A DNA stretch of 64,000 nt from Chloroflexota bacterium (GTDB lineage: Bacteria; Chloroflexota; Limnocylindria; P2-11E), in NCBI GenBank assembly GCA_016194865.1, contig JACQAT010000007.1:124001-188000 (forward strand), read 5' to 3'. The position numbers were made by a program, and so were the translations under genes. Shown piece after piece: positions 1 to 64,000 of the stretch. The notes under the pieces were generated by a model. It was not told the origin of the DNA. It searched no databases and was given only the letters and a program-made list of their open reading frames with translations. The number at the start of each line of letters is the position of its first letter. The first letter of the stretch is position 1.

Positions 1-1
1 G

Positions 2-814
2 GACGACCTGCGGCTCTCCGACGCCGTCGCGGCGTTGATCGCGCAGGTGCTCGAGAATCAGCGGCTCTTCGCCGAGGCCGGGGAGGCCGAGGCGCTCCGC
101 GCGCTCGACAAGCTGAAGGACGAGTTCCTGGCGGCGGTCAGCCACGAGCTGCGCACGCCGCTCACCGTCATCAGCGGTGCGCTCGAGGTGCTCGGCCGCC
201 AGCCCGACCTGGGCGACCGCTCGAAGCGGCTCGTCGAGCAGGCTGGCCGCAGCGTCGAGCGGCTTCACCACGATGTGCAGGACCTCCTCGACCTGGCGCA
301 GCTCCAGGAGTCGAAGATCGAGCTGTCGCGCGAATACGTGACGCCGCGACAGATCCTCGTCGAGGTCGCGACCGCGCACGAGGTCATCGCCGCGCGCCGC
401 TCGCAGCGCCTCATCGTCCGCGCCGCGGAGCTACCGCCGGTCCTCGTCGACCGGCGGCGAATGCACCAGATCCTCGCGAATCTCGTGGCCAACGCGATCC
501 GCTATTCGCCTCCGGACACGGATATCGAGCTCGTGGCCGAGCGGCGCGGCGAGGAGCTCCACCTTGCCGTGCGGGATCGCGGGCCCGGCGTGCCGGAGGC
601 GGACCGGGAGCGCGTGTTCGACAAGTTCTACCGGTCGCCCGCCACGCGGGACCACGCGAGCGGGACCGGCCTCGGCCTCGCGATCGCCAAGACGCTCGCC
701 GAGCTGCATGGCGGCCGCGTGTGGGTCAAGCCGCGCGCTGACGGTGCCGGGAGCGCGTTCGTCATGGCGCTGCCATACGAGTCGGTACGCGAGCCGGCCG
801 AGGTCCTGTCGTGA
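2..814 (+). CDS. Sensor histidine kinase, C-terminal part
   Basis: This is the C-terminal 270 residues of a two-component sensor kinase; the 5' end lies outside the window, since the frame is open from base 2. It autophosphorylates on the histidine of the H box (SHELRTPL, about residue 47). The ATP-binding domain shows the N box (NLVANAIRYSP), the G1 box (DRGPGV), the F box (FDKFYR) and the G2 box (GTGLGLAI). A helix ahead of the H box could link to an upstream sensor such as GAF or PAS, which cannot be seen here. The stop overlaps the start of the response regulator gene as GTGA, so the two are a coupled pair. The signal sensed is unknown. Confidence 0.93.
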   Translation, partial: DDLRLSDAVAALIAQVLENQRLFAEAGEAEALRALDKLKDEFLAAVSHELRTPLTVISGALEVLGRQPDLGDRSKRLVEQAGRSVERLHHDVQDLLDLAQLQESKIELSREYVTPRQILVEVATAHEVIAARRSQRLIVRAAELPPVLVDRRRMHQILANLVANAIRYSPPDTDIELVAERRGEELHLAVRDRGPGVPEADRERVFDKFYRSPATRDHASGTGLGLAIAKTLAELHGGRVWVKPRADGAGSAFVMALPYESVREPAEVLS

Positions 815-1509
815 AGGTGCTCGTGGTCGACGACGAGCCGGATGTCACGGCGGTGGTCGCGATGGGCCTCGGCCTGCAGCACCCGGAATACGTCGTCGTG
901 GAGCACAACAGCGGCCTCACCGCGTCGCAGCGGATCGCGGACGAGCGTCCCGATATCGTGCTCCTCGACCTCACCATGCCCGGGCGAGACGGCTTCAGCG
1001 TGCTCAAGGAGCTGCGCGAGGGCGGGGGCGATGTGCCGGTCATCGTCCTCACCGCGCGCGATCTGGAGCAGGACAAGGTGCGTGGCCTGGAGCTCGGCGC
1101 CGACGACTACATCACCAAGCCGTTCAGCCACAAGGAGCTCGCGGCTCGGGTCGAGGCGGTGCTCCGCCGCTACCGCGCGGCGAACACGCAGGGGCGGAAC
1201 AACGTCTTCACCCACAACGGCCTGTCCATCGACTTCGCGCAACGCCGCGTGTCGCTCGGCGAGAAGCAGATCCCGCTCACGCCGACCGAGTACAACCTGC
1301 TCTATCACCTCGCGACGAACGCCGGCAGGGTCATGACCCACGAATCCCTGCTCTCGAAGGTCTGGGGCGACGAGTACCGCGACGAGGTCCACTACCTCAA
1401 GGTCTACGTCGGCCGGCTGCGGAACAAGCTCGAGGCCGACGCGCAGCAGTCCCGCTTCATCCTCACGGTGCGCGGCGTCGGATACGAATTCCCGAAGTCG
1501 ACCCATTGA
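811..1509 (+). CDS. OmpR/KdpE-family response regulator
   Basis: A 232-residue DNA-binding response regulator, partner of the kinase just upstream (GTGA overlap). The receiver domain covers about residues 1-120, with the acidic pair D7/D8, phospho-acceptor D53 (LLDLTMP), T81 and K103 (TKPF). A winged-helix output domain follows at about 130-230, with the usual LTPTEYNLL and VHYLKVYVGRLRNKLE segments and a terminal RGVGYEF. The frame is full length for the family. A possible promoter overlaps its stop codon, so the leader peptide and ABC exporter downstream may be transcribed separately; whether this regulator controls them cannot be told from sequence. Confidence 0.95.
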   Translation: MKVLVVDDEPDVTAVVAMGLGLQHPEYVVVEHNSGLTASQRIADERPDIVLLDLTMPGRDGFSVLKELREGGGDVPVIVLTARDLEQDKVRGLELGADDYITKPFSHKELAARVEAVLRRYRAANTQGRNNVFTHNGLSIDFAQRRVSLGEKQIPLTPTEYNLLYHLATNAGRVMTHESLLSKVWGDEYRDEVHYLKVYVGRLRNKLEADAQQSRFILTVRGVGYEFPKSTH

Positions 1510-1535
1510 CTTTCATCCGCTGGCGCGGATAAAGT
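1506..1535 (+). promoter_or_regulatory. Possible promoter of the leader/ABC exporter unit
   Basis: TTGACT (1506-1511) and TAAAGT (1530-1535) are separated by 18 bases and overlap the response regulator stop. The -35 is good and the -10 is mediocre. It would start a transcript shortly before the leader peptide. Confidence 0.35.
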
Positions 1536-1582
1536 GCGTGAGCCCGGAAGCGGGACAAGGACAAGAGGAGTGCGGCAGGAAC

Positions 1583-1663
1583 ATGTCGAACAGCTACATC
1601 CTTCGCCAGACGCCGACCGATGGCTTTGCCTCGGCGGAGCCTGCCCACATCCGGATGCAATAG
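1583..1663 (+). CDS. Putative 26-residue leader peptide
   Basis: A short open frame (ATG 1583, TAG 1661) preceded by AGGAG at 1566-1570 and a weaker AGGA at 1577-1580. It begins MSNSYILRQ and ends AHIRMQ. It does not resemble any family I recognise and has no signal peptide. Its 3' end (1643-1654) is complementary to 1688-1700, which includes the 5' arm of the terminator that follows, and an ABC exporter gene lies downstream. This is the layout of ribosome-sensed attenuators, so the act of translation rather than the product may be what matters. A real small protein or a chance frame remain possible. Confidence 0.5.
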   Translation: MSNSYILRQTPTDGFASAEPAHIRMQ

Positions 1664-1700
1664 GGGCGTAGAGCCTCTCGCGCACCTCCGGACCGTGGGC
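1643..1700 (+). promoter_or_regulatory. Candidate antiterminator pairing
   Basis: GCCCAC (1643-1648) pairs with GTGGGC (1695-1700) and TCCGG (1650-1654) pairs with CCGGA (1688-1692), giving 11 Watson-Crick pairs around a one-by-two internal loop. It uses eight bases of the terminator's left arm (1693-1700), so it and the terminator exclude each other. The left half lies in the last codons of the leader peptide, where a ribosome at the stop would cover it. Confidence 0.55.
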
Positions 1701-1724
1701 CTGAAGCCCACGGTTCTTTGTTTT
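1693..1724 (+). terminator. Intrinsic terminator before the ABC exporter
   Basis: An eight-pair stem, CCGTGGGC (1693-1700) with GCCCACGG (1706-1713), has a five-base loop and is followed by the T-rich tract 1714-1724. It sits 54 bases upstream of the ABC ATPase start, in the sense direction. Confidence 0.75.
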
Positions 1725-1777
1725 CGCCGATGACGGCGACGTGGGCGACGCGGATCCTCGCGAAAGGAACGTGACCC

Positions 1778-2620
1778 ATGACCCTCGACCTGGACCTGCA
1801 AGCGACGCGAGACGGCACCGTCAGTAGGCGCGGCGAGAGCCTCGCCCTTGTGGCGCGCGGCGTCTGCAAGAGCTTCCGCGGCGCCAAGACGGTCCGCGCC
1901 GTCGACGATGTCTCGCTGTCCGTGAGGCGCGGCGAGATCTACGGCCTGCTCGGGGCCAACGGCTCCGGGAAGTCGACGCTGATCCGCATGTTCTCGACCC
2001 TCCTGGAGGCCGACAGCGGAGAGGTGCGTGTCTTCGGGCACGACATCGTGGCCGACGAGCTCGCCGTCAAGCGGCTCATCAATCGCGTCTCCGTCGAGGC
2101 GTCCTTCTTCAAGAAGCTCTCGGCGATGGAGAACCTCGTCTACGCCGGCCGGCTGTACGGACAGTCCGGCCCGGACGCGGACGCCCGTGGGCGGAAGATC
2201 TTGGAGAGGCTGGGCATCGGCGCGGACCGCGTCGACGAGCCGCTCGACAAGCTGTCGCGTGGCATGCAGCAGAAGGTCGCGATCGCGCGCGCCTTCCTGA
2301 CGAGCCCGATGCTGCTGCTCCTCGACGAGCCCACGACTGGCCTGGACATCCGCAGCAAGCGGGAGGTCCAGACCTTCGTGCGCGACCTGCGCGACGGCCA
2401 CGACGCGACCATCCTGCTGACCACACACGACCTCGACGAAGCCGAGCGGCTCGCCGATCGCATCGGCGTCCTCCACCGCGGGCGTCTCGTGGCGGAGGGC
2501 AGCGGCGAGCAGCTGCGCGCGCGGTTCGGCGGGAACGACCTCGAGTCGGTGTTCATGACCATTACGGGGCGTCGTATCGAAGAGGCCGCGAATGAGGCGA
2601 CTGAGGCGGCTTCGGCGTGA
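1778..2620 (+). CDS. ABC transporter ATP-binding protein (ABC-2 exporter type)
   Basis: A 280-residue ATPase that would drive export with the permease encoded next. Walker A is GANGSGKST (59-67). The Q-loop region follows, then the signature LSRGMQQKVAIAR, Walker B LLLLDEPTTGLD and the switch histidine in TTHDLDEAERL. It resembles the DrrA/NodI/CcmA-like branch used for drugs, lipids or polysaccharides; the substrate cannot be read from the sequence. The start has AAGGA upstream at about 1762. The stop overlaps the permease start as GTGA. A leader peptide and terminator upstream suggest control by attenuation, possibly by ribosome-targeting compounds. Confidence 0.92.
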   Translation: MTLDLDLQATRDGTVSRRGESLALVARGVCKSFRGAKTVRAVDDVSLSVRRGEIYGLLGANGSGKSTLIRMFSTLLEADSGEVRVFGHDIVADELAVKRLINRVSVEASFFKKLSAMENLVYAGRLYGQSGPDADARGRKILERLGIGADRVDEPLDKLSRGMQQKVAIARAFLTSPMLLLLDEPTTGLDIRSKREVQTFVRDLRDGHDATILLTTHDLDEAERLADRIGVLHRGRLVAEGSGEQLRARFGGNDLESVFMTITGRRIEEAANEATEAASA

Positions 2621-3450
2621 TCACGCTGTCAGATCAGCCGAAGCTCGCCTACGCCTTCGTCGCTCGCGAGGCCGCGCTCATGCGGCGCTACTGGCTCTGG
2701 GAGCTGGTGTGGATCGTGTACGGCACGGTGACCTCGCTGTCCGTCGCCTACATCGGCCTCGCCGCGCCCGCGATCACCGGAAGCGAGGTGGCGCCTTCCA
2801 CGGTGTCCCGCTTCGTGCTCTACCTGCTCGTCGGCACCATCGCCTGGCGGTTCCTCGGGCTCGTCTTCGAGAACATCGCCGAGGTGATCGCCTGGGAGCG
2901 CTGGGAAGGGACGATCGAGTACACGTTCATGGCGCCCGTCCCCCGCCTGACGCACCTTCTCGGGATGGCCGCGGCGACCATCGTCCGCGCCTCGGTCGTG
3001 AGCGTGACCACGCTGTTCGCCGTGGCGCTGTTCATCCCGGTCGACCTCTCGCACGCCGACCTCGCGAGCGCGCTGCTGTTCCTCGGCGTCGGCACGCTGG
3101 CCTTCATCGGCCTCGGCATCGCGTCGGCCGTCTTCCCGCTGCTCTGGACGGAGAAGGGGCTGCAGATGGCCTACATCGTCCAGGCGGTCGTGCTGCTGGT
3201 CTCCGGCGTGTACTACCCGACGAGCGTGCTGCCCGGGTGGGCGCAGGCGCTCTCCGTCATCTCGCCCGCGACCTACGTCATCGAGGGGCTGCGGGGAGCG
3301 CTCATCGACGGCGCGGATCCTCTGTCATTGTGGCCGCTCGTCTGGCCCGCGCTGCTCGTCGGCGCGATCTCGATCCCGATCGGCCTGGCGGCATTCGTCC
3401 GCGCGGAGCGCTACGCGAAACAGACCGGTCGCCTGAAGCGCAGCGGGTAG
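2617..3450 (+). CDS. ABC-2 type transporter permease
   Basis: A 277-residue integral membrane protein with about six hydrophobic segments and the ABC-2 C-terminal pattern (LPGWAQALSVISPATYVIEGLRGAL region). It forms the membrane channel for the ATPase gene it overlaps by four bases. The gene ends ten bases from the convergent terC-like gene. No substrate-specific motif is recognisable. Its length and topology are usual for the family. Confidence 0.88.
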   Translation: MITLSDQPKLAYAFVAREAALMRRYWLWELVWIVYGTVTSLSVAYIGLAAPAITGSEVAPSTVSRFVLYLLVGTIAWRFLGLVFENIAEVIAWERWEGTIEYTFMAPVPRLTHLLGMAAATIVRASVVSVTTLFAVALFIPVDLSHADLASALLFLGVGTLAFIGLGIASAVFPLLWTEKGLQMAYIVQAVVLLVSGVYYPTSVLPGWAQALSVISPATYVIEGLRGALIDGADPLSLWPLVWPALLVGAISIPIGLAAFVRAERYAKQTGRLKRSG

Positions 3451-3460
3451 CGGCCGATGG

Positions 3461-4144
3461 CTAGTCCCCGGGGTCGGCGGCAGCGCGACGGCCGCGCCCG
3501 CGTGAGCTGAGCGCGCCGCGGGCCGCGACGATGAGGAGCATGAGCAGGGCGGCCAGGACAAGGTCGGCGTACTGGAGCGTGTCCGCGACGTGCAGCGCCG
3601 GCTCGTCGACCAGCATCTCGGCCGCGGTCCACACGAGCGCGAACGCGCCGAGCCAGATGCCCCGCGGGAAGCGGTCCAGCAGCCGAACGACGAGGTCGCT
3701 TCCGAACAGGACGATCGGGATCGAGAGCCCGAGACCGAAGACCAGCAGTGCGATGTTCCCGTGCGCCGCGGCGCCGACGCCGAGGATGTTCTCGATGCTC
3801 ATCGCGGCGTCGGCGATGAGGATGGTCGTCACCGCCTCGGGCAGCGTCGTCGCCTCGCGCACGGTGCGGCCGTGCGCGGCTACGGGCCGCACCAGCCGAT
3901 ACGCGATCAGCACGAGGACGATCGAGGCGATGAGCTGCAGGTACGGGATCTGGAGCAACAGCGTCACGACGCTGGCGGCGATGACGCGCAGCGCGACCGC
4001 GGCGAGACCACCGAAGACGATCGCACGGCGGCGCTGGTGATCGGGGAGGCCGCGCGCGGCCATGCCGATGACGAGCGCGTTATCGCCCGAGAGGGCGAGG
4101 TCGATCAGGACGATCGCGATGACGGCCTGGAGCGCCTCGATCAT
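3461..4144 (-). CDS. TerC/YjbE-family integral membrane protein
   Basis: A 227-residue multi-spanning membrane protein. Two family motifs are visible: DLALSGDNALVIG near the N terminus and DAAMSIENILGVGA near residue 115, whose acidic residues lie in membrane helices and are thought to coordinate metal. Members of the YjbE/YkoY branch are linked to manganese export or to metal loading of secreted proteins; which applies here is unknown. A small single-span protein gene lies three bases upstream on the same strand. No yybP-ykoY-type riboswitch was seen in the short upstream region. Confidence 0.88.
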   Translation of the reverse strand: MIEALQAVIAIVLIDLALSGDNALVIGMAARGLPDHQRRRAIVFGGLAAVALRVIAASVVTLLLQIPYLQLIASIVLVLIAYRLVRPVAAHGRTVREATTLPEAVTTILIADAAMSIENILGVGAAAHGNIALLVFGLGLSIPIVLFGSDLVVRLLDRFPRGIWLGAFALVWTAAEMLVDEPALHVADTLQYADLVLAALLMLLIVAARGALSSRGRGRRAAADPGD

Positions 4145-4147
4145 CTC

Positions 4148-4294
4148 TTATCGAGACGCGCGGAGCTTGTGGACGATGATGAGGGTGACGCCGGCGAGCC
4201 AGAGGACGACCGCGGCGACGAGGCCGGCCGCCTCCGGCGTCGCGAGCGCGACGTGATCCGTCAGGGGAGTGGCGGGGAGCGACGCGTGGACCAT
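4148..4294 (-). CDS. Small single-span membrane protein
   Basis: A 48-residue frame starting at the ATG whose complement is at 4292-4294. A short polar N terminus is followed by one membrane span of about 20 residues (GLVAAVVLWLAGVTLIIV) and a basic tail (HKLRASR). It ends three bases before the TerC-type gene on the same strand, so it may be an accessory subunit of that protein. No homologue recognised. The start is chosen because the upstream part of the longer frame runs through the palindrome and is low in plausible coding character. Confidence 0.5.
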   Translation of the reverse strand: MVHASLPATPLTDHVALATPEAAGLVAAVVLWLAGVTLIIVHKLRASR

Positions 4295-4300
4295 CGGCGT

Positions 4301-4314
4301 GACAGTATACTGTC
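4301..4314. promoter_or_regulatory. Perfect 14-base palindrome, candidate operator
   Basis: GACAGTATACTGTC is its own reverse complement. It lies between the divergent start codons at 4294 (-) and 4364 (+), and its centre reads TATACT on both strands, so it could overlap -10 elements. The XRE-family protein encoded at 4364 is the obvious candidate binder. Confidence 0.45.
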
Positions 4315-4363
4315 GCCATGTGAGCGTGGCTGTTGGGGGGCGACATCCGGTAAGTTTTCTGGC

Positions 4364-4855
4364 ATGACCGCGCGCAAGCTCGCCGCCGCACCGTCCCTCG
4401 GCCGTCTCGTCCGATCGAACCGCGAACGACTTCACCTCACGCAGGCACAGCTCGCCGAGCGCGTCGGCGTCTCGCGGAGCGCGATCTCAGAGCTCGAGGC
4501 CGGTCGCATCGAGCAGCCGCGAGCCACGGTGTTCGCGCGGCTGGGAAAGACGCTGGGCGTCCCGGCGGTCGTGCTGCTTGCGGCCGCGGGCTATCCGGCG
4601 GAGAGCGAGATCGTGATGGGTCTCGAGGCGGACGAGCTCGCGGTGCTCGCCGCGTCGATCATGCAGCTTGCGGGTGGCGAGCGAGAGTGGCTTCGCACGC
4701 GGCTGGTGGACCTGCGTGACCTGCTCGTGATCCGCCTCTCACAGGCCGGCGAACGCGGTGCTGCCGGGGCTTCTTCCGCGCGAGGCGCACGCCGAGCCGA
4801 CGCGCAGGGCACCAGGAGCGCACTCGCTCGCGCGGCTCGGGCCGGACGGCGGTAG
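4364..4855 (+). CDS. XRE-family transcriptional regulator
   Basis: A 163-residue protein with an N-terminal helix-turn-helix of the Cro/C1 type at about residues 8-62 (LTQAQLAERVGVSRSAISELEAG contains the two helices). A helical region follows, then a basic, Ala/Arg-rich tail. The start is the ATG at 4364; the same frame is open far upstream but there it only mirrors the opposite-strand terC-like gene. It is divergent from the small membrane protein and TerC-type genes across a perfect palindrome, so autoregulation and control of that pair are likely. Confidence 0.83.
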   Translation: MTARKLAAAPSLGRLVRSNRERLHLTQAQLAERVGVSRSAISELEAGRIEQPRATVFARLGKTLGVPAVVLLAAAGYPAESEIVMGLEADELAVLAASIMQLAGGEREWLRTRLVDLRDLLVIRLSQAGERGAAGASSARGARRADAQGTRSALARAARAGRR

Positions 4856-4867
4856 AGTGGCCGAAGG

Positions 4868-5239
4868 ATGAACATCCTGCGTTTCCTGCGTGAGCAGGCG
4901 AAGGACTACGACTGCCACGTCTGCGGCGGCAACCACTCGAAGTCCGAGATCCGCGTCCTCGGCAAGCTCGAGTCCGCGTGGATCGTGCGGGTGACGTGCG
5001 GCACATGCCAGACCGCGTTCAAGCTGCTCGTGGTCGTCGACGAGTCGGATGCCGGGTCGGGCGGGTCGGGCAAGACCGGGCGCGCGGCGGCCGTCCCGGT
5101 GAAGGAGGATCACCCGAGCGAGCGGCGCAGGCCGCCGGTCACGCTCGACGAGGTCCTTGACGTCCACGAGTTCCTGAGCACCTATGAGGGTGGAGTGAGC
5201 GCCCTGCTCCCCGAGAAGACCGCGCATCGCGCGCGGTAG
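4868..5239 (+). CDS. Zinc-ribbon protein of unknown function
   Basis: A 123-residue hypothetical protein. Two CxxC pairs (C16/C19 and C44/C47) frame a beta-rich stretch and should form a zinc ribbon. The second half is low-complexity (Gly/Ser, then charged) and ends with a conserved-looking segment around LDEVLDVHEFLSTYEGG. The start directly follows a GAAGG element. It sits two bases before fabH on the same strand. I do not recognise the family; a regulatory or adaptor role is only a guess. Confidence 0.6.
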   Translation: MNILRFLREQAKDYDCHVCGGNHSKSEIRVLGKLESAWIVRVTCGTCQTAFKLLVVVDESDAGSGGSGKTGRAAAVPVKEDHPSERRRPPVTLDEVLDVHEFLSTYEGGVSALLPEKTAHRAR

Positions 5240-5240
5240 C

Positions 5241-6320
5241 GTGGCCAGGCAGAACGCGGTCATCACCGGCTGGGGCTTCTACGCGCCGTCGCGCGTGATG
5301 ACGAACTTCGACCTCGAGAAGATCGTCGATACGAGCGATCAGTGGATCACCGAGCGCACCGGGATCAAGGAGCGTCACATCGCCGCCGAGGGAGAGACGA
5401 CCTCGACGATGGCGGCGCGCGCGGCACGGGTCGCGCTGGAGCGCGCGCGCCTGCGTCCCGCCGACGTCGACCTGATCATCGTCGGGACCTGCTCGCCTGA
5501 CTACCTGTTCCCGGCGACCGCCTGCCTCGTGCAGACGGCGATCGGCGCGGAGCGCGCCGGGTCGTTCGACGTCGAGGCCGCGTGCACGAGCTTCGTGTCC
5601 GCCCTCGCGATCGCGAACGGCATGATCGTGTCGGGCGCGATCCGCAACGCGTTGGTGATCGGCGCCGAGACGCTGTCGCGCTTCCTCGATTGGACCGACC
5701 GCGGCACCTGCGTCCTCTTTGGCGACGGGGCCGGCGCCGTCGTCGTCGAGGGATCGAGCGCCTCGGTCGGCATCGAGTCGACGGTGCTCCACTCGGACGG
5801 CTCGAAGGGCGACCTGCTCTGGGTGCAGGGCGGCGGTGTCAAGCACCCCGCGTCGAAGGACTCTCTCGCCAAGGGCCTGCACTTCCTCAAGATGGATGGC
5901 AGCGCGACCTTCAAGCTCGCGGTGAAGTCGATGGCCGATGCCGCCGAGGAGGCGCTCGCGGCGGCGGGCCTGAAGCTCGACGACATCGCGCTGCTGATCC
6001 CGCACCAGGCGAACATCCGGATCATCGAGGCGGTGGGGAAGCGGCTGCGCTTCCCGGCAGAGAAGGTCTTCGTCAACGTGCAGCGCTACGGCAACACCTC
6101 GGCGGCATCGATCCCGATCGCGCTGTGCGAGGCGGAGGCCGCGGGCAGGCTGCGGCGCGGCGACAAGGTCCTGCTCGTCGCGTTCGGCGGCGGCTTCACC
6201 TGGGGCGCCGCGGTCCTGGAGTGGTGGGGCAGCCACCTCGAGCACGGCCAGCGCTCCATCCTGGACCGCGCGGCGCGTGCCCTCGAGGACGTCGTGGATC
6301 GGGTCCGCCCGGTCGGGTAG
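5241..6320 (+). CDS. fabH: Beta-ketoacyl-ACP synthase III
   Basis: A 359-residue condensing enzyme that starts fatty acid synthesis by joining acetyl- (or branched acyl-) CoA to malonyl-ACP. The catalytic triad is visible: C115 (AACTSF), H255 (IPHQAN) and N285 (YGNTSA). The N-terminal thiolase fold starts with VITGWGFYAP. It is somewhat longer than the usual 310-330 residues because of a C-terminal tail after WWGSHL. The start is GTG at 5241. It is not near other fab genes here. FabH paralogues in secondary metabolism look similar, but the intact motifs fit a housekeeping role. Confidence 0.9.
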   Translation: MARQNAVITGWGFYAPSRVMTNFDLEKIVDTSDQWITERTGIKERHIAAEGETTSTMAARAARVALERARLRPADVDLIIVGTCSPDYLFPATACLVQTAIGAERAGSFDVEAACTSFVSALAIANGMIVSGAIRNALVIGAETLSRFLDWTDRGTCVLFGDGAGAVVVEGSSASVGIESTVLHSDGSKGDLLWVQGGGVKHPASKDSLAKGLHFLKMDGSATFKLAVKSMADAAEEALAAAGLKLDDIALLIPHQANIRIIEAVGKRLRFPAEKVFVNVQRYGNTSAASIPIALCEAEAAGRLRRGDKVLLVAFGGGFTWGAAVLEWWGSHLEHGQRSILDRAARALEDVVDRVRPVG

Positions 6321-6373
6321 CACCCGCCGGCTCCGCTTCCACCAAACTTCGCAGAATTCGCGTCACAAACCCC

Positions 6374-6401
6374 TTGACAGGCCGCTCCGGTGGGGTATGT
6401 T
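6374..6401 (+). promoter_or_regulatory. Promoter of the dcw cluster
   Basis: TTGACA (6374-6379) and TATGTT (6396-6401) are separated by 16 bases. Transcription would start about 6408, immediately before the three GTGG repeats and about 65 bases ahead of mraZ. Confidence 0.65.
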
Positions 6402-6410
6402 GCCCACTGC

Positions 6411-6440
6411 GTGGTGAGTAGTGGGGGACGGTGGGGAACC
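6411..6440 (+). promoter_or_regulatory. Three direct repeats, candidate MraZ operator
   Basis: Three adjacent ten-base units start with GTGG at 6411, 6421 and 6431 (GTGGTGAGTA, GTGGGGGACG, GTGGGGAACC). Known MraZ proteins bind GTGGG-type repeats spaced about one helical turn apart upstream of their own gene. The position just after the promoter fits autorepression. Confidence 0.6.
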
Positions 6441-6472
6441 GTCTCCCGGAGACGGAAGGGTCTGCAGGGTCA

Positions 6473-6676
6473 TTGGAGCACTTCTTCGCGGGCGAGTTCG
6501 GCCACAGCCTGGACGAGAAGGGTCGGCTCGCCATCCCAGCCAAGTTCCGCCCCCGCTTCTCCGAAGGAGCGGTCGTGACGCGTTGGGTGGGAGAGTGCCT
6601 CGCCATCTTCCCCGCGGCCGAGTGGGAGGCGATGAACGCCGAGATCCGCAAGCGGCCCGGACCGACCCGGCCGTGA
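6473..6676 (+). CDS. mraZ: MraZ, N-terminal half (frame-split)
   Basis: This frame encodes the first SpoVT/AbrB-like repeat of the transcriptional regulator MraZ: GEFGHSLDEKGRLAIPAKFR, then VVTRWVGECLAIFPAAEWEAM. The start is probably TTG 6473, since the family begins just before this motif; the frame is also open from GTG 6431. It terminates at 6676, where the second half continues in the -1 frame. Adding one base near 6658-6660 would restore IRKRPGTDPAVSEF and a 143-residue protein, the family's normal length. So this is either a sequencing indel, a real mutation, or two coupled half-proteins (GTGA overlap). Confidence 0.75.
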   Translation: MEHFFAGEFGHSLDEKGRLAIPAKFRPRFSEGAVVTRWVGECLAIFPAAEWEAMNAEIRKRPGPTRP

Positions 6677-6903
6677 GCGAATTCGTGCACTTCGTCGTCG
6701 GTGGCGCGCATGACACGGAACCGGACGCGCAAGGGCGCATCGTCGTCCCCGCCCATCTCCGCCGATACGCCGGCCTCGAGACGGAAGCCCAGGTCATCGG
6801 CGTCACCCGCTGGCTCGAGGTCTGGGAGCCCGGACGCTGGCGCGCCCGGCTCGCCCAGGTCGAGAGCTCGCTCCCCCAGAGCCTCGCGAGCCTCGGCATC
6901 TGA
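6673..6903 (+). CDS. mraZ: MraZ, C-terminal half (frame-split)
   Basis: This frame carries the second AbrB-like repeat (AQGRIVVPAHLRRYAGL), followed by VIGVTRWLEVWEPGRW and a C-terminal helix. Homology extends a few residues upstream of the possible GTG start (TDPA in frame), which favours an ancestral single gene with a one-base deletion over a designed split. The stop (TGA 6901-6903) overlaps an ATG at 6903. Together the halves make a complete MraZ, which elsewhere represses the dcw promoter through GTGGG repeats; those repeats are present at 6411-6440. Confidence 0.72.
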   Translation: MSEFVHFVVGGAHDTEPDAQGRIVVPAHLRRYAGLETEAQVIGVTRWLEVWEPGRWRARLAQVESSLPQSLASLGI

Positions 6904-7876
6904 TGGATCACCCGCAGGTATCCCTGACAGCGCGAATGAGGTCGCTCGGAGGGCTCATGAGCCGGTTCTCCTGGCCGAAGTACTCGCCCAGCTTGATCCC
7001 CGCGAAGGCGGCCGCTTTCTCGACGGCACCGTCGGCGCCGGCGGGCACGCGCGCGCCATCGCCGAGCGCATCGGACCGCAGGGCAGGCTCCTGGGCCTCG
7101 ACCGCGATCCTGCGGCCCTCGCGATCGCGGAGCGGTACCTGGCAGATCTCGGGGAACGGGTCATCCTCGTCCGCGCGAACTTCGCGCTTTGCGACGACGT
7201 GGCCCGCGCGCACGGCCTCGACCAGCTCGACGGCGTCCTCCTCGACCTCGGGCTCTCATCCATCCAGCTCGCCGACGACGAGCGGGGCTTCAGCTTTCGC
7301 TCGCCAGGCCCGCTGGACATGCGTGCCGACCCGGACCTTCGGGTCACGGCGGCCGACATCGTGAACGGCACCGAGGTCACGGAGCTCGCGCGCATCTTCG
7401 CCACGTATGGCGAGGAGCCCGAGGCCCTGCGCGTCGCTCGCGCGATCGGCCGGCGGCGTGTGAAGACCCCCTTCCAGACGGCCGACGATCTCGGCCGCTT
7501 CGTGAGCGGCGTCAAGACGAAGCGCCCGCGCAACACCGACCCGTCGACACGTGTGTTCCAGGCGCTCCGCATCGAGGTGAACGGCGAGCTCGACAACCTC
7601 ACGCAGGTCCTCGAGCGTGCCGTCTCCCTTCTTGCGCCTGGCGGCCGACTGGCGGTCATCTCCTTCCACTCGCTCGAGGACCGGATCGTGAAGACCTTCT
7701 TCAACCGGGAATCGCGCGACTGCATCTGTCCTCCCCACCTCCCCACCTGCGTCTGCGGGCATCGCGCGGGTCTGCGCGTGGTCACGCGGCGGCCGATCTC
7801 CTCGGCTGTCGCGGAGACCGCGCGCAACCCGCGCGCCCGCAGCGCCGGCCTTCGCGTCGCCGAAAAGCTCGCTTGA
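6701..7876 (+). CDS. rsmH: 16S rRNA (cytosine1402-N4)-methyltransferase
   Basis: An S-adenosylmethionine-dependent methyltransferase acting on C1402 of 16S rRNA. The conserved core starts with HEPVLLAEVL at about 6947 and continues with GTVGAGGHA (SAM loop), LLDLGLSSIQL, DMRADP, FQALRIEVNGEL and VISFHSLEDRIVK. From that point it is 309 residues, normal for the family. No ATG, GTG or TTG exists in this frame between 6713 and 6947; the well-placed ATG at 6903 (overlapping the mraZ stop) is in another frame. Either the start is non-canonical or a one-base indel lies between 6903 and 6947. The coordinates give the full open frame. Confidence 0.85.
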   Translation: MARMTRNRTRKGASSSPPISADTPASRRKPRSSASPAGSRSGSPDAGAPGSPRSRARSPRASRASASDGSPAGIPDSANEVARRAHEPVLLAEVLAQLDPREGGRFLDGTVGAGGHARAIAERIGPQGRLLGLDRDPAALAIAERYLADLGERVILVRANFALCDDVARAHGLDQLDGVLLDLGLSSIQLADDERGFSFRSPGPLDMRADPDLRVTAADIVNGTEVTELARIFATYGEEPEALRVARAIGRRRVKTPFQTADDLGRFVSGVKTKRPRNTDPSTRVFQALRIEVNGELDNLTQVLERAVSLLAPGGRLAVISFHSLEDRIVKTFFNRESRDCICPPHLPTCVCGHRAGLRVVTRRPISSAVAETARNPRARSAGLRVAEKLA

Positions 7877-8313
7877 TCGCGGCCACGCTTCATTTCGGCT
7901 CGCGCAGCCGCCGCGAATCGGCCCGGGGGGCCGTTCGCGGCGTCAGACGCGATCAGGCGCGTGGCGCCACGGCTCTCCATCGCTCCTCTCAAAGTCGTCC
8001 TCGTGCTCGCGCGCTGGCCCGCACGTCGTGGGAGCTGCGGAGCTTCGCGTTCGCGGGCGCGTTCATCCTCGCCAGCTTCCTCCTCGCGCTCTTGTATCTC
8101 TCTCAGATCACCGGTCTCTCGGCGGGCGGGTACGAGATGCAGCGGCTGCAGGCCGAGCGTGACGAGCTCCGACGCCAGGCGGCCCTCGCGGACGTCCAGC
8201 TCGCGAGGCTCGACTCGCCGGCGCGCATCGAGGCGCAGGTGAAGCGGCTCGGGCTCGTGCGCGTCGCGCGGGTGTTCGTCCTCAGCGCGGACGCGCTCCA
8301 AGCCAAGAAGTAG
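7873..8313 (+). CDS. ftsL: FtsL-like septum protein
   Basis: A 146-residue bitopic protein in the standard ftsL place between rsmH and ftsI. A basic cytoplasmic tail (1-55) precedes one membrane span at about 57-80 (FAFAGAFILASFLLALLYL region). A periplasm-facing coiled coil follows (MQRLQAERDELRRQAALADVQLARL), then the DivIC/FtsL-type RIEAQVKRLGLVR segment. FtsL links FtsQ/DivIC to FtsW-FtsI during septation. Start TTG 7873 overlaps the rsmH stop as TTGA. The assignment rests on topology and position, because FtsL sequences diverge strongly. Confidence 0.78.
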   Translation: MIAATLHFGSRSRRESARGAVRGVRRDQARGATALHRSSQSRPRARALARTSWELRSFAFAGAFILASFLLALLYLSQITGLSAGGYEMQRLQAERDELRRQAALADVQLARLDSPARIEAQVKRLGLVRVARVFVLSADALQAKK

Positions 8314-8320
8314 CGGCCGC

Positions 8321-10009
8321 GTGGAGCGCGTCTCCGCGGCCCGCCTGCGGGTCCTCTTCCTCATCCTCGCCCTTCTGTCGACCAGCGTCGCCGGGAAGAC
8401 CGTCTACTGGCAAGCGCTGAAGCGGCCGGAGCTGCTCGCGCAGGCGATCGATCAGGTACGCACGGATCAGGTGCTCGCCGCGCAGCGCGGCGTCATCCGC
8501 GACCGCACCGGCGCGATCCTGGCCACCACGGTCCCCCTCCGTTCGCTCTACGCGATCCCCGCGCAGATCCCTGAGAACGAGCGCGCGCGCGTCAGCGTGG
8601 CGCTCGGGACGCTGCTCGGTCGCGATCCGCTGGCGATCCGGGCGAGGCTCGACGGCGGCGCGGAGTGGCTCTTCATCCATCGCCGCCTCCCCGAGGAGAC
8701 CGCGCGGGCGATCGAGGATATGCATCTCCCGGGCATCGGCTTCCAGGCGGAGCCGAAGCGCCTCTACCCGAACGACACCACCGCGGCGCACGTCCTCGGA
8801 TTCGTGAACGACGACGGCGATGGTCAATACGGCGTCGAAGGCGCGTACGACACGCTGCTGCGTGGCACGCCCGGACGGCTGATGGTCGAGCGCGATCCGG
8901 CGAACCGCGCGCTGGCGATCGGCGTGCGTGAGGCCCAGCCGGCGATCCGTGGTTCGGACCTGACCCTGACGCTCGATCTCGGCATCCAGGCGGCCGCGGA
9001 GCGCGAGCTTCGCCTCGCGCTGGAGAAGGAGAAGGCGCCGGGAGGCTCGATCGTCGTGCTCGATCCGCGGGACGGGGCGATCCTCGCGATGGCGTCCGCG
9101 CCGACCTTCGATCCCGCGGGCGTCGGCGTCGCCGATCTCGAGTCGCTGCGCGATCGTGCGGTGTCCTGGTCATACGAGCCCGGCTCGACGATGAAGGCGC
9201 TGACCATCGCCGCGGCGATCGACCAGCGCGTCGTCGCGCCGACCACGAGCTACAACGATGTCGGGTACGCGATCATCGGTGGCCGGCGCTTGAACAACGC
9301 GCTCGGCCGCGCCTACGGTCCGACGACGGTCACGCAGGTGCTCGAGCGCTCGCTGAACGCGGGCGCGGTGTTCGTCGCGTCGAAGCTCGGGGCGCAGAAG
9401 CTCTACGACTACATCGGCGCCTTCGGCCTGGGCAGGCCGACCGGCGTCGATCTCGCGGGCGAGGTCGCGGGCCAGGTGCGGCCGCTCGCCGAGTGGTACC
9501 CGGTGGACGTCGGCACCGCGGCGTTCGGGCAGGGGCTCACGGTCACACCGCTGCAGCTCGCGGCCGCCTACGCGGCGATCGCGAACGGCGGCACGCTGTA
9601 TCGCCCCTACATCGTGGCGAGCCGGCGCGATGCGGAAGGGGAGCACCGCACCGCGCCGGTCGCGGTCCGGAGGGTGATCGGCCCCGAGACGGCCGCGACC
9701 CTGCGGACGATGCTCACGTCGACCATCGACAACGGCATCGCCGCCAACGCGCGGCTCTCGTCGTTCAGCGCGGCGGGCAAGACGGGGACGGCGCAGATCC
9801 CCGATGCGGCGGGCTCGTACGAGAGCGACGAATACATCAGCTCGTTCGCGGGCTTCGCGCCGGCGCAGGACCCGCGGTTCGTCACGGTGATCGTCATCGA
9901 GCGCCCGCAGTCTCGCCTGCTCGGCACGCTGTCGGCGATGGCCGCGTTCCGTGGCCTCGCGCTCGATGCGCTGCGCTACGAGCGGGTCCAGCCAGACCGC
10001 AGACCGTAG
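8321..10009 (+). CDS. ftsI: Septal peptidoglycan transpeptidase (PBP2/FtsI)
   Basis: A 562-residue class B penicillin-binding protein that crosslinks septal peptidoglycan. An N-terminal membrane anchor (9-25) is followed by the PBP dimerisation domain (about 50-205) and the transpeptidase domain (about 240-550). Active-site motifs are complete: S289-T-M-K292, S344-L-N346 and K487-T-G489. The start is GTG 8321, eight bases after ftsL. No PASTA domains follow. In many dcw clusters murE comes next; here murF does. Confidence 0.93.
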   Translation: MERVSAARLRVLFLILALLSTSVAGKTVYWQALKRPELLAQAIDQVRTDQVLAAQRGVIRDRTGAILATTVPLRSLYAIPAQIPENERARVSVALGTLLGRDPLAIRARLDGGAEWLFIHRRLPEETARAIEDMHLPGIGFQAEPKRLYPNDTTAAHVLGFVNDDGDGQYGVEGAYDTLLRGTPGRLMVERDPANRALAIGVREAQPAIRGSDLTLTLDLGIQAAAERELRLALEKEKAPGGSIVVLDPRDGAILAMASAPTFDPAGVGVADLESLRDRAVSWSYEPGSTMKALTIAAAIDQRVVAPTTSYNDVGYAIIGGRRLNNALGRAYGPTTVTQVLERSLNAGAVFVASKLGAQKLYDYIGAFGLGRPTGVDLAGEVAGQVRPLAEWYPVDVGTAAFGQGLTVTPLQLAAAYAAIANGGTLYRPYIVASRRDAEGEHRTAPVAVRRVIGPETAATLRTMLTSTIDNGIAANARLSSFSAAGKTGTAQIPDAAGSYESDEYISSFAGFAPAQDPRFVTVIVIERPQSRLLGTLSAMAAFRGLALDALRYERVQPDRRP

Positions 10010-10034
10010 CGGCGCGCGACACTAGCATCGAAGG

Positions 10035-11414
10035 ATGTTCACCCTCGGTCGGCTGCTCGAGGCGAGCGGTGGACGTGTCGTCCACGGCCGTCCGGAGCCC
10101 GAGCTGCGCTTCAGCGAAGGTGCCTTCGACTCGCGCATCGCCGCGCCGGGCTCGCTGTTCTTCGCGCTGCGCGACCAGCGCGACGGTCACGACTTCGTCG
10201 CCGACGCGTTCGCGCACGGTGTGCGCGGCGCGGTCGTCGAGCGACTTCCCGCGGGGCTCCCCGACGACGCGCTGTGCGTCGAGGTGTCCGACGCGCGTCA
10301 CGCGCTGCGGCGTCTGGCGGAGTCGATCCGCGACGCGCAGCCGATCCCGGCGGTCGGCATCACCGGCAATGCCGGCAAGACGACCGCGAAGCAGGCCAGC
10401 GCGGCGACGCTGGGGATGCGCTACCGCGTGCTGTCGCCGCGCGCTTCGTACAACAACGAGATCGGCGTCCAGCTGACGTTCCTCGCGCAGGAGCCGAGCC
10501 ACGAGGTCGCGGTCCTCGAGCTCGGCTTCTACGTGCTGGGTGAGATCGCGGATCTCTGCCGGCTCGTGCGGCCACGGATCGGCATCGTCACCATGGTGCC
10601 GGAGCGGCCGACGCATTTCGCGCGCACCCCGAGCGTCGACGCGATCGCGCGCGGCAAGGCCGAGCTCGTCGAGTCGCTCCCGGCCGACGGCGTCGCGCTG
10701 CTCAACGCCGACGACCGCCGCGTCCGTGCGATGAGCTCGCTGACGCGCGCGCGCGTGGTGCTCTACGGCGAGGCCGCGGACGCGCAGCTGCGGGCGACCG
10801 ACGTCACCGAGCTCGGGCTCGACGGCACGCGCTTCGTCGCGCGCTACGAGGGAGCGAGCGCTCAAGCGACGATCCCGCTTCCCGGGCGCCACCTCGTCAC
10901 CGCCGCCCTCGGCGCGCTCGGCGCGGCGATGATGCTCGGCGTGCCGCTCGAGGAGGCCGCGGTCGGTCTCGGGATGCTCGAGCCGCCCGCGCACCGCATG
11001 GCCGTCCGCCGAGCGGCGCGCTGGACCGTCATCGACGATTCGTACAACGCCAGCCCGGCCGCGGTGCACGCGGCCCTGCACGTCCTGCGGGGGAGCGGCG
11101 GTCGCCGCGTCGCGGTGCTCGGCGACATGCGCGAGCTCGGCACGCTCTCCTCCGACGCGCACGAGGAGGTCGGACGCGACGCGGCGGATAGCGCAGACGT
11201 CGTCATCGGGGTGGGCGAGCTCGCCGCCACGATCGTCTCGAGCGCGAAGGCAGTGGGACACCGCGACGCGCACAGCGTCGCCGACAGCGCCGAGGCCCTT
11301 GTCCTGCTGCGACGTATTTTGAGGCCGGGCGATGTCGTGCTGGTGAACGGCGCGCGCGCGCTCGAGCTGGACAAGCTCGCCGACGCGCTGGCTCCCGCCG
11401 GGGCGGCGGCCTGA
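10035..11414 (+). CDS. murF: UDP-MurNAc-tripeptide--D-Ala-D-Ala ligase
   Basis: A 459-residue Mur ligase that adds the D-Ala-D-Ala dipeptide to the UDP-MurNAc tripeptide, using ATP. It has the N-terminal UDP-binding domain (about 1-100), the ATPase centre with GITGNAGKTTAKQ, and a C-terminal domain with AHRMAVRR...VIDDSYNASPAAV, the MurF-type signature. Its stop overlaps the mraY start (TGATG). A second, membrane-fused MurF-like gene lies at 21624, so this one is presumably the housekeeping enzyme. Confidence 0.93.
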   Translation: MFTLGRLLEASGGRVVHGRPEPELRFSEGAFDSRIAAPGSLFFALRDQRDGHDFVADAFAHGVRGAVVERLPAGLPDDALCVEVSDARHALRRLAESIRDAQPIPAVGITGNAGKTTAKQASAATLGMRYRVLSPRASYNNEIGVQLTFLAQEPSHEVAVLELGFYVLGEIADLCRLVRPRIGIVTMVPERPTHFARTPSVDAIARGKAELVESLPADGVALLNADDRRVRAMSSLTRARVVLYGEAADAQLRATDVTELGLDGTRFVARYEGASAQATIPLPGRHLVTAALGALGAAMMLGVPLEEAAVGLGMLEPPAHRMAVRRAARWTVIDDSYNASPAAVHAALHVLRGSGGRRVAVLGDMRELGTLSSDAHEEVGRDAADSADVVIGVGELAATIVSSAKAVGHRDAHSVADSAEALVLLRRILRPGDVVLVNGARALELDKLADALAPAGAAA

Positions 11415-12400
11415 TGGCGACGCTGTCCCTCGGCGTGCTGCTGCTCGCGTTCACGCTCGGCCTCGTGCTCAGCGGCCCGTTCATCGCGGGGCTTCGCCAC
11501 TTCAGGGTGGGGAAGCGGATCCAGCGCGAGCTGCCGCACCAGCACCAGGCGAAGCAGGGCATGCTCACGATGGGCGGCCTGCTCCCGATCGGCGTCGTCA
11601 CGTGCATCTGGCTGGGGCTGCTCCTCCTGCTGCCGGATCCGCTGCGCGGGGATTTCGTCGCTCAGACGATCGTTCCGGTGGGCGCGCTCATCGGCGTCGG
11701 CCTGCTGGGCGCGATCGACGACTACGTGAATGTCGCCTATGGCTTCGGGATCCGCGGACGGCACAAGATCGTGTGGCAGCTCGTTGTCGGCATCGCCGCC
11801 GCGCTCTACATCCAGCGGCACTTCGCGATCACGGGCGTGTATGTCCCGCTGCTCGGCGAGCTGCAGATCGGCGCGCTCGCCTTCGTCATCGTCGCCGTCG
11901 CGGCGATCGTCGCGACGTCGAACGCGGTCAACCTGACGGACGGCCTGGACGGCCTCGCGGGTGGCCTGCTCGTCTTCGCCTTCCTGTCGTTTGCCTTCAT
12001 CGCCTTCGCGCGTGGCCACCTGTGGCTTGTCGTGTTCTGTGCCGCCATGGTCGGCGCGCTGCTCGCGTACCTGTGGTTCAACGTGAACCCAGCCGTCTTC
12101 ATGATGGGCGACGTCGGCTCGCTCGCGTTCGGCGCCACGCTGGCGACGGTGGCGCTCACCACCGGCTTCGTCCTGCTGCTGCCGATCGCCGGTCTGGTCT
12201 TCATGGCCGAGACGCTCTCGGTGATCCTCCAGGTGGGCAGCTACAAGCTGCGCCGGAAGCGCATCTTCCGCATGTCGCCGTTCCACCTGCACTTCCAGGC
12301 GATCGGCTGGCCGGAGCAGCAGGTCACGATGCGCTTCTGGCTGATCGGCGCGCTCGGCTGCATCGTCGCCGCGATGCTCGCGTTCGTGACGCCGCTGTGA
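11414..12400 (+). CDS. mraY: Phospho-MurNAc-pentapeptide translocase
   Basis: A 328-residue polytopic enzyme that transfers phospho-MurNAc-pentapeptide to undecaprenyl phosphate, making lipid I. Diagnostic segments are GKQGMLTMGG-like (AKQGMLTMGGLL), GAIDDYVN, AVNLTDGLDGLAGG with catalytic aspartates, and FMMGDVGSLAFGA plus FRMSPFHLHFQAIGW with the histidine-rich loop. About ten membrane spans. It overlaps murF by one base and pgeF by four (GTGA). Confidence 0.95.
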   Translation: MATLSLGVLLLAFTLGLVLSGPFIAGLRHFRVGKRIQRELPHQHQAKQGMLTMGGLLPIGVVTCIWLGLLLLLPDPLRGDFVAQTIVPVGALIGVGLLGAIDDYVNVAYGFGIRGRHKIVWQLVVGIAAALYIQRHFAITGVYVPLLGELQIGALAFVIVAVAAIVATSNAVNLTDGLDGLAGGLLVFAFLSFAFIAFARGHLWLVVFCAAMVGALLAYLWFNVNPAVFMMGDVGSLAFGATLATVALTTGFVLLLPIAGLVFMAETLSVILQVGSYKLRRKRIFRMSPFHLHFQAIGWPEQQVTMRFWLIGALGCIVAAMLAFVTPL

Positions 12401-13149
12401 GCCCCGCTTCGGACGCGGCGACTCAGGTAACCCGCGCGGCGTGGCCGGAGCGCGACGGCGCGCTGCGCTCGCCGCTCCTCGAGGGACACGGTCTCGTCGC
12501 CGGCTTCACCACACGTGCGCTCGGCGCGATGGCGGGCACGCTCGCCGTCGCCGAGGAGCAGCGTCGCAATCGCGGCGCGCTCACCCGCCTGCTCGGCTTC
12601 GAGGACGTCGTCCGGGTGCGGCAGGTCCACGGCGCCGCCGTCGTGCACGCGGACGCGCCATTCGACGTGTGGCCGGAGGCCGACGGCATCTGGACCGAGC
12701 GCCCGGGCCTGCTCCTCGGTGTCGGGGGCGCCGATTGCGTGCCGGTCCTCGTCGCCGACCCGCAGAGCCTCATCGGCGCGGCCCACGCCGGATGGCAGGG
12801 GACGACCCTGCGCGTCACGGAGGCGCTGGTCGACGCGATGGTGCAGGCGGGCGCCAGCCAACAAAGAATGGTCGCCGCGCTCGGGCCCTCGATCGGTCCG
12901 TGCTGCTACACGATCGACGAGGAGCGCGCCGCGCTCGTTCGCGAGCGGCTCGGACCGGCCGCGATCGAGGGCAACGCCTTTGACCTGTGGCGCGCGAACG
13001 CGGCGCAGCTCGCCGGTCGCGGCGTGCGCGCGATCGAGGTCTCCGGCATCTGCACGCGCTGCGGCGGCGCCGACCTGTGGTCGTATCGCGCGCGCCACGA
13101 GCGCGGGCCGCAGGGCACGGCGCTCGGCTTCATCGGCCGCCCCGCATGA
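12397..13149 (+). CDS. pgeF: Peptidoglycan editing factor / YfiH-type purine nucleoside phosphorylase
   Basis: A 250-residue YfiH/LACC1-family protein. The metal site is visible as QVHGA, GGADCVPVLVAD and AAHAGWQGT (His-Cys-His), with the CCYTIDEE and CTRCGGADLWSYR segments later. Family members have purine nucleoside phosphorylase/deaminase activity. In E. coli PgeF (YfiH) prevents mis-incorporation of L-Ser for L-Ala in the stem peptide by MurC, which suits a place among mur genes. Start GTG 12397 overlaps mraY; its stop overlaps murD (ATGA). Confidence 0.9.
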   Translation: MSPASDAATQVTRAAWPERDGALRSPLLEGHGLVAGFTTRALGAMAGTLAVAEEQRRNRGALTRLLGFEDVVRVRQVHGAAVVHADAPFDVWPEADGIWTERPGLLLGVGGADCVPVLVADPQSLIGAAHAGWQGTTLRVTEALVDAMVQAGASQQRMVAALGPSIGPCCYTIDEERAALVRERLGPAAIEGNAFDLWRANAAQLAGRGVRAIEVSGICTRCGGADLWSYRARHERGPQGTALGFIGRPA

Positions 13150-14558
13150 CGCTGCTCTTCGACCCCGAGGTCACGGCGGCCGACCTGCGGGGCAAGCGGA
13201 CGACAATCATCGGTCTCGGGAAGGGGCGCACCACGGCCGGGCTCGCGCGGTTCCTCGTTTCAGCAGGCGCCCGGGTGACCATCGCCGATCCGCAGACGCG
13301 CGACCATCTCGCCGAGGGCATCGGCCGGCTCGGCGACCTGGACGTCCAGCTGGTGCTCGGCCCGTCGAGCGACGATGCGGCGCTCGACGACCCCGATCTG
13401 GTCTTCGTGATCCCGGGCATCCGCCCGCGCTCGGCAACGATCCTCCGGGCGATGCAGCGCGGCATCCCGATCCTCACCGAGATGGGGTTGTTCTTCCGGC
13501 TGTGCCCCGCGCCGATCATCGGCGTCACCGGTACGAAGGGGAAGTCGACCACGATGACCCTGATCTCGCGGATGCTCGCGCGCGGGCCGCGGCGCGTGGT
13601 GAGCGGCGGCAACATCGGCACAGCGGTCATCCAGCTGCTGCCGTCACTGGTGCCGGACGATCTCGTGGTGCTCGAGCTGTCGAGCTTCCAGCTCGAGACG
13701 CTCGCGCGCAGCCCGCACGTCGCCGTGGTCACGAACGCGCTCGAGGACCACCTCGACCACCACGGCTCGCGCGACGCGTACCACGCGGCGAAGAGCAACA
13801 TCGTCCGCTGGCAGGGCGCGCACGACATCGCGGTGCTCAACCTCGACGACCCGAACACGCTCGCGCTCCATACCGGGGCATCGTCGGAGGTCCGCGGCTT
13901 CTCGCTGTCGCTCAAGGTGAAGCGCGGCGCCTACCTCGATCCTGGCGGCATGCTGACCATGGTCCGGCCAGGCGGTGTCGCCGCGATCCTCGACAAGCGC
14001 GAGCTGTCCGTGCCGGGCGCGCACAACGTGTCCAATGCGCTCGCGGCCGCGATCGTGGCCGACGAGTACGGCATCCCTGCCACGGATATCGCCGACGTGC
14101 TTCGCTCCTTCGAGGGTCTCCCGCATCGCCTCGAGCGCGTCGCCGAACGCGGTGGCGTGCTCTGGATCAACGACTCGCAGGGCACGACCCCGTACGCGAC
14201 GATCCCCGCGCTGAGCGCGCATGGCCGCACGCCGGTCGTGATCCTCGGCGGCGTCGCCAAGGGCGCGGACTTCCGCGAGCTCGGGCGTGAGGTCGCGAAA
14301 CAGGCGCGCGCGGCCATCCTCATCGGACAGGCCGCCGACGACATCGCTGCCGCGATCGAGGCGGGACGCACGGATCCGGCGCGCCCCGCCGTGAACCGCG
14401 CGGCCACCCTCGCGGAGGCGGTGCGGATCGCGGACAGCGCGGCCCAGCCCGGGGACGTGGTCCTGCTGTCGCCCGCGTGCGCCTCCTTTGACATGTTCTC
14501 GTCCTACGAGGCGCGCGGTGACGCGTTCAAGCGGCTCGTCGCGGAGCTCGGCCGATGA
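13146..14558 (+). CDS. murD: UDP-MurNAc-L-alanine--D-glutamate ligase
   Basis: A 470-residue Mur ligase that adds D-Glu to UDP-MurNAc-L-Ala. The N-terminal Rossmann part starts at TTIIGLGKGRTT. The central ATPase holds GVTGTKGKST, then LELSSFQLE and ALEDHLDHHGS. The C-terminal domain carries the glutamate-binding region (LPHRLERVAERGGVLWINDSQ). Start ATG 13146 sits in an ATGA overlap with pgeF, and its stop overlaps ftsW in the same way, so coupling is tight. The D-Glu substrate is made by the MurI encoded at 56525. Confidence 0.94.
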   Translation: MTLLFDPEVTAADLRGKRTTIIGLGKGRTTAGLARFLVSAGARVTIADPQTRDHLAEGIGRLGDLDVQLVLGPSSDDAALDDPDLVFVIPGIRPRSATILRAMQRGIPILTEMGLFFRLCPAPIIGVTGTKGKSTTMTLISRMLARGPRRVVSGGNIGTAVIQLLPSLVPDDLVVLELSSFQLETLARSPHVAVVTNALEDHLDHHGSRDAYHAAKSNIVRWQGAHDIAVLNLDDPNTLALHTGASSEVRGFSLSLKVKRGAYLDPGGMLTMVRPGGVAAILDKRELSVPGAHNVSNALAAAIVADEYGIPATDIADVLRSFEGLPHRLERVAERGGVLWINDSQGTTPYATIPALSAHGRTPVVILGGVAKGADFRELGREVAKQARAAILIGQAADDIAAAIEAGRTDPARPAVNRAATLAEAVRIADSAAQPGDVVLLSPACASFDMFSSYEARGDAFKRLVAELGR

Positions 14559-15850
14559 AGCTCCTGGCGCGCCTGCCGAGGACGACGTCGTTCGATCTCT
14601 CGCTGCTCGCGGTCGTGCTCGCGCTGCTCGCGATCGGGCTCGCGATGGTCTTCAGCGCCAGCGGGATGCGCGCCCTGGACACGCTCGACGAGCCTCGCTA
14701 CTACCTCGTCCAGCAGGCGCTGTGGGCCGCCATCGGTCTCGTCGCGATGACCGTCGCCGCGCGGACGGACTACCACCGCTATCGGGCCATCGCGCTGCCG
14801 CTGCTCGTGGTCACGGGCGCGCTCCTGGTCGCGGTCCTCATCCCCGGCCTGGGCACGCGTGTCGGTGGCGCCGCGCGCTGGATCCGCGTGAGCTCGTTCG
14901 CGGGCGTGCAGCCCGCGGAGATCGCGAAGCTCGCGCTCATCGTCTACTTCGCGTTCTGGCTCGCGCACCGGCGCGCACGCGCGAGCTCGCTCGCGGTCGT
15001 CGGACCATTCCTGGGCATCGTGGTGGCGGGCGCCGCTCTCATCATCGCGGAGCCGGATCTCGGGACCGCGATCGTCATCGTCACCGTCGGCCTCGCCATG
15101 TACTTCGTGGCGGGCGCGCGCCCGTGGATCTTCGCCGCGCTCCTGGCGCTGGCTGCCACGGCCGTCGCGACCGTGGCGCTCACCCAGCCATACCGGCTCC
15201 GGCGCGTCATGACCTTCCTCGATCCGTGGAGCGACCCACGCGGCGACGGCTTCCAGACCATCCAGGCGCTCTACGGGCTCGCGCTCGGCGGCCCGTTCGG
15301 CGAGGGTCTCGGCGCGGGCAGGGAGAAATTCGGATACCTCCCGGCCGCCTACACCGACTCGATCTTCGCCGTGCTCGGCAACGAGCTGGGTCTCGTCGGC
15401 ACGCTCAGCGTGATCGGGCTGTTCCTGGTCCTCGCGTTCAAGGGGGTGCGGATCGCGCTCCGCGCGCCTGATCCCAGCGGCGCGCTGCTCGCGTCCGGCA
15501 TCACCGTATGGCTCGCGTTCCAGGCCTGGCTGAACATGGCGGTCGTCGCGAGCCTCGTGCCCCTGACCGGGATCACGCTGCCCTTCATCAGCTACGGCGG
15601 CAGCTCGCTGTGCGTCGGGCTCGTCGCGGTCGGCATACTGCTGAACGTTGGACAACAAGGCGGGGGCCATGCCACCGCCGACCCCCGAGCGCGCCGAACA
15701 GCGAAGCCCCCGGGCGTGCCGCGTGCTGCTCGTGGGCGGCGGGACCGGGGGGCACGTGAGCCCGCTGCTGGCGATCGCCGAGGCGGTGGACGAGATCGCT
15801 CCCGCGACAAGCTTCCGCTTCCTTGGTGGTCGTCGCGGACTCGAGGGTGA
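14555..15850 (+). CDS. ftsW: Septal peptidoglycan polymerase FtsW
   Basis: A SEDS-family glycosyltransferase with about ten membrane spans that polymerises lipid II with FtsI at the septum. Family segments include SASGMRA, GGAARWI, QPAEIAKLALIVY, EPDLGTA and LPFISYGGSSL. Family similarity ends at about GILLNVG (15650). The open frame then runs another 60-odd codons through the start of murG as a basic, low-complexity tail. That tail probably results from the absence of a stop rather than from function, so the true 3' end is uncertain. Confidence 0.9.
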   Translation: MKLLARLPRTTSFDLSLLAVVLALLAIGLAMVFSASGMRALDTLDEPRYYLVQQALWAAIGLVAMTVAARTDYHRYRAIALPLLVVTGALLVAVLIPGLGTRVGGAARWIRVSSFAGVQPAEIAKLALIVYFAFWLAHRRARASSLAVVGPFLGIVVAGAALIIAEPDLGTAIVIVTVGLAMYFVAGARPWIFAALLALAATAVATVALTQPYRLRRVMTFLDPWSDPRGDGFQTIQALYGLALGGPFGEGLGAGREKFGYLPAAYTDSIFAVLGNELGLVGTLSVIGLFLVLAFKGVRIALRAPDPSGALLASGITVWLAFQAWLNMAVVASLVPLTGITLPFISYGGSSLCVGLVAVGILLNVGQQGGGHATADPRARRTAKPPGVPRAARGRRDRGAREPAAGDRRGGGRDRSRDKLPLPWWSSRTRG

Positions 15851-16823
15851 GCTCGTGCGTGGCGCGGGGATCCCGTTCCACGCGACGCCGTTCCCGAGCC
15901 TGCGAGACCCCGACTCGCGCCTGTCCCTCGTCACACGCGCGCTGCTGCTTCCGGTGGCGCTCGTCGACGCGCTCTTCCAGATCGCGCGCCATCGGCCACG
16001 TGTGTGCTGCACGACCGGTGGTCTGGTCTCGTTGCCGATCGTCCTCGCCGCGCGCCTACTCCGCGTCCCTGTCTACATCTGGGAGGGCAACGTCGTCCCC
16101 GGCCGGGTGAATCGCCTGCTCGCGGGCCGCGCGCAGCGCGTCGGCGCGACCTTCGCCGACGGCCTCGCGGCCCTTCCCGCGCGCCGCACCGTCGTCTCGG
16201 GGACGCCGATCCGCGCGTCGCTGCTCGGCTGGACGCGCGAGCGCGGCCGCGAGCGGCTCGGCATCGCGCCGGACGACACGGTCGTGTTCGTGACCGGTGG
16301 CAGCCAGGGCTCGGAGAAGATCAACACCGCGGTCTCGGCGGTCCTGCCGCGTCTTCTGAAGCGGGCGGTCGTCCTCCATCACACCGGGACATCGCATTTC
16401 GCGCGTGCCGAGGCTGGGCGGGGGCTGCTGAGCGAGACCGTGCGCGATCGCTACCGGCCCTATGCCTACCTGCGCGAGGACATGGGCGCGGCGCTCGCGA
16501 GCGCGGACCTCGTCGTCGCCCGCGCGTCGTCGTCGTCGATCATGGAGCCGCTCGCGTTCGGCGTGCCGCTCGTTCTCATCCCGTTCGCCGCGTCCGCGGA
16601 CGCCCATCAGGAGGCGAACGCGCGCGCGATCGCGCAACAGGGCGCGGCCATCACGATCCGCGAGAGCGAGCTCGACGCTGATCGCCTGTGCGCCGTCGTC
16701 CTCGGTCTGCTGGATGACCGTTCGCGGCACGAGCGCATGCGCACCGCGGCGAAGGTCGCCGGGAGGCCCGACGCGGCGATCGCGATCGCGCGGGACGTGC
16801 TGGCCCTCGGCCGCTGCGTGTGA
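15669..16823 (+). CDS. murG: Lipid II synthase (UDP-GlcNAc transferase MurG)
   Basis: A 384-residue GT-B glycosyltransferase that adds GlcNAc to lipid I on the inner membrane face. Visible motifs are LLVGGGTGGHVSPLLAIAEA, the N-terminal acceptor-side loop ending CCTTGGLVSLP, VTGGSQGSEKIN and RASSSSIMEPLAFGVPLVLIPF with the UDP-GlcNAc-binding glutamate. Start ATG 15669 has GGCGGGGG just upstream; TTG 15648 in frame is an alternative. It overlaps the ftsW open frame by 182 bases and murC by four (GTGA). Confidence 0.92.
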   Translation: MPPPTPERAEQRSPRACRVLLVGGGTGGHVSPLLAIAEAVDEIAPATSFRFLGGRRGLEGELVRGAGIPFHATPFPSLRDPDSRLSLVTRALLLPVALVDALFQIARHRPRVCCTTGGLVSLPIVLAARLLRVPVYIWEGNVVPGRVNRLLAGRAQRVGATFADGLAALPARRTVVSGTPIRASLLGWTRERGRERLGIAPDDTVVFVTGGSQGSEKINTAVSAVLPRLLKRAVVLHHTGTSHFARAEAGRGLLSETVRDRYRPYAYLREDMGAALASADLVVARASSSSIMEPLAFGVPLVLIPFAASADAHQEANARAIAQQGAAITIRESELDADRLCAVVLGLLDDRSRHERMRTAAKVAGRPDAAIAIARDVLALGRCV

Positions 16824-18148
16824 GATATCACGTCGTGGGCATCGGTGGGGCGGGGATGTCAGCCGTCGCGCGGCTGCTGCTCGCGCATGGCCAGGTGAGC
16901 GGATCGGATGCGGGCCACTGGCCGCTCGGCGACGCGCTTCTGCCTCTCGGCGTCACGGTGCATGACGCCTTCGCGGCCCGCCACGTGGCCGGCGCCGACG
17001 TCGTCGTGCGGTCGAGCGCGTACGGCGTGACGAACGTCGAGGTCGCGGAGGCCGAGCGGCGCGGGATCCCGGTGTGGAAGCGCCACGACGCCTGGAAGCT
17101 GCTCGCCGGAGGGAAGCGCGTCGTCGCCGTCAGCGGGACGCATGGCAAGACGACGACCACGGCCATGGTCTGGAGCGCGCTCCGTGCCGGCGGCGTCGAC
17201 GCCTCGCTCATCTGCGGCGCGCGGCTGCGTGACCTCGGCAGCAACGCGCACCTGGGTCGCGACGCCACCCTGGTCATCGAGGCGGACGAGTACGACAACG
17301 CCTTCCTCGCGCTCGACCCGGAGGTCGCCGTGGTCCTCAACGTCGAGCACGATCACGTCGATCTGTTCCCGACGGAGACCGCGTATCGCGAGGCGTTCCG
17401 CGCCTTCGCGCGCCGCGTCAAGCCCGGCGGCGCGCTGGTCGTGTGCGCCGACGACCCCGGTGCGCGCGGGCTCGCGGCAGTGGACGCGGTCACCTACGGG
17501 ACGAGCGCGGATGCCGGCTATCGCGTCGTACCAGCGGCCGATGGGCACGCGCTGCGCCTGCCCGACGGCGCGACCGTCCCGCTGCGGCCGCGTGTCCCTG
17601 GCCTGCACAACGTGCTCAACGGCGCCGCCGCGATCGCCGCCGCGGCGCTGCTCGGTGTCGCGCCGCGGTCCGCGAGCGAGGGCGTCGCTTCCTTCGGCGG
17701 CACCGAGCGGCGGCTCGAGGAGCTCGGCCGCGAGGATGACGTCCTCGTCGTCGACGACTACGCGCACCACCCGAGCGAGCTGCGTGCGTCCATCGAGGCC
17801 CTCCGGCCGCGTGGGTCGCGGATCGTCGCGGTGTTCCAGCCGCACACGCCGAGCCGGCTCGCCGCCTTCAGCGCGGGCTTCAGCGCGGTCCTTCGGGACG
17901 CCGATGCCGCGGTGGTCGCGGAGACCTTCAGCTCGGCTCGCGAGGGCGCGCTCGAGGGCGGCGCCCGCGCGCTCGCGGACGCGTCGGGCGCGCGCTACGC
18001 GCGTGATCCCGACGACGCGGCGCGGATCGCGGCGGATCTCGCGCGCCCCGGGGACGTCGTCCTCATCGCCGGAGCCGGCGACATCCGCGCGGCGGGCGTG
18101 GCGCTGCTCGCGCTGCTCCGGGCGCGTGCGGCGACGACCGTCTCGTGA
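16820..18148 (+). CDS. murC: UDP-MurNAc--L-alanine ligase
   Basis: A 442-residue Mur ligase that adds the first stem residue, L-Ala. The N-terminal nucleotide-binding turn VGIGGAGMSAVA is followed by ATPase motif SGTHGKTTTTAM, EADEYDNAF, LNVEHDHVDLF, the FGGTERRLEELG segment and VDDYAHHPSELRA, all typical of MurC. The start is GTG 16820 inside the murG stop overlap. It ends in a GTGA overlap with murB. Confidence 0.94.
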   Translation: MRYHVVGIGGAGMSAVARLLLAHGQVSGSDAGHWPLGDALLPLGVTVHDAFAARHVAGADVVVRSSAYGVTNVEVAEAERRGIPVWKRHDAWKLLAGGKRVVAVSGTHGKTTTTAMVWSALRAGGVDASLICGARLRDLGSNAHLGRDATLVIEADEYDNAFLALDPEVAVVLNVEHDHVDLFPTETAYREAFRAFARRVKPGGALVVCADDPGARGLAAVDAVTYGTSADAGYRVVPAADGHALRLPDGATVPLRPRVPGLHNVLNGAAAIAAAALLGVAPRSASEGVASFGGTERRLEELGREDDVLVVDDYAHHPSELRASIEALRPRGSRIVAVFQPHTPSRLAAFSAGFSAVLRDADAAVVAETFSSAREGALEGGARALADASGARYARDPDDAARIAADLARPGDVVLIAGAGDIRAAGVALLALLRARAATTVS

Positions 18149-19014
18149 GCGTCGCTCTCGGCGCTCGCGGCGAGCCGATGCGCGACCACACCTCGCTGCG
18201 CATCGGCGGCCCGGCCGACTACTTCATCCGGGCCGCGAGCGAGGAGGACCTGCTGGGAGCGATCCACGTCGCACGCGTGAACGAGCTGCCGGTCTTCGTC
18301 CTCGGCGGCGGCACCAATCTGCTGGTCGCCGATCGCGGCATCCGCGGCGTCGTCCTCGAGAACGCCTCCCACGACGCTTCGGTCGACGGCGCGATCGTGA
18401 CGGCGTCGTCGGGGACGCCGCTCGCGAGCGTCGCCGCGGCCGCGGCACGCGCCGGGGTCGAGGGGCTGGAATGGATGGCGACGGTCCCCGGCACCGTCGG
18501 TGGCGCGGTGCATGGCAACGCCGGCGCCTTCGGCGGCGAGACCGCGGACGTGCTCGTCGACGCGACGCTCGTGGATCTGAACGGCGATCAATGGGTCTCG
18601 CGCGCGGACGAGCTCGGCTTCGCGTACCGCACGAGCTCGCTCCAGGGCACGCCGATCGTGTGCCTGAGCGCGCGTTTCCGCGGCCAGCGCGGCGATCGCG
18701 CGCGCGCCGTGCGACGCATCAAGGAGATGGCCAACGAGCGCATCCAGAAGCAGCCCCTCGCGCAGCCGAATACGGGCTCGATCTTCCGCAACCCGCCGGG
18801 CGATCATGCGGGCAGGCTCATCGAGGCCGCGGGGCTGAAGGGCCACACCGTGGGCGGCGCGCAGGTGAGCCAGAGACACGCCAACTTCATCGTGAACGTC
18901 GGCGGCGCCTCCGCGCAGGATGTCTGGGAGCTGATGCAGCTCTGCATGGCGACGGTCCAGGAGCGGTTCGGCGTGCAGCTCGTTCCCGAGGTCGAGCGGG
19001 TGGGTGAGTGGTGA
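18145..19014 (+). CDS. murB: UDP-N-acetylenolpyruvoylglucosamine reductase
   Basis: A 289-residue flavoenzyme that reduces UDP-GlcNAc-enolpyruvate to UDP-MurNAc. FAD-binding motifs include HTSLRIGGPADYF, VLGGGTNLLVAD and MATVPGTVGGAVHGNAG. The catalytic region includes YRTSSLQG, QPNTGSIFRNPPGDHAGRLIEAAGLKG in pieces and QVSQRHANFIVN. It lacks the extra loop of type I enzymes. It is the last typical high-GC gene before the lower-GC block inserted ahead of ftsQ. Confidence 0.93.
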   Translation: MSVALGARGEPMRDHTSLRIGGPADYFIRAASEEDLLGAIHVARVNELPVFVLGGGTNLLVADRGIRGVVLENASHDASVDGAIVTASSGTPLASVAAAAARAGVEGLEWMATVPGTVGGAVHGNAGAFGGETADVLVDATLVDLNGDQWVSRADELGFAYRTSSLQGTPIVCLSARFRGQRGDRARAVRRIKEMANERIQKQPLAQPNTGSIFRNPPGDHAGRLIEAAGLKGHTVGGAQVSQRHANFIVNVGGASAQDVWELMQLCMATVQERFGVQLVPEVERVGEW

Positions 19015-19120
19015 CTGACGTCGACAAACGCAGACAGCGGCTTGGCGTTTGCTGGTTCCTCTCGCAGGCGAATGCGTTTGCCTATCGCCGCTCGGCGCAG
19101 GCGGAAAGGTGCTCGATACT

Positions 19121-20155
19121 GTGACCAGGATTTGGATTCTTGCGACCCGGGCCGCGGCTCATGTGGGCCGGTCGAAGGCCAGGGTCGGTTGGATCATTGT
19201 GCTCGCGACGTTCGGAGTCGATCGCCTCTTCGTCAATCGCGACGTTCACGAGGTTGCCTTCGTCCTCATTTCTGTCGTGCTGGCTTATATCTTCCTTCCC
19301 GATGTTGGTCCAGACATCGAGCGAGCCGTTGGGCTATCGTCACTGTGGCTTCGCGACGCCACCCAGCTTCGCACGACCGTTGACAGCGCACGTTTGAGGC
19401 TGGCAACGGTGGAGCTCTTGCGCTCGTTTCTGTCTCCAGCGAATGCAAATGCCGCCTGGGTCTTTGGGTGCCTGCCATTCTTGACCCTCGAAGAGCAGCC
19501 CGAGAGGGTTCTTAGCGATTTCAGATACGAGATTCACGTGGATCCGGCAGATGACGCGAGAACCTACACAGCGACTACATCACTATCGGCGAGGCGAATC
19601 TTGCCGACACCTTCGCTCTGGGTGGGTCTCGCTCGAACAACCGATGCCCTGGTCGATGAGTACATCACTTCCGGCTGTATCTTGCGTGAGCTCGTACCGG
19701 TCGAACAGTCCCTTTGGGACGAACTCGCCTTTTCTGGCAAGTTCGCCGCGACGCTGACAGTGGAGCGGCAGAGATACGTCGGGAGGCTCGATCGACAGAG
19801 CAACGATCTGATCCGCCTACTGTTTGACGAGGTACCAGTCTCGGTCGAGCCGCGAGAAACCACTCTGCTTTGCAAGTTTGTCATTCCGCGCGCCACCAGA
19901 ATGTTTCCGGTGAAGCTGGCCAGTTACTTTTGTCATGGGAGAACAGAGATATCGTTCACGATTGCGGAACCTGTTCGAACGCTAGGTGTCTTCGTTTCGA
20001 TGGCAGGGCTGCAACCACAAGATGAACGCGGTGAGAGCGCAGACATACGCGCCAGGTCCGCGTCGATCAAGGTTCGCTCCAAAGCGGACGCCCTGTTGTG
20101 GCCCGGATCAGGCGTCGTGTTCGTTTGGACGCTGCCCAATGGGGAATCGGCTTGA
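19121..20155 (+). CDS. Unknown membrane-anchored protein heading the van-like block
   Basis: A hypothetical protein of 344 residues from the GTG at 19121 (GGAAAGG lies 11 bases upstream); the frame is open from 19049. Two hydrophobic segments (VGWIIVLATFGV and VAFVLISVVLAYIFL) near the N terminus are followed by about 270 soluble residues rich in Arg and Glu with beta-like patterning. I recognise no family. Base composition is visibly lower in G+C than the mur genes upstream. Its stop overlaps the dipeptidase start (TTGA), so it is part of the inserted operon; a sensing or scaffolding role would only be a guess. Confidence 0.65.
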   Translation: MTRIWILATRAAAHVGRSKARVGWIIVLATFGVDRLFVNRDVHEVAFVLISVVLAYIFLPDVGPDIERAVGLSSLWLRDATQLRTTVDSARLRLATVELLRSFLSPANANAAWVFGCLPFLTLEEQPERVLSDFRYEIHVDPADDARTYTATTSLSARRILPTPSLWVGLARTTDALVDEYITSGCILRELVPVEQSLWDELAFSGKFAATLTVERQRYVGRLDRQSNDLIRLLFDEVPVSVEPRETTLLCKFVIPRATRMFPVKLASYFCHGRTEISFTIAEPVRTLGVFVSMAGLQPQDERGESADIRARSASIKVRSKADALLWPGSGVVFVWTLPNGESA

Positions 20156-20832
20156 CCCCTCTTGTCGATCCGCGCCGGTGCGGGGTCCCGCAGGTTCGCG
20201 GTCAAAGCCCCATCTCGATGCCGGCGCACCCGAGTGTCGCAATCACGATCGCCGAGTCCGATGAGCCTCTTGTGCCATTGCCGCGTGAGGTCATAGAACT
20301 CGCGTACTACGCGAACGAACGTTGGCCAGGCGCCAGCAAGTCGCTTCGCGCACGCGAGTCGGTCAGTTCACGACTTGCTGCTGCAGCAGTGCGATTGCCC
20401 GCAGATTTCGGCATCGTCGTCTTGGATGCTTGGCGTAGCACGCAATTTCAGCGGGCCCTCTACGAGCACTACTACCGTGACAGCAGTTTGGCTCCAGGCT
20501 TTGTGAGCGACCCGGAACATCAGCTTTGGATCCCGCCTCACGAAACAGGCGGCGCGTTGGACGTTTCATTGACCTGGAAGGGCCAGCCGTTGTCGCTCGG
20601 CACCGAATTCGACAGCTTCACGCACAAGGCCCGCCTTGACGCGTATGAAGGCAGCCGGGACGCAGAACCCTTTCGCTCGTTGCGCAGATTGCTCGTAGCG
20701 GCCCTGACGGCCGTCGACTTCTGCCCATATCCGGAGGAGTGGTGGCACTTCTCATACGGTGATCAGCACTGGGCCTACAACAAGGGACTCCCCGCGGCGC
20801 CCTACGGTCGCGTAGGCCCCGACGGTGACTGA
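20152..20832 (+). CDS. VanX-type D-alanyl-D-alanine dipeptidase (M15 family)
   Basis: A 226-residue zinc peptidase of the VanX/DdpX group, which hydrolyses free D-Ala-D-Ala. Zinc ligands and catalytic residues match the VanX pattern: H130 and D137 in PPHETGGALDVSL (seven apart, as in VanX H116/D123), then E196-W-W-H199 (VanX E181/H184), with R95 in DAWRSTQFQ matching the VanX arginine. There is no signal peptide, so it acts in the cytoplasm. Start TTG 20152 overlaps the upstream stop and the gene runs eight bases into the hydrolase gene. It sits with a second MurF and a Ddl ligase, as in glycopeptide-resistance clusters, but no vanH is present. Confidence 0.85.
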   Translation: MTPLVDPRRCGVPQVRGQSPISMPAHPSVAITIAESDEPLVPLPREVIELAYYANERWPGASKSLRARESVSSRLAAAAVRLPADFGIVVLDAWRSTQFQRALYEHYYRDSSLAPGFVSDPEHQLWIPPHETGGALDVSLTWKGQPLSLGTEFDSFTHKARLDAYEGSRDAEPFRSLRRLLVAALTAVDFCPYPEEWWHFSYGDQHWAYNKGLPAAPYGRVGPDGD

Positions 20833-21634
20833 TGTATGGCCGCATGAGACCGGTGACTTCAGCCTTGGCTCCGCGACCATTAACGGAGCCGTCGTTCGTT
20901 TCGCGGTGGCTGGGATGGGGCCACCTGTCCTTCTTCTCCATGGCTGGGGGGGTGAGATCAAGTCCTGGGGCATCCTGCCCGGAGCGTTGCTTGATCGAGG
21001 TTTTCGCGTCCTCGTACTGGATCTACCCGGCTTCGGCGCGAGCAGCCTGCCCGCGGCATGGAGCATCAACGATTACGCGAGATGCGTCCGAGAGCTTGCG
21101 GCTCAAGTCGGGATCGAACGATGCGACATCGTTGCTCACTCTTTCGGCGGTCGTGTCGCGCTCGTCCTTGGGGCGACCGATCCCGCCTTCATCATTCGCC
21201 TGGCATTGATGGCCCCCGCCGGCATTCGCCTGAAGTCGTTCCGATTGACGGTTTGGTCGAAGGTGATCTACCCGGTCTTACGTACTTTCCGTCGCGGCGC
21301 ACAGTCAATCGGATTGCGAAGCGGGGAGTCCATCGGCGATGCCTTCTATCGTCGGGTTGGAGCCGTCGATTATGCAAATGCGCAGGGCACGCTTCGTTCG
21401 ACGTTCGTCAAGGTCGTGCGCGAGGATTTGCGTACGTACGCAAGACAGGTCAAGGCGCCGACACTCTTGATTTGGGGTGAGCTCGACCGCGAAACACCGC
21501 TCTTGCAAGGGAAGATTCTCAGCCAACTCATCCCGGATTGCGGATTAGTGGTAATTCCGGGCGCTGGACACTTCGCATACTTGGAACGCAGCGACTATTG
21601 CCTAACCGTGATCGCTCATTTCCTTGGCCGTTAG
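20825..21634 (+). CDS. Alpha/beta hydrolase in the van-like block
   Basis: A 269-residue alpha/beta-hydrolase fold protein. The oxyanion region is LLHGWGG, the nucleophile elbow AHSFGGRVAL, the acid is in WGELDRETP and the histidine in GAGHFAYLE. The substrate is not evident; carboxylesterase, thioesterase or amidase are possible. There is no signal peptide. Translation is coupled to both neighbours (8-base overlap upstream, 11-base overlap downstream), so it probably acts on an intermediate of the same pathway, for example an ester or D-amino-acid derivative of the stem terminus. Confidence 0.85.
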   Translation: MTDVWPHETGDFSLGSATINGAVVRFAVAGMGPPVLLLHGWGGEIKSWGILPGALLDRGFRVLVLDLPGFGASSLPAAWSINDYARCVRELAAQVGIERCDIVAHSFGGRVALVLGATDPAFIIRLALMAPAGIRLKSFRLTVWSKVIYPVLRTFRRGAQSIGLRSGESIGDAFYRRVGAVDYANAQGTLRSTFVKVVREDLRTYARQVKAPTLLIWGELDRETPLLQGKILSQLIPDCGLVVIPGAGHFAYLERSDYCLTVIAHFLGR

Positions 21635-23264
21635 CGCGTTAGCGCACGCAGTGATCGAGTCCGTGCTGGCCGTTGGGTTCTGCCTGTCGCTGGCCTCAAG
21701 ACTTCATCGCCTCCTGCTTTTCTTCCAGCAGGAGGAGTACCAGAGGATTCGTTTCCTGCGATGGTGTGTGCGGAATCTCGGTCGCTCTATTGGCGTCGTC
21801 GTCCCTGCGATCCTCATCGTCTCCGCCTTGGCCGTGGTCGCCGATGTTTCCGGCGCTAGCAACCTTGTCGTCGCGTTAGGAAGCATTGGTGTGATTTGTG
21901 CCAGTGAATTGCGCTCGAGGGGGCACGCAGCGAAGAAGCCCTTGACGTGGACCAAGCGAGCGCGCTTGATGTGGCTTGCCGCTGTGCTTCTTGGTACGAC
22001 ACTTGGAGCCGCTAGCGTCGTACGGTGGGACGGCGCGACGGTGAACGTCGCGGATACGGGCGCGTTTCAAATCATGCTACTGGCCGCGGTCATCCTGACA
22101 GCGCCGATCATTCTTGTGTGCGGCGACCTGATGATATTCCCGATCGTGCGGCGCTGGCACCTCGCGGTGATTAGAGATGCTCACGAGCAACTCGGCATCG
22201 CCCGACCACGGATCGTCGGTGTGACCGGTAGCTATGGCAAGACCAGCACCAAGGAAATCACGGCGCAGCTTCTTGGAATCCGCTATCGAACCGCAAAGAC
22301 GCCGGGCAGCTACAACACGCTACTCGGTCTCGCCTCCGCAATTCGAGACGGCCTGATCAGGGATAAGCCAGCTTTCTTGGTGGCGGAATACGGCGCGTAC
22401 CGAAGAGGCGAGATTGACAGAATGACTCGCCTCGCACGCCCTGACATCGCCATCATCACCGCGATTGGCCCGCAACACTTAGAGCGGTTTGGTTCGCTGG
22501 AGGCGATTACCGAGGCAAAGTTCGAACTTCTCCGGGCAGTACCGCCAGAGGGCCTCGTGGTGATCAACGCCGATGACGAGCGGTGCTACGCGTTACGCAC
22601 GCGGGTTCCCTCGCCGTCGGTAACATTCTCGTGGCGTGTTCCGCGTGCTGACTCGTTCGTCTGGGCCACTGACGTAGAAATGAGCGCTGCTGGCCTGAAT
22701 TTTGTGATTCGTTTGCATGACGGGCGCTCCGCCCATTCCCAGACACGACTCCTGGGTTCCCACAATGTGTCGAACATCTTGGCGGGCTCCGCGGTCGCAC
22801 TTAATTGTGGCATTACGTTGGAGGAGATTGTCACTGCCATCGCGGCCTTACGCCCCGTGACTCACCGGCTGGAACTGAAGCAGGGGAGTGGAGGCGTGAC
22901 GATCATCGACGACTCCTACAACTCCAATCCCGCCGGCGCCGCAAATGCCCTGGACACACTTGCCGAGTTTTCGGGCGGCAGAAGGTTCCTGGTGACACCC
23001 GGCCTTGTCGAGCTTGGGCGAGAAGGACCCACCGAAAATCAGCGACTCGGCCGGCTTGCTGCGGCGCGTGTTGACGAAGCGATACTGGTTGGTGGGGCGT
23101 CGACGCGGGCGTTGGTCCGCGGTTTGCGCGAAGGCGGCTTTGACGACGATCGCCTTTCCGTAGTGCCCAATCTGGCCGCTGCGACCGAGCTATTGCGTTC
23201 AAAGGTCCGACGAGGCGATACGGTCTTGCTGATGAACGATCTGCCGGACCTCTACGAAACGTGA
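21624..23264 (+). CDS. Membrane-fused MurF-like ligase
   Basis: A 546-residue Mur ligase with an N-terminal membrane domain. Hydrophobic segments lie at about 14-32, 56-76, 82-94, 115-133 and 149-170. The ligase follows: VGVTGSYGKTSTKE (199-210), LVAEYGAYRRGEIDR, TAIGPQHLERFGS, INADDER, the MurF-type VTHRLELKQ...IIDDSYNSNPAGA, and a C-terminal domain. It should attach a D-amino-acid dipeptide to the UDP-MurNAc tripeptide or to a membrane-bound precursor. It is a paralogue of the murF at 10035 and lacks MurF's own N-terminal UDP-binding domain, which the membrane part seems to replace. Start TTG 21624 overlaps the hydrolase gene. Confidence 0.85.
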   Translation: MAVSALAHAVIESVLAVGFCLSLASRLHRLLLFFQQEEYQRIRFLRWCVRNLGRSIGVVVPAILIVSALAVVADVSGASNLVVALGSIGVICASELRSRGHAAKKPLTWTKRARLMWLAAVLLGTTLGAASVVRWDGATVNVADTGAFQIMLLAAVILTAPIILVCGDLMIFPIVRRWHLAVIRDAHEQLGIARPRIVGVTGSYGKTSTKEITAQLLGIRYRTAKTPGSYNTLLGLASAIRDGLIRDKPAFLVAEYGAYRRGEIDRMTRLARPDIAIITAIGPQHLERFGSLEAITEAKFELLRAVPPEGLVVINADDERCYALRTRVPSPSVTFSWRVPRADSFVWATDVEMSAAGLNFVIRLHDGRSAHSQTRLLGSHNVSNILAGSAVALNCGITLEEIVTAIAALRPVTHRLELKQGSGGVTIIDDSYNSNPAGAANALDTLAEFSGGRRFLVTPGLVELGREGPTENQRLGRLAAARVDEAILVGGASTRALVRGLREGGFDDDRLSVVPNLAAATELLRSKVRRGDTVLLMNDLPDLYET

Positions 23265-23289
23265 TGCAGGCACGTGGGAGGCTGCACTG

Positions 23290-24477
23290 GTGACACTGAA
23301 CGTCGCCGTCATCTACGGCAGTCGGTCCGTCGAACACGACGTATCCGTGATAACCGCTCTCCAGGTCATGGGTTGGCTTGATCGGAGCAAATACCAGGTG
23401 CTGCCTGTCTTCATTACACGCACCGGTGCATGGGTCTCGGATCCGAACCTCTTTACGGGGGACATCCGGCGGGATATCGAGAGGCATAGGGAGTTGGACG
23501 CGAACCCCAAGGGCCACCTCGTCACCCTTCCGGCCGAACCAGGTACAGGCGGTTTCCTGAGCTCCCGGCGAGGACCATTTGGAGGTCGGCGCCTCCTCCC
23601 GTGTGACGTGGTGATCCCCGCTCTTCACGGTACTCATGGTGAGGACGGAAGCATTCAAGGGTTGTTGGAACTCGCGGACATGCCCTATGTCGGTTCGCGA
23701 CTAGTGAGTTCGGCCATCGCGATCGACAAGATCGTCACGAAGCGCGTGTTGGTGGCCGGCAATTTCGACGTCGCACCCTGGGTGGCGACCGACCGATCCA
23801 CGTGGGCCGCGGGCCGTGCTGGCTTCCTCAAGGACATCTCTTCCGAACTGACGTTTCCCCTGTTCGTAAAGCCAGCCTGCCTTGGGTCGAGCATCGGCAT
23901 TACCAGGGTCGATGCGGTCGTTGGTCTATCGGATGCGATCGATCTGGCGCTGAGGTTCGGCGACAGGGTCTTGGTCGAAGCGGCGGTGGTCGGCGCGATC
24001 GATATCAACTGCTCCGTCCGTCGCAGCAAGACCGTGGAAGCGTCGGTCTGCGAGCAGCCGATTGGCGCTGCCGCCTTCCTGAATTTCGCAGATAAGTATC
24101 TTGGTTCGCCTGCGAAAGGAATGAAGGGCGCGCGGTCGCTCATTCCAGCGGGCATTAGCGAGGAGCTAGCTGCAAAGGTGCGTTCGCTGGCCATCAGCGT
24201 GTTCAAGGCGTTCGACTGCCGCGGCTTGGCGCGGATCGACTTTCTGGTCAGAGCCGAGACGGGGGAAGTCTTCGTGAATGAGGTCAACACACTTCCGGGT
24301 TCCTATGCGCTCTACCTGTGGCAGGCGACTGGCGTATCACCAGCTGCCGTTCTCGATGACCTCATTCAGGATGGGCTGGCGGCCGCCGAGGCTAAGCGCA
24401 CCACGACGTTTGGCTTCGAGAGTGGGATTCTCGACGGGCGCGGCGGAAGCAAGGTTGGTAGCCAGCCGCAGAAGTGA
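23290..24477 (+). CDS. D-Ala--D-Ala (or D-Ala--D-X) ligase
   Basis: A 395-residue ATP-grasp ligase of the Ddl/VanA family. E15 (SVEHDVSVITA) matches the first-D-Ala-binding glutamate of DdlB. PLFVKPACLGSSIGI is the ATP-grasp segment. The omega-loop reads NFADKYLG, keeping the KY pair typical of D-Ala-D-Ala ligases rather than the VanA loop. The C-terminal motif NEVNTLPGSYALYLW differs from the usual NTLPGM/F-T, so second-substrate specificity is open. It occupies the normal ddl position before ftsQ but has the composition of the inserted block, and 25 bases separate it from the MurF-like gene. It is longer than typical Ddl (about 310-360). Confidence 0.87.
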   Translation: MTLNVAVIYGSRSVEHDVSVITALQVMGWLDRSKYQVLPVFITRTGAWVSDPNLFTGDIRRDIERHRELDANPKGHLVTLPAEPGTGGFLSSRRGPFGGRRLLPCDVVIPALHGTHGEDGSIQGLLELADMPYVGSRLVSSAIAIDKIVTKRVLVAGNFDVAPWVATDRSTWAAGRAGFLKDISSELTFPLFVKPACLGSSIGITRVDAVVGLSDAIDLALRFGDRVLVEAAVVGAIDINCSVRRSKTVEASVCEQPIGAAAFLNFADKYLGSPAKGMKGARSLIPAGISEELAAKVRSLAISVFKAFDCRGLARIDFLVRAETGEVFVNEVNTLPGSYALYLWQATGVSPAAVLDDLIQDGLAAAEAKRTTTFGFESGILDGRGGSKVGSQPQK

Positions 24478-24484
24478 GCCCGGC

Positions 24485-24601
24485 ATGACCGCGAACAGCC
24501 TGGTGCGGAAGGCCGCACGCGTCGCGGGCATCTCGTTCGCGGACCTGGTGGACAGGCTCGTGCGCTGGGCGCTCGAGGACGCCGACCGTCGGTCCCGCTA
24601 A
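24485..24601 (+). CDS. Possible 38-residue protein or ftsQ 5' fragment
   Basis: A small frame (ATG 24485 to TAA 24601) with high-GC codon use like the dcw genes rather than the block just upstream. It is helical and basic (SLVRKAARVAGISFADLVDRL lies inside it). It marks the return to native composition. It might be a separate small protein or, after a frameshift, the cytoplasmic tail of FtsQ, whose frame is open alongside it without a canonical start. No family recognised. Confidence 0.25.
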   Translation: MTANSLVRKAARVAGISFADLVDRLVRWALEDADRRSR

Positions 24602-24707
24602 GGGTCCGCGCGCGCGTCGCACCACGCGCTCGCGCGGACGCGCCGACCCCGAGCTGCGCGGACGCGTCCTCGCGGGACTTCTCGCGCTCGGCTGCGGCGC
24701 GGGCCTC

Positions 24708-25346
24708 GTGACGCTCGCCGTCGTGCCGCTCTGGCCCGTGAGCGAGGTCAGCACGGAGGGGACGCGGCAGCTCGGCTCGCAGAACGCGATCCTGGTGAGC
24801 GGGCTCGTCGGCACGCCGACCTTCCGAGCGAGCGGTCAGGATGCGCGGGGGCGCCTTCGCGCCCTCCCCGCCGTCCGCGACGCGACCGTGGAGCTGTCGC
24901 TGCCCGGTGGCGCGCGGATCCTCGTCAGCGAGCGCGAGCCGGTCGCGCGCTGGTCCGTGTCGAGCGGCGAGCTGCTCGTCGATAGGGAGGGCGTGCTGTT
25001 CGCGTCGATCGACGCGGCAGGCGGGCCGGCGACGCGCATCATCGACGACCGCGGCACGGCGAAGCAGGGAGACCGTGTCGATCCAGCGCTGGTGAGCGTC
25101 GCATCACGCTTGGCCGCTCTGCCCGCGCGCGACCTCCGTCCAGATGAGATCGCGCCGACGGTGCATATCGCGAAGGACGGGACCCTCATCCTGAACAGCG
25201 GCGCCGGGTGGGAGGTGCGCTTCGGCGGCCCCGAGGCGTTCGACGAGAAGATGAGCGCGATGCGCGCGTTCTTCCGCGAGCACCCGAGCGGGTCGCTAGA
25301 GTACGTGGACGTGGCACGGCCAGGGTCCATCGTGTCCAAGCCCTAG
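24708..25346 (+). CDS. ftsQ: Cell division protein FtsQ
   Basis: A bitopic division protein bridging early and late divisome parts. A POTRA-like domain starts at VSEVSTEGTRQL and is followed by an FtsQ-type beta domain (VELSLPGGARILVSEREPVARW, LLVDREGVLFAS in pieces). The first canonical start (GTG 24708) would cut into the membrane span: the frame continues upstream with DPELRGRVLAGLLALG at about 24645-24692, a basic stretch plus the rest of the span, but holds no ATG, GTG or TTG. The CTG at 24654 or an upstream frameshift could explain this. Position between ddl and sbp/ftsA supports the call. Confidence 0.82.
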   Translation: MTLAVVPLWPVSEVSTEGTRQLGSQNAILVSGLVGTPTFRASGQDARGRLRALPAVRDATVELSLPGGARILVSEREPVARWSVSSGELLVDREGVLFASIDAAGGPATRIIDDRGTAKQGDRVDPALVSVASRLAALPARDLRPDEIAPTVHIAKDGTLILNSGAGWEVRFGGPEAFDEKMSAMRAFFREHPSGSLEYVDVARPGSIVSKP

Positions 25347-25355
25347 TCGCAGCGA

Positions 25356-25679
25356 ATGTGGCTTCCGCTCCTCGGCCTGCTGGCCGGAGTCCTGCTCGGG
25401 CTCGCGCTGCGCGTCAACCTGCCGATCGACCTCGCTCGCTACACCGCGGTCGGCATCCTGGCGGCGCTCGATTCGCTCCTCGGCGCGTTCCGTGCGGAGC
25501 TCGAGGGTCACTTCTCCGCACGGATCTTCCTCTCGGGCTTCTACACGAATGCGATCCTCGCGGCCGGGCTCACCTTCCTCGGCGACCGGCTCGGGATCGA
25601 CCTCTATCTCGTCGCGCTCTTTGCCTTCGGCTGGCGCATCTTCCAGAATGTCGCGGTCATCAGGAGGCACTTCCTGTGA
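25356..25679 (+). CDS. sbp: Small basic protein (DUF1290)
   Basis: A 107-residue protein with about three hydrophobic segments (LLGLLAGVLLGLAL, AVGILAALDSLLGAF, ILAAGLTFLGDRLG) and the family's C-terminal WRIFQNVAVIRRHFL. DUF1290/Sbp genes sit next to ftsA/ftsZ in many monoderm dcw clusters, exactly as here. Molecular function is not established. It starts nine bases after ftsQ. Confidence 0.88.
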   Translation: MWLPLLGLLAGVLLGLALRVNLPIDLARYTAVGILAALDSLLGAFRAELEGHFSARIFLSGFYTNAILAAGLTFLGDRLGIDLYLVALFAFGWRIFQNVAVIRRHFL

Positions 25680-25723
25680 TGACATGGGGAAGCTGAGGAG
25701 AGACCGGGTCTTAGGAGGCGAGC

Positions 25724-26956
25724 GTGCCTGAGCAGACGGTCCTCGTCGCGATCGACGTCGGCACGACGAAGGTCTGCGTCCTCATCGGCGAGGTGGGGCG
25801 CACCGGCGTCGTCGACGTCATCGGTATCGGCCATGCGCCCTCCGACGGGCTGCGCAAGGGCGTCGTCATCGACATCGACCGTACCGTGCAGTCGGTGCGG
25901 ACCGCCATCGACGCCGCGGAGCGATTGTCCGGTCTTCAGGTGCGGTCCGCCTTCGTCGGTATCTCGGGCGGCCACATCGGGTCACAGAACTCGCGCGGCA
26001 TGGTGGCCGTGTCGGGGCACGGGCACGACGTCACGCGCGATGACACGCTGCGCGCGATCGACGCGGCGCGGGCGGTGTCCATCCCGAACACGCGCGAGAT
26101 CCTCCACGTGATCCCGCGCGGCTATGTCGTCGACGGGCAGGCCGGCGTCCGCGACCCGATCGGTATGAGCGCCGTTCGCCTCGAGGTCGAGACGCACATC
26201 ATCACCGCGTCGACGACGAGCGTGCAGAACCTGACGAAATGCGTGCAGCGAGCGAACATCGACATCGACGAGATGGTGCTCACCTCGCTGGCCACGAGCG
26301 AGGCGGTCCTCACAGAAGAGGACAAGGAGCTCGGCGTCGCGCTCGTGGACATCGGCGGCGACACGACCGATATCGCGATCTTCCAGGATGGCTCGATCGC
26401 CCACACCGCGACGATCCCCATGGGTGCGCGAAGCATCACGGCCGACCTCGGGATCGTGCTGCGGGTGACGCCCGACGTCGCGGAGAACGTGAAGCTGAAG
26501 TACGGATCGGCGCTGCCGCTCGAGGTCGATCCGGACGAGATCATCCAGATCACCTCGATCGGAGAGGATCTCGCGCACGGCGTCACGCGCCGCCACGTCA
26601 GCGAGATCGTCGAGTCCCGGCTCTTCGAGATCCTGCGCTTCGTCCAGGCCGAGATCGACGCGGCGGGAGCCGCGAACCGGCTCCAGGCCGGGCTCGTGAT
26701 CACGGGTGGCGGCTCGCTGCTGGCCGGCGTGGGCCGCTCGTCGCGAGACCAGCTCGGGATGAGCGCGCGCGTCACGACCCCGTCCGGGCTGGGCGGGCTC
26801 ACCGACTCGGTGAGCTCACCGCCCTACGCCGCCGCCAGCGGGCTCCTGCTGTGGGGCGCCAAGCACTGGTCGAGCGGCGACGAGCCCGCGAGCGGGCGCC
26901 TCGGCGAGCGTCTCGGCGGCCGCATCTCGCGCCTCTTCAAGGGGCTGATGCCCTGA
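25724..26956 (+). CDS. ftsA: Cell division protein FtsA
   Basis: A 410-residue actin-like ATPase that tethers FtsZ to the membrane and recruits the divisome. Nucleotide-binding segments are AIDVGTTKVCVLIGE (phosphate 1), VDIGGDTTDIAIF (phosphate 2) and ITGGGSLLAG (adenosine). A 1C domain lies between them. The C terminus GRISRLFKGLMP is the usual amphipathic membrane-targeting helix. An AGGAGG-like site lies at about 25711. Standard order sbp-ftsA-ftsZ. Confidence 0.95.
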   Translation: MPEQTVLVAIDVGTTKVCVLIGEVGRTGVVDVIGIGHAPSDGLRKGVVIDIDRTVQSVRTAIDAAERLSGLQVRSAFVGISGGHIGSQNSRGMVAVSGHGHDVTRDDTLRAIDAARAVSIPNTREILHVIPRGYVVDGQAGVRDPIGMSAVRLEVETHIITASTTSVQNLTKCVQRANIDIDEMVLTSLATSEAVLTEEDKELGVALVDIGGDTTDIAIFQDGSIAHTATIPMGARSITADLGIVLRVTPDVAENVKLKYGSALPLEVDPDEIIQITSIGEDLAHGVTRRHVSEIVESRLFEILRFVQAEIDAAGAANRLQAGLVITGGGSLLAGVGRSSRDQLGMSARVTTPSGLGGLTDSVSSPPYAAASGLLLWGAKHWSSGDEPASGRLGERLGGRISRLFKGLMP

Positions 26957-27092
26957 GCGGCGAGCGTCCACGCCCAAGATCGGCTCGCGCCGGGTTATAG
27001 TTCCGGGACAACTGAATACGGCTCCATGCGTGCGCTCAGGGGAGGGGCGGCGCCTGGCCACTACGTAAAGGTGCAAAGGAGGCCCCTCCCAT

Positions 27093-28217
27093 ATGCCGCT
27101 CCGTTCGGACATAGAGAACTTCGCCCTCATCAAGGTCGTTGGTGTCGGCGGCGGCGGATCCAACGCGGTCAATCGAATGATCCGCGCCGAGCTGATGGGA
27201 GTCGAGTTCATCTCCGTCAACACCGACGCCCAGGCACTGCTGCTGTCCGACGCGCCCCACAAGCTGCGCATCGGTGACAAGGTCACCAAGGGTCTTGGCG
27301 CCGGCGCCGATCCCTCTGTCGGCCGCAAATCGGCCGAGGACGACAGCGAGAAGCTCTACGAGGCGCTCAAAGAGGCGGACATGATCTTCATCGCGGCCGG
27401 CATGGGCGGCGGTACCGGGACCGGCGCGGCGCCGATCATCGCGGAGATCGCGAAGGACATCGGCGCACTCACCGTGGCCGTCGTGACGAAGCCGTTCACC
27501 TTCGAGGGATCCAAGCGCCGCCTGCTGGCGGAGCAGGGGATCTCCGAGCTCGTCGACAAGGTCGACACGCTCATCGTGATCCCGAACGATCGCCTGCTCC
27601 AGGTCGTCGAGAAGAAGACGAGCATGGTCGACGCGTTCCGCATCGTCGACGACGTCCTGCGCCAGGGCGTGCAGGGCATCAGCGACCTGATCACCGTGCC
27701 GGGTCTCATCAACCTCGACTTCGCCGACGTGAAGACGATCATGAGCAACGCCGGGTCGGCCCTCATGGGCATCGGCCATGGCACCGGAGAAACGCGCGCG
27801 GCGGATGCGGCGCGCCAGGCCATCACCTCGCCACTGCTCGAGCAATCGATCGACGGCGCTCGCGGCGTCCTGTTCACGATCACCGGCGCGCCGGACCTCA
27901 CGCTCGTCGAGGTCAACGAAGCGGCCGAGATCATCCGCGCCGCCGCCGACCCCGAGGCGAACATCATCTTCGGCTCGGTCATCGACGAGCGCATGGGAAG
28001 CGACGTGAAGATCAGCGTCATCGCGACCGGATTCGACGCGACGCGTCCGCTCAAGCGGATCGAGCAGCCGCTCTACAAGCGGCAGCCCGAGCCGCGCGCG
28101 AGCGAGCGGCCCGCGGTCCCCGCGGGTGTTGGCGTTCCGGTGCCGGCGGCGCCCGTACGCGCCGAGGCCTACGACCAGAACGACCTCGAGGTTCCGAGCT
28201 TCCTGCGTAGGAAGTGA
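27093..28217 (+). CDS. ftsZ: Cell division protein FtsZ
   Basis: A 374-residue tubulin-like GTPase that forms the Z ring. The tubulin signature GGGTGTG is at 105-111, with [17 protein letters not shown] near the N terminus and [19 protein letters not shown] with the T7-loop region. A variable linker precedes the conserved C-terminal peptide [14 protein letters not shown], which binds FtsA and other partners. A strong AAAGGAGG site lies upstream. A long hairpin follows the stop. Confidence 0.97.
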
Positions 28218-28243
28218 TGCCAGCGGGGGGGCCCACCTGTGAC

Positions 28244-28277
28244 GGGAGCCGCCACTAGATTTAGTGGCGGCTCTCCC
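28244..28277 (+). terminator. Hairpin after ftsZ
   Basis: GGGAGCCGCCACTA (28244-28257) and TAGTGGCGGCTC-T-CCC (28262-28277) form a 14-pair stem with one bulge and a four-base loop. There is no U tract, so it may be a partial terminator or an mRNA-stabilising end for the dcw transcript. Confidence 0.55.
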
Positions 28278-28290
28278 ATATCTTGTGGTC

Positions 28291-28839
28291 ATGCACTGTC
28301 CAAAATGCGGCGCTCCGGACACCCGGGTCGTCGACTCGCGTGAGGCCGAGGACGGCACGTCGATCCGGCGGCGGCGCGAGTGTGACCGCTGCCAGGAGCG
28401 CTTCACGACCTTCGAGCGCACCGAGTCCGCGCGCATCCAGGTCCTGAAGCGCGACGGGTCCAGGCAGGAGTTCGACCGCCGGAAGCTGGCGAGCGCGATC
28501 GAGAAGGCGGCCAGCAAGGCCCTCGCTCCGGAGGGCATCGCCGGCGTCATCGACGACATCGAATCCACGATCCGCGCGAGCGGAACGGCGGAGGTCGGCT
28601 CGCGGCGGATCGGGGAGATGGTCCTCGAACGGCTCGAGACGCTCGACGCGATGAGCTACCTGCGCTTCAAGATCGTCTACGCGCGGATGGACGAGCCCGA
28701 CGCGCTGTACGACGAGCTCGCCGCGCTCGTGCGGCGTCGCGAGGAAGCGAAGCGCCGGCTGCACGGAGAGCAGATGGCGCTGCCGATCGCCGAGGCGGTC
28801 CCGCCGGTCGTCGCGGCGAAGCGGAGCAGGCGCCGCTGA
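28291..28839 (+). CDS. nrdR: Transcriptional repressor NrdR
   Basis: A 182-residue regulator of ribonucleotide reductase genes. The zinc ribbon uses C3/C6 (MHCPKCG) and C31/C34 (CDRCQERFTTFER), followed by the ATP-cone domain (VLKRDGSRQEFDRRKL, YLRFKIVYARM). Start ATG 28291 is chosen because the family begins with MxCPxC. No nrd genes are adjacent. It joins the HAD gene through a CTGA overlap or the TTG 15 bases further on. Confidence 0.93.
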   Translation: MHCPKCGAPDTRVVDSREAEDGTSIRRRRECDRCQERFTTFERTESARIQVLKRDGSRQEFDRRKLASAIEKAASKALAPEGIAGVIDDIESTIRASGTAEVGSRRIGEMVLERLETLDAMSYLRFKIVYARMDEPDALYDELAALVRRREEAKRRLHGEQMALPIAEAVPPVVAAKRSRRR

Positions 28840-28853
28840 GCGCACCGCGCCCG

Positions 28854-29510
28854 TTGAGCGCACCGCGCCTGCGCGCGGTGCTATGGGATCTCGATGGCAC
28901 CCTCACCGACAGCGTGCGCTTCGTCGTGGACACCGCGAACCTCATCATCGCGCGACATGGTGGGCGCGAGCTCGCCTTCGACGAGGTCGGCCGGATGACC
29001 GGCCTGCCGCTCGAGTCGATCTTCCGCCTGTCCTGGCCCGAGCTGTCCGCGGAGGACGCGCTGCGCTACCGCGACGAATACCGCATGCGCTACGACGAGC
29101 ACGTGATCCCCGCGACCCGTCTCTTCCGCGGCGCGCGCACGACGCTGCGCCTGCTGCGACGCGCCGGCCTGCGGCAGGCGACGGTGACCGGCAAGCGCGC
29201 CGCGGATTGCGAGCGGATCCTGCGCGGGCTCGGACTGAAGCAGGAGATCGAGCTCTACCTGGGCGGTGATCTCGTGCGCGAGCCGAAGCCCGCGCCCGAC
29301 CTCGCGCTCCTCGCGATCGAGCGCCTGGGCATCGAGCCGCGCGAGGCGATCGTGGTGGGGGATACGAGCACCGACATGAAGATGGGCCGCAGCGCCGGCG
29401 CACGCACGCTGCAGGTGCTCTGGGGCTACGAGCGCGAGCGGGTCCCGGAGGCGGACGCGACCGCGCGCACCTGGGTCGAGCTGCGCGACCGTATCCTCAG
29501 CCAGGTCTGA
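28854..29510 (+). CDS. HAD-superfamily phosphatase
   Basis: A 218-residue haloacid-dehalogenase-like hydrolase of the phosphoglycolate phosphatase/Gph type. Motif I is LWDLDGTLTDS with the nucleophile aspartate, motif II is in the VTGKR region, motif III is KPAPD and motif IV is VVGDTSTDMKMG. A helical cap domain lies between motifs I and II. The substrate is unknown; phosphoglycolate or pyrophosphate are family options. The start may be TTG 28854 or the in-frame CTG 28836 overlapping the nrdR stop; the two sites lie in a near-duplicated sequence. Confidence 0.85.
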   Translation: MSAPRLRAVLWDLDGTLTDSVRFVVDTANLIIARHGGRELAFDEVGRMTGLPLESIFRLSWPELSAEDALRYRDEYRMRYDEHVIPATRLFRGARTTLRLLRRAGLRQATVTGKRAADCERILRGLGLKQEIELYLGGDLVREPKPAPDLALLAIERLGIEPREAIVVGDTSTDMKMGRSAGARTLQVLWGYERERVPEADATARTWVELRDRILSQV

Positions 29511-31106
29511 ATGGTCCTCTCCGATCGCGACATCCGCGCCGCCATCGCCAAGGGACGGATCGTCATCGAGCCGTTCGACGATGCGTGCGTGCAGCCCGCG
29601 AGCCTCGACATCCGCCTCGACGACCAGTTCCGCGTGTTCCGCTCGAGCCGCCACGCCTATATCGATCTCGCGGAGCCGCTCGATGACATCACCGAGCTTG
29701 TGTCCGTCGCCGGCTCGCGCTTCATCCTCCACCCGGGAGAGTTCGTGCTCGGCTCCACGCGCGAGCGCATCCGGCTTCCCGATGATCTGGTCTCGCGCGT
29801 GGAGGGGAAAGCTCTGGCGCTCGATACCTGGATGCCGACGCCGGCCGGCTGGAAGCAGGTGGGCGAGATCTCGCCTGGAGATCTCGTCTTCGACGACGCC
29901 GGACAGCCGACACGCGTCAGAGCCGTTTCTCCGGTCATGGCGGGTCGCCCATGCCGTGAGGTCGTCTTCTCCGACGGCACGAAGCTGGTGACCGACATCG
30001 ATCACCAGTGGGTAACGACCGATAAGAGAGGCCGCTGGGGGCGCGAGCGCCGAGCGGCGGTCGTCACCACCGAAGAGATCGCGCGGACGCTTCGTCTTGG
30101 ACGGGAACGCAACCATCAGGTGGCGCTCGCAGGCCCCGTGTGGTACCCGCAGCGTGATCTGGTGATCGATCCGTACGTGTTAGGTGTTTGGCTGGGTGAC
30201 GGCACATCGACCACCGTGGAGGTGACCTGTGCTGAGGCCGGCATCCTCGAGGAGCTCGCCGCGGCCGGTTACCCCGCCGTTCGCAAGCCTTCGCGCGCGA
30301 TCACGTACCGCGTCGGCGGCGCAGGCCACAGGCGCAGCACGTCCACAGGCCGCTTCGAAGGTAACGGGTCGCTCTCGAGCAAGCTGCGCGCGATGGGACT
30401 GATGGGGAACAAGCACATTCCAGACGACTACCTCCACGCGGCGATCGAGCAGCGCACGGCGCTGCTTCAGGGACTGATGGATACGGACGGATACGTCGAC
30501 TGCCTTGGACGGTGTGGCGTGACGACGGTGAGCGAACGACTCGCGGAGCAGTACTACGAGCTGGTCGCGAGCCTGGGTTTCCGTCCGAAGCTCGCGCGCA
30601 AGCGTGCGATGTCGAACGGCACGGACCACGGCCCCGCGTTCGAGGTCCAGTTCACGCCGGATCGCCCTGTCTTCAGGCTGCGGCGGAAGCGCGCTCGTCA
30701 GAAGGTGCGTGGCATGTTCCACCGGTTCCGCGCGATCGTCGATGTGAGAGAGGTACAGAGCGTGCCTGTCAAATGCCTCGAGGTCGCGTCGCCGAACCGG
30801 CTATTCCTTGTCACGCGAGCATTCATCCCTACGCATAACAGTTCGCTCGGCCGGCTCGGCCTGCTCATCCACTCGACCGCCGGCTTCATCGATCCCGCGT
30901 GGGACGGCCACATCACGCTCGAGCTCTCGAACGTGAACACGATCCCGATCACGCTGTATCCGGGGATGCGCATCGGCCAGCTGTCGTTCTTCGAGCTGTC
31001 CAGCCCGGCCGAGCGGCCCTACGGCTCACCCGAGCTCGGATCGTCATATCAGGGCCAGTCCGGGCCGACGCCGTCGCGTTACCGGCTGGACCTGCCGAAG
31101 GCGTAG
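29511..31106 (+). CDS. dcd: dCTP deaminase with intein
   Basis: The precursor of 531 residues holds a dCTP deaminase split by an intein. N-extein residues 1-100 (to VEGK) and C-extein residues 444-531 ([21 protein letters not shown] in pieces) join to an enzyme of 188 residues, normal for Dcd. The restored VEGK/SSLGRLG motif is the family's active-site block, and HITLELSN carries the catalytic glutamate. It converts dCTP to dUTP (or dUMP if bifunctional) for thymidylate supply. Insertion at the most conserved active-site motif is typical of inteins. Activity depends on splicing. The start is ATG 29511, directly after the HAD stop. Confidence 0.93.
29811..30839 (+). mobile_element. Class 3 intein with LAGLIDADG endonuclease
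   Basis: A 343-residue intein. It starts with Ala ([14 protein letters not shown]) instead of Cys/Ser and ends THN before Ser+1. The class 3 set is present: W67 after the block B histidine (DIDHQW), C322 in block F ([17 protein letters not shown]) and T341 before the terminal His-Asn. In such inteins the block F Cys starts splicing. Between blocks B and F two LAGLIDADG-type motifs, [10 protein letters not shown] (122-131) and [10 protein letters not shown] (218-227), mark a homing endonuclease with its acidic residues intact, so the element may still be mobile. Confidence 0.88.
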
Positions 31107-31121
31107 TGGAGCGCTAGCGCG

Positions 31122-31406
31122 ATGTGCCTCCAGTGCCTCGTGCTGCTGTACGCGGAGGCGTTCGTGAACGTCCTCTCCGGCGCCCTCACGCTGGCGATCC
31201 TCATCACGAGCCTGTCGTCCTGGGTACCGCTGCGGCTGCCCTGGGGGCTCGGCTCGTTCTGCTACCAGGTGAGCGAGATCGTCCTGCGGCCCATCCGCCG
31301 AGTGCTGCCGCCGGCGTCGGGGATCGACTATTCGCCGCTGGTCGGCATCCTCGCGGTGCAGACCGTCACCTACGTGGTGCTGCGGCTCCTGCCGCCGATC
31401 GTCTGA
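31122..31406 (+). CDS. YggT-family membrane protein
   Basis: A 94-residue protein with two membrane segments, one before and one after the conserved loop (YQVSEIVLRPIRRVLPPASGIDYSPLV in pieces). YggT proteins usually lie near sepF/divIVA or proC; in chloroplasts and cyanobacteria relatives affect division-site or nucleoid organisation. Here it follows dcd and precedes DUF167, a common yggT-yggU pairing. No sepF is seen in the window. Confidence 0.88.
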   Translation: MCLQCLVLLYAEAFVNVLSGALTLAILITSLSSWVPLRLPWGLGSFCYQVSEIVLRPIRRVLPPASGIDYSPLVGILAVQTVTYVVLRLLPPIV

Positions 31407-31675
31407 GCGACCAGGAGCGCTTCCGCTTCACCGTCCGCGTGATCCCGCGCGCGGCGCGCAACGAGCTAGCGGCACCGCGCGCGGGCCAGCTCGTCATACG
31501 CGTGACCGCGCCGCCCGTCGAGGGTGCCGCGAACGAAGCGGTCGTCGCCCTCGTCGCGCGCGCGCTCGCGGTGCCGGCGGGGCAGGTCCGGGTGGAGAGG
31601 GGGAGCCGTGGGCGGAGCAAGCTCCTGAGCGCTCCCGCGCTGGCGCGTGATCGGCTGGCCACACTGTTGAAATAG
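31403..31675 (+). CDS. DUF167/YggU-family protein
   Basis: A 90-residue DUF167 protein: FRFTVRVIPRAARNEL, VTAPPVEGAANEAVV and VERGSRGRSKLL cover the domain. Function is not established. Its first strand begins within a few residues of the yggT stop, and no ATG, GTG or TTG precedes it. The CTG at 31403 overlaps the yggT stop (CTGA), just where the many ATGA/GTGA/TTGA starts of this genome lie. The first canonical start, GTG 31439, would remove that strand. Confidence 0.8.
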   Translation: MSDQERFRFTVRVIPRAARNELAAPRAGQLVIRVTAPPVEGAANEAVVALVARALAVPAGQVRVERGSRGRSKLLSAPALARDRLATLLK

Positions 31676-31704
31676 CGCGCCCCCGGGGGGCGTACAAGGG
31701 ACAG

Positions 31705-32268
31705 ATGGCGGTGGAAACGGCGACATGGCGGGCGCTCGCGATGCCGGTCGCGCGCCGTGAAGCGCGGGTGCTGACCTTCGACGATGCTGCCCGCGACCAT
31801 CAGGACGAGATCTTCGGCCTCGCGCTGCGGATCCTCGGCGACCGCGACGCCGCCGGCGACGTGGCCAGCGCCGTCCTGCTGAAGGCGTACCGCGCGTTCC
31901 ATCGCTACGACCAGAGCCGGCCGGTCCGGCCGTGGCTCCTGCGCATCACGGCGAACGAGGCGCTCTCGGCCGCCCGTCGCATCGCCCGCGAGCGCTCGCG
32001 CAGCGCGGCGCCGGAAGAGGCGCTCGCCGTCGCGGACGCGGGCGCCGGTCCGGAGCGCGCGCTCGTCGAGCGCGAGGAGCGCGAGCGTGTTCGTGCGGCC
32101 GTGGTGAGCCTGCCGGAGCTGTACCGGCTCCCCGTCGTGCTCCGCTACTTCAACGACCTGTCGCTCGAGGAGATCGGCGATGTGACAGGGCGGTCGGTCT
32201 CGACGATCGGCGTCCAGCTGTTGCGCGGCCGAGCGCTGCTCCGCTCGGCATTGGAGGGAACGCCATGA
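31705..32268 (+). CDS. ECF-type RNA polymerase sigma factor
   Basis: A 187-residue sigma-70-family protein. Region 2 is DHQDEIFGLALRILGDRDAAGDV...LLKAYRAFHRYD...PWLLRITANEALSAAR in pieces (about 28-97), and region 4 is LPELYRLPVVLRYFNDLSLEEIGDVTG plus the recognition helix SVSTIGVQLLRGRALLR (about 140-183). It should direct RNA polymerase to an envelope-stress regulon. Its stop overlaps the following membrane protein gene (ATGA), which is the usual place of an anti-sigma factor. Targets are unknown; autoregulation is common for such factors. Confidence 0.9.
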   Translation: MAVETATWRALAMPVARREARVLTFDDAARDHQDEIFGLALRILGDRDAAGDVASAVLLKAYRAFHRYDQSRPVRPWLLRITANEALSAARRIARERSRSAAPEEALAVADAGAGPERALVEREERERVRAAVVSLPELYRLPVVLRYFNDLSLEEIGDVTGRSVSTIGVQLLRGRALLRSALEGTP

Positions 32269-32645
32269 ATGAGCTCTACGAGGAGGGCGCGCTGCGACGC
32301 GCGCTGCGCCTCGATCCGGACGAGCGCCCCCGCATCGACGTGGCGGCGTTCGTGCGGATGGCCGAGGCCGCGGACCAGCAGCGCACCGCGCGCGTGGTCC
32401 TCGCGGTCACGGCCGCGCTCGGGGCGCTCCCGGTCGTCGCCGTGGTGCAGCTGCTCGCGACAATCCTGAGCGAGCCTTCGCTCGCGAGCGATCCGGCGGG
32501 GATCCTCGCGCTCGCGCTCATCCCGGTCGCGCAGGGCCTCTCGCTCCTCACACAGCCGGGGCCCGCGGTCGCCGCGCTCAGCGCGGTCGCGATCCTCTTC
32601 CTCTTCGAACGAAAGGAGCGACACCATGTCAGCCACGCGGCTTGA
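32265..32645 (+). CDS. Membrane protein, possible anti-sigma factor
   Basis: A 126-residue protein with a charged N-terminal part of about 45 residues (LYEEGALRRALRLDPDERPRI in pieces) and about three membrane spans. It overlaps the ECF sigma gene by four bases (ATGA) and the PspC gene by 20. Position and topology, with a cytoplasmic N-terminal segment followed by spans, fit a membrane-bound anti-sigma factor, but no zinc-binding HxxxCxxC motif is present. No family recognised. Confidence 0.65.
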   Translation: MNELYEEGALRRALRLDPDERPRIDVAAFVRMAEAADQQRTARVVLAVTAALGALPVVAVVQLLATILSEPSLASDPAGILALALIPVAQGLSLLTQPGPAVAALSAVAILFLFERKERHHVSHAA

Positions 32646-33051
32646 GCGTTCCGTCGACAACCGGATGGTCGCCGGTGTCTGCGGCGGCATCGCGGAGTAC
32701 CTACAGATCGACGCGACCATCGTGCGGGTCTTCTTCGTCCTGCTCACGATCTTCGGCGGCGTGGGGCTCCTCGCGTACATCGTCCTGCTGGTCGTGATGC
32801 CGTTGCCCGGACAGGGTCTGATCGTCGGGACCTCGTCGTCCGAGGCATCTGGCGACGCTGCGGCCGCGACCTCGACGCCGCGCGTGCAGCGGCGCCGCGA
32901 ATCCGCCGGCTACATCCTGATCGCCATCGGTCTCGCGTTCCTGCTCAACAACATCGGCGCGCTGCGCTTCCTTGACGGGCGCTACCTCTGGCCGCTCGCG
33001 CTCATTGCCATCGGGCTGCTCCTGCTCGGGCAGCGGCTGACGTCCCGATGA
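32626..33051 (+). CDS. PspC-domain membrane protein
   Basis: A 141-residue protein. The PspC domain at about 3-60 reads RLERSVDNRMVAGVCGGIAEYL, followed by a membrane span. After a Ser/Ala linker come two further spans of the LiaI/LiaF N-terminal type (YILIAIGLAFLLNNIGALRF, PLALIAIGLLLLG). PspC proteins sense or relay membrane stress. It is translated with the LiaF-like gene (ATGA overlap), giving an ECF-driven envelope-defence operon. Confidence 0.88.
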   Translation: MSATRLERSVDNRMVAGVCGGIAEYLQIDATIVRVFFVLLTIFGGVGLLAYIVLLVVMPLPGQGLIVGTSSSEASGDAAAATSTPRVQRRRESAGYILIAIGLAFLLNNIGALRFLDGRYLWPLALIAIGLLLLGQRLTSR

Positions 33052-33896
33052 GGTCCGGACGCGGCATCGTCCTGCCGCTGGTCTTCATCCTCGCGGGGCT
33101 CGTGTTCCTGGCCGCGAACTTCGGGTACATCGCGCCCATCAATATCGGCCGTGCGGTCGCGCTGCTCTGGCCGCTCATCCTGATGATCGTCGGCATCGAT
33201 CTCGCGCTCGCACGGCGGTTCCCGCTCGCGGCGCTCGGGGGCGAGGTGGCGGTGATCGCGCTCGGGATCGCGCTCATCGCGGTCCGGCCGGCAGGCCCCG
33301 ACCTGTTCTTCCGCGGGCCTGCCGCGGGCGACCAGAACATTACCGTCGCGCGCGAAGGCGCGAAGACGGCGTCTCTCAACGTGATCGTGGGCGGCGGCAC
33401 GCTGCGGTTGTCGGGTGGCGCGACGGCGCTCGTCGAGGCACGCTCGGACACCCCGGACCTGACCCAGCGTGTGTCGCGGCGCGGCGATAGCGCGGACGTG
33501 CGCATCACGATGGAGGACTTCCGGTTCGGTCGCGCGCCGGCGAACGTCGATGTGAAGGTCGCGAGCGACGTGCCGCTCGCCCTCAACGTGAGCGGCGGCG
33601 CCGGCGACTTCACGCTGGACCTGCGCGACGTCACGGTGACGGACCTCCGCGTCTCGGCGGGCGCGTCGAACCTCTTCCTGACGCTGCCAAAGCCCAGCGG
33701 CGAGCTGCGCGCGCGTATCGATAGCGGGGCGTCGTCGATCGTGATCGAGGTCCCGGCCGGCGTCGAGGCTCGCGTCACGGCCAGCGGCGGCCTCATCAGC
33801 GTGAGCGGCCGGACGGAGACGGCGGGGTATGGATCCGCGAAGGATCGCGTCACGATCTCCGTCTCGGCGGGGGCGAGCTCGGTCACGATCCGTTAG
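33048..33896 (+). CDS. LiaF-like cell-envelope stress protein
   Basis: A 282-residue protein with about four N-terminal membrane segments (to about residue 85) and a C-terminal beta-rich toast-rack domain of repeated strands (ADVRITMEDFRFG, VSGGAGDFTLDLRD, SAGASNLFLTLP, SASSVTIR-like endings). It resembles LiaF/DUF2154 and DUF4097 proteins that respond to cell-wall-active antibiotics. Together with the ECF sigma and PspC genes it suggests sensing of lipid II cycle damage. It ends 35 bases from the convergent typA gene. Confidence 0.82.
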   Translation: MRSGRGIVLPLVFILAGLVFLAANFGYIAPINIGRAVALLWPLILMIVGIDLALARRFPLAALGGEVAVIALGIALIAVRPAGPDLFFRGPAAGDQNITVAREGAKTASLNVIVGGGTLRLSGGATALVEARSDTPDLTQRVSRRGDSADVRITMEDFRFGRAPANVDVKVASDVPLALNVSGGAGDFTLDLRDVTVTDLRVSAGASNLFLTLPKPSGELRARIDSGASSIVIEVPAGVEARVTASGGLISVSGRTETAGYGSAKDRVTISVSAGASSVTIR

Positions 33897-33931
33897 GGCG
33901 ACCGCGTGTCCCTGCCGGACATGCCGGCCGC

Positions 33932-35770
33932 CTAGCGGATGCCGGCGGCCTTCTTCTGCTGACCGAGGATACGGTCGCGGTCCTGCTTCGCGAGCAGACG
34001 CTTGCGAAGACGGAACGCCTTCGGCGTGACCTCGAGCAGCTCGTCCTCGGCGAGGAACTCGATGGCGTCGTCGAGCGAGAGGTTGCGGATGCCGTCGAGC
34101 TTCACCGCGATGTCGGAGTTGCTGGAGCGCATGTTGGTGAGATGCTTCGTCTTCACGACGTTCACCTCGAGGTCGCGGTCGCGGATGTGCTGCCCGACCA
34201 CCATGCCCTCGTACACCTCGACACCGGCGCCGATGAAGAAGGTGCCACGGTCCTGCACCGCCGCGAGGCCATAGGCCGTCGTCTCGCCGGGCTCGAAGGC
34301 GATCAGCGAGCCGTTCTCGCGTCGCGCCATCGGACCGGCCAGTGGCCCGTAGGACTCGAACAGCGTGTTCATGATGCCGCGCCCGCGCGTGCTCGTGAGG
34401 AACATGTTGCGGAAGCCGAGCAGTCCGCGCGTCGGGATGCGCGACACGACGTGGACCGTCCCGTCGTCGCGATGCCGCATCTCCGTGACCGACCCGCGAC
34501 GCTGACCGACCATCTCGACGACGACGCCGACAGCGTCGCTGGGGACCTCCACGTCGAGCTGCTCGTAGGGCTCCTGCTTCTCGCCGTCGACCTCCTTGAG
34601 GATGACCTCGGGACGCGAGACCTGGAACTCGTACCCCTCGCGGCGCAGCGTCTCGACCAGGATCGCCAGATGCAGCTCGCCGCGACCGCTCACCAGCAGC
34701 GTGTCGGCGCTGTCGGTGTCCTCGACGCGGAGCGCGACATCGCGCTCGAGCTCCGCGTAGAGACGCTCGCGCAGCTTGCGCGAGGTGACGAAGGTGCCCT
34801 CGCGACCCGAGAACGGGCCGGTGTTGACGCCGAAGGTCATGCGGAGGGTCGGCTCCTCCACCCGGATGGGCGGGAGCGGGCGCGGGTCGATCGCGTCGGC
34901 GATCGTGTCTCCGATGGAGGCGTCACCGACGCCCGCCACCGCGACGATGTCGCCGGCGCTGGCCTCGTCGACCTCGTCACGCGACAGGCCGGAGAACGTG
35001 AACAGCTGCGTGATCTTCGCGGGGGTGATCGCGCCGCCGTGGTCGATCCGCGCGACGTTCATACCCTTCTTGAGCGTCCCGCTCTGCAGGCGGCCCACAG
35101 CGATCTTGCCCTTGTAGTCGTCGTACGTCGTGGTCGTCACGAGCAGCTGCGCGAGCCCCTGCGGATCGACGTCGGGCGCGGGGATGTGCTCGACGATCGC
35201 GTTGAACAGGGGCTCCAGATCGGGTCCCACGTGCTTGTGGTCGAGTCCGGCCTGGCCGGTGATCGCGTTCGTGTAGACGGTGACGAACTCCGCCTGCGCC
35301 TCGGATGCGCCCAATTCGACGAAGAGGTCGAAGGTCTCGTTCAGCGCGTGATTCGGGCGCGCGTTCGGCCGGTCGATCTTGTTCACGACCAGGATCGCGC
35401 GGTGCCCCCGCTGCAGCGCCTGCCGCAGCACGAAGCGGGTCTGCGGCATCGGGCCGTCCACGGCGTCGACCAGGAGCAGCACGCCGTCGACCATGTTCAT
35501 GATCCGCTCGACCTCGCCGCCGAAGTCGGCATGACCCGGCGTGTCGACGATGTTGATCTTGATGCCCCGATAGCTGATCGCGGTGTTCTTCGCCATGATG
35601 GTGATGCCGCGCTCGCGCTCGAGCGCGTTCGAGTCCATGACTCGTTCGGCGACCTGCTGGTTGTCGCGGAAGATGTGGCTCTGCCGGAGCATCGCGTCGA
35701 CCAGGGTCGTCTTACCGTGGTCCACGTGCGCGATGATCGCGATGTTCCGGATGTCCCCCCGAAGCGTCAC
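33932..35770 (-). CDS. typA: GTP-binding protein TypA/BipA
   Basis: A 612-residue ribosome-associated translational GTPase. The G domain begins [21 protein letters not shown], with the effector region, G3 [15 protein letters not shown] and G4 NKIDRP; then domains II and III ([38 protein letters not shown] in pieces) and the TypA-specific C-terminal domain ([24 protein letters not shown] in pieces). It supports ribosome assembly and growth under stress. I chose GTG 35770 because family members begin right at this point; ATG 35818 is an alternative. The frame remains open another 400 bases upstream, but only as a mirror of the next gene. Confidence 0.94.
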
Positions 35771-35861
35771 CGCTCCCAGCAGGCCTCGATACCGATGGTC
35801 ATGTTGCGCTTCCCACATGAAAACGATAGACGGTGCGACGGATCGCGATCGATCGAGCTCT

Positions 35862-36458
35862 CTATGAGCCGATGAGCGGCTCGAAATGCTCCGCCAGCGC
35901 CGGTGGGATCTCGCGCAGGTCGCGGAAGTTCGTGGGGATGTCGGCGAACAGCTCGACGATATTCGCGTGGTCTCCCTGGGGGAGGAACGATCGCCGGTAC
36001 CAGTCGCGATAGCGGGGGTACGTGTCGAGCTCGGCATGCCCCTTCTCGATCGCCGCGCGGAAACGCGGGAAGCCGGTGCTCTCGTCGTCGCGGTAGCGCG
36101 GATGGTTCCAGCAGACGAAGTGGAAGAGCTCGTGTCGCGACGACAGGGGCACCTGGGTGCGCCCTTCGTACGTTTCGACGCCCGCGGCGAGCCAGATCTC
36201 GTTCCTGTCCGGGTAGAAGCCGCCACCGCCCCGGGCAGCGAACCGATGGAACGGAGCGGTCGCGCAGAGCTCCCGGACCTCGCGGGGGAAGCCCTCGAGC
36301 GCCAGGCGGATCAGCTCCGGGCCGGGCGTGACCACCAGGTAGGCCCTGACGCGCCAGAGGGCCTCCCGCCAGGCCTGTTTCCGGGGGCTGGCCTCCAGCC
36401 GGTCGAGGAGGGCGTTCCCGAGCTCGTTCGAGCGCTGCGAGCGCTTGATCTCCCGCAC
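35862..36458 (-). CDS. Hypothetical protein with HELFH motif
   Basis: A 198-residue protein from GTG 36458 (222 from an upstream start at 36530). A HELFH motif in [14 protein letters not shown] resembles the zinc-binding helix of gluzincin metallopeptidases. A plausible downstream ligand region includes [15 protein letters not shown], and the C terminus mentions [15 protein letters not shown]. No signal peptide or membrane span is seen. It might be an intracellular metallopeptidase or an inactive relative such as proteins in toxin or phage contexts. Family not recognised. It lies upstream of typA on the same strand with a 91-base gap. Confidence 0.65.
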
Positions 36459-36559
36459 GGGTCCATGATGCGACGGGAACGAGGCCAAGCCATTGACACC
36501 AATCCTGATACTTGTTCCTCCCGGAGCCAAAGGGTGGGCGGGCCAGCAAAGGAGCGTTC

Positions 36560-37336
36560 TTGACCTTCGACGAGGCCTTCGCGTCGCTTCGCTCAGCGGA
36601 CCAGATGCTGCTGCGCGCGACAGGCAAGCGGCTCGCGAGCACGCTGGCCGGCGCGGGCATCGGCGTCGGCGTGCTCGGCCTCGCGATCGCCCTCAGCAGC
36701 AGCGGCGCGACGACCTTCGAGGCCGCCAGCGTGCCGGCGGCCACCGCGACGCTCGCCGCGGTCGTGCCTCCGCTCGTGCCCGTGCCGGTCATGATCGAGA
36801 GCGCCGTCCCGGTCGCCCCGACTGCCGTGAGCACGGTCGCGCCCGCGACGCCCCCGCCCACCGCCGCGCCGAGCGCGGCCCCAGCCGTCGGTTCGGCGCC
36901 CTCGGTCCCGCACGCGGTGTCGGCCAGCGCGTACCGCTGGGGTGGGCATCGGTACGCGGGGCTCAGCGTCGAGCCGGGCACCGTGCTCACGGCGACGCGC
37001 GGCGGCACGGTCGAGGTGCGCCTCTACCAGATCGTCAACGGCGACATCCGCATCGGCGCGAACCTCCCGTCGCTCCCGTACTACCCGTACATCTACCTGA
37101 GCACGGCCGATGGCAAGGTCACCTACCGGCCGGGCGCGCTCGGCGTGGACGCGGAGGTCCTCGTGAAGGACGGCGACGTGGTGCGGGAAGGCGACGCGCT
37201 GCTGAAGGTGATCGGCAGCGGCGGCTCGTCATGGCGCACGTTCTACGACCGGGACGCCGCCTTCGACGTGATCGTTTCGCTCGTCACCGCGAGCGGGACC
37301 GAGCTCGATCCCACATCGCTCATCGCCGCGCGCTAG
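36560..37336 (+). CDS. Membrane-anchored protein with lipoyl-like C-terminal domain
   Basis: A 258-residue protein of unknown function. A short cytoplasmic part (TFDEAFASLRSADQMLLRATG), one membrane span at about 33-52, a Pro/Ala/Val-rich exported linker (about 60-125) and a C-terminal domain follow. That domain ends with GDVVREGDALLKVIG, the biotinyl/lipoyl-type hairpin also found in M23 peptidases and efflux adaptors, but no M23 zinc ligands are seen. Start TTG 36560 has GGAG five bases upstream. It is divergent from the HELFH gene and ends 45 bases before the tRNA-Val gene. Confidence 0.65.
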   Translation: MTFDEAFASLRSADQMLLRATGKRLASTLAGAGIGVGVLGLAIALSSSGATTFEAASVPAATATLAAVVPPLVPVPVMIESAVPVAPTAVSTVAPATPPPTAAPSAAPAVGSAPSVPHAVSASAYRWGGHRYAGLSVEPGTVLTATRGGTVEVRLYQIVNGDIRIGANLPSLPYYPYIYLSTADGKVTYRPGALGVDAEVLVKDGDVVREGDALLKVIGSGGSSWRTFYDRDAAFDVIVSLVTASGTELDPTSLIAAR

Positions 37337-37381
37337 CGGCTTTCCCTGGCGAGACGGAGCGCAGTGGCGTAACCGTGAAAC

Positions 37382-37457
37382 TGGTGGGCTCGGCTGGATT
37401 CGAACCAGCGACCCCTCGGATGTGAACCGAGTGCTCTAACCGCTGAGCCACGAGCCC
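37382..37457 (-). tRNA. tRNA-Val (CAC anticodon)
   Basis: A 76-base cloverleaf on the complement strand. The acceptor GGGCTCG pairs with CGAGCCC, the D arm is GCTC/GAGC, and the anticodon stem CTCGG/CCGAG holds the loop TTCACAT with anticodon CAC (codon GUG). The T arm contains GGTTCGAATCC. The discriminator A and a genomic CCA are encoded. Confidence 0.95.
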
Positions 37458-37561
37458 GGGTCGTGCGCCGTCAATGCTACCCGGCGCGTCGTCGCGCTAC
37501 TACGAAGCCGCAGGCGAAGGAGCAGGACGGTCACGGCATTGCGCAGCAGTGCTGTGACCAC

Positions 37562-38626
37562 CTACTTGTCGAGTCCCCGGTCCACCGCACTCTTGACGAA
37601 CGAGTCGTCGAGGATCTTCATCGCGTCGAAGCCGGCGATCTTGGGATTCGTCGCGCTGAGGACCCGGATCGAGTCCGCGAAGGCCTCGATCTTCGCGTAC
37701 GGCTGCGAGGGGAAGAGGCCCATCGCGTAGTCGTACGTCGCGCCGAGGACCTTCTGGTCCTTCTCGCCGAGCTGCTTCTGCAGGACCTCGAGCGCACCCG
37801 GCTTGTCCTTGCGCAGCGCGGCGATCGACTGCACGAGCGAATCCATGTACCGCTGCACGATGGGGCGGTTCGCGCCCACGTACGAGCGCTGCAGGGTGAT
37901 GCCGTTGTTCACCACCGGGAGCTTTTGCGACGCCATGTCGAACAACGAGTGCAGGCCCTTGCTCTCGAGCACGATCGAGCCGGGCGGCTGATCGAGGCCG
38001 CCCTGGATCGCGCCGGAGAGCAGCGCGGCCGTGCGGTTCTGCGACGAGCCGACGGCGACGATGGTGACGTCCTTGTCCGGGTCGATGCCCAGCTTCGCCA
38101 GGCCGACCCGCGTCGCGATATCGGAGGTCGAGCCCGGTGAGCTCACGCCGACCTTCTTGCCCTTCAGGTCCGCCAGCGTCTTCACGTTCGCGCTCACCAT
38201 GAACACGTAGGGATAGATGGGGACCAGGTTGCCGACCATGAGCAGGTCGGCTCCGCCCGCCACCGCGCTCACGACCTCGGAGCCGCCGCCGTGGAACAGC
38301 TGCACCTCGCCCGCGAGCAGCGCGGCGACGCCGGTCGAGCTCGCGATGAAGCGCAGGTCCGGGTCGACGAAGTTCTTCTGGAAGATGCCCTTCTCCTGGG
38401 CGTACCACATCGGCAGCGCGCCCTCGTAGATCTCGCTGAAGGCCACGACGATCTTCTGCATCGTCGGCTGCGGGGTGGCCGTCGCGGCACCGGCGGAGCG
38501 CGCCGCGGTCGGGCTCGCGCTCGCCGCCACGGGAGCCGCGGTGCCGCCGCAGGCACCGGCGACGATCGCTGAAAGCGACAACGCGATCAGGGAACGACGG
38601 GACCCACCCATCGACGCACCTCCCAC
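37562..38626 (-). CDS. ABC transporter substrate-binding lipoprotein (NMT1/SsuA-like)
   Basis: A 354-residue periplasmic-binding-type protein. The signal peptide ends in the lipobox VAGAC with C26, so it is a lipoprotein. The mature part resembles NMT1/SsuA/TauA proteins that bind nitrate, sulfonates, taurine or pyrimidine precursors (FFEIYEGALPMWYAQEKGIF-like start, GKKVGVSSPGSTSDI, LFDMASQKLPVVNNGITLQ in pieces). The ligand is not predictable. No permease or ATPase gene is adjacent, so its partners must lie elsewhere. Confidence 0.86.
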   Translation of the reverse strand: MGGASMGGSRRSLIALSLSAIVAGACGGTAAPVAASASPTAARSAGAATATPQPTMQKIVVAFSEIYEGALPMWYAQEKGIFQKNFVDPDLRFIASSTGVAALLAGEVQLFHGGGSEVVSAVAGGADLLMVGNLVPIYPYVFMVSANVKTLADLKGKKVGVSSPGSTSDIATRVGLAKLGIDPDKDVTIVAVGSSQNRTAALLSGAIQGGLDQPPGSIVLESKGLHSLFDMASQKLPVVNNGITLQRSYVGANRPIVQRYMDSLVQSIAALRKDKPGALEVLQKQLGEKDQKVLGATYDYAMGLFPSQPYAKIEAFADSIRVLSATNPKIAGFDAMKILDDSFVKSAVDRGLDK

Positions 38627-38640
38627 CAGGCGCCGCGATG

Positions 38641-38907
38641 CTACTTCAGGAGGAGGTTGATGGCGATGCCAGCGACGACGAGCAGCGCGAGCGTGATGCC
38701 GACGACGACGGCGATCCGCCGGAAGTCACGCACCACGTACGCACGCTCCCACGCGGCGGCCTTGAGCAGCGCCGCCGAGGGCGCGCCGCTCGCGCGTGGC
38801 GCGCCGAGGCCGCGCATCCCGCCCGACCTGCCGCGGCTCGTGCCCTCGCTGGGGCGAGCGGCGACGGCCGTGCGCGCGCGGGTACGACTGCGGGTCCGTT
38901 TCGGCAT
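38641..38907 (-). CDS. Small basic protein with C-terminal membrane span
   Basis: An 88-residue frame from ATG 38907. The first 55 residues are strongly basic with Arg/Ser/Gly (PKRTRSRTRARTAV), followed by a region around AYVVRDFRRIAVVV and one C-terminal membrane span (VVVGITLALLVVAGIAINLLL). No family recognised. It lies 14 bases upstream of the solute-binding lipoprotein gene on the same strand and 42 bases from the divergent DUF4446 start, so a shared promoter region is likely. Confidence 0.6.
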   Translation of the reverse strand: MPKRTRSRTRARTAVAARPSEGTSRGRSGGMRGLGAPRASGAPSAALLKAAAWERAYVVRDFRRIAVVVGITLALLVVAGIAINLLLK

Positions 38908-38949
38908 GGGGCGACAAGGATAGCCGAGCGACCTGTACCGTTCGACCTG

Positions 38950-39438
38950 ATGGTGCTCGATGAGCGCGCGCTGTCGCTCGCGGTCATCGCGCTCGCGCTC
39001 GCGGTGATCGGGCTCGCCGTATGGGTCGCGCTGCTGCAGCGGTCCGAGGCGCGGCTGCGGCGGCGCCTGCGGACGATGCTGCGCGACGGAGACGCGGGCA
39101 TCGACGAGGTCCTCGAGCGGCAGCTCCACCGCGTGGACCAGCTGACCGGACGGATGGACGCGCTCAACGCGCTGCACCGCGAGCTCGACGCGCGCGGCCA
39201 GCGGATGCTGCAGCGCGTCGGCGTCGTCCGGTTCAATCCGTTCTCCGATACCGGGGGAGATCAATCCTTCGCCATCGCGCTGCTCGATACCCAGGGGAAC
39301 GGGGTCGTGCTCTCGAGCCTCCACGGGCGCGCCGACACCCGCGTCTTCGCGAAGCAGGTCGTGCAAGGCCGCTCGCGCCACCAATTGTCCGACGAGGAGC
39401 AGGAGGCGATCCGCATGGCGCTGGGCCCGGCGCATTGA
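38950..39438 (+). CDS. DUF4446-family protein
   Basis: A 162-residue protein with an N-terminal membrane span (about 8-29), a coiled-coil-like stretch (EVLERQLHRVDQLTGRM) and the DUF4446 core (RVGVVRFNPFSDTGGDQSFA, LSSLHGRADTRVFAK). Function is not established; the family occurs in monoderm bacteria, often near chromosome-partition genes. Start ATG 38950. Its stop overlaps the lipid kinase start (TTGA). Confidence 0.82.
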   Translation: MVLDERALSLAVIALALAVIGLAVWVALLQRSEARLRRRLRTMLRDGDAGIDEVLERQLHRVDQLTGRMDALNALHRELDARGQRMLQRVGVVRFNPFSDTGGDQSFAIALLDTQGNGVVLSSLHGRADTRVFAKQVVQGRSRHQLSDEEQEAIRMALGPAH

Positions 39439-40313
39439 TCCAGCGCTGGCTCGCGATCGTCAATCCGATGGCAGGCCGCGGCAGAGGGCGGGCGATGCTG
39501 CCGACCATCGCGGCCACCTTCGCCGCCCACGGGGTGAAGCTCGACGTGCAGGTCACGCCCGCGCCGGGCGAGGCCGCGCGCCTCGCAGGTGACGCGGCGA
39601 GCGAGGGCTACGCGGTGGTCGTCGCGGTCGGAGGCGACGGCACGGCGAACGAATGCGCGAACGGATTGATGGGCGCCGAGACGGCGCTCGCGCTGTTCCC
39701 GCTGGGCACGGGCAACGATCTCGCGCGCAATCTCGGCTACCCGCGCAGACGCCGCGAGGTGCCCGCGTTCCTCGCCAAGGGCGCCCGCCAGCGTCGCATC
39801 GATGTCGGCGAAGCGAACGGCCGTGTGTTCGTGAACCACGTCGGTGTGGGCATCGACGGCGTGGTCGCCGCATCCGCGGCGCGCTACGCGCGCGTGCTCG
39901 GGCCCTTCGCCGGCTACGCGCTCGCGTCGCTGGTCGCGATCGCGCGGTACCAGCCGACGCCCATGCAGGTGTCCGTGGACGGAGCGCGGGAGGAGGGAAG
40001 CTACCTGATCGTGCTCGCCTCGAACGGCGTGCACTTCGGCGGTGGCATGAGGGCGGCGCCGGGGGCGGACATGAGCGACGGCGCGCTCGACGTGACGATC
40101 GCCGGCGCGCTCGATCGCAGTGGCGCGCTCGCGACGCTCGCGCGGCTGTACCGCGGGAAGCACGTCGACGGGCAGCGCGTGCGCGGCGTGCGCGCGCAGC
40201 GGCTCGAGGTGACGTTCGAGCGAGCGGTGCCGATGGAGCTGGATGGCGAGCCCTCGCGGGTCCGCGGGCTCTCCGTCGCGATCCGGCCCTCCTCGTTGAC
40301 GGTGCTCGCGTGA
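39435..40313 (+). CDS. Diacylglycerol/lipid kinase (YegS/DgkB type)
   Basis: A 292-residue lipid kinase. Recognisable are AIVNPMAGRGRGRAM, the ATP-binding GGDGTANECANGL, LGTGNDLARNLG and VNHVGVGIDGVVA. The second beta-sandwich domain has LIVLASNGVHFGGGM and ends PMELDGEPSRV. It phosphorylates diacylglycerol or a related lipid, recycling it to phospholipid synthesis. Start TTG 39435 is in a TTGA overlap; its stop overlaps selA (GTGA). Confidence 0.9.
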   Translation: MIQRWLAIVNPMAGRGRGRAMLPTIAATFAAHGVKLDVQVTPAPGEAARLAGDAASEGYAVVVAVGGDGTANECANGLMGAETALALFPLGTGNDLARNLGYPRRRREVPAFLAKGARQRRIDVGEANGRVFVNHVGVGIDGVVAASAARYARVLGPFAGYALASLVAIARYQPTPMQVSVDGAREEGSYLIVLASNGVHFGGGMRAAPGADMSDGALDVTIAGALDRSGALATLARLYRGKHVDGQRVRGVRAQRLEVTFERAVPMELDGEPSRVRGLSVAIRPSSLTVLA

Positions 40314-41656
40314 CCGACGTCCGCCGCGCGTTGCCATCGGTCGATGCCGTCGTGCGCGCCGTCGGCCGTGTCGATGCGACGCGGCGCGCTCGCGTCACCT
40401 CGATCGCCCGCGAGCTGCTGGCGGAAGCCCGCGCGTCGGGGACCGCGGTCGACACGAGCGCGGTCGCGGCGACGGCCAAGGCGCGTCTGGCCGAGCGGGA
40501 CGCGCCAACGCTGCGTCGCGTGATCAACGCGACCGGCGTCGTGCTGCACACCAATCTGGGGCGGGCACCGCTCTCGGGTGCCGCGCTCCAGGCGCTCCAC
40601 GACGCCGCCGGCGCGGCCAGCCTCGAGTACGACCTGATCGAGGGGAAGCGTGGCGAGCGCCACGGGCACGCGGCGCGCCTCCTGGCGGAGGTCTGTGGCG
40701 CCGAGGACGGCGTCGTGGTCAACAACGGTGCCGCCGCAGTCCTGTTGTCGCTGGCGGCGATCGCGGGCAGGGGTCGCGAGGTCATCGTGAGCCGCGGCGA
40801 GCTGGTCGAGATCGGCGGCGCGTTCCGCATCCCGGACGTGCTCACGCGCTCGGGCGCGAAGCTCGTCGAGGTCGGGACGACCAATCGTACCTACGCGCGC
40901 GACTACGCCGCGGCGATCACGGAGAAGACCGCCGCGATCCTCCGCGTGCATGCCAGCAACTTCAAGGTGAGCGGCTTCACCGCTCGCGCGACCTCGAAGG
41001 AGCTGAGCGCGGTCGCCCGCGAGCGTGGCCTCGCGTTCGTGCACGACCTCGGGAGCGGGACGCTGCTCGATACCGCGCGCTACGGGCTCGGCGTGGAGGA
41101 GACCGTGCAGCGGGCGGTCGCGGCCGGCGCCGATGTCGTGACCTTCAGCGGCGACAAGCTGCTCGGTGGGCCGCAGGCGGGTCTCATCGTCGGACGTGCC
41201 GCGACGATCGCGAAGCTGCGCGGCCACCCCTTGATGCGCGCGCTCCGTCCCGACAAGCTCACGCTCGCGGCCCTCGTCGCGACCTTGACGTCGTATCGCG
41301 ATGGGAACGCGGAGCGCGACCTGCCGGTCTGGCGGATGATCGCCGCGACCACGACATCGCTGGGCAAGCGCGCGAAGACCATCGCGGCCGCGGTCGGCGG
41401 GACCGTCGTCACGACCGAGTCGACGGTCGGCGGCGGCTCGCTTCCCGAGGAGACGCAGCCATCGCGCGCGGTGGCCCTCGCCGGCGCGCCGCAGGCGCTC
41501 GCGACGCGCCTTCGTAGCGGCGACCCGCCGGTGATCGGCGTCGTCGTGGACGGGCAGCTCGCGCTGGATCTTCGCAGCGTGCTCCCCGAGGACGACGCCG
41601 CGCTCGTCGAAGCGGTCGGTCGTGCGCTCCGCCATGAACGACCCAAGAGGGGGTAG
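40310..41656 (+). CDS. selA: L-seryl-tRNA(Sec) selenium transferase
   Basis: A 448-residue PLP enzyme that converts seryl-tRNA(Sec) to selenocysteinyl-tRNA(Sec). The PLP lysine is K283 in [13 protein letters not shown]. Also visible are [44 protein letters not shown] and [12 protein letters not shown]. It begins with the SelA N-terminal domain ([12 protein letters not shown]). Length is normal. Start GTG 40310 overlaps the lipid kinase stop. selB lies 540 bases downstream, but neither selD nor tRNA-Sec is in the window. Confidence 0.93.
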
Positions 41657-41660
41657 AACA

Positions 41661-42050
41661 GTGGGGATGGATCTTCGGACCGTGCACAGCGACGGCGCGC
41701 CGAACGCGATCGGCCCGTACAGCCAGGCCGTCGTCGCGGGGGACATCGTGTTCTGCTCCGGTCAGATCCCGCTCGATCCCGCGACGGGCGAGCTCGTGAC
41801 GGGGGACATCGCCGCGCTCACGGCACGGGTCCTCGATAACCTCGAGGCGGTGTTGACGGCCGCGGGCTCGAGCCTCGCGCGCGTCGTGCGGACGAACGTG
41901 TACCTCATCGACATGAGCGACTTCGCCGCGTTCAACACCGCGTACGCGGCGCGGTTCGGTGACGCGCGGCCGGCGCGGTCCACGATCGCGGTCGCGGCGC
42001 TCCCGCGAGGCGCGCGGATCGAGATCGACTGCATCGCCATCCGCGGATGA
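41661..42050 (+). CDS. RidA-family enamine/imine deaminase
   Basis: A 129-residue RidA/YjgF protein that hydrolyses reactive enamines and imines. Diagnostic segments are [22 protein letters not shown] in pieces, [15 protein letters not shown] and [22 protein letters not shown], with the arginine and glutamate of the active site. GTG 41661 fits the AGAGGGGG site eight bases upstream; ATG 41667 is the alternative. It sits between selA and selB, possibly quenching dehydroalanine-type intermediates of the PLP enzyme, which is only inference. Confidence 0.9.
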
Positions 42051-42199
42051 CCCCGCCACGCGACGAGCCTGAGCGCACCGCGCTGCCGCTCCGCGCGACG
42101 GGCATCGTCCTCGGGATCTGGATGGCGATCCTCCTGGCCATCGCGGTGGTCCTCGTCCCCGCGGCCTTCGGCGCCTGCTACCCGGCGAGCGCGCCCTGA
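42047..42199 (+). CDS. 50-residue single-span membrane protein
   Basis: A small frame with a charged N terminus ([14 protein letters not shown]) and one membrane span ([20 protein letters not shown]), ending in CYPASAP. It overlaps ridA by four bases (ATGA) and selB by four (CTGA), so it is embedded in the selA-ridA-selB unit and almost certainly translated. No family recognised; a cytochrome-oxidase-like accessory peptide or a localisation anchor are possibilities. Confidence 0.6.
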
Positions 42200-44139
42200 G
42201 CGCGGCCCTCCCGCCCATCCGCGTCATCGGGACCGCGGGCCATGTCGACCACGGCAAGTCCACCCTCATCCGCGCGCTGACGGGGATCGATCCCGATCGC
42301 CTGCGCGAGGAGCAGGAGCGCGGCATGACGATCGATCTCGGTTTCGCCTGGGCGACGCTCGCGGACGGGACCGATGTCGGCATCGTCGACGTCCCGGGTC
42401 ACCAGGACTTCATCCGCAACATGCTCGCGGGCATCGGTGGCATCGATGCGGTCGTGCTCGTCGTCGCGCTCGATGAGAGCGTGATGCCGCAGACGCGCGA
42501 GCACCTCGCGATCCTCTCGCTCCTGGGCATCGACCGCGGCGTCGTCGCGCTCACGAAGCGCGACCTCGTCGACGACGATTGGGCGGCGCTGGTCCGGGAC
42601 GAGACGCGTGTCGCGCTGCGCGGGACGCCGTTGGAGCGGGCGCCGTTCGTGGAGGTCTCCGCCACGAAGCGCGCGGGCCTCGACGAGCTCCGCGCCGCGA
42701 TCTCGAGCGTGCTCGGCGCAGCGCCGGAGCGTCGCGATACCGGCCGGCCGCGTCTGCCGATCGACCGAGCGTTCACGATGACCGGCTTCGGCACCGTCGT
42801 CACCGGGACGCTGCGTGACGGCTCGCTCGCGATCGGCGACGAGGTCGCCATCGTGCCCGGCGATCGGCGCGCGCGCATCCGCGGGCTCCAGACGCACCGT
42901 CGCGCGATCGAGGTCGCGCGCCCGGGCAGCCGCGTGGCGGTGAACCTCAGCGGCATCGACAAGGACCAGCTGCGCCGCGGGCTGGTGCTCGCGCGGCCGG
43001 GCACCCTCGCCCCGACGTCGCTGCTCAGCCTGCGGCTCGCGGTGCTCGAGGGCGTGAGCGCGACGGTGACGAATGACGATGCGCTGAAAATTCACGTCGG
43101 CACCGACGAGGTCATGGCGCGCGTGAGCGTCCTTGAGACGGCCGGCATCGCGGCCGGGCAGGAGGGCTGGGTGCAGCTGCACCTCGCGCAGCCGGTCGCT
43201 GCGGCAGTGGGGGATCGTCTCGTCGTTCGCCGGCCCAGTCCCTCCGAGACGATCGGCGGCGGTGTCGTCGCCGACGTGAGTGGCGAGCGCGGGAAGCGGC
43301 GCGCCGACGCGGTCGCCCGCCTCGAGCGGCGCACGGCGCCTTCGCCCGCCGCGCGGTTGCTGGCGAGCTTCGACGTGGCGCGCACGCTCGACGAGGCCGC
43401 GGAGCGCGGAGGGCTCGACACGGCCGAGCGCGCGGCGGCGATCGCGGCATTGCTGTCCGCTGGGGACGCTCTCGCCATCGCCGATGCGTATCTTTCGCGC
43501 GACTCGTTCGAGGCGCTCGCGGTCAAGGTGGAGCGGATGCTCGCGATGGCGCACCGTCGCGAGCCACTCCGACCCGGCCTCGCGCGCGAGGAGCTGCGCG
43601 CGGTCGCGAGCCTCGCCCCGAAGCGCTGGCAGGCCGTGCTGGCACGGCTCGTCGCGGAGGGCCGCGTCATCGAGCGCGGCACATCGCTGGCGCTGCCGGC
43701 GCATCGGCCGACGCTCAGCGCGCTACAGGAAGCGAGCTGGCAGCGGGCGCGCGCCGCGCTGGCCGCGGCGCCGCTGCAGCCGCCGGCCCCGAGCGCACTT
43801 GAGATCGAATATGGTATCGACCGCGCGCTGCTCGTCGCGCTCGCCGATCGCGGTGATCTGGTGCGCATCGGGACGGATGCGGTGTTCCTGCCCGATGCGG
43901 TGGCGAGCTTCGCGACGCGCGTGATCGACGAGCTCGCGAGCGCGACATCCATCACCGTCGCGCGCGCGAGAGATCTCACCGGCTCGAGCCGGAAGCACGT
44001 CCTTCCGCTGCTAGGATTCCTCGACGACCAGGGCATCACGCGTCGCGTCGGCGACGAGCGCGTCCTGCTCGTCGGTCCCGCCGAAGCCCACGAGCGCCTC
44101 GCGCGCGCCATCCACAAAGGGGTCCCTCCGGGAGAGTAA
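42196..44139 (+). CDS. selB: Selenocysteine-specific elongation factor
   Basis: A 647-residue translation factor that brings selenocysteinyl-tRNA to UGA codons with a SECIS element. G motifs: GHVDHGKST (15-23), [22 protein letters not shown] and TKRD. EF-Tu-like domains II and III follow, then several winged-helix domains ([28 protein letters not shown] in pieces, [17 protein letters not shown]) that read the SECIS hairpin. The first canonical start (ATG 42325) would delete the P-loop. The CTG at 42196 overlaps the upstream stop as CTGA and gives the full protein, so CTG is the likely start. Confidence 0.93.
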
Positions 44140-44150
44140 AGGGAGCAGCC

Positions 44151-45608
44151 ATGAAGTTCCGCGCGGCGCGCCCGAGCGAGGTCTCCGGTATCGATGTGAT
44201 CGTGGTCCCGCTGTTCGACGACAAGGTCCTGCCGAAGGGTCTGCCGCGCGCGACCCGCGCGATCGTCGAGCGCATGGCGGATGAGGTCGGGAGCGCGCGG
44301 CTCTACACCGTGCACACGCACTTCGGCGAGAAGGCCGGGCGGGTCGTCCTGGTGGGAGCCGGGAAGCGCAAGGAGTACGAGCCGGTGCGCGCGCGCGGGT
44401 TCGCCAGCGCGGCCGTCAAGTCCCTGTGGTGCTCGAACGCGCGGACCGTCGCGTTCTTCGCGGAGAGCGAGGGCATCGGGATCGAGCGAGCCGCGCAGGC
44501 GACCGTCGAGGGTGTCCACTTCGCGATGTGGCGGCCTGAGACGCACCGCAGCCGGCCCGAGGAGCGACGTCTTCCGAAGCTGGACACCGTCACCCTGCTG
44601 ATCGACGGCGACGTGCGCCGCGCCATCACGCGCGGCGAGGTCGCGGGGCGGGCCGTGAATACCGCCCGCCGGCTGGCCAACGAGCCGGCCAACAAGATGA
44701 CGCCGACGATGTTCGCCGCGGAGGCGCGCGAGCTCGCGCGCGCCGCGGGGATCGAGTGCGAGGTCCTCGACCGCAAGAAGTGCGAAGCGCTCGGTATGCA
44801 CAGCTTCCTGTCGGTCGCGCAGGGGAGCCACCAGCCTCCGCAGCTCGTGGTCATGCGCTACAAGGGCCGCGGCGGGAAGGGCTACGACCTCGCCTTCGTG
44901 GGCAAGGGCATCACCTTCGACTCCGGCGGCATCTCGCTCAAGCCCGCACTGGACATGCACCAGATGAAGGCGGACATGACGGGCGCCGCCTCGGTCGTCG
45001 CCGCGATCGCGGCCGTGGGCGAGCTGCGTCCGCGCATCAACGTGATCGCGATCGCGCCGTGCACCGAGAACCTGCCGGGCGGGGGAGCCACCAAGCCAGG
45101 CGATGTGTTCACGAGCATGAGCGGCAAGACGGTCGAGGTCATCAACACCGATGCCGAGGGTCGTCTCGTGCTGATCGACGGCATCACCTTCGCCCAGCGC
45201 GAGGGCGCGAAGCGGGTGATCGACGTCGCAACGCTGACGGGCGCGATCGCCGTGGCCCTCGGCCCCGTCTTCACCGGACTTTTTGGCAGACCGGACGAAT
45301 TCGTGGAAGTCGTGCGCCACACCGGCAAGGAGGCCGGTGACCGCCTCTGGGCGATGCCGCTCACGGACGAATATCGCGACGCGGTCCGCAGCGACATCGC
45401 GGACATCACCAACAGCGCCGGCCGCGACGGCGGCGCGATCAAGGCGGCGGCCTTCCTCGATGCGGCGGTCGAGTCGGGCACGGAGTGGGCGCACCTCGAT
45501 ATCGCGGGCACGGATTGGTCGGACAAGGACCGCAGCGAGTCGCCGAAGGGTCCGCAGGGGCCCGCGGTGCGCACGCTCATCGCGCTCGCGGAGCGGTTCG
45601 CGGTCTGA
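44151..45608 (+). CDS. pepA: Cytosolic leucyl aminopeptidase (M17)
   Basis: A 485-residue M17 aminopeptidase that removes N-terminal residues from peptides. The catalytic domain shows FVGKGITFDSGGISLKP, DMTGAASVVAA, NLPGGGATKPGDV and the signature NTDAEGRLVL, with the metal-binding Asp/Glu/Lys set. The N-terminal domain covers about 1-170. It is preceded by AAAGGGAG. It follows selB by 11 bases. Confidence 0.93.
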   Translation: MKFRAARPSEVSGIDVIVVPLFDDKVLPKGLPRATRAIVERMADEVGSARLYTVHTHFGEKAGRVVLVGAGKRKEYEPVRARGFASAAVKSLWCSNARTVAFFAESEGIGIERAAQATVEGVHFAMWRPETHRSRPEERRLPKLDTVTLLIDGDVRRAITRGEVAGRAVNTARRLANEPANKMTPTMFAAEARELARAAGIECEVLDRKKCEALGMHSFLSVAQGSHQPPQLVVMRYKGRGGKGYDLAFVGKGITFDSGGISLKPALDMHQMKADMTGAASVVAAIAAVGELRPRINVIAIAPCTENLPGGGATKPGDVFTSMSGKTVEVINTDAEGRLVLIDGITFAQREGAKRVIDVATLTGAIAVALGPVFTGLFGRPDEFVEVVRHTGKEAGDRLWAMPLTDEYRDAVRSDIADITNSAGRDGGAIKAAAFLDAAVESGTEWAHLDIAGTDWSDKDRSESPKGPQGPAVRTLIALAERFAV

Positions 45609-45629
45609 CGGAGCGGCATCGGTAAGATA

Positions 45630-45641
45630 GAACAGATGGTC
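45630..45641 (+). promoter_or_regulatory. LexA-box-like site before the helicase gene
   Basis: GAACAGATGGTC differs by one base from the GAACNNNNGTTC pattern of Gram-positive and actinobacterial LexA boxes. It lies six bases before the helicase-nuclease start. An overlapping inverted repeat, GATAGA/TCTATC (45626-45645), is also present. Confidence 0.25.
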
Positions 45642-45646
45642 TATCC

Positions 45647-48619
<2,973 letters not shown>

Positions 48620-48685
48620 GGGCGTCGCGGCGCCTCGCTCGGAGAGCGTCCCAGCGCTGTCTGTGCAGAAAGACGCGCTACCAGA

Positions 48686-49618
48686 TCAGGTGGCAGCCGC
48701 GCGACCCGCTGAGGGCGCGCGAACGAAGGCGACGAGGACGACGATCGCCAGCACGATGAAGATCGCCAGGAGCGCGAAGATCCCGCGGTAGCCGAAGCGC
48801 GGGAGGAGCAGCTCCGCGGCAATGGTCACCGAGAGCGGGATCGACACGGAATCCGCCGAGGCCTTGGGGCCGGCGAAGACACCGGTCGCTGCCGGCGGGA
48901 TGAGCAGGGTGAGGAGCGGCCAGGCCACGCGAGGTAGCGCAGCGCCTGGCGGTGCTCGCGTAGGGCCCCCAGCGATGCGCGGAAGCCCGGCGCTCCCTCG
49001 ACCGTCGCCGGTGTGGTGGGCTCGCGGATCCCCACGACGGTCAGGCCGAACTCAGGAGCATCAGCGCCGAGACCGCCAGGTAGGACCACGCGGGGACCCC
49101 GGCGGTGGCGGTCAGCGCGATGACGGCGAGGAAGGCAACCTGGGCGACGAGCTGGACGGCGTTCGAGATGCCGGAGAGGAGCGCGCGCTCGCGGGGCGGC
49201 GCGATGTCGGCGAGCAGGGCGACGTAGGGGTCGTACGCGACGTTGAAGAAGACCGAGAACGGGAAGATCGCGATCGCGAGAGACAGGAGGCTCGACGCTC
49301 CGCTCGCGAACAGGAAGAACGCCGCCGACAGCGGGACCGCGACGAGGATGAAGGGACGCCGGCGGCCGAGACGCCCGCGCGTCCGGTCCGACAGCGCGCC
49401 CAGCACCGGCGGGGTGACGCTGCCCTCGATGCCGCGGGTGCTCGAGAGGAGCCCGGTGATGAGGTCGGGCGAGCCCGCCGCGCGGAGCAGCTGCGGCAGC
49501 ACGAAGTTGTTGAATGCGTAGAAGGCGCCGCTGCCGACCTGACCCGCGGAGTAGAGCGCGATCCGCGCGCGCGGGGGGTCAGCTCCGGTGGCTCGCTCAT
49601 CTCGATCAGATCGGACAT
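48686..49618 (-). pseudogene. Degraded MFS sugar/cation symporter gene
   Basis: Fragments of one major-facilitator transporter lie in order on this strand but in different frames: MSDLIEMSEPPELTPRA (start 49618), then YSAGQVGSGAFYAFNNFVLP through LIPFSVFF-type helices to ALMLLSS (about 49570-49041, with SDRTRGRLGRRRPF loop), then TVVGIREPTTPATVEG and ALREHRQALRYLAWP, then LLTLLIPPAATGVFAGPKA to the C terminus. At least three frame breaks and the loss of several central spans are evident. It is a decayed GPH/sucrose-transporter-like gene. Confidence 0.8.
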
Positions 49619-49741
49619 GGCGGCAGCCTGGTCAAGCCCTTGCCGATGCTGGTGCGTGAGATTAGAACAGGTGTTCATGATGCTCCGCAGATGCGAGAAT
49701 GGGGCCGCGCGGGGCGGCGCAGCTGGCCTTCGGAGGGTCCG

Positions 49742-50881
49742 GTGGATCTGATGGTCGCGGTCGCCGGCGTCTCGCTACTTTTTTTGGTAGCTGGTGCGGT
49801 GCTGTGGTGGCGCGGCCGCCCGCAGGCCTCAGCGCCTCGGGCGAGCGCTCAGCTCGACGCGGTGCAGCAGGCAATGCACTCGAACATGACGCTGCTCCAG
49901 CAGGCGATCGGGGAGCTCGGCACGAGCAACGCCCAGGCCATCGCCGATCTGCGCGGCGAGGTGCAGCGCTCGCTCGGGGCGACCGAGCAGCAGCTGCTGA
50001 CGCAGACCGGCTCCACGCAGCGCGTCCTGGGCGAGCTCTCGCAGCAGCTGGGGTCGCTCGGTGAACAGAGCGCGCGTATCGGCGAGCTGGCGAAGGACAT
50101 CGGGTCGCTCCAGGATCTGCTCCGGGCCCCGAAGCTCCGTGGCGGGTTCGGGGAGCTGCTCATGGAGCGGCTGCTCGAGGACAACCTGCCGGTCGGCAGC
50201 TACGAGCTCCAGTACGCGTATCGGAACGGCCTGCGCGTGGACGCGGTGGTGCGCTTCTCCGATCGTCTCGTGCCGATCGACGCGAAGTTCCCGATCGAGT
50301 CGTTCAACGCCCTGCGCGACGCGAACGACGACACCGAGCGCAAGAGCAAGCGGCGAGCGTTCCTGCAGCAGGTGAAGAGGCACGTGGATGCGGTGTCGCG
50401 CTACATCTCCCCGGAGGACGGGACCGTCGACTTCGCGTTCCTCTACGTGCCCGCTGAGAACGTCTTCTACGAGTGCCTCATTCGGGACGACCCGGAGATC
50501 GACCTGTGGACCTTCTGCAACGAGAAGCGGGTGATCCCGGCCTCGCCGAACACGCTGGTCGGGTACCTGCGCGTCGTGTCGCTCGGGCTCCGCGGGCTCG
50601 CGATGCAGGAGCGCACGCGCGAGCTCCAGCGCGAGATCCAGCGGGCCGCGCTCGAGCTCGGCAGGTTCCGCGATCAGCACGACCAGCTGGGGAAGCATCT
50701 CGTCAACGCGGCGAACAAGCACGCCGAATCGGTGCGCGCGCTGGATCGCGCGACCGACGCCGTGACGGCGCTCGCGCGCACCCCGCTCGCCGAGCAGAGC
50801 CGCCTTCCGCTGCCTCGCACACCCGATGAGCTGCTCGGCGACGCGCTCGGCGCGGCCTCCGTCGATCGGGAGCCGCGCTGA
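49742..50881 (+). CDS. rmuC: RmuC-family DNA recombination protein
   Basis: A 379-residue RmuC protein. One membrane span at the N terminus (about 4-22) is followed by a coiled coil (about 35-120, Gln-rich) and the restriction-endonuclease-like core (LRGGFGELLMERLLEDNLP, VDAVVRFSDRLVPIDAKFPIESF in pieces, VDFAFLYVPAENVFYE). E. coli RmuC limits inversions at short repeats; its activity is undefined. Start GTG 49742 has GGAGGG five bases upstream. Its stop overlaps the next frame as CTGA. Confidence 0.9.
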   Translation: MDLMVAVAGVSLLFLVAGAVLWWRGRPQASAPRASAQLDAVQQAMHSNMTLLQQAIGELGTSNAQAIADLRGEVQRSLGATEQQLLTQTGSTQRVLGELSQQLGSLGEQSARIGELAKDIGSLQDLLRAPKLRGGFGELLMERLLEDNLPVGSYELQYAYRNGLRVDAVVRFSDRLVPIDAKFPIESFNALRDANDDTERKSKRRAFLQQVKRHVDAVSRYISPEDGTVDFAFLYVPAENVFYECLIRDDPEIDLWTFCNEKRVIPASPNTLVGYLRVVSLGLRGLAMQERTRELQREIQRAALELGRFRDQHDQLGKHLVNAANKHAESVRALDRATDAVTALARTPLAEQSRLPLPRTPDELLGDALGAASVDREPR

Positions 50882-51228
50882 GGTCGGCCCTCGCGGCCGT
50901 GGCGGCGGTGGCGTTCGCGGTGCTCGCGTTCGCGGTCGCCACACGCGATCCCGCCGAGCGCATCGCGGTCGGCGTCGTCATCGGGAGCGCGGGCATCGGC
51001 GTCGGCGCGCTGGCCGCGTGGATCATGTTCGGTGGGGCGGCGAGCGGTCACGGGCGCCGCGCGCGCGCGCGCGCTGCCGTCGCGCTGCGGCGCGGGGCGG
51101 CCGTCGGCCTGGTCGTCTCGATCCTCGCCACGCTGCGCGTCGCCGACGGACTGACCCCGATCACCGCGGCGTTCGTGGTGCTCGCGTTCGCGCTTGCGGA
51201 GGTGACGCTCTCGGCGCGCGCATCCTGA
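50878..51228 (+). CDS. Multi-span membrane protein of unknown function
   Basis: A 116-residue (from CTG 50878) or 109-residue (from GTG 50899) protein with four hydrophobic segments separated by short loops and a basic stretch (GHGRRARARAAVALRRG) between spans two and three. This ATP-synthase-I-like look is not enough for a family call. The CTG overlaps the rmuC stop in the CTGA arrangement seen at other junctions. Confidence 0.6.
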   Translation: MRSALAAVAAVAFAVLAFAVATRDPAERIAVGVVIGSAGIGVGALAAWIMFGGAASGHGRRARARAAVALRRGAAVGLVVSILATLRVADGLTPITAAFVVLAFALAEVTLSARAS

Positions 51229-51238
51229 GTGCTCTAGC

Positions 51239-52417
51239 GTGGAACGCGTGGACAGCGCTGCTCTGAAGGCCAAGGTCGTCGAGCGCGTCGCCGCGCGCCG
51301 AACGGACCTGGATGCGCTCTCGCTCGCGATCCACGCGAAGCCGGAGCTGTCGTTCGAAGAACGGTTCGCCTCGAAGAGCCTTGCCGACTACGTCGCGACG
51401 AGCGGCGCGGCCGTCACGCGCGGCGCGGGCGGCCTGGAGACCGCGTTCGTGTCCGAGTCGGGCAAGGGCGGACCGCTCGTCGCGATCCTCGCCGAGTACG
51501 ACGCGCTGCCCGGCGTGGGCCACGGCTGCGGTCACAATCTCATGGGGACCGCCTCGGTCGCGGCGTACCTTGCGGTCCGCGAGGTCCTCGACGGCCTCCC
51601 TGGGCGCGTCCGGCTGATCGGCACGCCCGCCGAGGAGCGCGGCAACGGCAAGGCCATCCTCATCAAGGCCGGGCTCTTCAAGGACGTGGACGCGGCGATG
51701 ATGTTCCACGCGGGCGACCGCGACGAGATCGATCCGCTGATGCTCGCGATGGTCAATCTCGACGTCGAATTCCGTGGCAAGGCCGCGCACGCGGCCGCGG
51801 AGCCGCACGCCGGCGTGAACGCGCTCGATGCGCTGTTGCTCGCGATGGGTTCGGTGTCCGCGCTGCGGCAGGTCGTCCGCACCGACTCGCGGATCCACGG
51901 GATCATCACCGACGGCGGGCTGGCGCCGAACATCATCCCGGAGCGTTCGGCAGCGCGATTCATGGTGCGGTCACCCGACAACGCCTACCTCAATGAGCTG
52001 AAGACGCGCGTGCTCGCGTGCTTCCAGGGCGCGGCCACGGCGACCGGCTGCGAGCTCAAGGCGTCCTGGAGCGAGACCTGCGAGCGCGTCACGACGAACG
52101 CGCCGCTCGCGGAGGCGTTTTCGAGGAACGCGAAGTCGCTCGGGCGGACGCTCGACCCCAGGCGGCAGGGCGACACGCACGGCTCGACCGACATGGGCAA
52201 CGTCATGAGCGTCGTCCCCGGCATCCATCCCTTCCTCGCGATCTGCGATGATGGCGTGCCCGGCCACTCGCACGCCTTCACGCAGGCGGCCGCGACGCCG
52301 CGCGCGCTCGAGACCATGCGTCTCGCGGCCGCGGCGCTCGCGCAGACGGCCATCGACGTGCTCGCGGATCCCTCGCTCGTGAGGCGCGCGCGGGAGGCGT
52401 TCGACGGCGGTCGCTGA
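51239..52417 (+). CDS. M20-family amidohydrolase
   Basis: A 392-residue M20D-type metallohydrolase of the AbgB/HipO group that cleaves N-acyl amino acids or amino-acid conjugates. Metal and catalytic segments are ILAEYDALPGVGHGCGHNLMG, TPAEERGNGKAIL and FRGKAAHAAAEPHAGVNALDA, with the dimerisation domain in the middle and PGHSHAFTQAA near the end. Starts at GTG 51239 or 51248. Genes for a D-amino-acid N-acetyltransferase-like protein and an enolase-superfamily racemase lie downstream, so this enzyme could remove the acetyl group in that pathway. Confidence 0.88.
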   Translation: MERVDSAALKAKVVERVAARRTDLDALSLAIHAKPELSFEERFASKSLADYVATSGAAVTRGAGGLETAFVSESGKGGPLVAILAEYDALPGVGHGCGHNLMGTASVAAYLAVREVLDGLPGRVRLIGTPAEERGNGKAILIKAGLFKDVDAAMMFHAGDRDEIDPLMLAMVNLDVEFRGKAAHAAAEPHAGVNALDALLLAMGSVSALRQVVRTDSRIHGIITDGGLAPNIIPERSAARFMVRSPDNAYLNELKTRVLACFQGAATATGCELKASWSETCERVTTNAPLAEAFSRNAKSLGRTLDPRRQGDTHGSTDMGNVMSVVPGIHPFLAICDDGVPGHSHAFTQAAATPRALETMRLAAAALAQTAIDVLADPSLVRRAREAFDGGR

Positions 52418-52679
52418 GCGGGCGCGCGACCGGTTCGGCGAAGAGGCGTCGGTCGAAGAGGCGGAGCGCCTGGCGCGGTACTACGACCTCATGCTCGATC
52501 CCGAGGACCGCATGGCCTGCCTCACGCGGGCGCGCGCGCACCTCGCGGCGGGCGGCCGGCTGGCGCTCGATTCCGCGCACGGCGGCTACGACGGGAGCCC
52601 GCTCGACGAGCGTCCGCGCAAGATGCTCATCGTCGCGACACGCCGCGAGCGATCCGGTCGCGAGCGCCGCCGTGCCTAG
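52418..52679 (+). pseudogene. Remnant of a class I methyltransferase gene
   Basis: A frame open from the M20 stop to 52679 reads RLARYYDLMLDPEDRMACL then ARAHLAAGGRLALDS, the middle of SAM-dependent methyltransferases (post-motif I to motif III). The SAM-binding N terminus is missing and no proper start exists before ATG 52491. A C-terminal basic stretch overlaps the next gene by a few bases. Most likely a deletion remnant. Confidence 0.4.
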
Positions 52680-53712
52680 CGAGCCGTGCGTCGCCATCCT
52701 CACCGAGGGACTGCTCACACGCGTGACGGCGAAGACCGCGATCGGCGTGCTGCGCTACGCGCCGTATCCAGTGGTCGCGGTGATCGATTCGACGCGCGCG
52801 GGCACGGACGCCTCGACGCATGTCGGCGTCGGCAGCGGCGTCCCTGTCGTCGCCACCGTCGCCGAGGCCATCGAGCGTGGGGCGAACGTCGTGCTGGTCG
52901 GCACCGCCGCGCCGGGCGGGAAGATCCCGGAGTCGTACCGGCCGCTGCTGCGCGATGCGCTCGAGCGTGGGCTCGAGGTCTGGAACGGGCTCCACGAGCG
53001 CGTCCTCGACCATCACGATCCGCGGGTGCGGGAGCTGCGCGAGCCGCCGAGCGATCTGGAGATCGGCGGGCATCGCGCCCGTCGCGCGGGCGCGCGCGTC
53101 ATCTTGACCGTCGGCTCCGACGCGGCGGTCGGGAAGATGACAGCATCGCTCGAGCTCGTCGCGGCGCTCGAGCGCGGCGGCGCGCGTACCGCGTTCGTCG
53201 CGACCGGCCAGACCGGCATCGCCATCGCGGGGCAGGGGATCAGCGTCGACGCGGTCGTCGCCGATTTCATCGCCGGAGCGGCGGAGCGCCTCGTCTGCGA
53301 CGCGGCCGAGACGAGCGACTGGGTCATCGTCGAGGGGCAGGGCTCGCTCACGCATCCCGGATTCTCGGGCGTGACGCTGGGCCTGCTGCACGGCAGCGCT
53401 CCGGACGCGCTCGTGCTCTGCCACGACGCCGCGCGGGTGACGGTGAAAGGCCATGACGACATCCCGCTGCGGCCGCTGCGCGACCTCGTCGCGATCTACG
53501 AGTCCGCGGCGACCTGGTCACGAGCGGACCCCCGCGTGCGCATCCCGGTCGTGGCGGTCGCGCTCAACACCGCGGGCCTCGCCGACGCGGCCGCGATGCG
53601 CGCCATCGAGGCCGCCACGCGTGATATCAGCCTGCCTGCCGCCGACCCCGTGCGCGAGGGTCACGGCGGAGCCGACCGCCTGGCGCGCGCGATCCGCGGG
53701 GCGCTGCCGTGA
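52672..53712 (+). CDS. DUF1611 protein, DgcN-like D-amino-acid N-acetyltransferase
   Basis: A 346-residue DUF1611 protein with an N-terminal Rossmann-like domain (about 1-130, VVLVGTAAPGGKIPESYR) and a C-terminal P-loop domain (LTVGSDAAVGKMTASLEL, TGQTGIAIAGQGISVDAVVADF in pieces, VEGQGSLTHPGFSGVTLGLL in pieces). DgcN from marine bacteria, of this family, acetylates D-glutamate; its partner DgcA then racemises N-acetyl-D-Glu. The next gene encodes an enolase-superfamily protein in a GTGA overlap, matching the dgcN-dgcA pair. Confidence 0.82.
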   Translation: MPSEPCVAILTEGLLTRVTAKTAIGVLRYAPYPVVAVIDSTRAGTDASTHVGVGSGVPVVATVAEAIERGANVVLVGTAAPGGKIPESYRPLLRDALERGLEVWNGLHERVLDHHDPRVRELREPPSDLEIGGHRARRAGARVILTVGSDAAVGKMTASLELVAALERGGARTAFVATGQTGIAIAGQGISVDAVVADFIAGAAERLVCDAAETSDWVIVEGQGSLTHPGFSGVTLGLLHGSAPDALVLCHDAARVTVKGHDDIPLRPLRDLVAIYESAATWSRADPRVRIPVVAVALNTAGLADAAAMRAIEAATRDISLPAADPVREGHGGADRLARAIRGALP

Positions 53713-54728
53713 AGGTCGCGGTCCGGACCGTCGACGTCCACCTCGAGGTGCCCTTCGCGATCTCGCGCCACGTGCGCACCGAGAAGCGCGTCGTCCTCGT
53801 CGAGGTCGACGACGGCCGGATCGTCGCCCGTGGCGAGGCATCGCCGGATCCCTTCTTCGGCGAGACAGCGGAGACGCTTGAGGCGGAGGTGCGCGATGCC
53901 GTCACGCTGCTGCCCGAGGATCCCGCCGACCTCGCGTCGCTGCGCGCGGCACTACGGCAGCGCTTCCCGCGGGGGGGCGCTGCCGCGTGCGCGATCGACA
54001 TCCTCGGCCACGACCGCGCGGCGCAGGCCGCCGGTGTCCCACTGCGCACCTTCCTCGGGCTCGCGCCTGCGGCCGCGCCGCCGACGTCGTTCACCATCGG
54101 CATCGCCGAGCCGAGCGTCATGGCCGACCGTGCGGCCGCGGCGGCGCAGAAGGGGTTCACCGTACTGAAGGTGAAGCTCGGGCATGGCGAAGACGCGGAG
54201 ATCCTGCGCGCCATCCGCGAGCGCTATGGCGGCACGATCCGCGTCGATCCCAATGCCGCGTGGACGCCTGGGGAGGCGCCCGAGCGCATCGCGCGCATCG
54301 TGCCCTTCGGCATCGAGTTCGTCGAGCAGCCGGTCGCACCCGCGGACGTCGCCGGCCTGCAGTGGGTGCGCGAGCATTGCGAGGTTCCGATCGTGGCCGA
54401 CGAGGCGGCCGTCGTCGCGAGCGACGTCGACCGGCTCGCGCCGGCCTGCGATGGCATCAACGTGAAGCTGCAGAAGTGCGGGGGCATCGCGGAGGCGCGC
54501 GCGATGATCGCGCGAGCGCACGAGCTCGGCCTTCGAGTCATGTTGGGGTGCCGCGCGGCGGAGACGAGCATCGCGATCGCCGCGGCCGCGCATCTGGCCC
54601 CGTCGGTGGAGTGGGCGGACCTCGACGGGAACCTGCTCATCGTGGATGACCCATTCCTCGCGGTGCCCGTCGAGCGCGGGCGCTTCGTGTTCAGCGAGCG
54701 ACCCGGCCTGGGCGCGGTCGCCAGATGA
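53709..54728 (+). CDS. Enolase-superfamily epimerase/racemase, DgcA-like
   Basis: A 339-residue enolase-superfamily enzyme of the dipeptide-epimerase/N-acyl amino-acid racemase branch. Catalytic lysines are in LKVKLG (K154/K156) and NVKLQKCGG (K253/K256). Metal ligands are D180 (RVDPNAAW), E206 (FVEQPV) and D231 (VADEA). DLDGNLLIVDDPF near the end resembles Ala-Glu epimerases. In the dgcN-dgcA context it probably racemises N-acetyl-D-Glu to the L form; L-Ala-D/L-Glu epimerisation in murein recycling is the alternative. It overlaps the DUF1611 gene by four bases. Confidence 0.82.
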   Translation: MKVAVRTVDVHLEVPFAISRHVRTEKRVVLVEVDDGRIVARGEASPDPFFGETAETLEAEVRDAVTLLPEDPADLASLRAALRQRFPRGGAAACAIDILGHDRAAQAAGVPLRTFLGLAPAAAPPTSFTIGIAEPSVMADRAAAAAQKGFTVLKVKLGHGEDAEILRAIRERYGGTIRVDPNAAWTPGEAPERIARIVPFGIEFVEQPVAPADVAGLQWVREHCEVPIVADEAAVVASDVDRLAPACDGINVKLQKCGGIAEARAMIARAHELGLRVMLGCRAAETSIAIAAAAHLAPSVEWADLDGNLLIVDDPFLAVPVERGRFVFSERPGLGAVAR

Positions 54729-54735
54729 GCACGCG

Positions 54736-55422
54736 ATGAAGACCGGCCCCGCGCGCTGGGAGATCGCGCTGGCGGCCGTCGCGTTCGCCGTGTTCGGGCT
54801 CGTCGCGTTGAGCCTCGCGCACAGCGGGAGCTGGGCGTACCTGTGGATCGCGCCGCGCGGCGACGCGACCTTCTACGTCCCGGCGGACAGCCCGGCCGCC
54901 GCCGCGACGCGCGTGGACAGCGCCGCGCTCCTGCGCTGGCACGCCGGATGGTCGTCCTACGTGACGGGGCTCACGGAGGGGCCACCGCTCGACGCCGGTC
55001 CCGCGACCTTCACCGTGGATGAGTACCGCCACATGGCCGACGTGCGTTACGTCTTTCGTGGCGCGGAGGTCGCGGCGGTCGTCGCGCTCGTCACGCTGGC
55101 CGCGCTCGCGCTGCGCGCACGCTCGCGCGGCGTGCTGCCGCTCCTCGCGCGCTCAAGCGCGCTCGCGAGCGCCGCGCTCGTGACGCTGGTCGCGGCGTTC
55201 GCGGCGTTCGCGTTCGAGCCGCTGTTCCTCGCGTTCCACGAGGTCCTCTTTCCACAGGGCAACTTCCTCTTCGGGCCGCGCAGCAATCTCATCGCGCTGT
55301 ACCCCGACGAGTACTGGTACGGCGTCACGCTGCGCGTCGCGCTCACGTTCATCGCGGTCGCGCTCGCGGTCGCGCTCGCGGCCCATCTCCGCGTGAAGCG
55401 ACTCGGTATGCTCGCGACGTGA
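54736..55422 (+). CDS. DUF1461 (TIGR01906-type) membrane protein
   Basis: A 228-residue integral membrane protein with four or more spans, an exported loop with FTVDEYRHMADVRYVFRG, and FEPLFLAFHEVLFPQGNF in the second half. These are the conserved regions of the TIGR01906/DUF1461 family, found in Firmicutes and relatives, where a link to lipoprotein N-terminal modification has been reported for distant members (Lit/Lnb types). The function here is inferred only weakly. Start ATG 54736; it ends in a GTGA overlap. Confidence 0.78.
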   Translation: MKTGPARWEIALAAVAFAVFGLVALSLAHSGSWAYLWIAPRGDATFYVPADSPAAAATRVDSAALLRWHAGWSSYVTGLTEGPPLDAGPATFTVDEYRHMADVRYVFRGAEVAAVVALVTLAALALRARSRGVLPLLARSSALASAALVTLVAAFAAFAFEPLFLAFHEVLFPQGNFLFGPRSNLIALYPDEYWYGVTLRVALTFIAVALAVALAAHLRVKRLGMLAT

Positions 55423-56525
55423 AACGGGTCCTCATCATCACCGATCTCCCCCAGATCGCCGAGCACCTGAAGGCGATGGTCGCCCGCGAGCAGGATGTCG
55501 AGCTCGCCGGTGTGCAGGCGAGCGCCGAGACGGGGATCGCGCAGGCAAGCACCGAGCAGACGGACATCGTGATCGTCGACGGGCTCATCCAGGGCAAGAT
55601 CAAGGGCCGCGAGATCGCGAAGCGGATCCGCTCGACGAACCCCGGCACGCGGATCGTCCTGGTGACCGTACCGACCAAGCCCGAGGTCCCCCGGCCCGAA
55701 GAGGGCGTCGACGCTGTCTTCGTCCTCCCCGGGGGCGCGAACGAGCTGACGACGGCGATGGGAGCGCAGCGATCGTCGCGCCGCGAGGGCAAGGGACAGA
55801 TGATCGCGGTGTACTCGCCGAAGGGCGGGACGGGCAAGACGACGATCGCGGTGAATCTCGCATGCACGCTGCGGCGCAACGGCGCGTCCGTCGCGCTCGT
55901 CGACGGCGTGATGCAGTTCGGCTCGGTCCGGCACCTCTTCGAGATCCCCGACACCGCGCGCTCGATCATCGACCTGCCCGCGGGCGCCGCGATGCGGGCA
56001 TCGATCTCGGAAGCGGTCTGGGAAGGTCCCGGTGGCGTCGACGTGCTCTTCGCGCCGCCTCGCCCGGAGCAGGCGGAGCTCGTCTCGTCGACGGAGATCG
56101 CGAACGCGATGTCGCTCCTCGCGGATACGCACGACTACGTGATCGTCGACACGCCGGTCCGTCTCCATGAGGACACGCTGCCGGTGTTCGACGAGGCGAC
56201 CACGATCCTCCTCGTCATCACCTACATGGCCGCGACGCTCGCGACGACGCGCGCCGCGATCGACACGTTCGACGCGCTCGGCTACCGCGGGAAGAAGCCG
56301 ATCCTCCTCGTCCTGAACCAGGCCGACACGAATGCGGGGATCTCGCGAGGCTCGCTCGAGCACACCCTGAACCTGTCCGTCGTCGCGGAGATCCCGACCG
56401 ACTTCAAGCTGATCGGCGATGCGAACAACAAGCACACGCCCTTCGTCCTGATGGATCCGAATGCGCCCGCGTCGAAGGCGATGGGCGCGCTCGCCACGGC
56501 ACTCGTCACACAGAAGCGCGGGTAG
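55419..56525 (+). CDS. CpaE-like receiver/ParA-family ATPase
   Basis: A 368-residue protein with an N-terminal receiver-like domain (about 1-120: VLIITDLPQIAEHL, IVIVDGLIQGK) and a MinD/ParA ATPase with the deviant Walker A SPKGGTGKTT, VDGVMQFGSVRHLF and IVDTPVRLHED. CpaE proteins localise pilus (Tad) machinery, but no tad/cpa genes are here. The receiver lacks the full phosphorylation pattern, so it is likely a pseudoreceiver. It joins murI by a one-base overlap (GTG 56525 starts on the last base of its stop). Confidence 0.85.
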   Translation: MKRVLIITDLPQIAEHLKAMVAREQDVELAGVQASAETGIAQASTEQTDIVIVDGLIQGKIKGREIAKRIRSTNPGTRIVLVTVPTKPEVPRPEEGVDAVFVLPGGANELTTAMGAQRSSRREGKGQMIAVYSPKGGTGKTTIAVNLACTLRRNGASVALVDGVMQFGSVRHLFEIPDTARSIIDLPAGAAMRASISEAVWEGPGGVDVLFAPPRPEQAELVSSTEIANAMSLLADTHDYVIVDTPVRLHEDTLPVFDEATTILLVITYMAATLATTRAAIDTFDALGYRGKKPILLVLNQADTNAGISRGSLEHTLNLSVVAEIPTDFKLIGDANNKHTPFVLMDPNAPASKAMGALATALVTQKRG

Positions 56526-57349
56526 TGGCCGGCGCGAGCGATCGCCCGATCGGGGTCTTCGACTCCGGTGTCGGCGGGCTCACGGTATTGAAGGAGCTGC
56601 GCCGGCAGCTGCCCGGCGAGTCGACGGTGTATCTCGGCGACGAGGCGCGCATGCCGTACGGACCACGGCCCGCCGACGAGGTCATCGCCTTCACGCGCCA
56701 GGCGATGGCCTGGTTCGCGGAGCAGCGGTGCAAGCTCGTGGTGCTCGCCTGCAACACCGCGACCGCCGTCGCGCTCGAGACCGTGCGCGATGAGGCCGCG
56801 GTCCCCGTGATCGGCGTGGTGCGGCCCGGTGCGGCGGCCGCGATCTCGGCGTCGGCGCGCCGCGCGGTCGGCGTGCTCGCGACGACGGGGACCGTGCGCT
56901 CCGGTTCCTACCTGCGCGCGCTGCGAGACCTCGATCCGCTCGTCGACGTCGTCCAGCAGGCGTGCCCGAAGCTCGTGCCGCTCGTCGAGGCGGGGGAGGC
57001 TCGGTCACGCGCGGCCGAGGACGCGGTCCGCGAGTACGTTGAGCCGCTGCTGCGCGACGGGGCGGTGGTCAGCCCCGCCGTCGACACGCTCCTGCTCGGC
57101 TGCACCCACTACCCGCTGCTCCGCGAGACGATCGAGCGGGTCGCTGGGCCGGGCGTGCGTGTCGTCGACTCGGCCGCGACGACGGCGCTGGCGGTCCGCG
57201 AGGTGCTCGAGTCGCACCATCTGCGGCGCGCGGCTGGCGATGCGGAGCATCGCGTCCACGCGACCGGTCCGAGCGACCGGTTCCGACAGGTCGCGAGCAC
57301 GATCTTCGGCGAGGAGCTGCCGCTGGTTGGGCAGGTGGAGCTCGTATGA
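56525..57349 (+). CDS. murI: Glutamate racemase
   Basis: A 274-residue cofactor-independent racemase that makes D-Glu for peptidoglycan. IGVFDSGVGGLTVLKEL binds substrate. The two catalytic cysteines are C76 (LACNTATA) and C193 (GCTHYPLL). Length is normal. It supplies MurD. Its placement 1.8 kb after dgcN/dgcA-like genes puts D-Glu synthesis and breakdown side by side. The stop overlaps ychF (ATGA). Confidence 0.93.
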   Translation: MAGASDRPIGVFDSGVGGLTVLKELRRQLPGESTVYLGDEARMPYGPRPADEVIAFTRQAMAWFAEQRCKLVVLACNTATAVALETVRDEAAVPVIGVVRPGAAAAISASARRAVGVLATTGTVRSGSYLRALRDLDPLVDVVQQACPKLVPLVEAGEARSRAAEDAVREYVEPLLRDGAVVSPAVDTLLLGCTHYPLLRETIERVAGPGVRVVDSAATTALAVREVLESHHLRRAAGDAEHRVHATGPSDRFRQVASTIFGEELPLVGQVELV

Positions 57350-58470
57350 ATCTCGCCTCGGCGATCACGGGTCTGCCCTATGTGGGGAAGACGACCCTCT
57401 TCAACCTGCTCACGGGCGGTCACGCCACAACAGGCGCGTTCGCCGGAGCCGAGGCCGAGACGAACGTCGGGATCGCGAAGGTTCCGGACGTCCGCATCGA
57501 CAGGCTCTCCGCGCTCTTCAAGCCGAAGAAGACGACGTACGCCGAGATCACCTACCGGGACCTCGGCCTCGCGCCGGCCGCCGCCAAGGGCGGCGCGCCG
57601 GGCTCGACGATCTCGACGCAGAAGCTCGGCGACCTGCGCACCGCGGACGCGCTCGTGCATGTCGTGCGCGCCTTCCGCGACCCGACCGTCCCGCACGCGC
57701 TCGGCTCGGTCGATCCGCTTCGCGATCTCGCGACGCTCGATCTCGAGCTGCTCTTCGCCGATCTGGCCATCGTCGAGAAGCGCATCGAGCGCGTGGACGC
57801 GGAGCTACGCAGCGCGAAGGGGCCGGACCGCGAGCCGAAGGAGCGAGAGAAGGCGTTCCTCGCGCGCGCGAAGCCCGCGCTCGACGCCGAGACGCCGCTG
57901 CGTGATCTCGACGTCGACGCCGAGGAGCTCAGGCTCATCCGCGGCTATCGCTTCCTGACGCTGATGCCGCAGCTGATCGTCGTGAACCTGGACGACGCGG
58001 ACCTGGGCTCGCCCGACGCCATCCTCGCGCCGATCCGCGCCGCGGCCGCGAAGCACCGCGGCTCGGCCGTCGTCTCGGCCTCGTTGAAGCTCGAGGCGGA
58101 GATCGCCGAGCTTCCCGCCGAGGAGGCCGAGGCGTTCCGTTCCTCCCTCGGGCTCAAGGAGCAGCCGCTCGACCGGATCGTGCAGGCGACCTACGAGCTG
58201 CTCGGTCTGCGGTCCTTCTTCACGACCGGCCCCGATGAGGTGCGCGCGTGGACGATCCGCGCCGGCGCGAACGCGCAGGAGGCGGCGGGCGCGATCCACT
58301 CCGACCTCGAGCGCGGCTTCATCCGCGCGGAGACGATCGCTTGGGACGAGCTGTTGCGTGTCGGCAGCGAGGCCGCCGCGAAGCGAGAGGGCGTGCTGAG
58401 GACGGAGGGCAAGGCCTACCTCGTGCGCGATGGCGACGTGATCAACGTCCTGTTCAACGTCACCAAGTGA
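57346..58470 (+). CDS. ychF: YchF/OLA1-family ATPase
   Basis: A 374-residue Obg-like P-loop protein. G1 reads GLPYVGKTTLF, where most members have GLPNVGKS. The G2/G3 region includes TTYAEITYRDLGL, and the non-canonical G4 (NLDD) fits the ATP preference of this family. The coiled-coil part is in the middle, and the C-terminal TGS-like domain ends VRDGDVINVLFNVTK. It binds ribosomes and is tied to stress responses. It lacks the GDSG-type DxxG context of true GTPases in the usual form; slight divergence is noted but the fold is complete. Confidence 0.87.
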   Translation: MNLASAITGLPYVGKTTLFNLLTGGHATTGAFAGAEAETNVGIAKVPDVRIDRLSALFKPKKTTYAEITYRDLGLAPAAAKGGAPGSTISTQKLGDLRTADALVHVVRAFRDPTVPHALGSVDPLRDLATLDLELLFADLAIVEKRIERVDAELRSAKGPDREPKEREKAFLARAKPALDAETPLRDLDVDAEELRLIRGYRFLTLMPQLIVVNLDDADLGSPDAILAPIRAAAAKHRGSAVVSASLKLEAEIAELPAEEAEAFRSSLGLKEQPLDRIVQATYELLGLRSFFTTGPDEVRAWTIRAGANAQEAAGAIHSDLERGFIRAETIAWDELLRVGSEAAAKREGVLRTEGKAYLVRDGDVINVLFNVTK

Positions 58471-58483
58471 CCTCGTTCTCCGG

Positions 58484-59329
58484 ATGATCCCGGACGTCGT
58501 GGCTGTGGGTCACATCGCGCGGGACGAGTTCGCCGGTGAGGATGGCTGGCGTCTCGGGGGCTCCGCGCTCTACGCCGCGGCCACGACCGCGCGGCTCGGC
58601 GCCCGCACGCTGCTGATCACGCGCGTGGCGGAGAGGGAGCGGCCGGCGTTGGCCGAGCGCTGCCACGAGCTCGGCATCGAGCTGCGCGCGCTGCCGGCGA
58701 GCGTGACCACGACCTTCGCGCACCGCTTCGACGAGCACGGCCACCGCACCCTGCGCCTGAAGGCGCGCGCCCTGAGCATCGGCGCGGCCGACGTGCCCAG
58801 CGAGGCGCGCGGCGCGCCCGCGCTGGTGCTCGGCTCGATCGCGCACGAGCTCGGCGAGGATCTCCTCGCGTCCCTGCCGCGACACGCCGCGGTCCTCATC
58901 GGGCAGGGCTACCTGCGCGAGTGGACCGCCGACGGCACGATCAAGCCGCGCGAGTGGGACGACGCGCTCGACATCCTCGAGCACGTCCGTGTCGTCGTCG
59001 TGAGCGAGGACGATCTCACCGATCTCTCGGTGGCGAAGCGCTGGGCCGCGGTCACACCGGTGGTGGTGACCCTGGCCGAGCGCGGTGCACGGCTCTATGA
59101 GCCATTGGGCGAGGTGACCATCGACGGATTCCCGGTGCGCGAGGTCGTGGACCAGACCGGCGCCGGAGACGCGTTCGCGGCGGCGTTGGCGCTCGCTCTG
59201 GCCGATGGGCTCGCGCTGCGCGAAGCCATCCGCGACGCGAACGCGGTCGCCTCGTTCGCTGTCGAGGGCAAGGGCACGAGCGGGCTCGCCGACCGCGCGC
59301 GCGTCGAGGAGCGCACGCGGGCCGGCTAG
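58484..59329 (+). CDS. PfkB-family carbohydrate/nucleoside kinase
   Basis: A 281-residue ribokinase-like sugar kinase. The N-terminal GGSALYAAATTARLGARTLL carries the first signature. The C-terminal DQTGAGDAFAAALALAL holds the anion hole and catalytic aspartate. The substrate is unknown. It is on the same strand as ychF, 13 bases after it, and convergent with the amino-acid transporter operon, which it overlaps by four bases at the 3' ends. Confidence 0.86.
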   Translation: MIPDVVAVGHIARDEFAGEDGWRLGGSALYAAATTARLGARTLLITRVAERERPALAERCHELGIELRALPASVTTTFAHRFDEHGHRTLRLKARALSIGAADVPSEARGAPALVLGSIAHELGEDLLASLPRHAAVLIGQGYLREWTADGTIKPREWDDALDILEHVRVVVVSEDDLTDLSVAKRWAAVTPVVVTLAERGARLYEPLGEVTIDGFPVREVVDQTGAGDAFAAALALALADGLALREAIRDANAVASFAVEGKGTSGLADRARVEERTRAG

Positions 59330-60057
59330 GCCACCTGATCGCGGAGCTGGATCTCGGCGAGCTTCGCGCGCACATCCTTCGGCGCCTGCCCGAGCTCGAG
59401 GCGTCGTGACAGCTGCGAGAGCGTGAAACAGATGACGAAGTAGATGATCGAGATGAAGCCGAGCGCCTCGATCGGATTGAAGTTCTGCGTGTAGATGATC
59501 CGCGCGCTTCGGTAGAGCTCGAAGAATCCGATGGTCCCGACGAGCGAGGTGTCCTTGATGATGGTCGTGAGCTGCGCCATCAGCGCGGGCACCATCGCGC
59601 GCAGCGCCTGCGGCAGGACGACGAAGCGCATGGTGCGTGGGTAGCTGAGGCCGAGCGCGCGCGCCGCCTCGGACTGCCCGCGCGGGAGCGCGAGGATCCC
59701 GGCGCGGAGGATCTCGGCGATGATCGCGCTCGTGTACATCGAGAGGCCGAGCACGCCCGCCCAGAACCGCGGCAGGTCGAAGTCCTCACCGAAGAACGGC
59801 TGGAAGAGCGACGAGCCCTTGATGCTGAAATACACGATGAGGAGAAGGACAGGGACGGCGAGCACGCCTTCGACGTAGGCGATCGAGGGCCAGCGCAGCC
59901 AGGCGCGCGTCGAAAGCCGGCCGAGCGCGAAGAGCAGACCGACCGCGAATGAGAGCGCGATCGACGTGATCGACAGCAGGACGGTCCACATGAGGCCCTC
60001 GGCGAAGAACCGGAGGATGCCCGGATCGATGAAGAGGTGCCAGGTATCCGGACGCAT
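59326..60057 (-). CDS. Polar amino-acid ABC transporter permease
   Basis: A 243-residue HisM/GlnP-type permease with about five spans. The EAA loop (QSEAARALGLSYPRTMRFVVLPQALRAMVP in pieces) contacts the ATPase. It is the last gene of the order ATPase, binding protein, permease, permease on this strand, and starts one base after the first permease ends. Polar or acidic amino acids are the usual substrates. Confidence 0.9.
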   Translation of the reverse strand: MRPDTWHLFIDPGILRFFAEGLMWTVLLSITSIALSFAVGLLFALGRLSTRAWLRWPSIAYVEGVLAVPVLLLIVYFSIKGSSLFQPFFGEDFDLPRFWAGVLGLSMYTSAIIAEILRAGILALPRGQSEAARALGLSYPRTMRFVVLPQALRAMVPALMAQLTTIIKDTSLVGTIGFFELYRSARIIYTQNFNPIEALGFISIIYFVICFTLSQLSRRLELGQAPKDVRAKLAEIQLRDQVA

Positions 60058-60726
60058 CTAGCGCGCCACCCGCAACCGCTTCTCGAGCCAGTTGACGCCG
60101 ATGCCCATCGGGATCGTCAGCAAGAGATAGAGGACGGCGACGGAGCCGAATGCCTCGACCGTCCGGAAGGTCCGGGACTCGATGAGCTCGCCGGCCTTCA
60201 GCAGCTCGACCACGCCGATCGTCGTCGCGAGCGAGGTGTTCTTCACGAGCGCGATGAAGATGTTGGCGAGCGGCGGGACGACGGCGCGGAACGACTGCGG
60301 GAGCTGCACGTAGCGGAGCATCCCGAGGTAGGACAGGCCCAGCGAGCGCGCGGCCTCGATCTGCCCCTTGTCGACCGCCAGGAGGCCACCGCGGACGACC
60401 TCGGCGACGTACGCCGCGTGATAGAGCGAGAGGCCGAGCAGCGCCGCGCGGAAGTTGAACTCGAGCGGCTCGTCGGAGAAGCGGATGCCGAGCAGCGGCG
60501 CGCCGAAGAACAGGAAGAAGAGCTGGACGAGCAGCGGCGTGTTGCGGAACAACTCGACGTAGCCGGTGCCCACCCAGCGGAGCGGCGGGATGGGCGAGAT
60601 GCGGAAGAGCGCGATGACCGTTCCGATGACGAGGCTGCCGATGAGGCTGACGACGGAGAGCTGGATCGTGACCCACAGGCCGCTGGGGAACAGGTAGAGA
60701 TCGGGGAACTCGAAGATGATCCCCAC
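60058..60726 (-). CDS. Polar amino-acid ABC transporter permease
   Basis: A 222-residue HisQ/GltJ-type permease with about five spans and the EAA loop GQIEAARSLGLSYLGMLRYV. It would form a heterodimer with the permease encoded next. A strong hairpin (60760-60783) lies between it and the binding-protein gene upstream, which may lower permease expression relative to the binding protein. Confidence 0.9.
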   Translation of the reverse strand: MGIIFEFPDLYLFPSGLWVTIQLSVVSLIGSLVIGTVIALFRISPIPPLRWVGTGYVELFRNTPLLVQLFFLFFGAPLLGIRFSDEPLEFNFRAALLGLSLYHAAYVAEVVRGGLLAVDKGQIEAARSLGLSYLGMLRYVQLPQSFRAVVPPLANIFIALVKNTSLATTIGVVELLKAGELIESRTFRTVEAFGSVAVLYLLLTIPMGIGVNWLEKRLRVAR

Positions 60727-60759
60727 GGCTCAAGCGGTCCCGGTGCTCTGGACGCGAAC

Positions 60760-60783
60760 GGGGGCCGGCTGGCGCCGGCCCCC
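60760..60783 (-). promoter_or_regulatory. Intercistronic hairpin in the amino-acid transporter operon
   Basis: A perfect ten-pair stem, GGGGGCCGGC with GCCGGCCCCC, and a four-base loop sit between the binding-protein stop and the permease start. It has no U tract, so it looks like an mRNA-stabilising or attenuating element rather than a full terminator. Confidence 0.6.
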
Positions 60784-60805
60784 ATCAGACACGGATCGTT
60801 GTGAG

Positions 60806-61717
60806 CTAGCGGCTATCGGGGCTCTTCTTCTTGTCGTTGGAGACCGGTGAGACCCAGGTCTCGTATGCCCTGGCCCAGCGGCCGTCCTGGATCATCGCCA
60901 CGAGCTGGCGGTTGATGTAGTCCACGAACCCGGTGCGGTCGCCGGTGCTCTTCTTCACGCCGATGCCGTATGGCTCCTCGGAGAAATAGGGGCCGACGAT
61001 GTTGGTGCTGGGGTCCTGCTTGACGAGCCCGAAGAGGATCGTCTCGTCGGTGGAGACCGCGTCCGCCGTTCCCTGCTGCAGCGCGAGCAGGCAGGGCGGG
61101 TAGCTATCCAGCGCGAGCGTCTTCGCCTGCGGTGCGGCGGTCTTGATGTTGTCGATGCTCGTCGAGCCCGTCGCCGCGCAGATCGTCTTGCCGTTCATGT
61201 CAGCGGGGCCCTTGATGCTCGTGTTCGTCTTCTTCACGAGGATCTTCTGGCCGGTGCTGAAGTACACGTCGGAGAAGTCGATCTGCTTCTTGCGGTCGGC
61301 GTTGATCGTGAACGTCGCGATCACGAGGTCGGCCTTGTTGTCCTGCAGCGTCGGGATGCGTGTCGCCGAGACGACCGGCACCCACTCGATCTTCTCATCG
61401 ATGTTGGCCACGGGCCCGAAGATCCCCTTCGCCAGCTCGCGGGCGATGTCGATGTCGAAGCCCTCGAACTTGCCGGACTGCGGGTTCTTCAGCCCGAAGG
61501 GGACGTTGTCCTCGCGCGTACCGACGCGGAGCTTGCCCTTCGTCTGGATCGCGTACATGTAGGTCGACAGCTCGAACTTCGGCTGGGTGCTTGCGGCGCT
61601 GGCCGCGGCGCTCGGGGCGGCCGCCGACGGCGCCGTCGTGCCTCCCGTGCCACCGCAGGCCGCGCTGACGAACAGGACCGCGAGCGCCACGGCCACCGGC
61701 CGGATGAATGTGCGCAT
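60806..61717 (-). CDS. Polar amino-acid-binding lipoprotein
   Basis: A 303-residue family 3 extracellular solute-binding protein. The signal peptide ends in the lipobox VSAAC with C21, followed by a Thr/Ser/Ala linker and the binding domain (GKLRVGTREDNVPFGLKNP, GFDIDIARELAKGIFG, ATRIPTLQDNKADLVIATFT). The ATRI...LQ and ADLVIA pattern resembles GluB/GlnH-type glutamate or glutamine binders. Operon with an ATPase and two permeases. Confidence 0.91.
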   Translation of the reverse strand: MRTFIRPVAVALAVLFVSAACGGTGGTTAPSAAAPSAAASAASTQPKFELSTYMYAIQTKGKLRVGTREDNVPFGLKNPQSGKFEGFDIDIARELAKGIFGPVANIDEKIEWVPVVSATRIPTLQDNKADLVIATFTINADRKKQIDFSDVYFSTGQKILVKKTNTSIKGPADMNGKTICAATGSTSIDNIKTAAPQAKTLALDSYPPCLLALQQGTADAVSTDETILFGLVKQDPSTNIVGPYFSEEPYGIGVKKSTGDRTGFVDYINRQLVAMIQDGRWARAYETWVSPVSNDKKKSPDSR

Positions 61718-61737
61718 GTGCCCTCCTTCGCTCTCCG

Positions 61738-62466
61738 CTAGTGCTTGATGACCTTGCCCAGGAACTGCCTGGCCCGCTCCTCCTTGGCCCCCGCGAAGAA
61801 CTCCGCGGTCGGCGAGTCCTCAATGATGCGGCCTGCATCCATGAATACGACCCGATCCGAGGCTTCCCTGGCGAATCCGACCTCGTGTGTAACGACGAGC
61901 ATCGTCATGCCCTCTTTGGCGAGGTCGCGCATGACGTCGAGCACCTCCCGGATCATCTCGGCGTCGAGGGCGCTCGTCGGCTCATCGAACAGCATGATCT
62001 TGGGGTCCATCGCCAGCGCCCGGGCGATCGCGATGCGCTGCTGCTGGCCTCCCGACAGGCGTGCCGGGTGGACGTCGGCCTTCTCCGGGATCCCGACCTT
62101 CGTCAGGAGCTCCATCGCGCGCTCCCGGGCCGCCTTCTCGGAGAGGCCGCGCACGCGCCGCGGCGCCAGCATCACGTTCTCGGCCGCGGTGAGGTGGGGG
62201 AACAGGTTGAAGCTCTGGAACACCATGCCGACGTCGCGGCGCAGCCGGTTCACGTCGACCGTCTTCGCGTTCACCTGCGTGCCGTTCACTACGAGCGACC
62301 CGCTGTCGATGGGCTCCATGCGATTGACCGTCCGGATCAGAGTGCTCTTGCCGGAGCCCGACGGTCCGATGATCACGACGACCTCGCGCTCGGCGACGCG
62401 CAGGTCGATGCCCTGGAGCACGTGCAGTGCTCCGAAGTGCTTGTGGACGTCCTCGAATTCGATCAT
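61738..62466 (-). CDS. glnQ: Polar amino-acid ABC transporter ATPase (GlnQ type)
   Basis: A 242-residue importer ATPase. Walker A is GPSGSGKST, the Q loop VFQSFNLFPHLT, the signature LSGGQQQRIAIAR, Walker B IMLFDEPTSALD and the switch VVTHEVGFA. These match GlnQ/HisP/GltL proteins. Start ATG 62466 is the family start; the longer open frame upstream mirrors the divergent gene. It heads the operon, 26 bases from the divergent serine hydrolase gene. Confidence 0.92.
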   Translation of the reverse strand: MIEFEDVHKHFGALHVLQGIDLRVAEREVVVIIGPSGSGKSTLIRTVNRMEPIDSGSLVVNGTQVNAKTVDVNRLRRDVGMVFQSFNLFPHLTAAENVMLAPRRVRGLSEKAARERAMELLTKVGIPEKADVHPARLSGGQQQRIAIARALAMDPKIMLFDEPTSALDAEMIREVLDVMRDLAKEGMTMLVVTHEVGFAREASDRVVFMDAGRIIEDSPTAEFFAGAKEERARQFLGKVIKH

Positions 62467-62492
62467 CGGTCGCGTACGGATAGTGTGCGGCC

Positions 62493-63308
62493 GTGGACGC
62501 ATTCGGTGCCGTGCGTGTGCGTCTTCCGTTGAGCGGAGGGGTCTTTGGCGGGATCGCCCTCGACGAGGAGGGTAGGACGCTCTTCGAGGCCGACGCCGAT
62601 CAGGTGTTCCCGGCGGCATCCGTGATCAAGCTCCCAGTGCTGATGGCGCTGTACGCCGAGGCGGCCGCGGGCCGGTTGTCGCTCGCGGAGCAGGCCCCGG
62701 TCGGCGATCCCGTCGATGGCTCCGGCGTCCTCCGCTTCAGCGCGGACTTGAAGACGCTGTCGCTCCGCGATCACGCCCTCCTGATGATCTCGGTCAGTGA
62801 CAACACCGCCGCGAACCGCCTGATCGAGCGGATCGGCGTCGAGGCGATCAATCGATGGATGCGCGAGTGGGGGTGCGTGAAGAGCGTGCTGGGCCGCCGG
62901 CTCTACGACTTCGCGGCCCGGGCCCGCGGCCTCGAGAACCTGATGACCCCCCGCGAGACCGGCGGCCTGCTGCTGCGCCTGCTGCGCGGGGAGGTCGTCG
63001 ATCGAGCGACCGGCGACGCCGTCATCGCCGTCCTCGAGCGCTGCGAGGACGCGACCATGCTGAAGCGCTACCTCGGCAACGAGGTCCGTCTCGCGCACAA
63101 GAGCGGCTGGATCGATGGCGTGCGCAGCGACGCGGGCATCGTCTGGGGAGATCGTCCGGTCGTCGTGGCCGGCTTCACCAAGGAGCTGCCGTCGCCGGAC
63201 CCGGCGCGCACGCTCCTTGGCCTGCTGGGGTGGTGCGCCTACCGGGTCGGTGGCGGAAAGGTCCCGCCCCTTCCCCTCGAGGCCGGTATGTCTCATGATG
63301 CGACGTAA
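62493..63308 (+). CDS. Class A beta-lactamase-like serine hydrolase
   Basis: A 271-residue penicilloyl-serine transferase-fold protein. S43-V-I-K46 is the nucleophile motif, S102-D-N104 the second motif and K203-S-G205 the third. TPRE (to E155) lies where class A enzymes have the omega-loop glutamate. It has no evident signal peptide, which argues against a classical secreted beta-lactamase; family members without one act as esterases or peptidases, or the start is mis-set. The GTG start at 62493 is very near the divergent ATPase gene. Confidence 0.82.
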   Translation: MDAFGAVRVRLPLSGGVFGGIALDEEGRTLFEADADQVFPAASVIKLPVLMALYAEAAAGRLSLAEQAPVGDPVDGSGVLRFSADLKTLSLRDHALLMISVSDNTAANRLIERIGVEAINRWMREWGCVKSVLGRRLYDFAARARGLENLMTPRETGGLLLRLLRGEVVDRATGDAVIAVLERCEDATMLKRYLGNEVRLAHKSGWIDGVRSDAGIVWGDRPVVVAGFTKELPSPDPARTLLGLLGWCAYRVGGGKVPPLPLEAGMSHDAT

Positions 63309-63744
63309 GATGCGCGCTGAAACAAGCCGGACGGCCGGAAAGACACGCGCAAAGACAGGGACCGCCGCCCGGCGGCCCCGCCGGTTCACCCTCGCGAAGC
63401 TGGCGCGACCATTCGTGGCCGCGGTGCTGTTCTTCGGGTGCCTGCTGCTCGCCGCTGCCTTCATCGCCATCGCCATCCAGGACAACGCCGTCGCGCGCGA
63501 GATCACCGGGACGCGCGCCGAGATCGCGCTCCTGACCGCGGACGTCGCCGCGAAGCATGCGGAGATCGCGGTGAAGCAGACCGACGCGTACGCGCTCCAG
63601 CGCGCGCGCGACCTCGGCTACGCGCGGCCCGGCGAATCGCTCATCGCGATCCGCTCCGACGACACGGCCGCACCGACGACGATCGTCGACGATCGCGCAC
63701 CTGGCCGGCTCGCTCGCTGGGTCCAGCTCTTCTTCTCGCGCTGA
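63298..63744 (+). CDS. DivIC/FtsB-like septum protein
   Basis: A 148-residue bitopic protein with a basic cytoplasmic tail, one membrane span (about 40-62, VLFFGCLLLAAAFIAIAI), a short coiled coil (ITGTRAEIALLTADVAAKHAEI in pieces) and the RARDLGYARPGE segment typical of the DivIC/FtsB septum-formation-initiator family. It would partner FtsL (7873) and FtsQ. Start ATG 63298, or 63295 in frame. It overlaps the end of the serine hydrolase gene. Confidence 0.8.
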   Translation: MRRKMRAETSRTAGKTRAKTGTAARRPRRFTLAKLARPFVAAVLFFGCLLLAAAFIAIAIQDNAVAREITGTRAEIALLTADVAAKHAEIAVKQTDAYALQRARDLGYARPGESLIAIRSDDTAAPTTIVDDRAPGRLARWVQLFFSR

Positions 63745-63784
63745 CCCGAATACGCGCACGCGTGCGCGCGGGTAGAATCAATGT

Positions 63785-63856
<72 letters not shown>

Positions 63857-63864
63857 CAGCGAGG

Positions 63865-63887
63865 CCCGGACGAGATCCGGGTCTTTT
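63865..63887 (+). terminator. Terminator after tRNA-fMet
   Basis: CCCGGA (63865-63870) pairs with TCCGGG (63876-63881) around a five-base loop, followed by TCTTTT. Short but well formed, eight bases after the tRNA. Confidence 0.65.
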
Positions 63888-63911
63888 CATGTCCCTAAAC
63901 TCACAGCAGTC

Positions 63912-63983
<72 letters not shown>

Positions 63984-64000
63984 CCGGTGTCTCCCTCATC

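Follow-up and report, generated by a model that had tools for sequence, protein, structure and literature searches.

A putative acquired cassette with a membrane-embedded MurF and a variant Ddl ligase at the ddl position of a Chloroflexota dcw cluster

The MurF of textbooks is a cytosolic ligase that acts on UDP-MurNAc-tripeptide before MraY. A murF gene may also travel with glycopeptide resistance genes: vanHAX with a co-located murF occurs in Actinobacteria and Ktedonobacteria (PMC8698665, PMC9689679). The locus described here resembles such van clusters in that a ligase, a MurF and a VanX-like peptidase lie together, but it lacks vanH, vanT, vanRS and vanY, has a D-Ala-D-Ala-type ligase, a membrane-embedded MurF and an alpha/beta hydrolase (abh), and appears to overwrite the ddl of the dcw cluster. 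A Mur ligase without the usual N-terminal domain is known from MurT/GatD, the lipid II isoglutaminyl synthase of Staphylococcus aureus; the substrate of MurT is lipid II, for which such an N-domain would serve no purpose and would probably collide with the membrane (PMC6113224). The MurF of the cassette shares with MurT the missing N-domain, a membrane-borne precursor being a feature of MurT, but it has no GatD partner, is MurF-like in sequence and carries integral membrane helices. Finally, the cassette Ddl has the chromosomal position and the general ligase family of the canonical (DdlB-type) dcw ddl, but belongs to a different clade (~30-37% identity) and has a short acceptor loop and an extended omega-loop.

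The locus lies in a 64,000-nucleotide stretch (the window) of a metagenome-assembled genome (MAG) of a Chloroflexota bacterium (assembly GCA_016194865.1, contig JACQAT010000007.1, positions 124,001 to 188,000). Five co-directional, tightly packed and near-overlapping ORFs occupy 19.05-24.48 kb, between murB and ftsQ (Table 1). The block has a G+C content of 60% overall (58-62% gene by gene) and a GC3 of 0.64-0.72, versus 67-75% and 0.88-0.95 in the flanking dcw genes and ~72% and ~0.91 in the dcw cluster overall. It is the lowest of all 5.4-kb segments in the 64 kb (0.602; mean 0.698, sd 0.026), and 1-kb segments below 64% G+C are found only within it. A preliminary description of this DNA had proposed a tightly coupled five-gene module of the D-Ala branch between murB and ftsQ, with a foreign composition (about 58-62% G+C against 75%). 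The ORF coordinates, all on one strand, and the G+C and GC3 values bear this out, as do Pfam and NCBIfam for its guesses at the gene families, the first gene alone being without a match. It overlooked the canonical murF upstream and the 3' end of the native ddl after the block. Our preferred reading, which we hold to be probable though well short of certain, is that an acquired cassette replaced the dcw ddl, and that its core operon makes a dipeptide and joins it at the membrane.

Table 1. Features of the murB-ftsQ interval and related dcw genes (positions in the window)
Feature	Position	Strand	Evidence or remark
Canonical soluble murF, usual dcw position	10035-11414	+	TIGR01143 340 bits, profile 1-418
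murB, left native flank	18145-19014	+	68-78% identity to ddl-adjacent murB in same-family genomes
Possible first ~13 codons of native ddl (VTDVDKRRQRLGV)	19011-19049	+	Overlaps murB stop; tentative
Orphan membrane protein	19049 (or GTG 19121; likely start 19121)-20155	+	Hydrophobic segment near residues 65-90
M15 (VanX/DdpX-like) D,D-dipeptidase-type metallopeptidase	20218 (ATG)-20832; longer ORF from 20098	+	PF01427 54.6 bits
Alpha/beta hydrolase (abh)	20825-21634	+	Abhydrolase_1 94.8 bits (Pfam)
Membrane MurF	21624-23264	+	Mur_ligase_M 134.5 and Mur_ligase_C 61.6 bits
Variant Ddl ligase	23290-24477	+	Dala_Dala_lig_N 105 and _C 153 bits; short acceptor loop, longer omega-loop
Native ddl remnant, last ~40 codons (PGMTANSLVRKAARVAGISFADLVDRLVRWALEDADRRSR)	24480-24602 (123 bases)	+	ddl C-termini of same-family genomes; PF07478
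ftsQ, right native flank	24708-25346	+	Same-family comparison

Judged by gene neighborhoods, abh, membrane MurF and Ddl form a widespread conserved operon. When 84,980 species genomes were scanned with a MurF alignment, more than 580 relatives were obtained, the best 80 of which were kept. In this best-scoring set abh is nearby in 74 of the 80 loci and both abh and ddl in 64, with abh-murF-ddl as the almost constant gene order; at the bottom of the score range, a few members (L146, L148, L149) resemble ordinary dcw murF. The trio occurs in Bacillota, Bacteroidota, Chloroflexota, Acidobacteriota, Pseudomonadota, Actinomycetota and Poribacteria, and a Paceibacterota locus has abh and murF. The nearest Ddls within the phylum are accompanied by abh and membrane MurF genes, and in one family (f9; genomes G044, G153 and G182) the trio itself fills the murB-ftsQ interval. 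The operon of the window has each of the elements that mark the group, namely the S-D-H triad of abh, a membrane MurF without N-domain and a short-loop Ddl. The preliminary description had singled out the hydrolase and the membrane MurF as the novel parts. Neither is peculiar to this genome, since both belong to a widespread operon with Ddl that sometimes holds the only MurF and Ddl of a genome; the module is nevertheless apparently undescribed, no published account of it having been found. Literature searches on membrane MurF, on murF-less lineages and on murF of Blastochloris or Butyrivibrio likewise gave nothing relevant, most subscription papers lying outside their scope. Two loci, in Paceibacterota (L147) and Patescibacteria (L143), have membrane MurF and abh without an adjacent ddl, and the genome of the former (G331) has no Ddl N-domain anywhere. 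A Clostridia MAG (loci L153, genome G330, and L128) carries a canonical murF-ddl pair plus an operon of VanX-like peptidase, abh, membrane MurF and Ddl.

Some genomes have no other MurF-type match than the membrane MurF and no other Ddl than that of the trio. They include those of two cultured bacteria, Butyrivibrio sp. FCS014 and Blastochloris sulfoviridis DSM 729, as well as several from Chloroflexota (G044, with 98% completeness, G235 and G271). On checking, the next-best Mur matches of Butyrivibrio, G235 and G271 turned out to be MurE. The dcw order of Blastochloris is ftsI, a Mur ligase in the murE position, mraY, murD, ftsW, murG and murC, which leaves no room for a murF because the murE-position ligase is followed by mraY after ~255 bases. 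In G044, ftsI and mraY are only ~120 bases apart, with no murF between. Other trio genomes have kept a canonical murF, as has that of the window. Going by gene content, the trio seems to be the only route to finishing the cell-wall peptide in some cultured bacteria.

The membrane MurF shares with MurF the middle (ATPase) and C domains, the MurF motifs and the partnership with Ddl. TIGR01143 is its best NCBIfam model, with 243 bits against a cut-off of 288.6, and covers only profile positions 73-403 of 418. Positions 1-72, the UDP-MurNAc-binding N-domain, are unmatched, and this domain is absent from all members examined. It is replaced by a mostly helical membrane domain of ~190 residues, and the protein is nearly always accompanied by abh. 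By hydropathy, the N-terminal 180 residues contain several membrane segments, whereas the N-terminus of canonical MurF has none. An AlphaFold2 model (49 sequences; pLDDT 90.7, pTM 0.88) has residues 2-193 all helix and the MurF middle and C domains after residue 196. The assignment to MurF is therefore one by the middle and C domains, with their MurF-specific similarity, and falls short of the N-domain and the curated score. MurT was considered as an identity and rejected (NF045635, 22 bits against a cut-off of 800; no GatD gene in the block).

That homologues are the sole MurF of several genomes is indirect evidence that they may add D-Ala-D-Ala to MurNAc-tripeptide. Because the UDP-MurNAc-binding domain is missing and a membrane domain stands in its place, the enzyme probably works at the membrane on lipid-linked tripeptide, a substrate and site of action that we infer by analogy with MurT. 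A membrane anchor alone is no proof of a lipid-linked substrate, as the helices could merely localise an enzyme for UDP-MurNAc-tripeptide. The membrane MurF might accordingly be an ordinary MurF anchored near MraY, and the cassette a neutral xenologous replacement. The catalytic body is indeed closely MurF-like: the best Foldseek match of the model is MurF 4qf5, the ten best are all MurF crystal structures (~375 columns), and the DDSYNSNP motif is retained. Loss of the whole UDP-binding domain in every member examined is hard to square with normal UDP-MurNAc binding, however, and the strict linkage to abh suggests a distinct chemistry, so that we regard an ordinary anchored MurF as rather unlikely.

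In the preferred reading, the variant Ddl would make a D-Ala-D-X dipeptide, most likely D-Ala-D-Ala, and the integral-membrane MurF would join it to MurNAc-tripeptide, probably in a lipid-linked (lipid I/II-like) form, as MurT acts on lipid II. The abh protein would act alongside the membrane MurF as a candidate editing or clean-up hydrolase, and the VanX-like peptidase would be an optional partner that removes free D-Ala-D-Ala. A more far-reaching proposal, which we advance tentatively and rate at somewhat less than an even chance, is that the operon represents a widespread alternative ending of precursor synthesis. The stem would be completed on the lipid carrier by membrane MurF and a serine hydrolase after MraY has moved the tripeptide, in reversal of the usual order, and here the module would have jumped into the dcw cluster and erased the resident ddl. 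If this is true, the existence of cultured bacteria whose sole MurF is a membrane one without N-domain would show that an essential, antibiotic-targeted pathway has no universal order. MurF, MraY and Ddl inhibitors would then be expected to act differently in phototrophs and in Bacillota of the rumen and gut, and the conserved, unstudied hydrolase abh would gain a pathway.

The Ddl of the window passes both D-Ala-D-Ala ligase models (PRK01966.1-4, 308 bits, cut-off 262; TIGR01205, 250.9 bits, cut-off 245.65). It stays far below all NCBIfam Van-ligase models (VanG, 207 bits, cut-off 495; D-ala-D-lac, 186, cut-off 550; D-ala-D-ser, 178, cut-off 520). Residues E15, S150, K215, Y216, R255, D257, E270 and N272 of DdlB are conserved in the aligned trio ligases; the numbering and the choice of specificity-setting positions are those that we take to hold for the family. 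The combination of Glu-Ser-Tyr with Lys-Tyr is typical of D-Ala-D-Ala ligases and is kept in the window Ddl. Both ligase domains, the curated scores and the catalytic residues thus place the protein in the Ddl family, with the exception of the DdlB Ser281-Leu282 loop. The acceptor loop around these two residues is four residues shorter, with Tyr at 281, in the window ligase and 12 aligned trio ligases, and the omega-loop of trio ligases is lengthened by an insertion.

The M15 protein has the active-site residues H, D, E and H, and its HxTGGxxD and EEWWH motifs align to those of VanX (1r44). The NCBIfam VanX model gives it 19 bits against a cut-off of 320, and it is a candidate D-Ala-D-Ala dipeptidase. 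Only four loci (the window, L062, L116 and L128) have a VanX-like gene next to the trio. A known van type was rejected, as the preliminary description had also concluded: the Van-ligase models are far from their cut-offs, the Tyr at DdlB position 216 is kept, the gene content is unlike, and no vanH, vanT, vanRS, racemase or vanY gene was found among the five family-scanned ORFs of the block.

The same description had proposed a swap of the terminal residue of the stem peptide. The ligase would make a D-Ala-D-X other than D-Ala-D-Ala, the VanX-like enzyme would destroy D-Ala-D-Ala, and the membrane MurF would install the changed end, as in a van system without VanH, VanT and VanRS. A cytoplasmic D-Ala-D-Ala dipeptidase beside a ligase that makes D-Ala-D-Ala would be a futile pair, which counts against our preferred reading. 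The swap keeps some plausibility because VanX-like neighbors recur in four loci, one of them (L128) in the gene order of the window and in a genome that has a canonical murF-ddl pair besides, and because the acceptor loop is unusual; the omega-loop insertion and the long branch of the window Ddl point the same way. It is opposed by the invariance of the DdlB Glu15, Ser150, Lys215 and Tyr216 positions, by the D-Ala-D-Ala models that the ligase passes and the Van models that it does not approach, and by the block having no gene that would supply a D-hydroxy acid or D-Ser. Moreover, most trio loci have no VanX-like gene nearby, and several trio Ddls are the only ddl of their genome. A changed terminal residue is thus possible but not favored, and the editing cassette as a whole seems to us improbable.

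The catalytic triad of abh (S106, D221, H249) is invariant in an alignment of 22 operon homologues. Its gene neighborhoods, and the natural fusion of membrane MurF and abh in a single 836-aa ORF (L060:6735-9242), mark it as a dedicated partner enzyme of the membrane MurF. Our best guess is an editing or clean-up hydrolase that acts on ester- or amide-linked stem ends; any role given to abh, to the M15 protein or to the orphan gene is a guess from sequence. The orphan protein matches no family in Pfam, NCBIfam, PADLOC or PHROGs, including defence and phage families, and its predicted fold is uninformative. Its gene, which arrived with the cassette, is absent from 300 genomes of the phylum and from plasmids.

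The arrival of the cassette can be traced in what it left behind. Directly 3' of the block, PGMTANSLVRKAARVAGISFADLVDRLVRWALEDADRRSR is 71-79% identical to the Ddl C-termini of most same-family genomes (E down to 1e-14); PF07478 independently matches this stretch, in which the composition returns to the native level. In these genomes an ordinary ddl occupies the murB-ftsQ interval, and in nearly all relatives it is the single ddl. Because of the adjoining remnant and these relatives, the foreign block can be placed within the remains of the native ddl. At the other junction, a GTG at 19011 opens VTDVDKRRQRLGV, which resembles the ddl starts of relatives (e.g. MTARRIRVGV) at a similar distance from murB; it is too short for certainty but may be a 5' remnant. 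In the Ddl tree the window protein, on a long branch, belongs to a trio clade of 29 Ddls (support 100/99), where its neighbor comes from a genome of another family of the phylum; Ddls from its own family, order and class fall elsewhere. No membrane MurF was found in 40 relatives and no M15 peptidase in 30. These sequence comparisons indicate that the block arrived by horizontal transfer and took the place of the dcw cluster's own ddl, of which it left the 3' end: an essential gene displaced in place by foreign DNA, with the remnant still visible.

The preliminary description had asked for a second ddl, and had reasoned that the product would be constitutive if this were the only one. A profile search of the genome, a MAG that is 66% complete, detected no second full Ddl, although another ddl could be absent from the assembly. 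As the cassette Ddl is the only one detected and the native gene is a remnant, constitutive use of whatever it makes is probable. The canonical murF persists intact alongside the cassette, and therefore either MurF may use the dipeptide.

An assembly chimera, in which DNA from another organism was built into the contig, might be suspected from the MAG source and the abrupt change in composition, but it is very improbable. The block borders directly on the 3' end of the gene that it displaces, the murB and ftsQ on either side are intact and belong to the host family, and the contig is 203 kb long; the contamination estimate for the MAG is 0.07%. No convincing long direct repeats mark an integration mechanism at the two block junctions. 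IMG/VR viral contigs hold no MurF or VanX-like homologues, and plasmids hold only distant MurF, Ddl and M15 genes, with no MurF match covering 80% of the query.

Two other genes in the window are of note. Just downstream of the dcw cluster, a dCTP deaminase gene (29511-31106) has an intein-like insertion with a LAGLIDADG/homing-endonuclease domain (split DCD match, PF14528, PF05204). The mraY and murD genes of the dcw cluster enclose a Cu-oxidase_4 (PgeF/YfiH-type) gene (12403-13149); PgeF/YfiH is a peptidoglycan-editing factor in known species.
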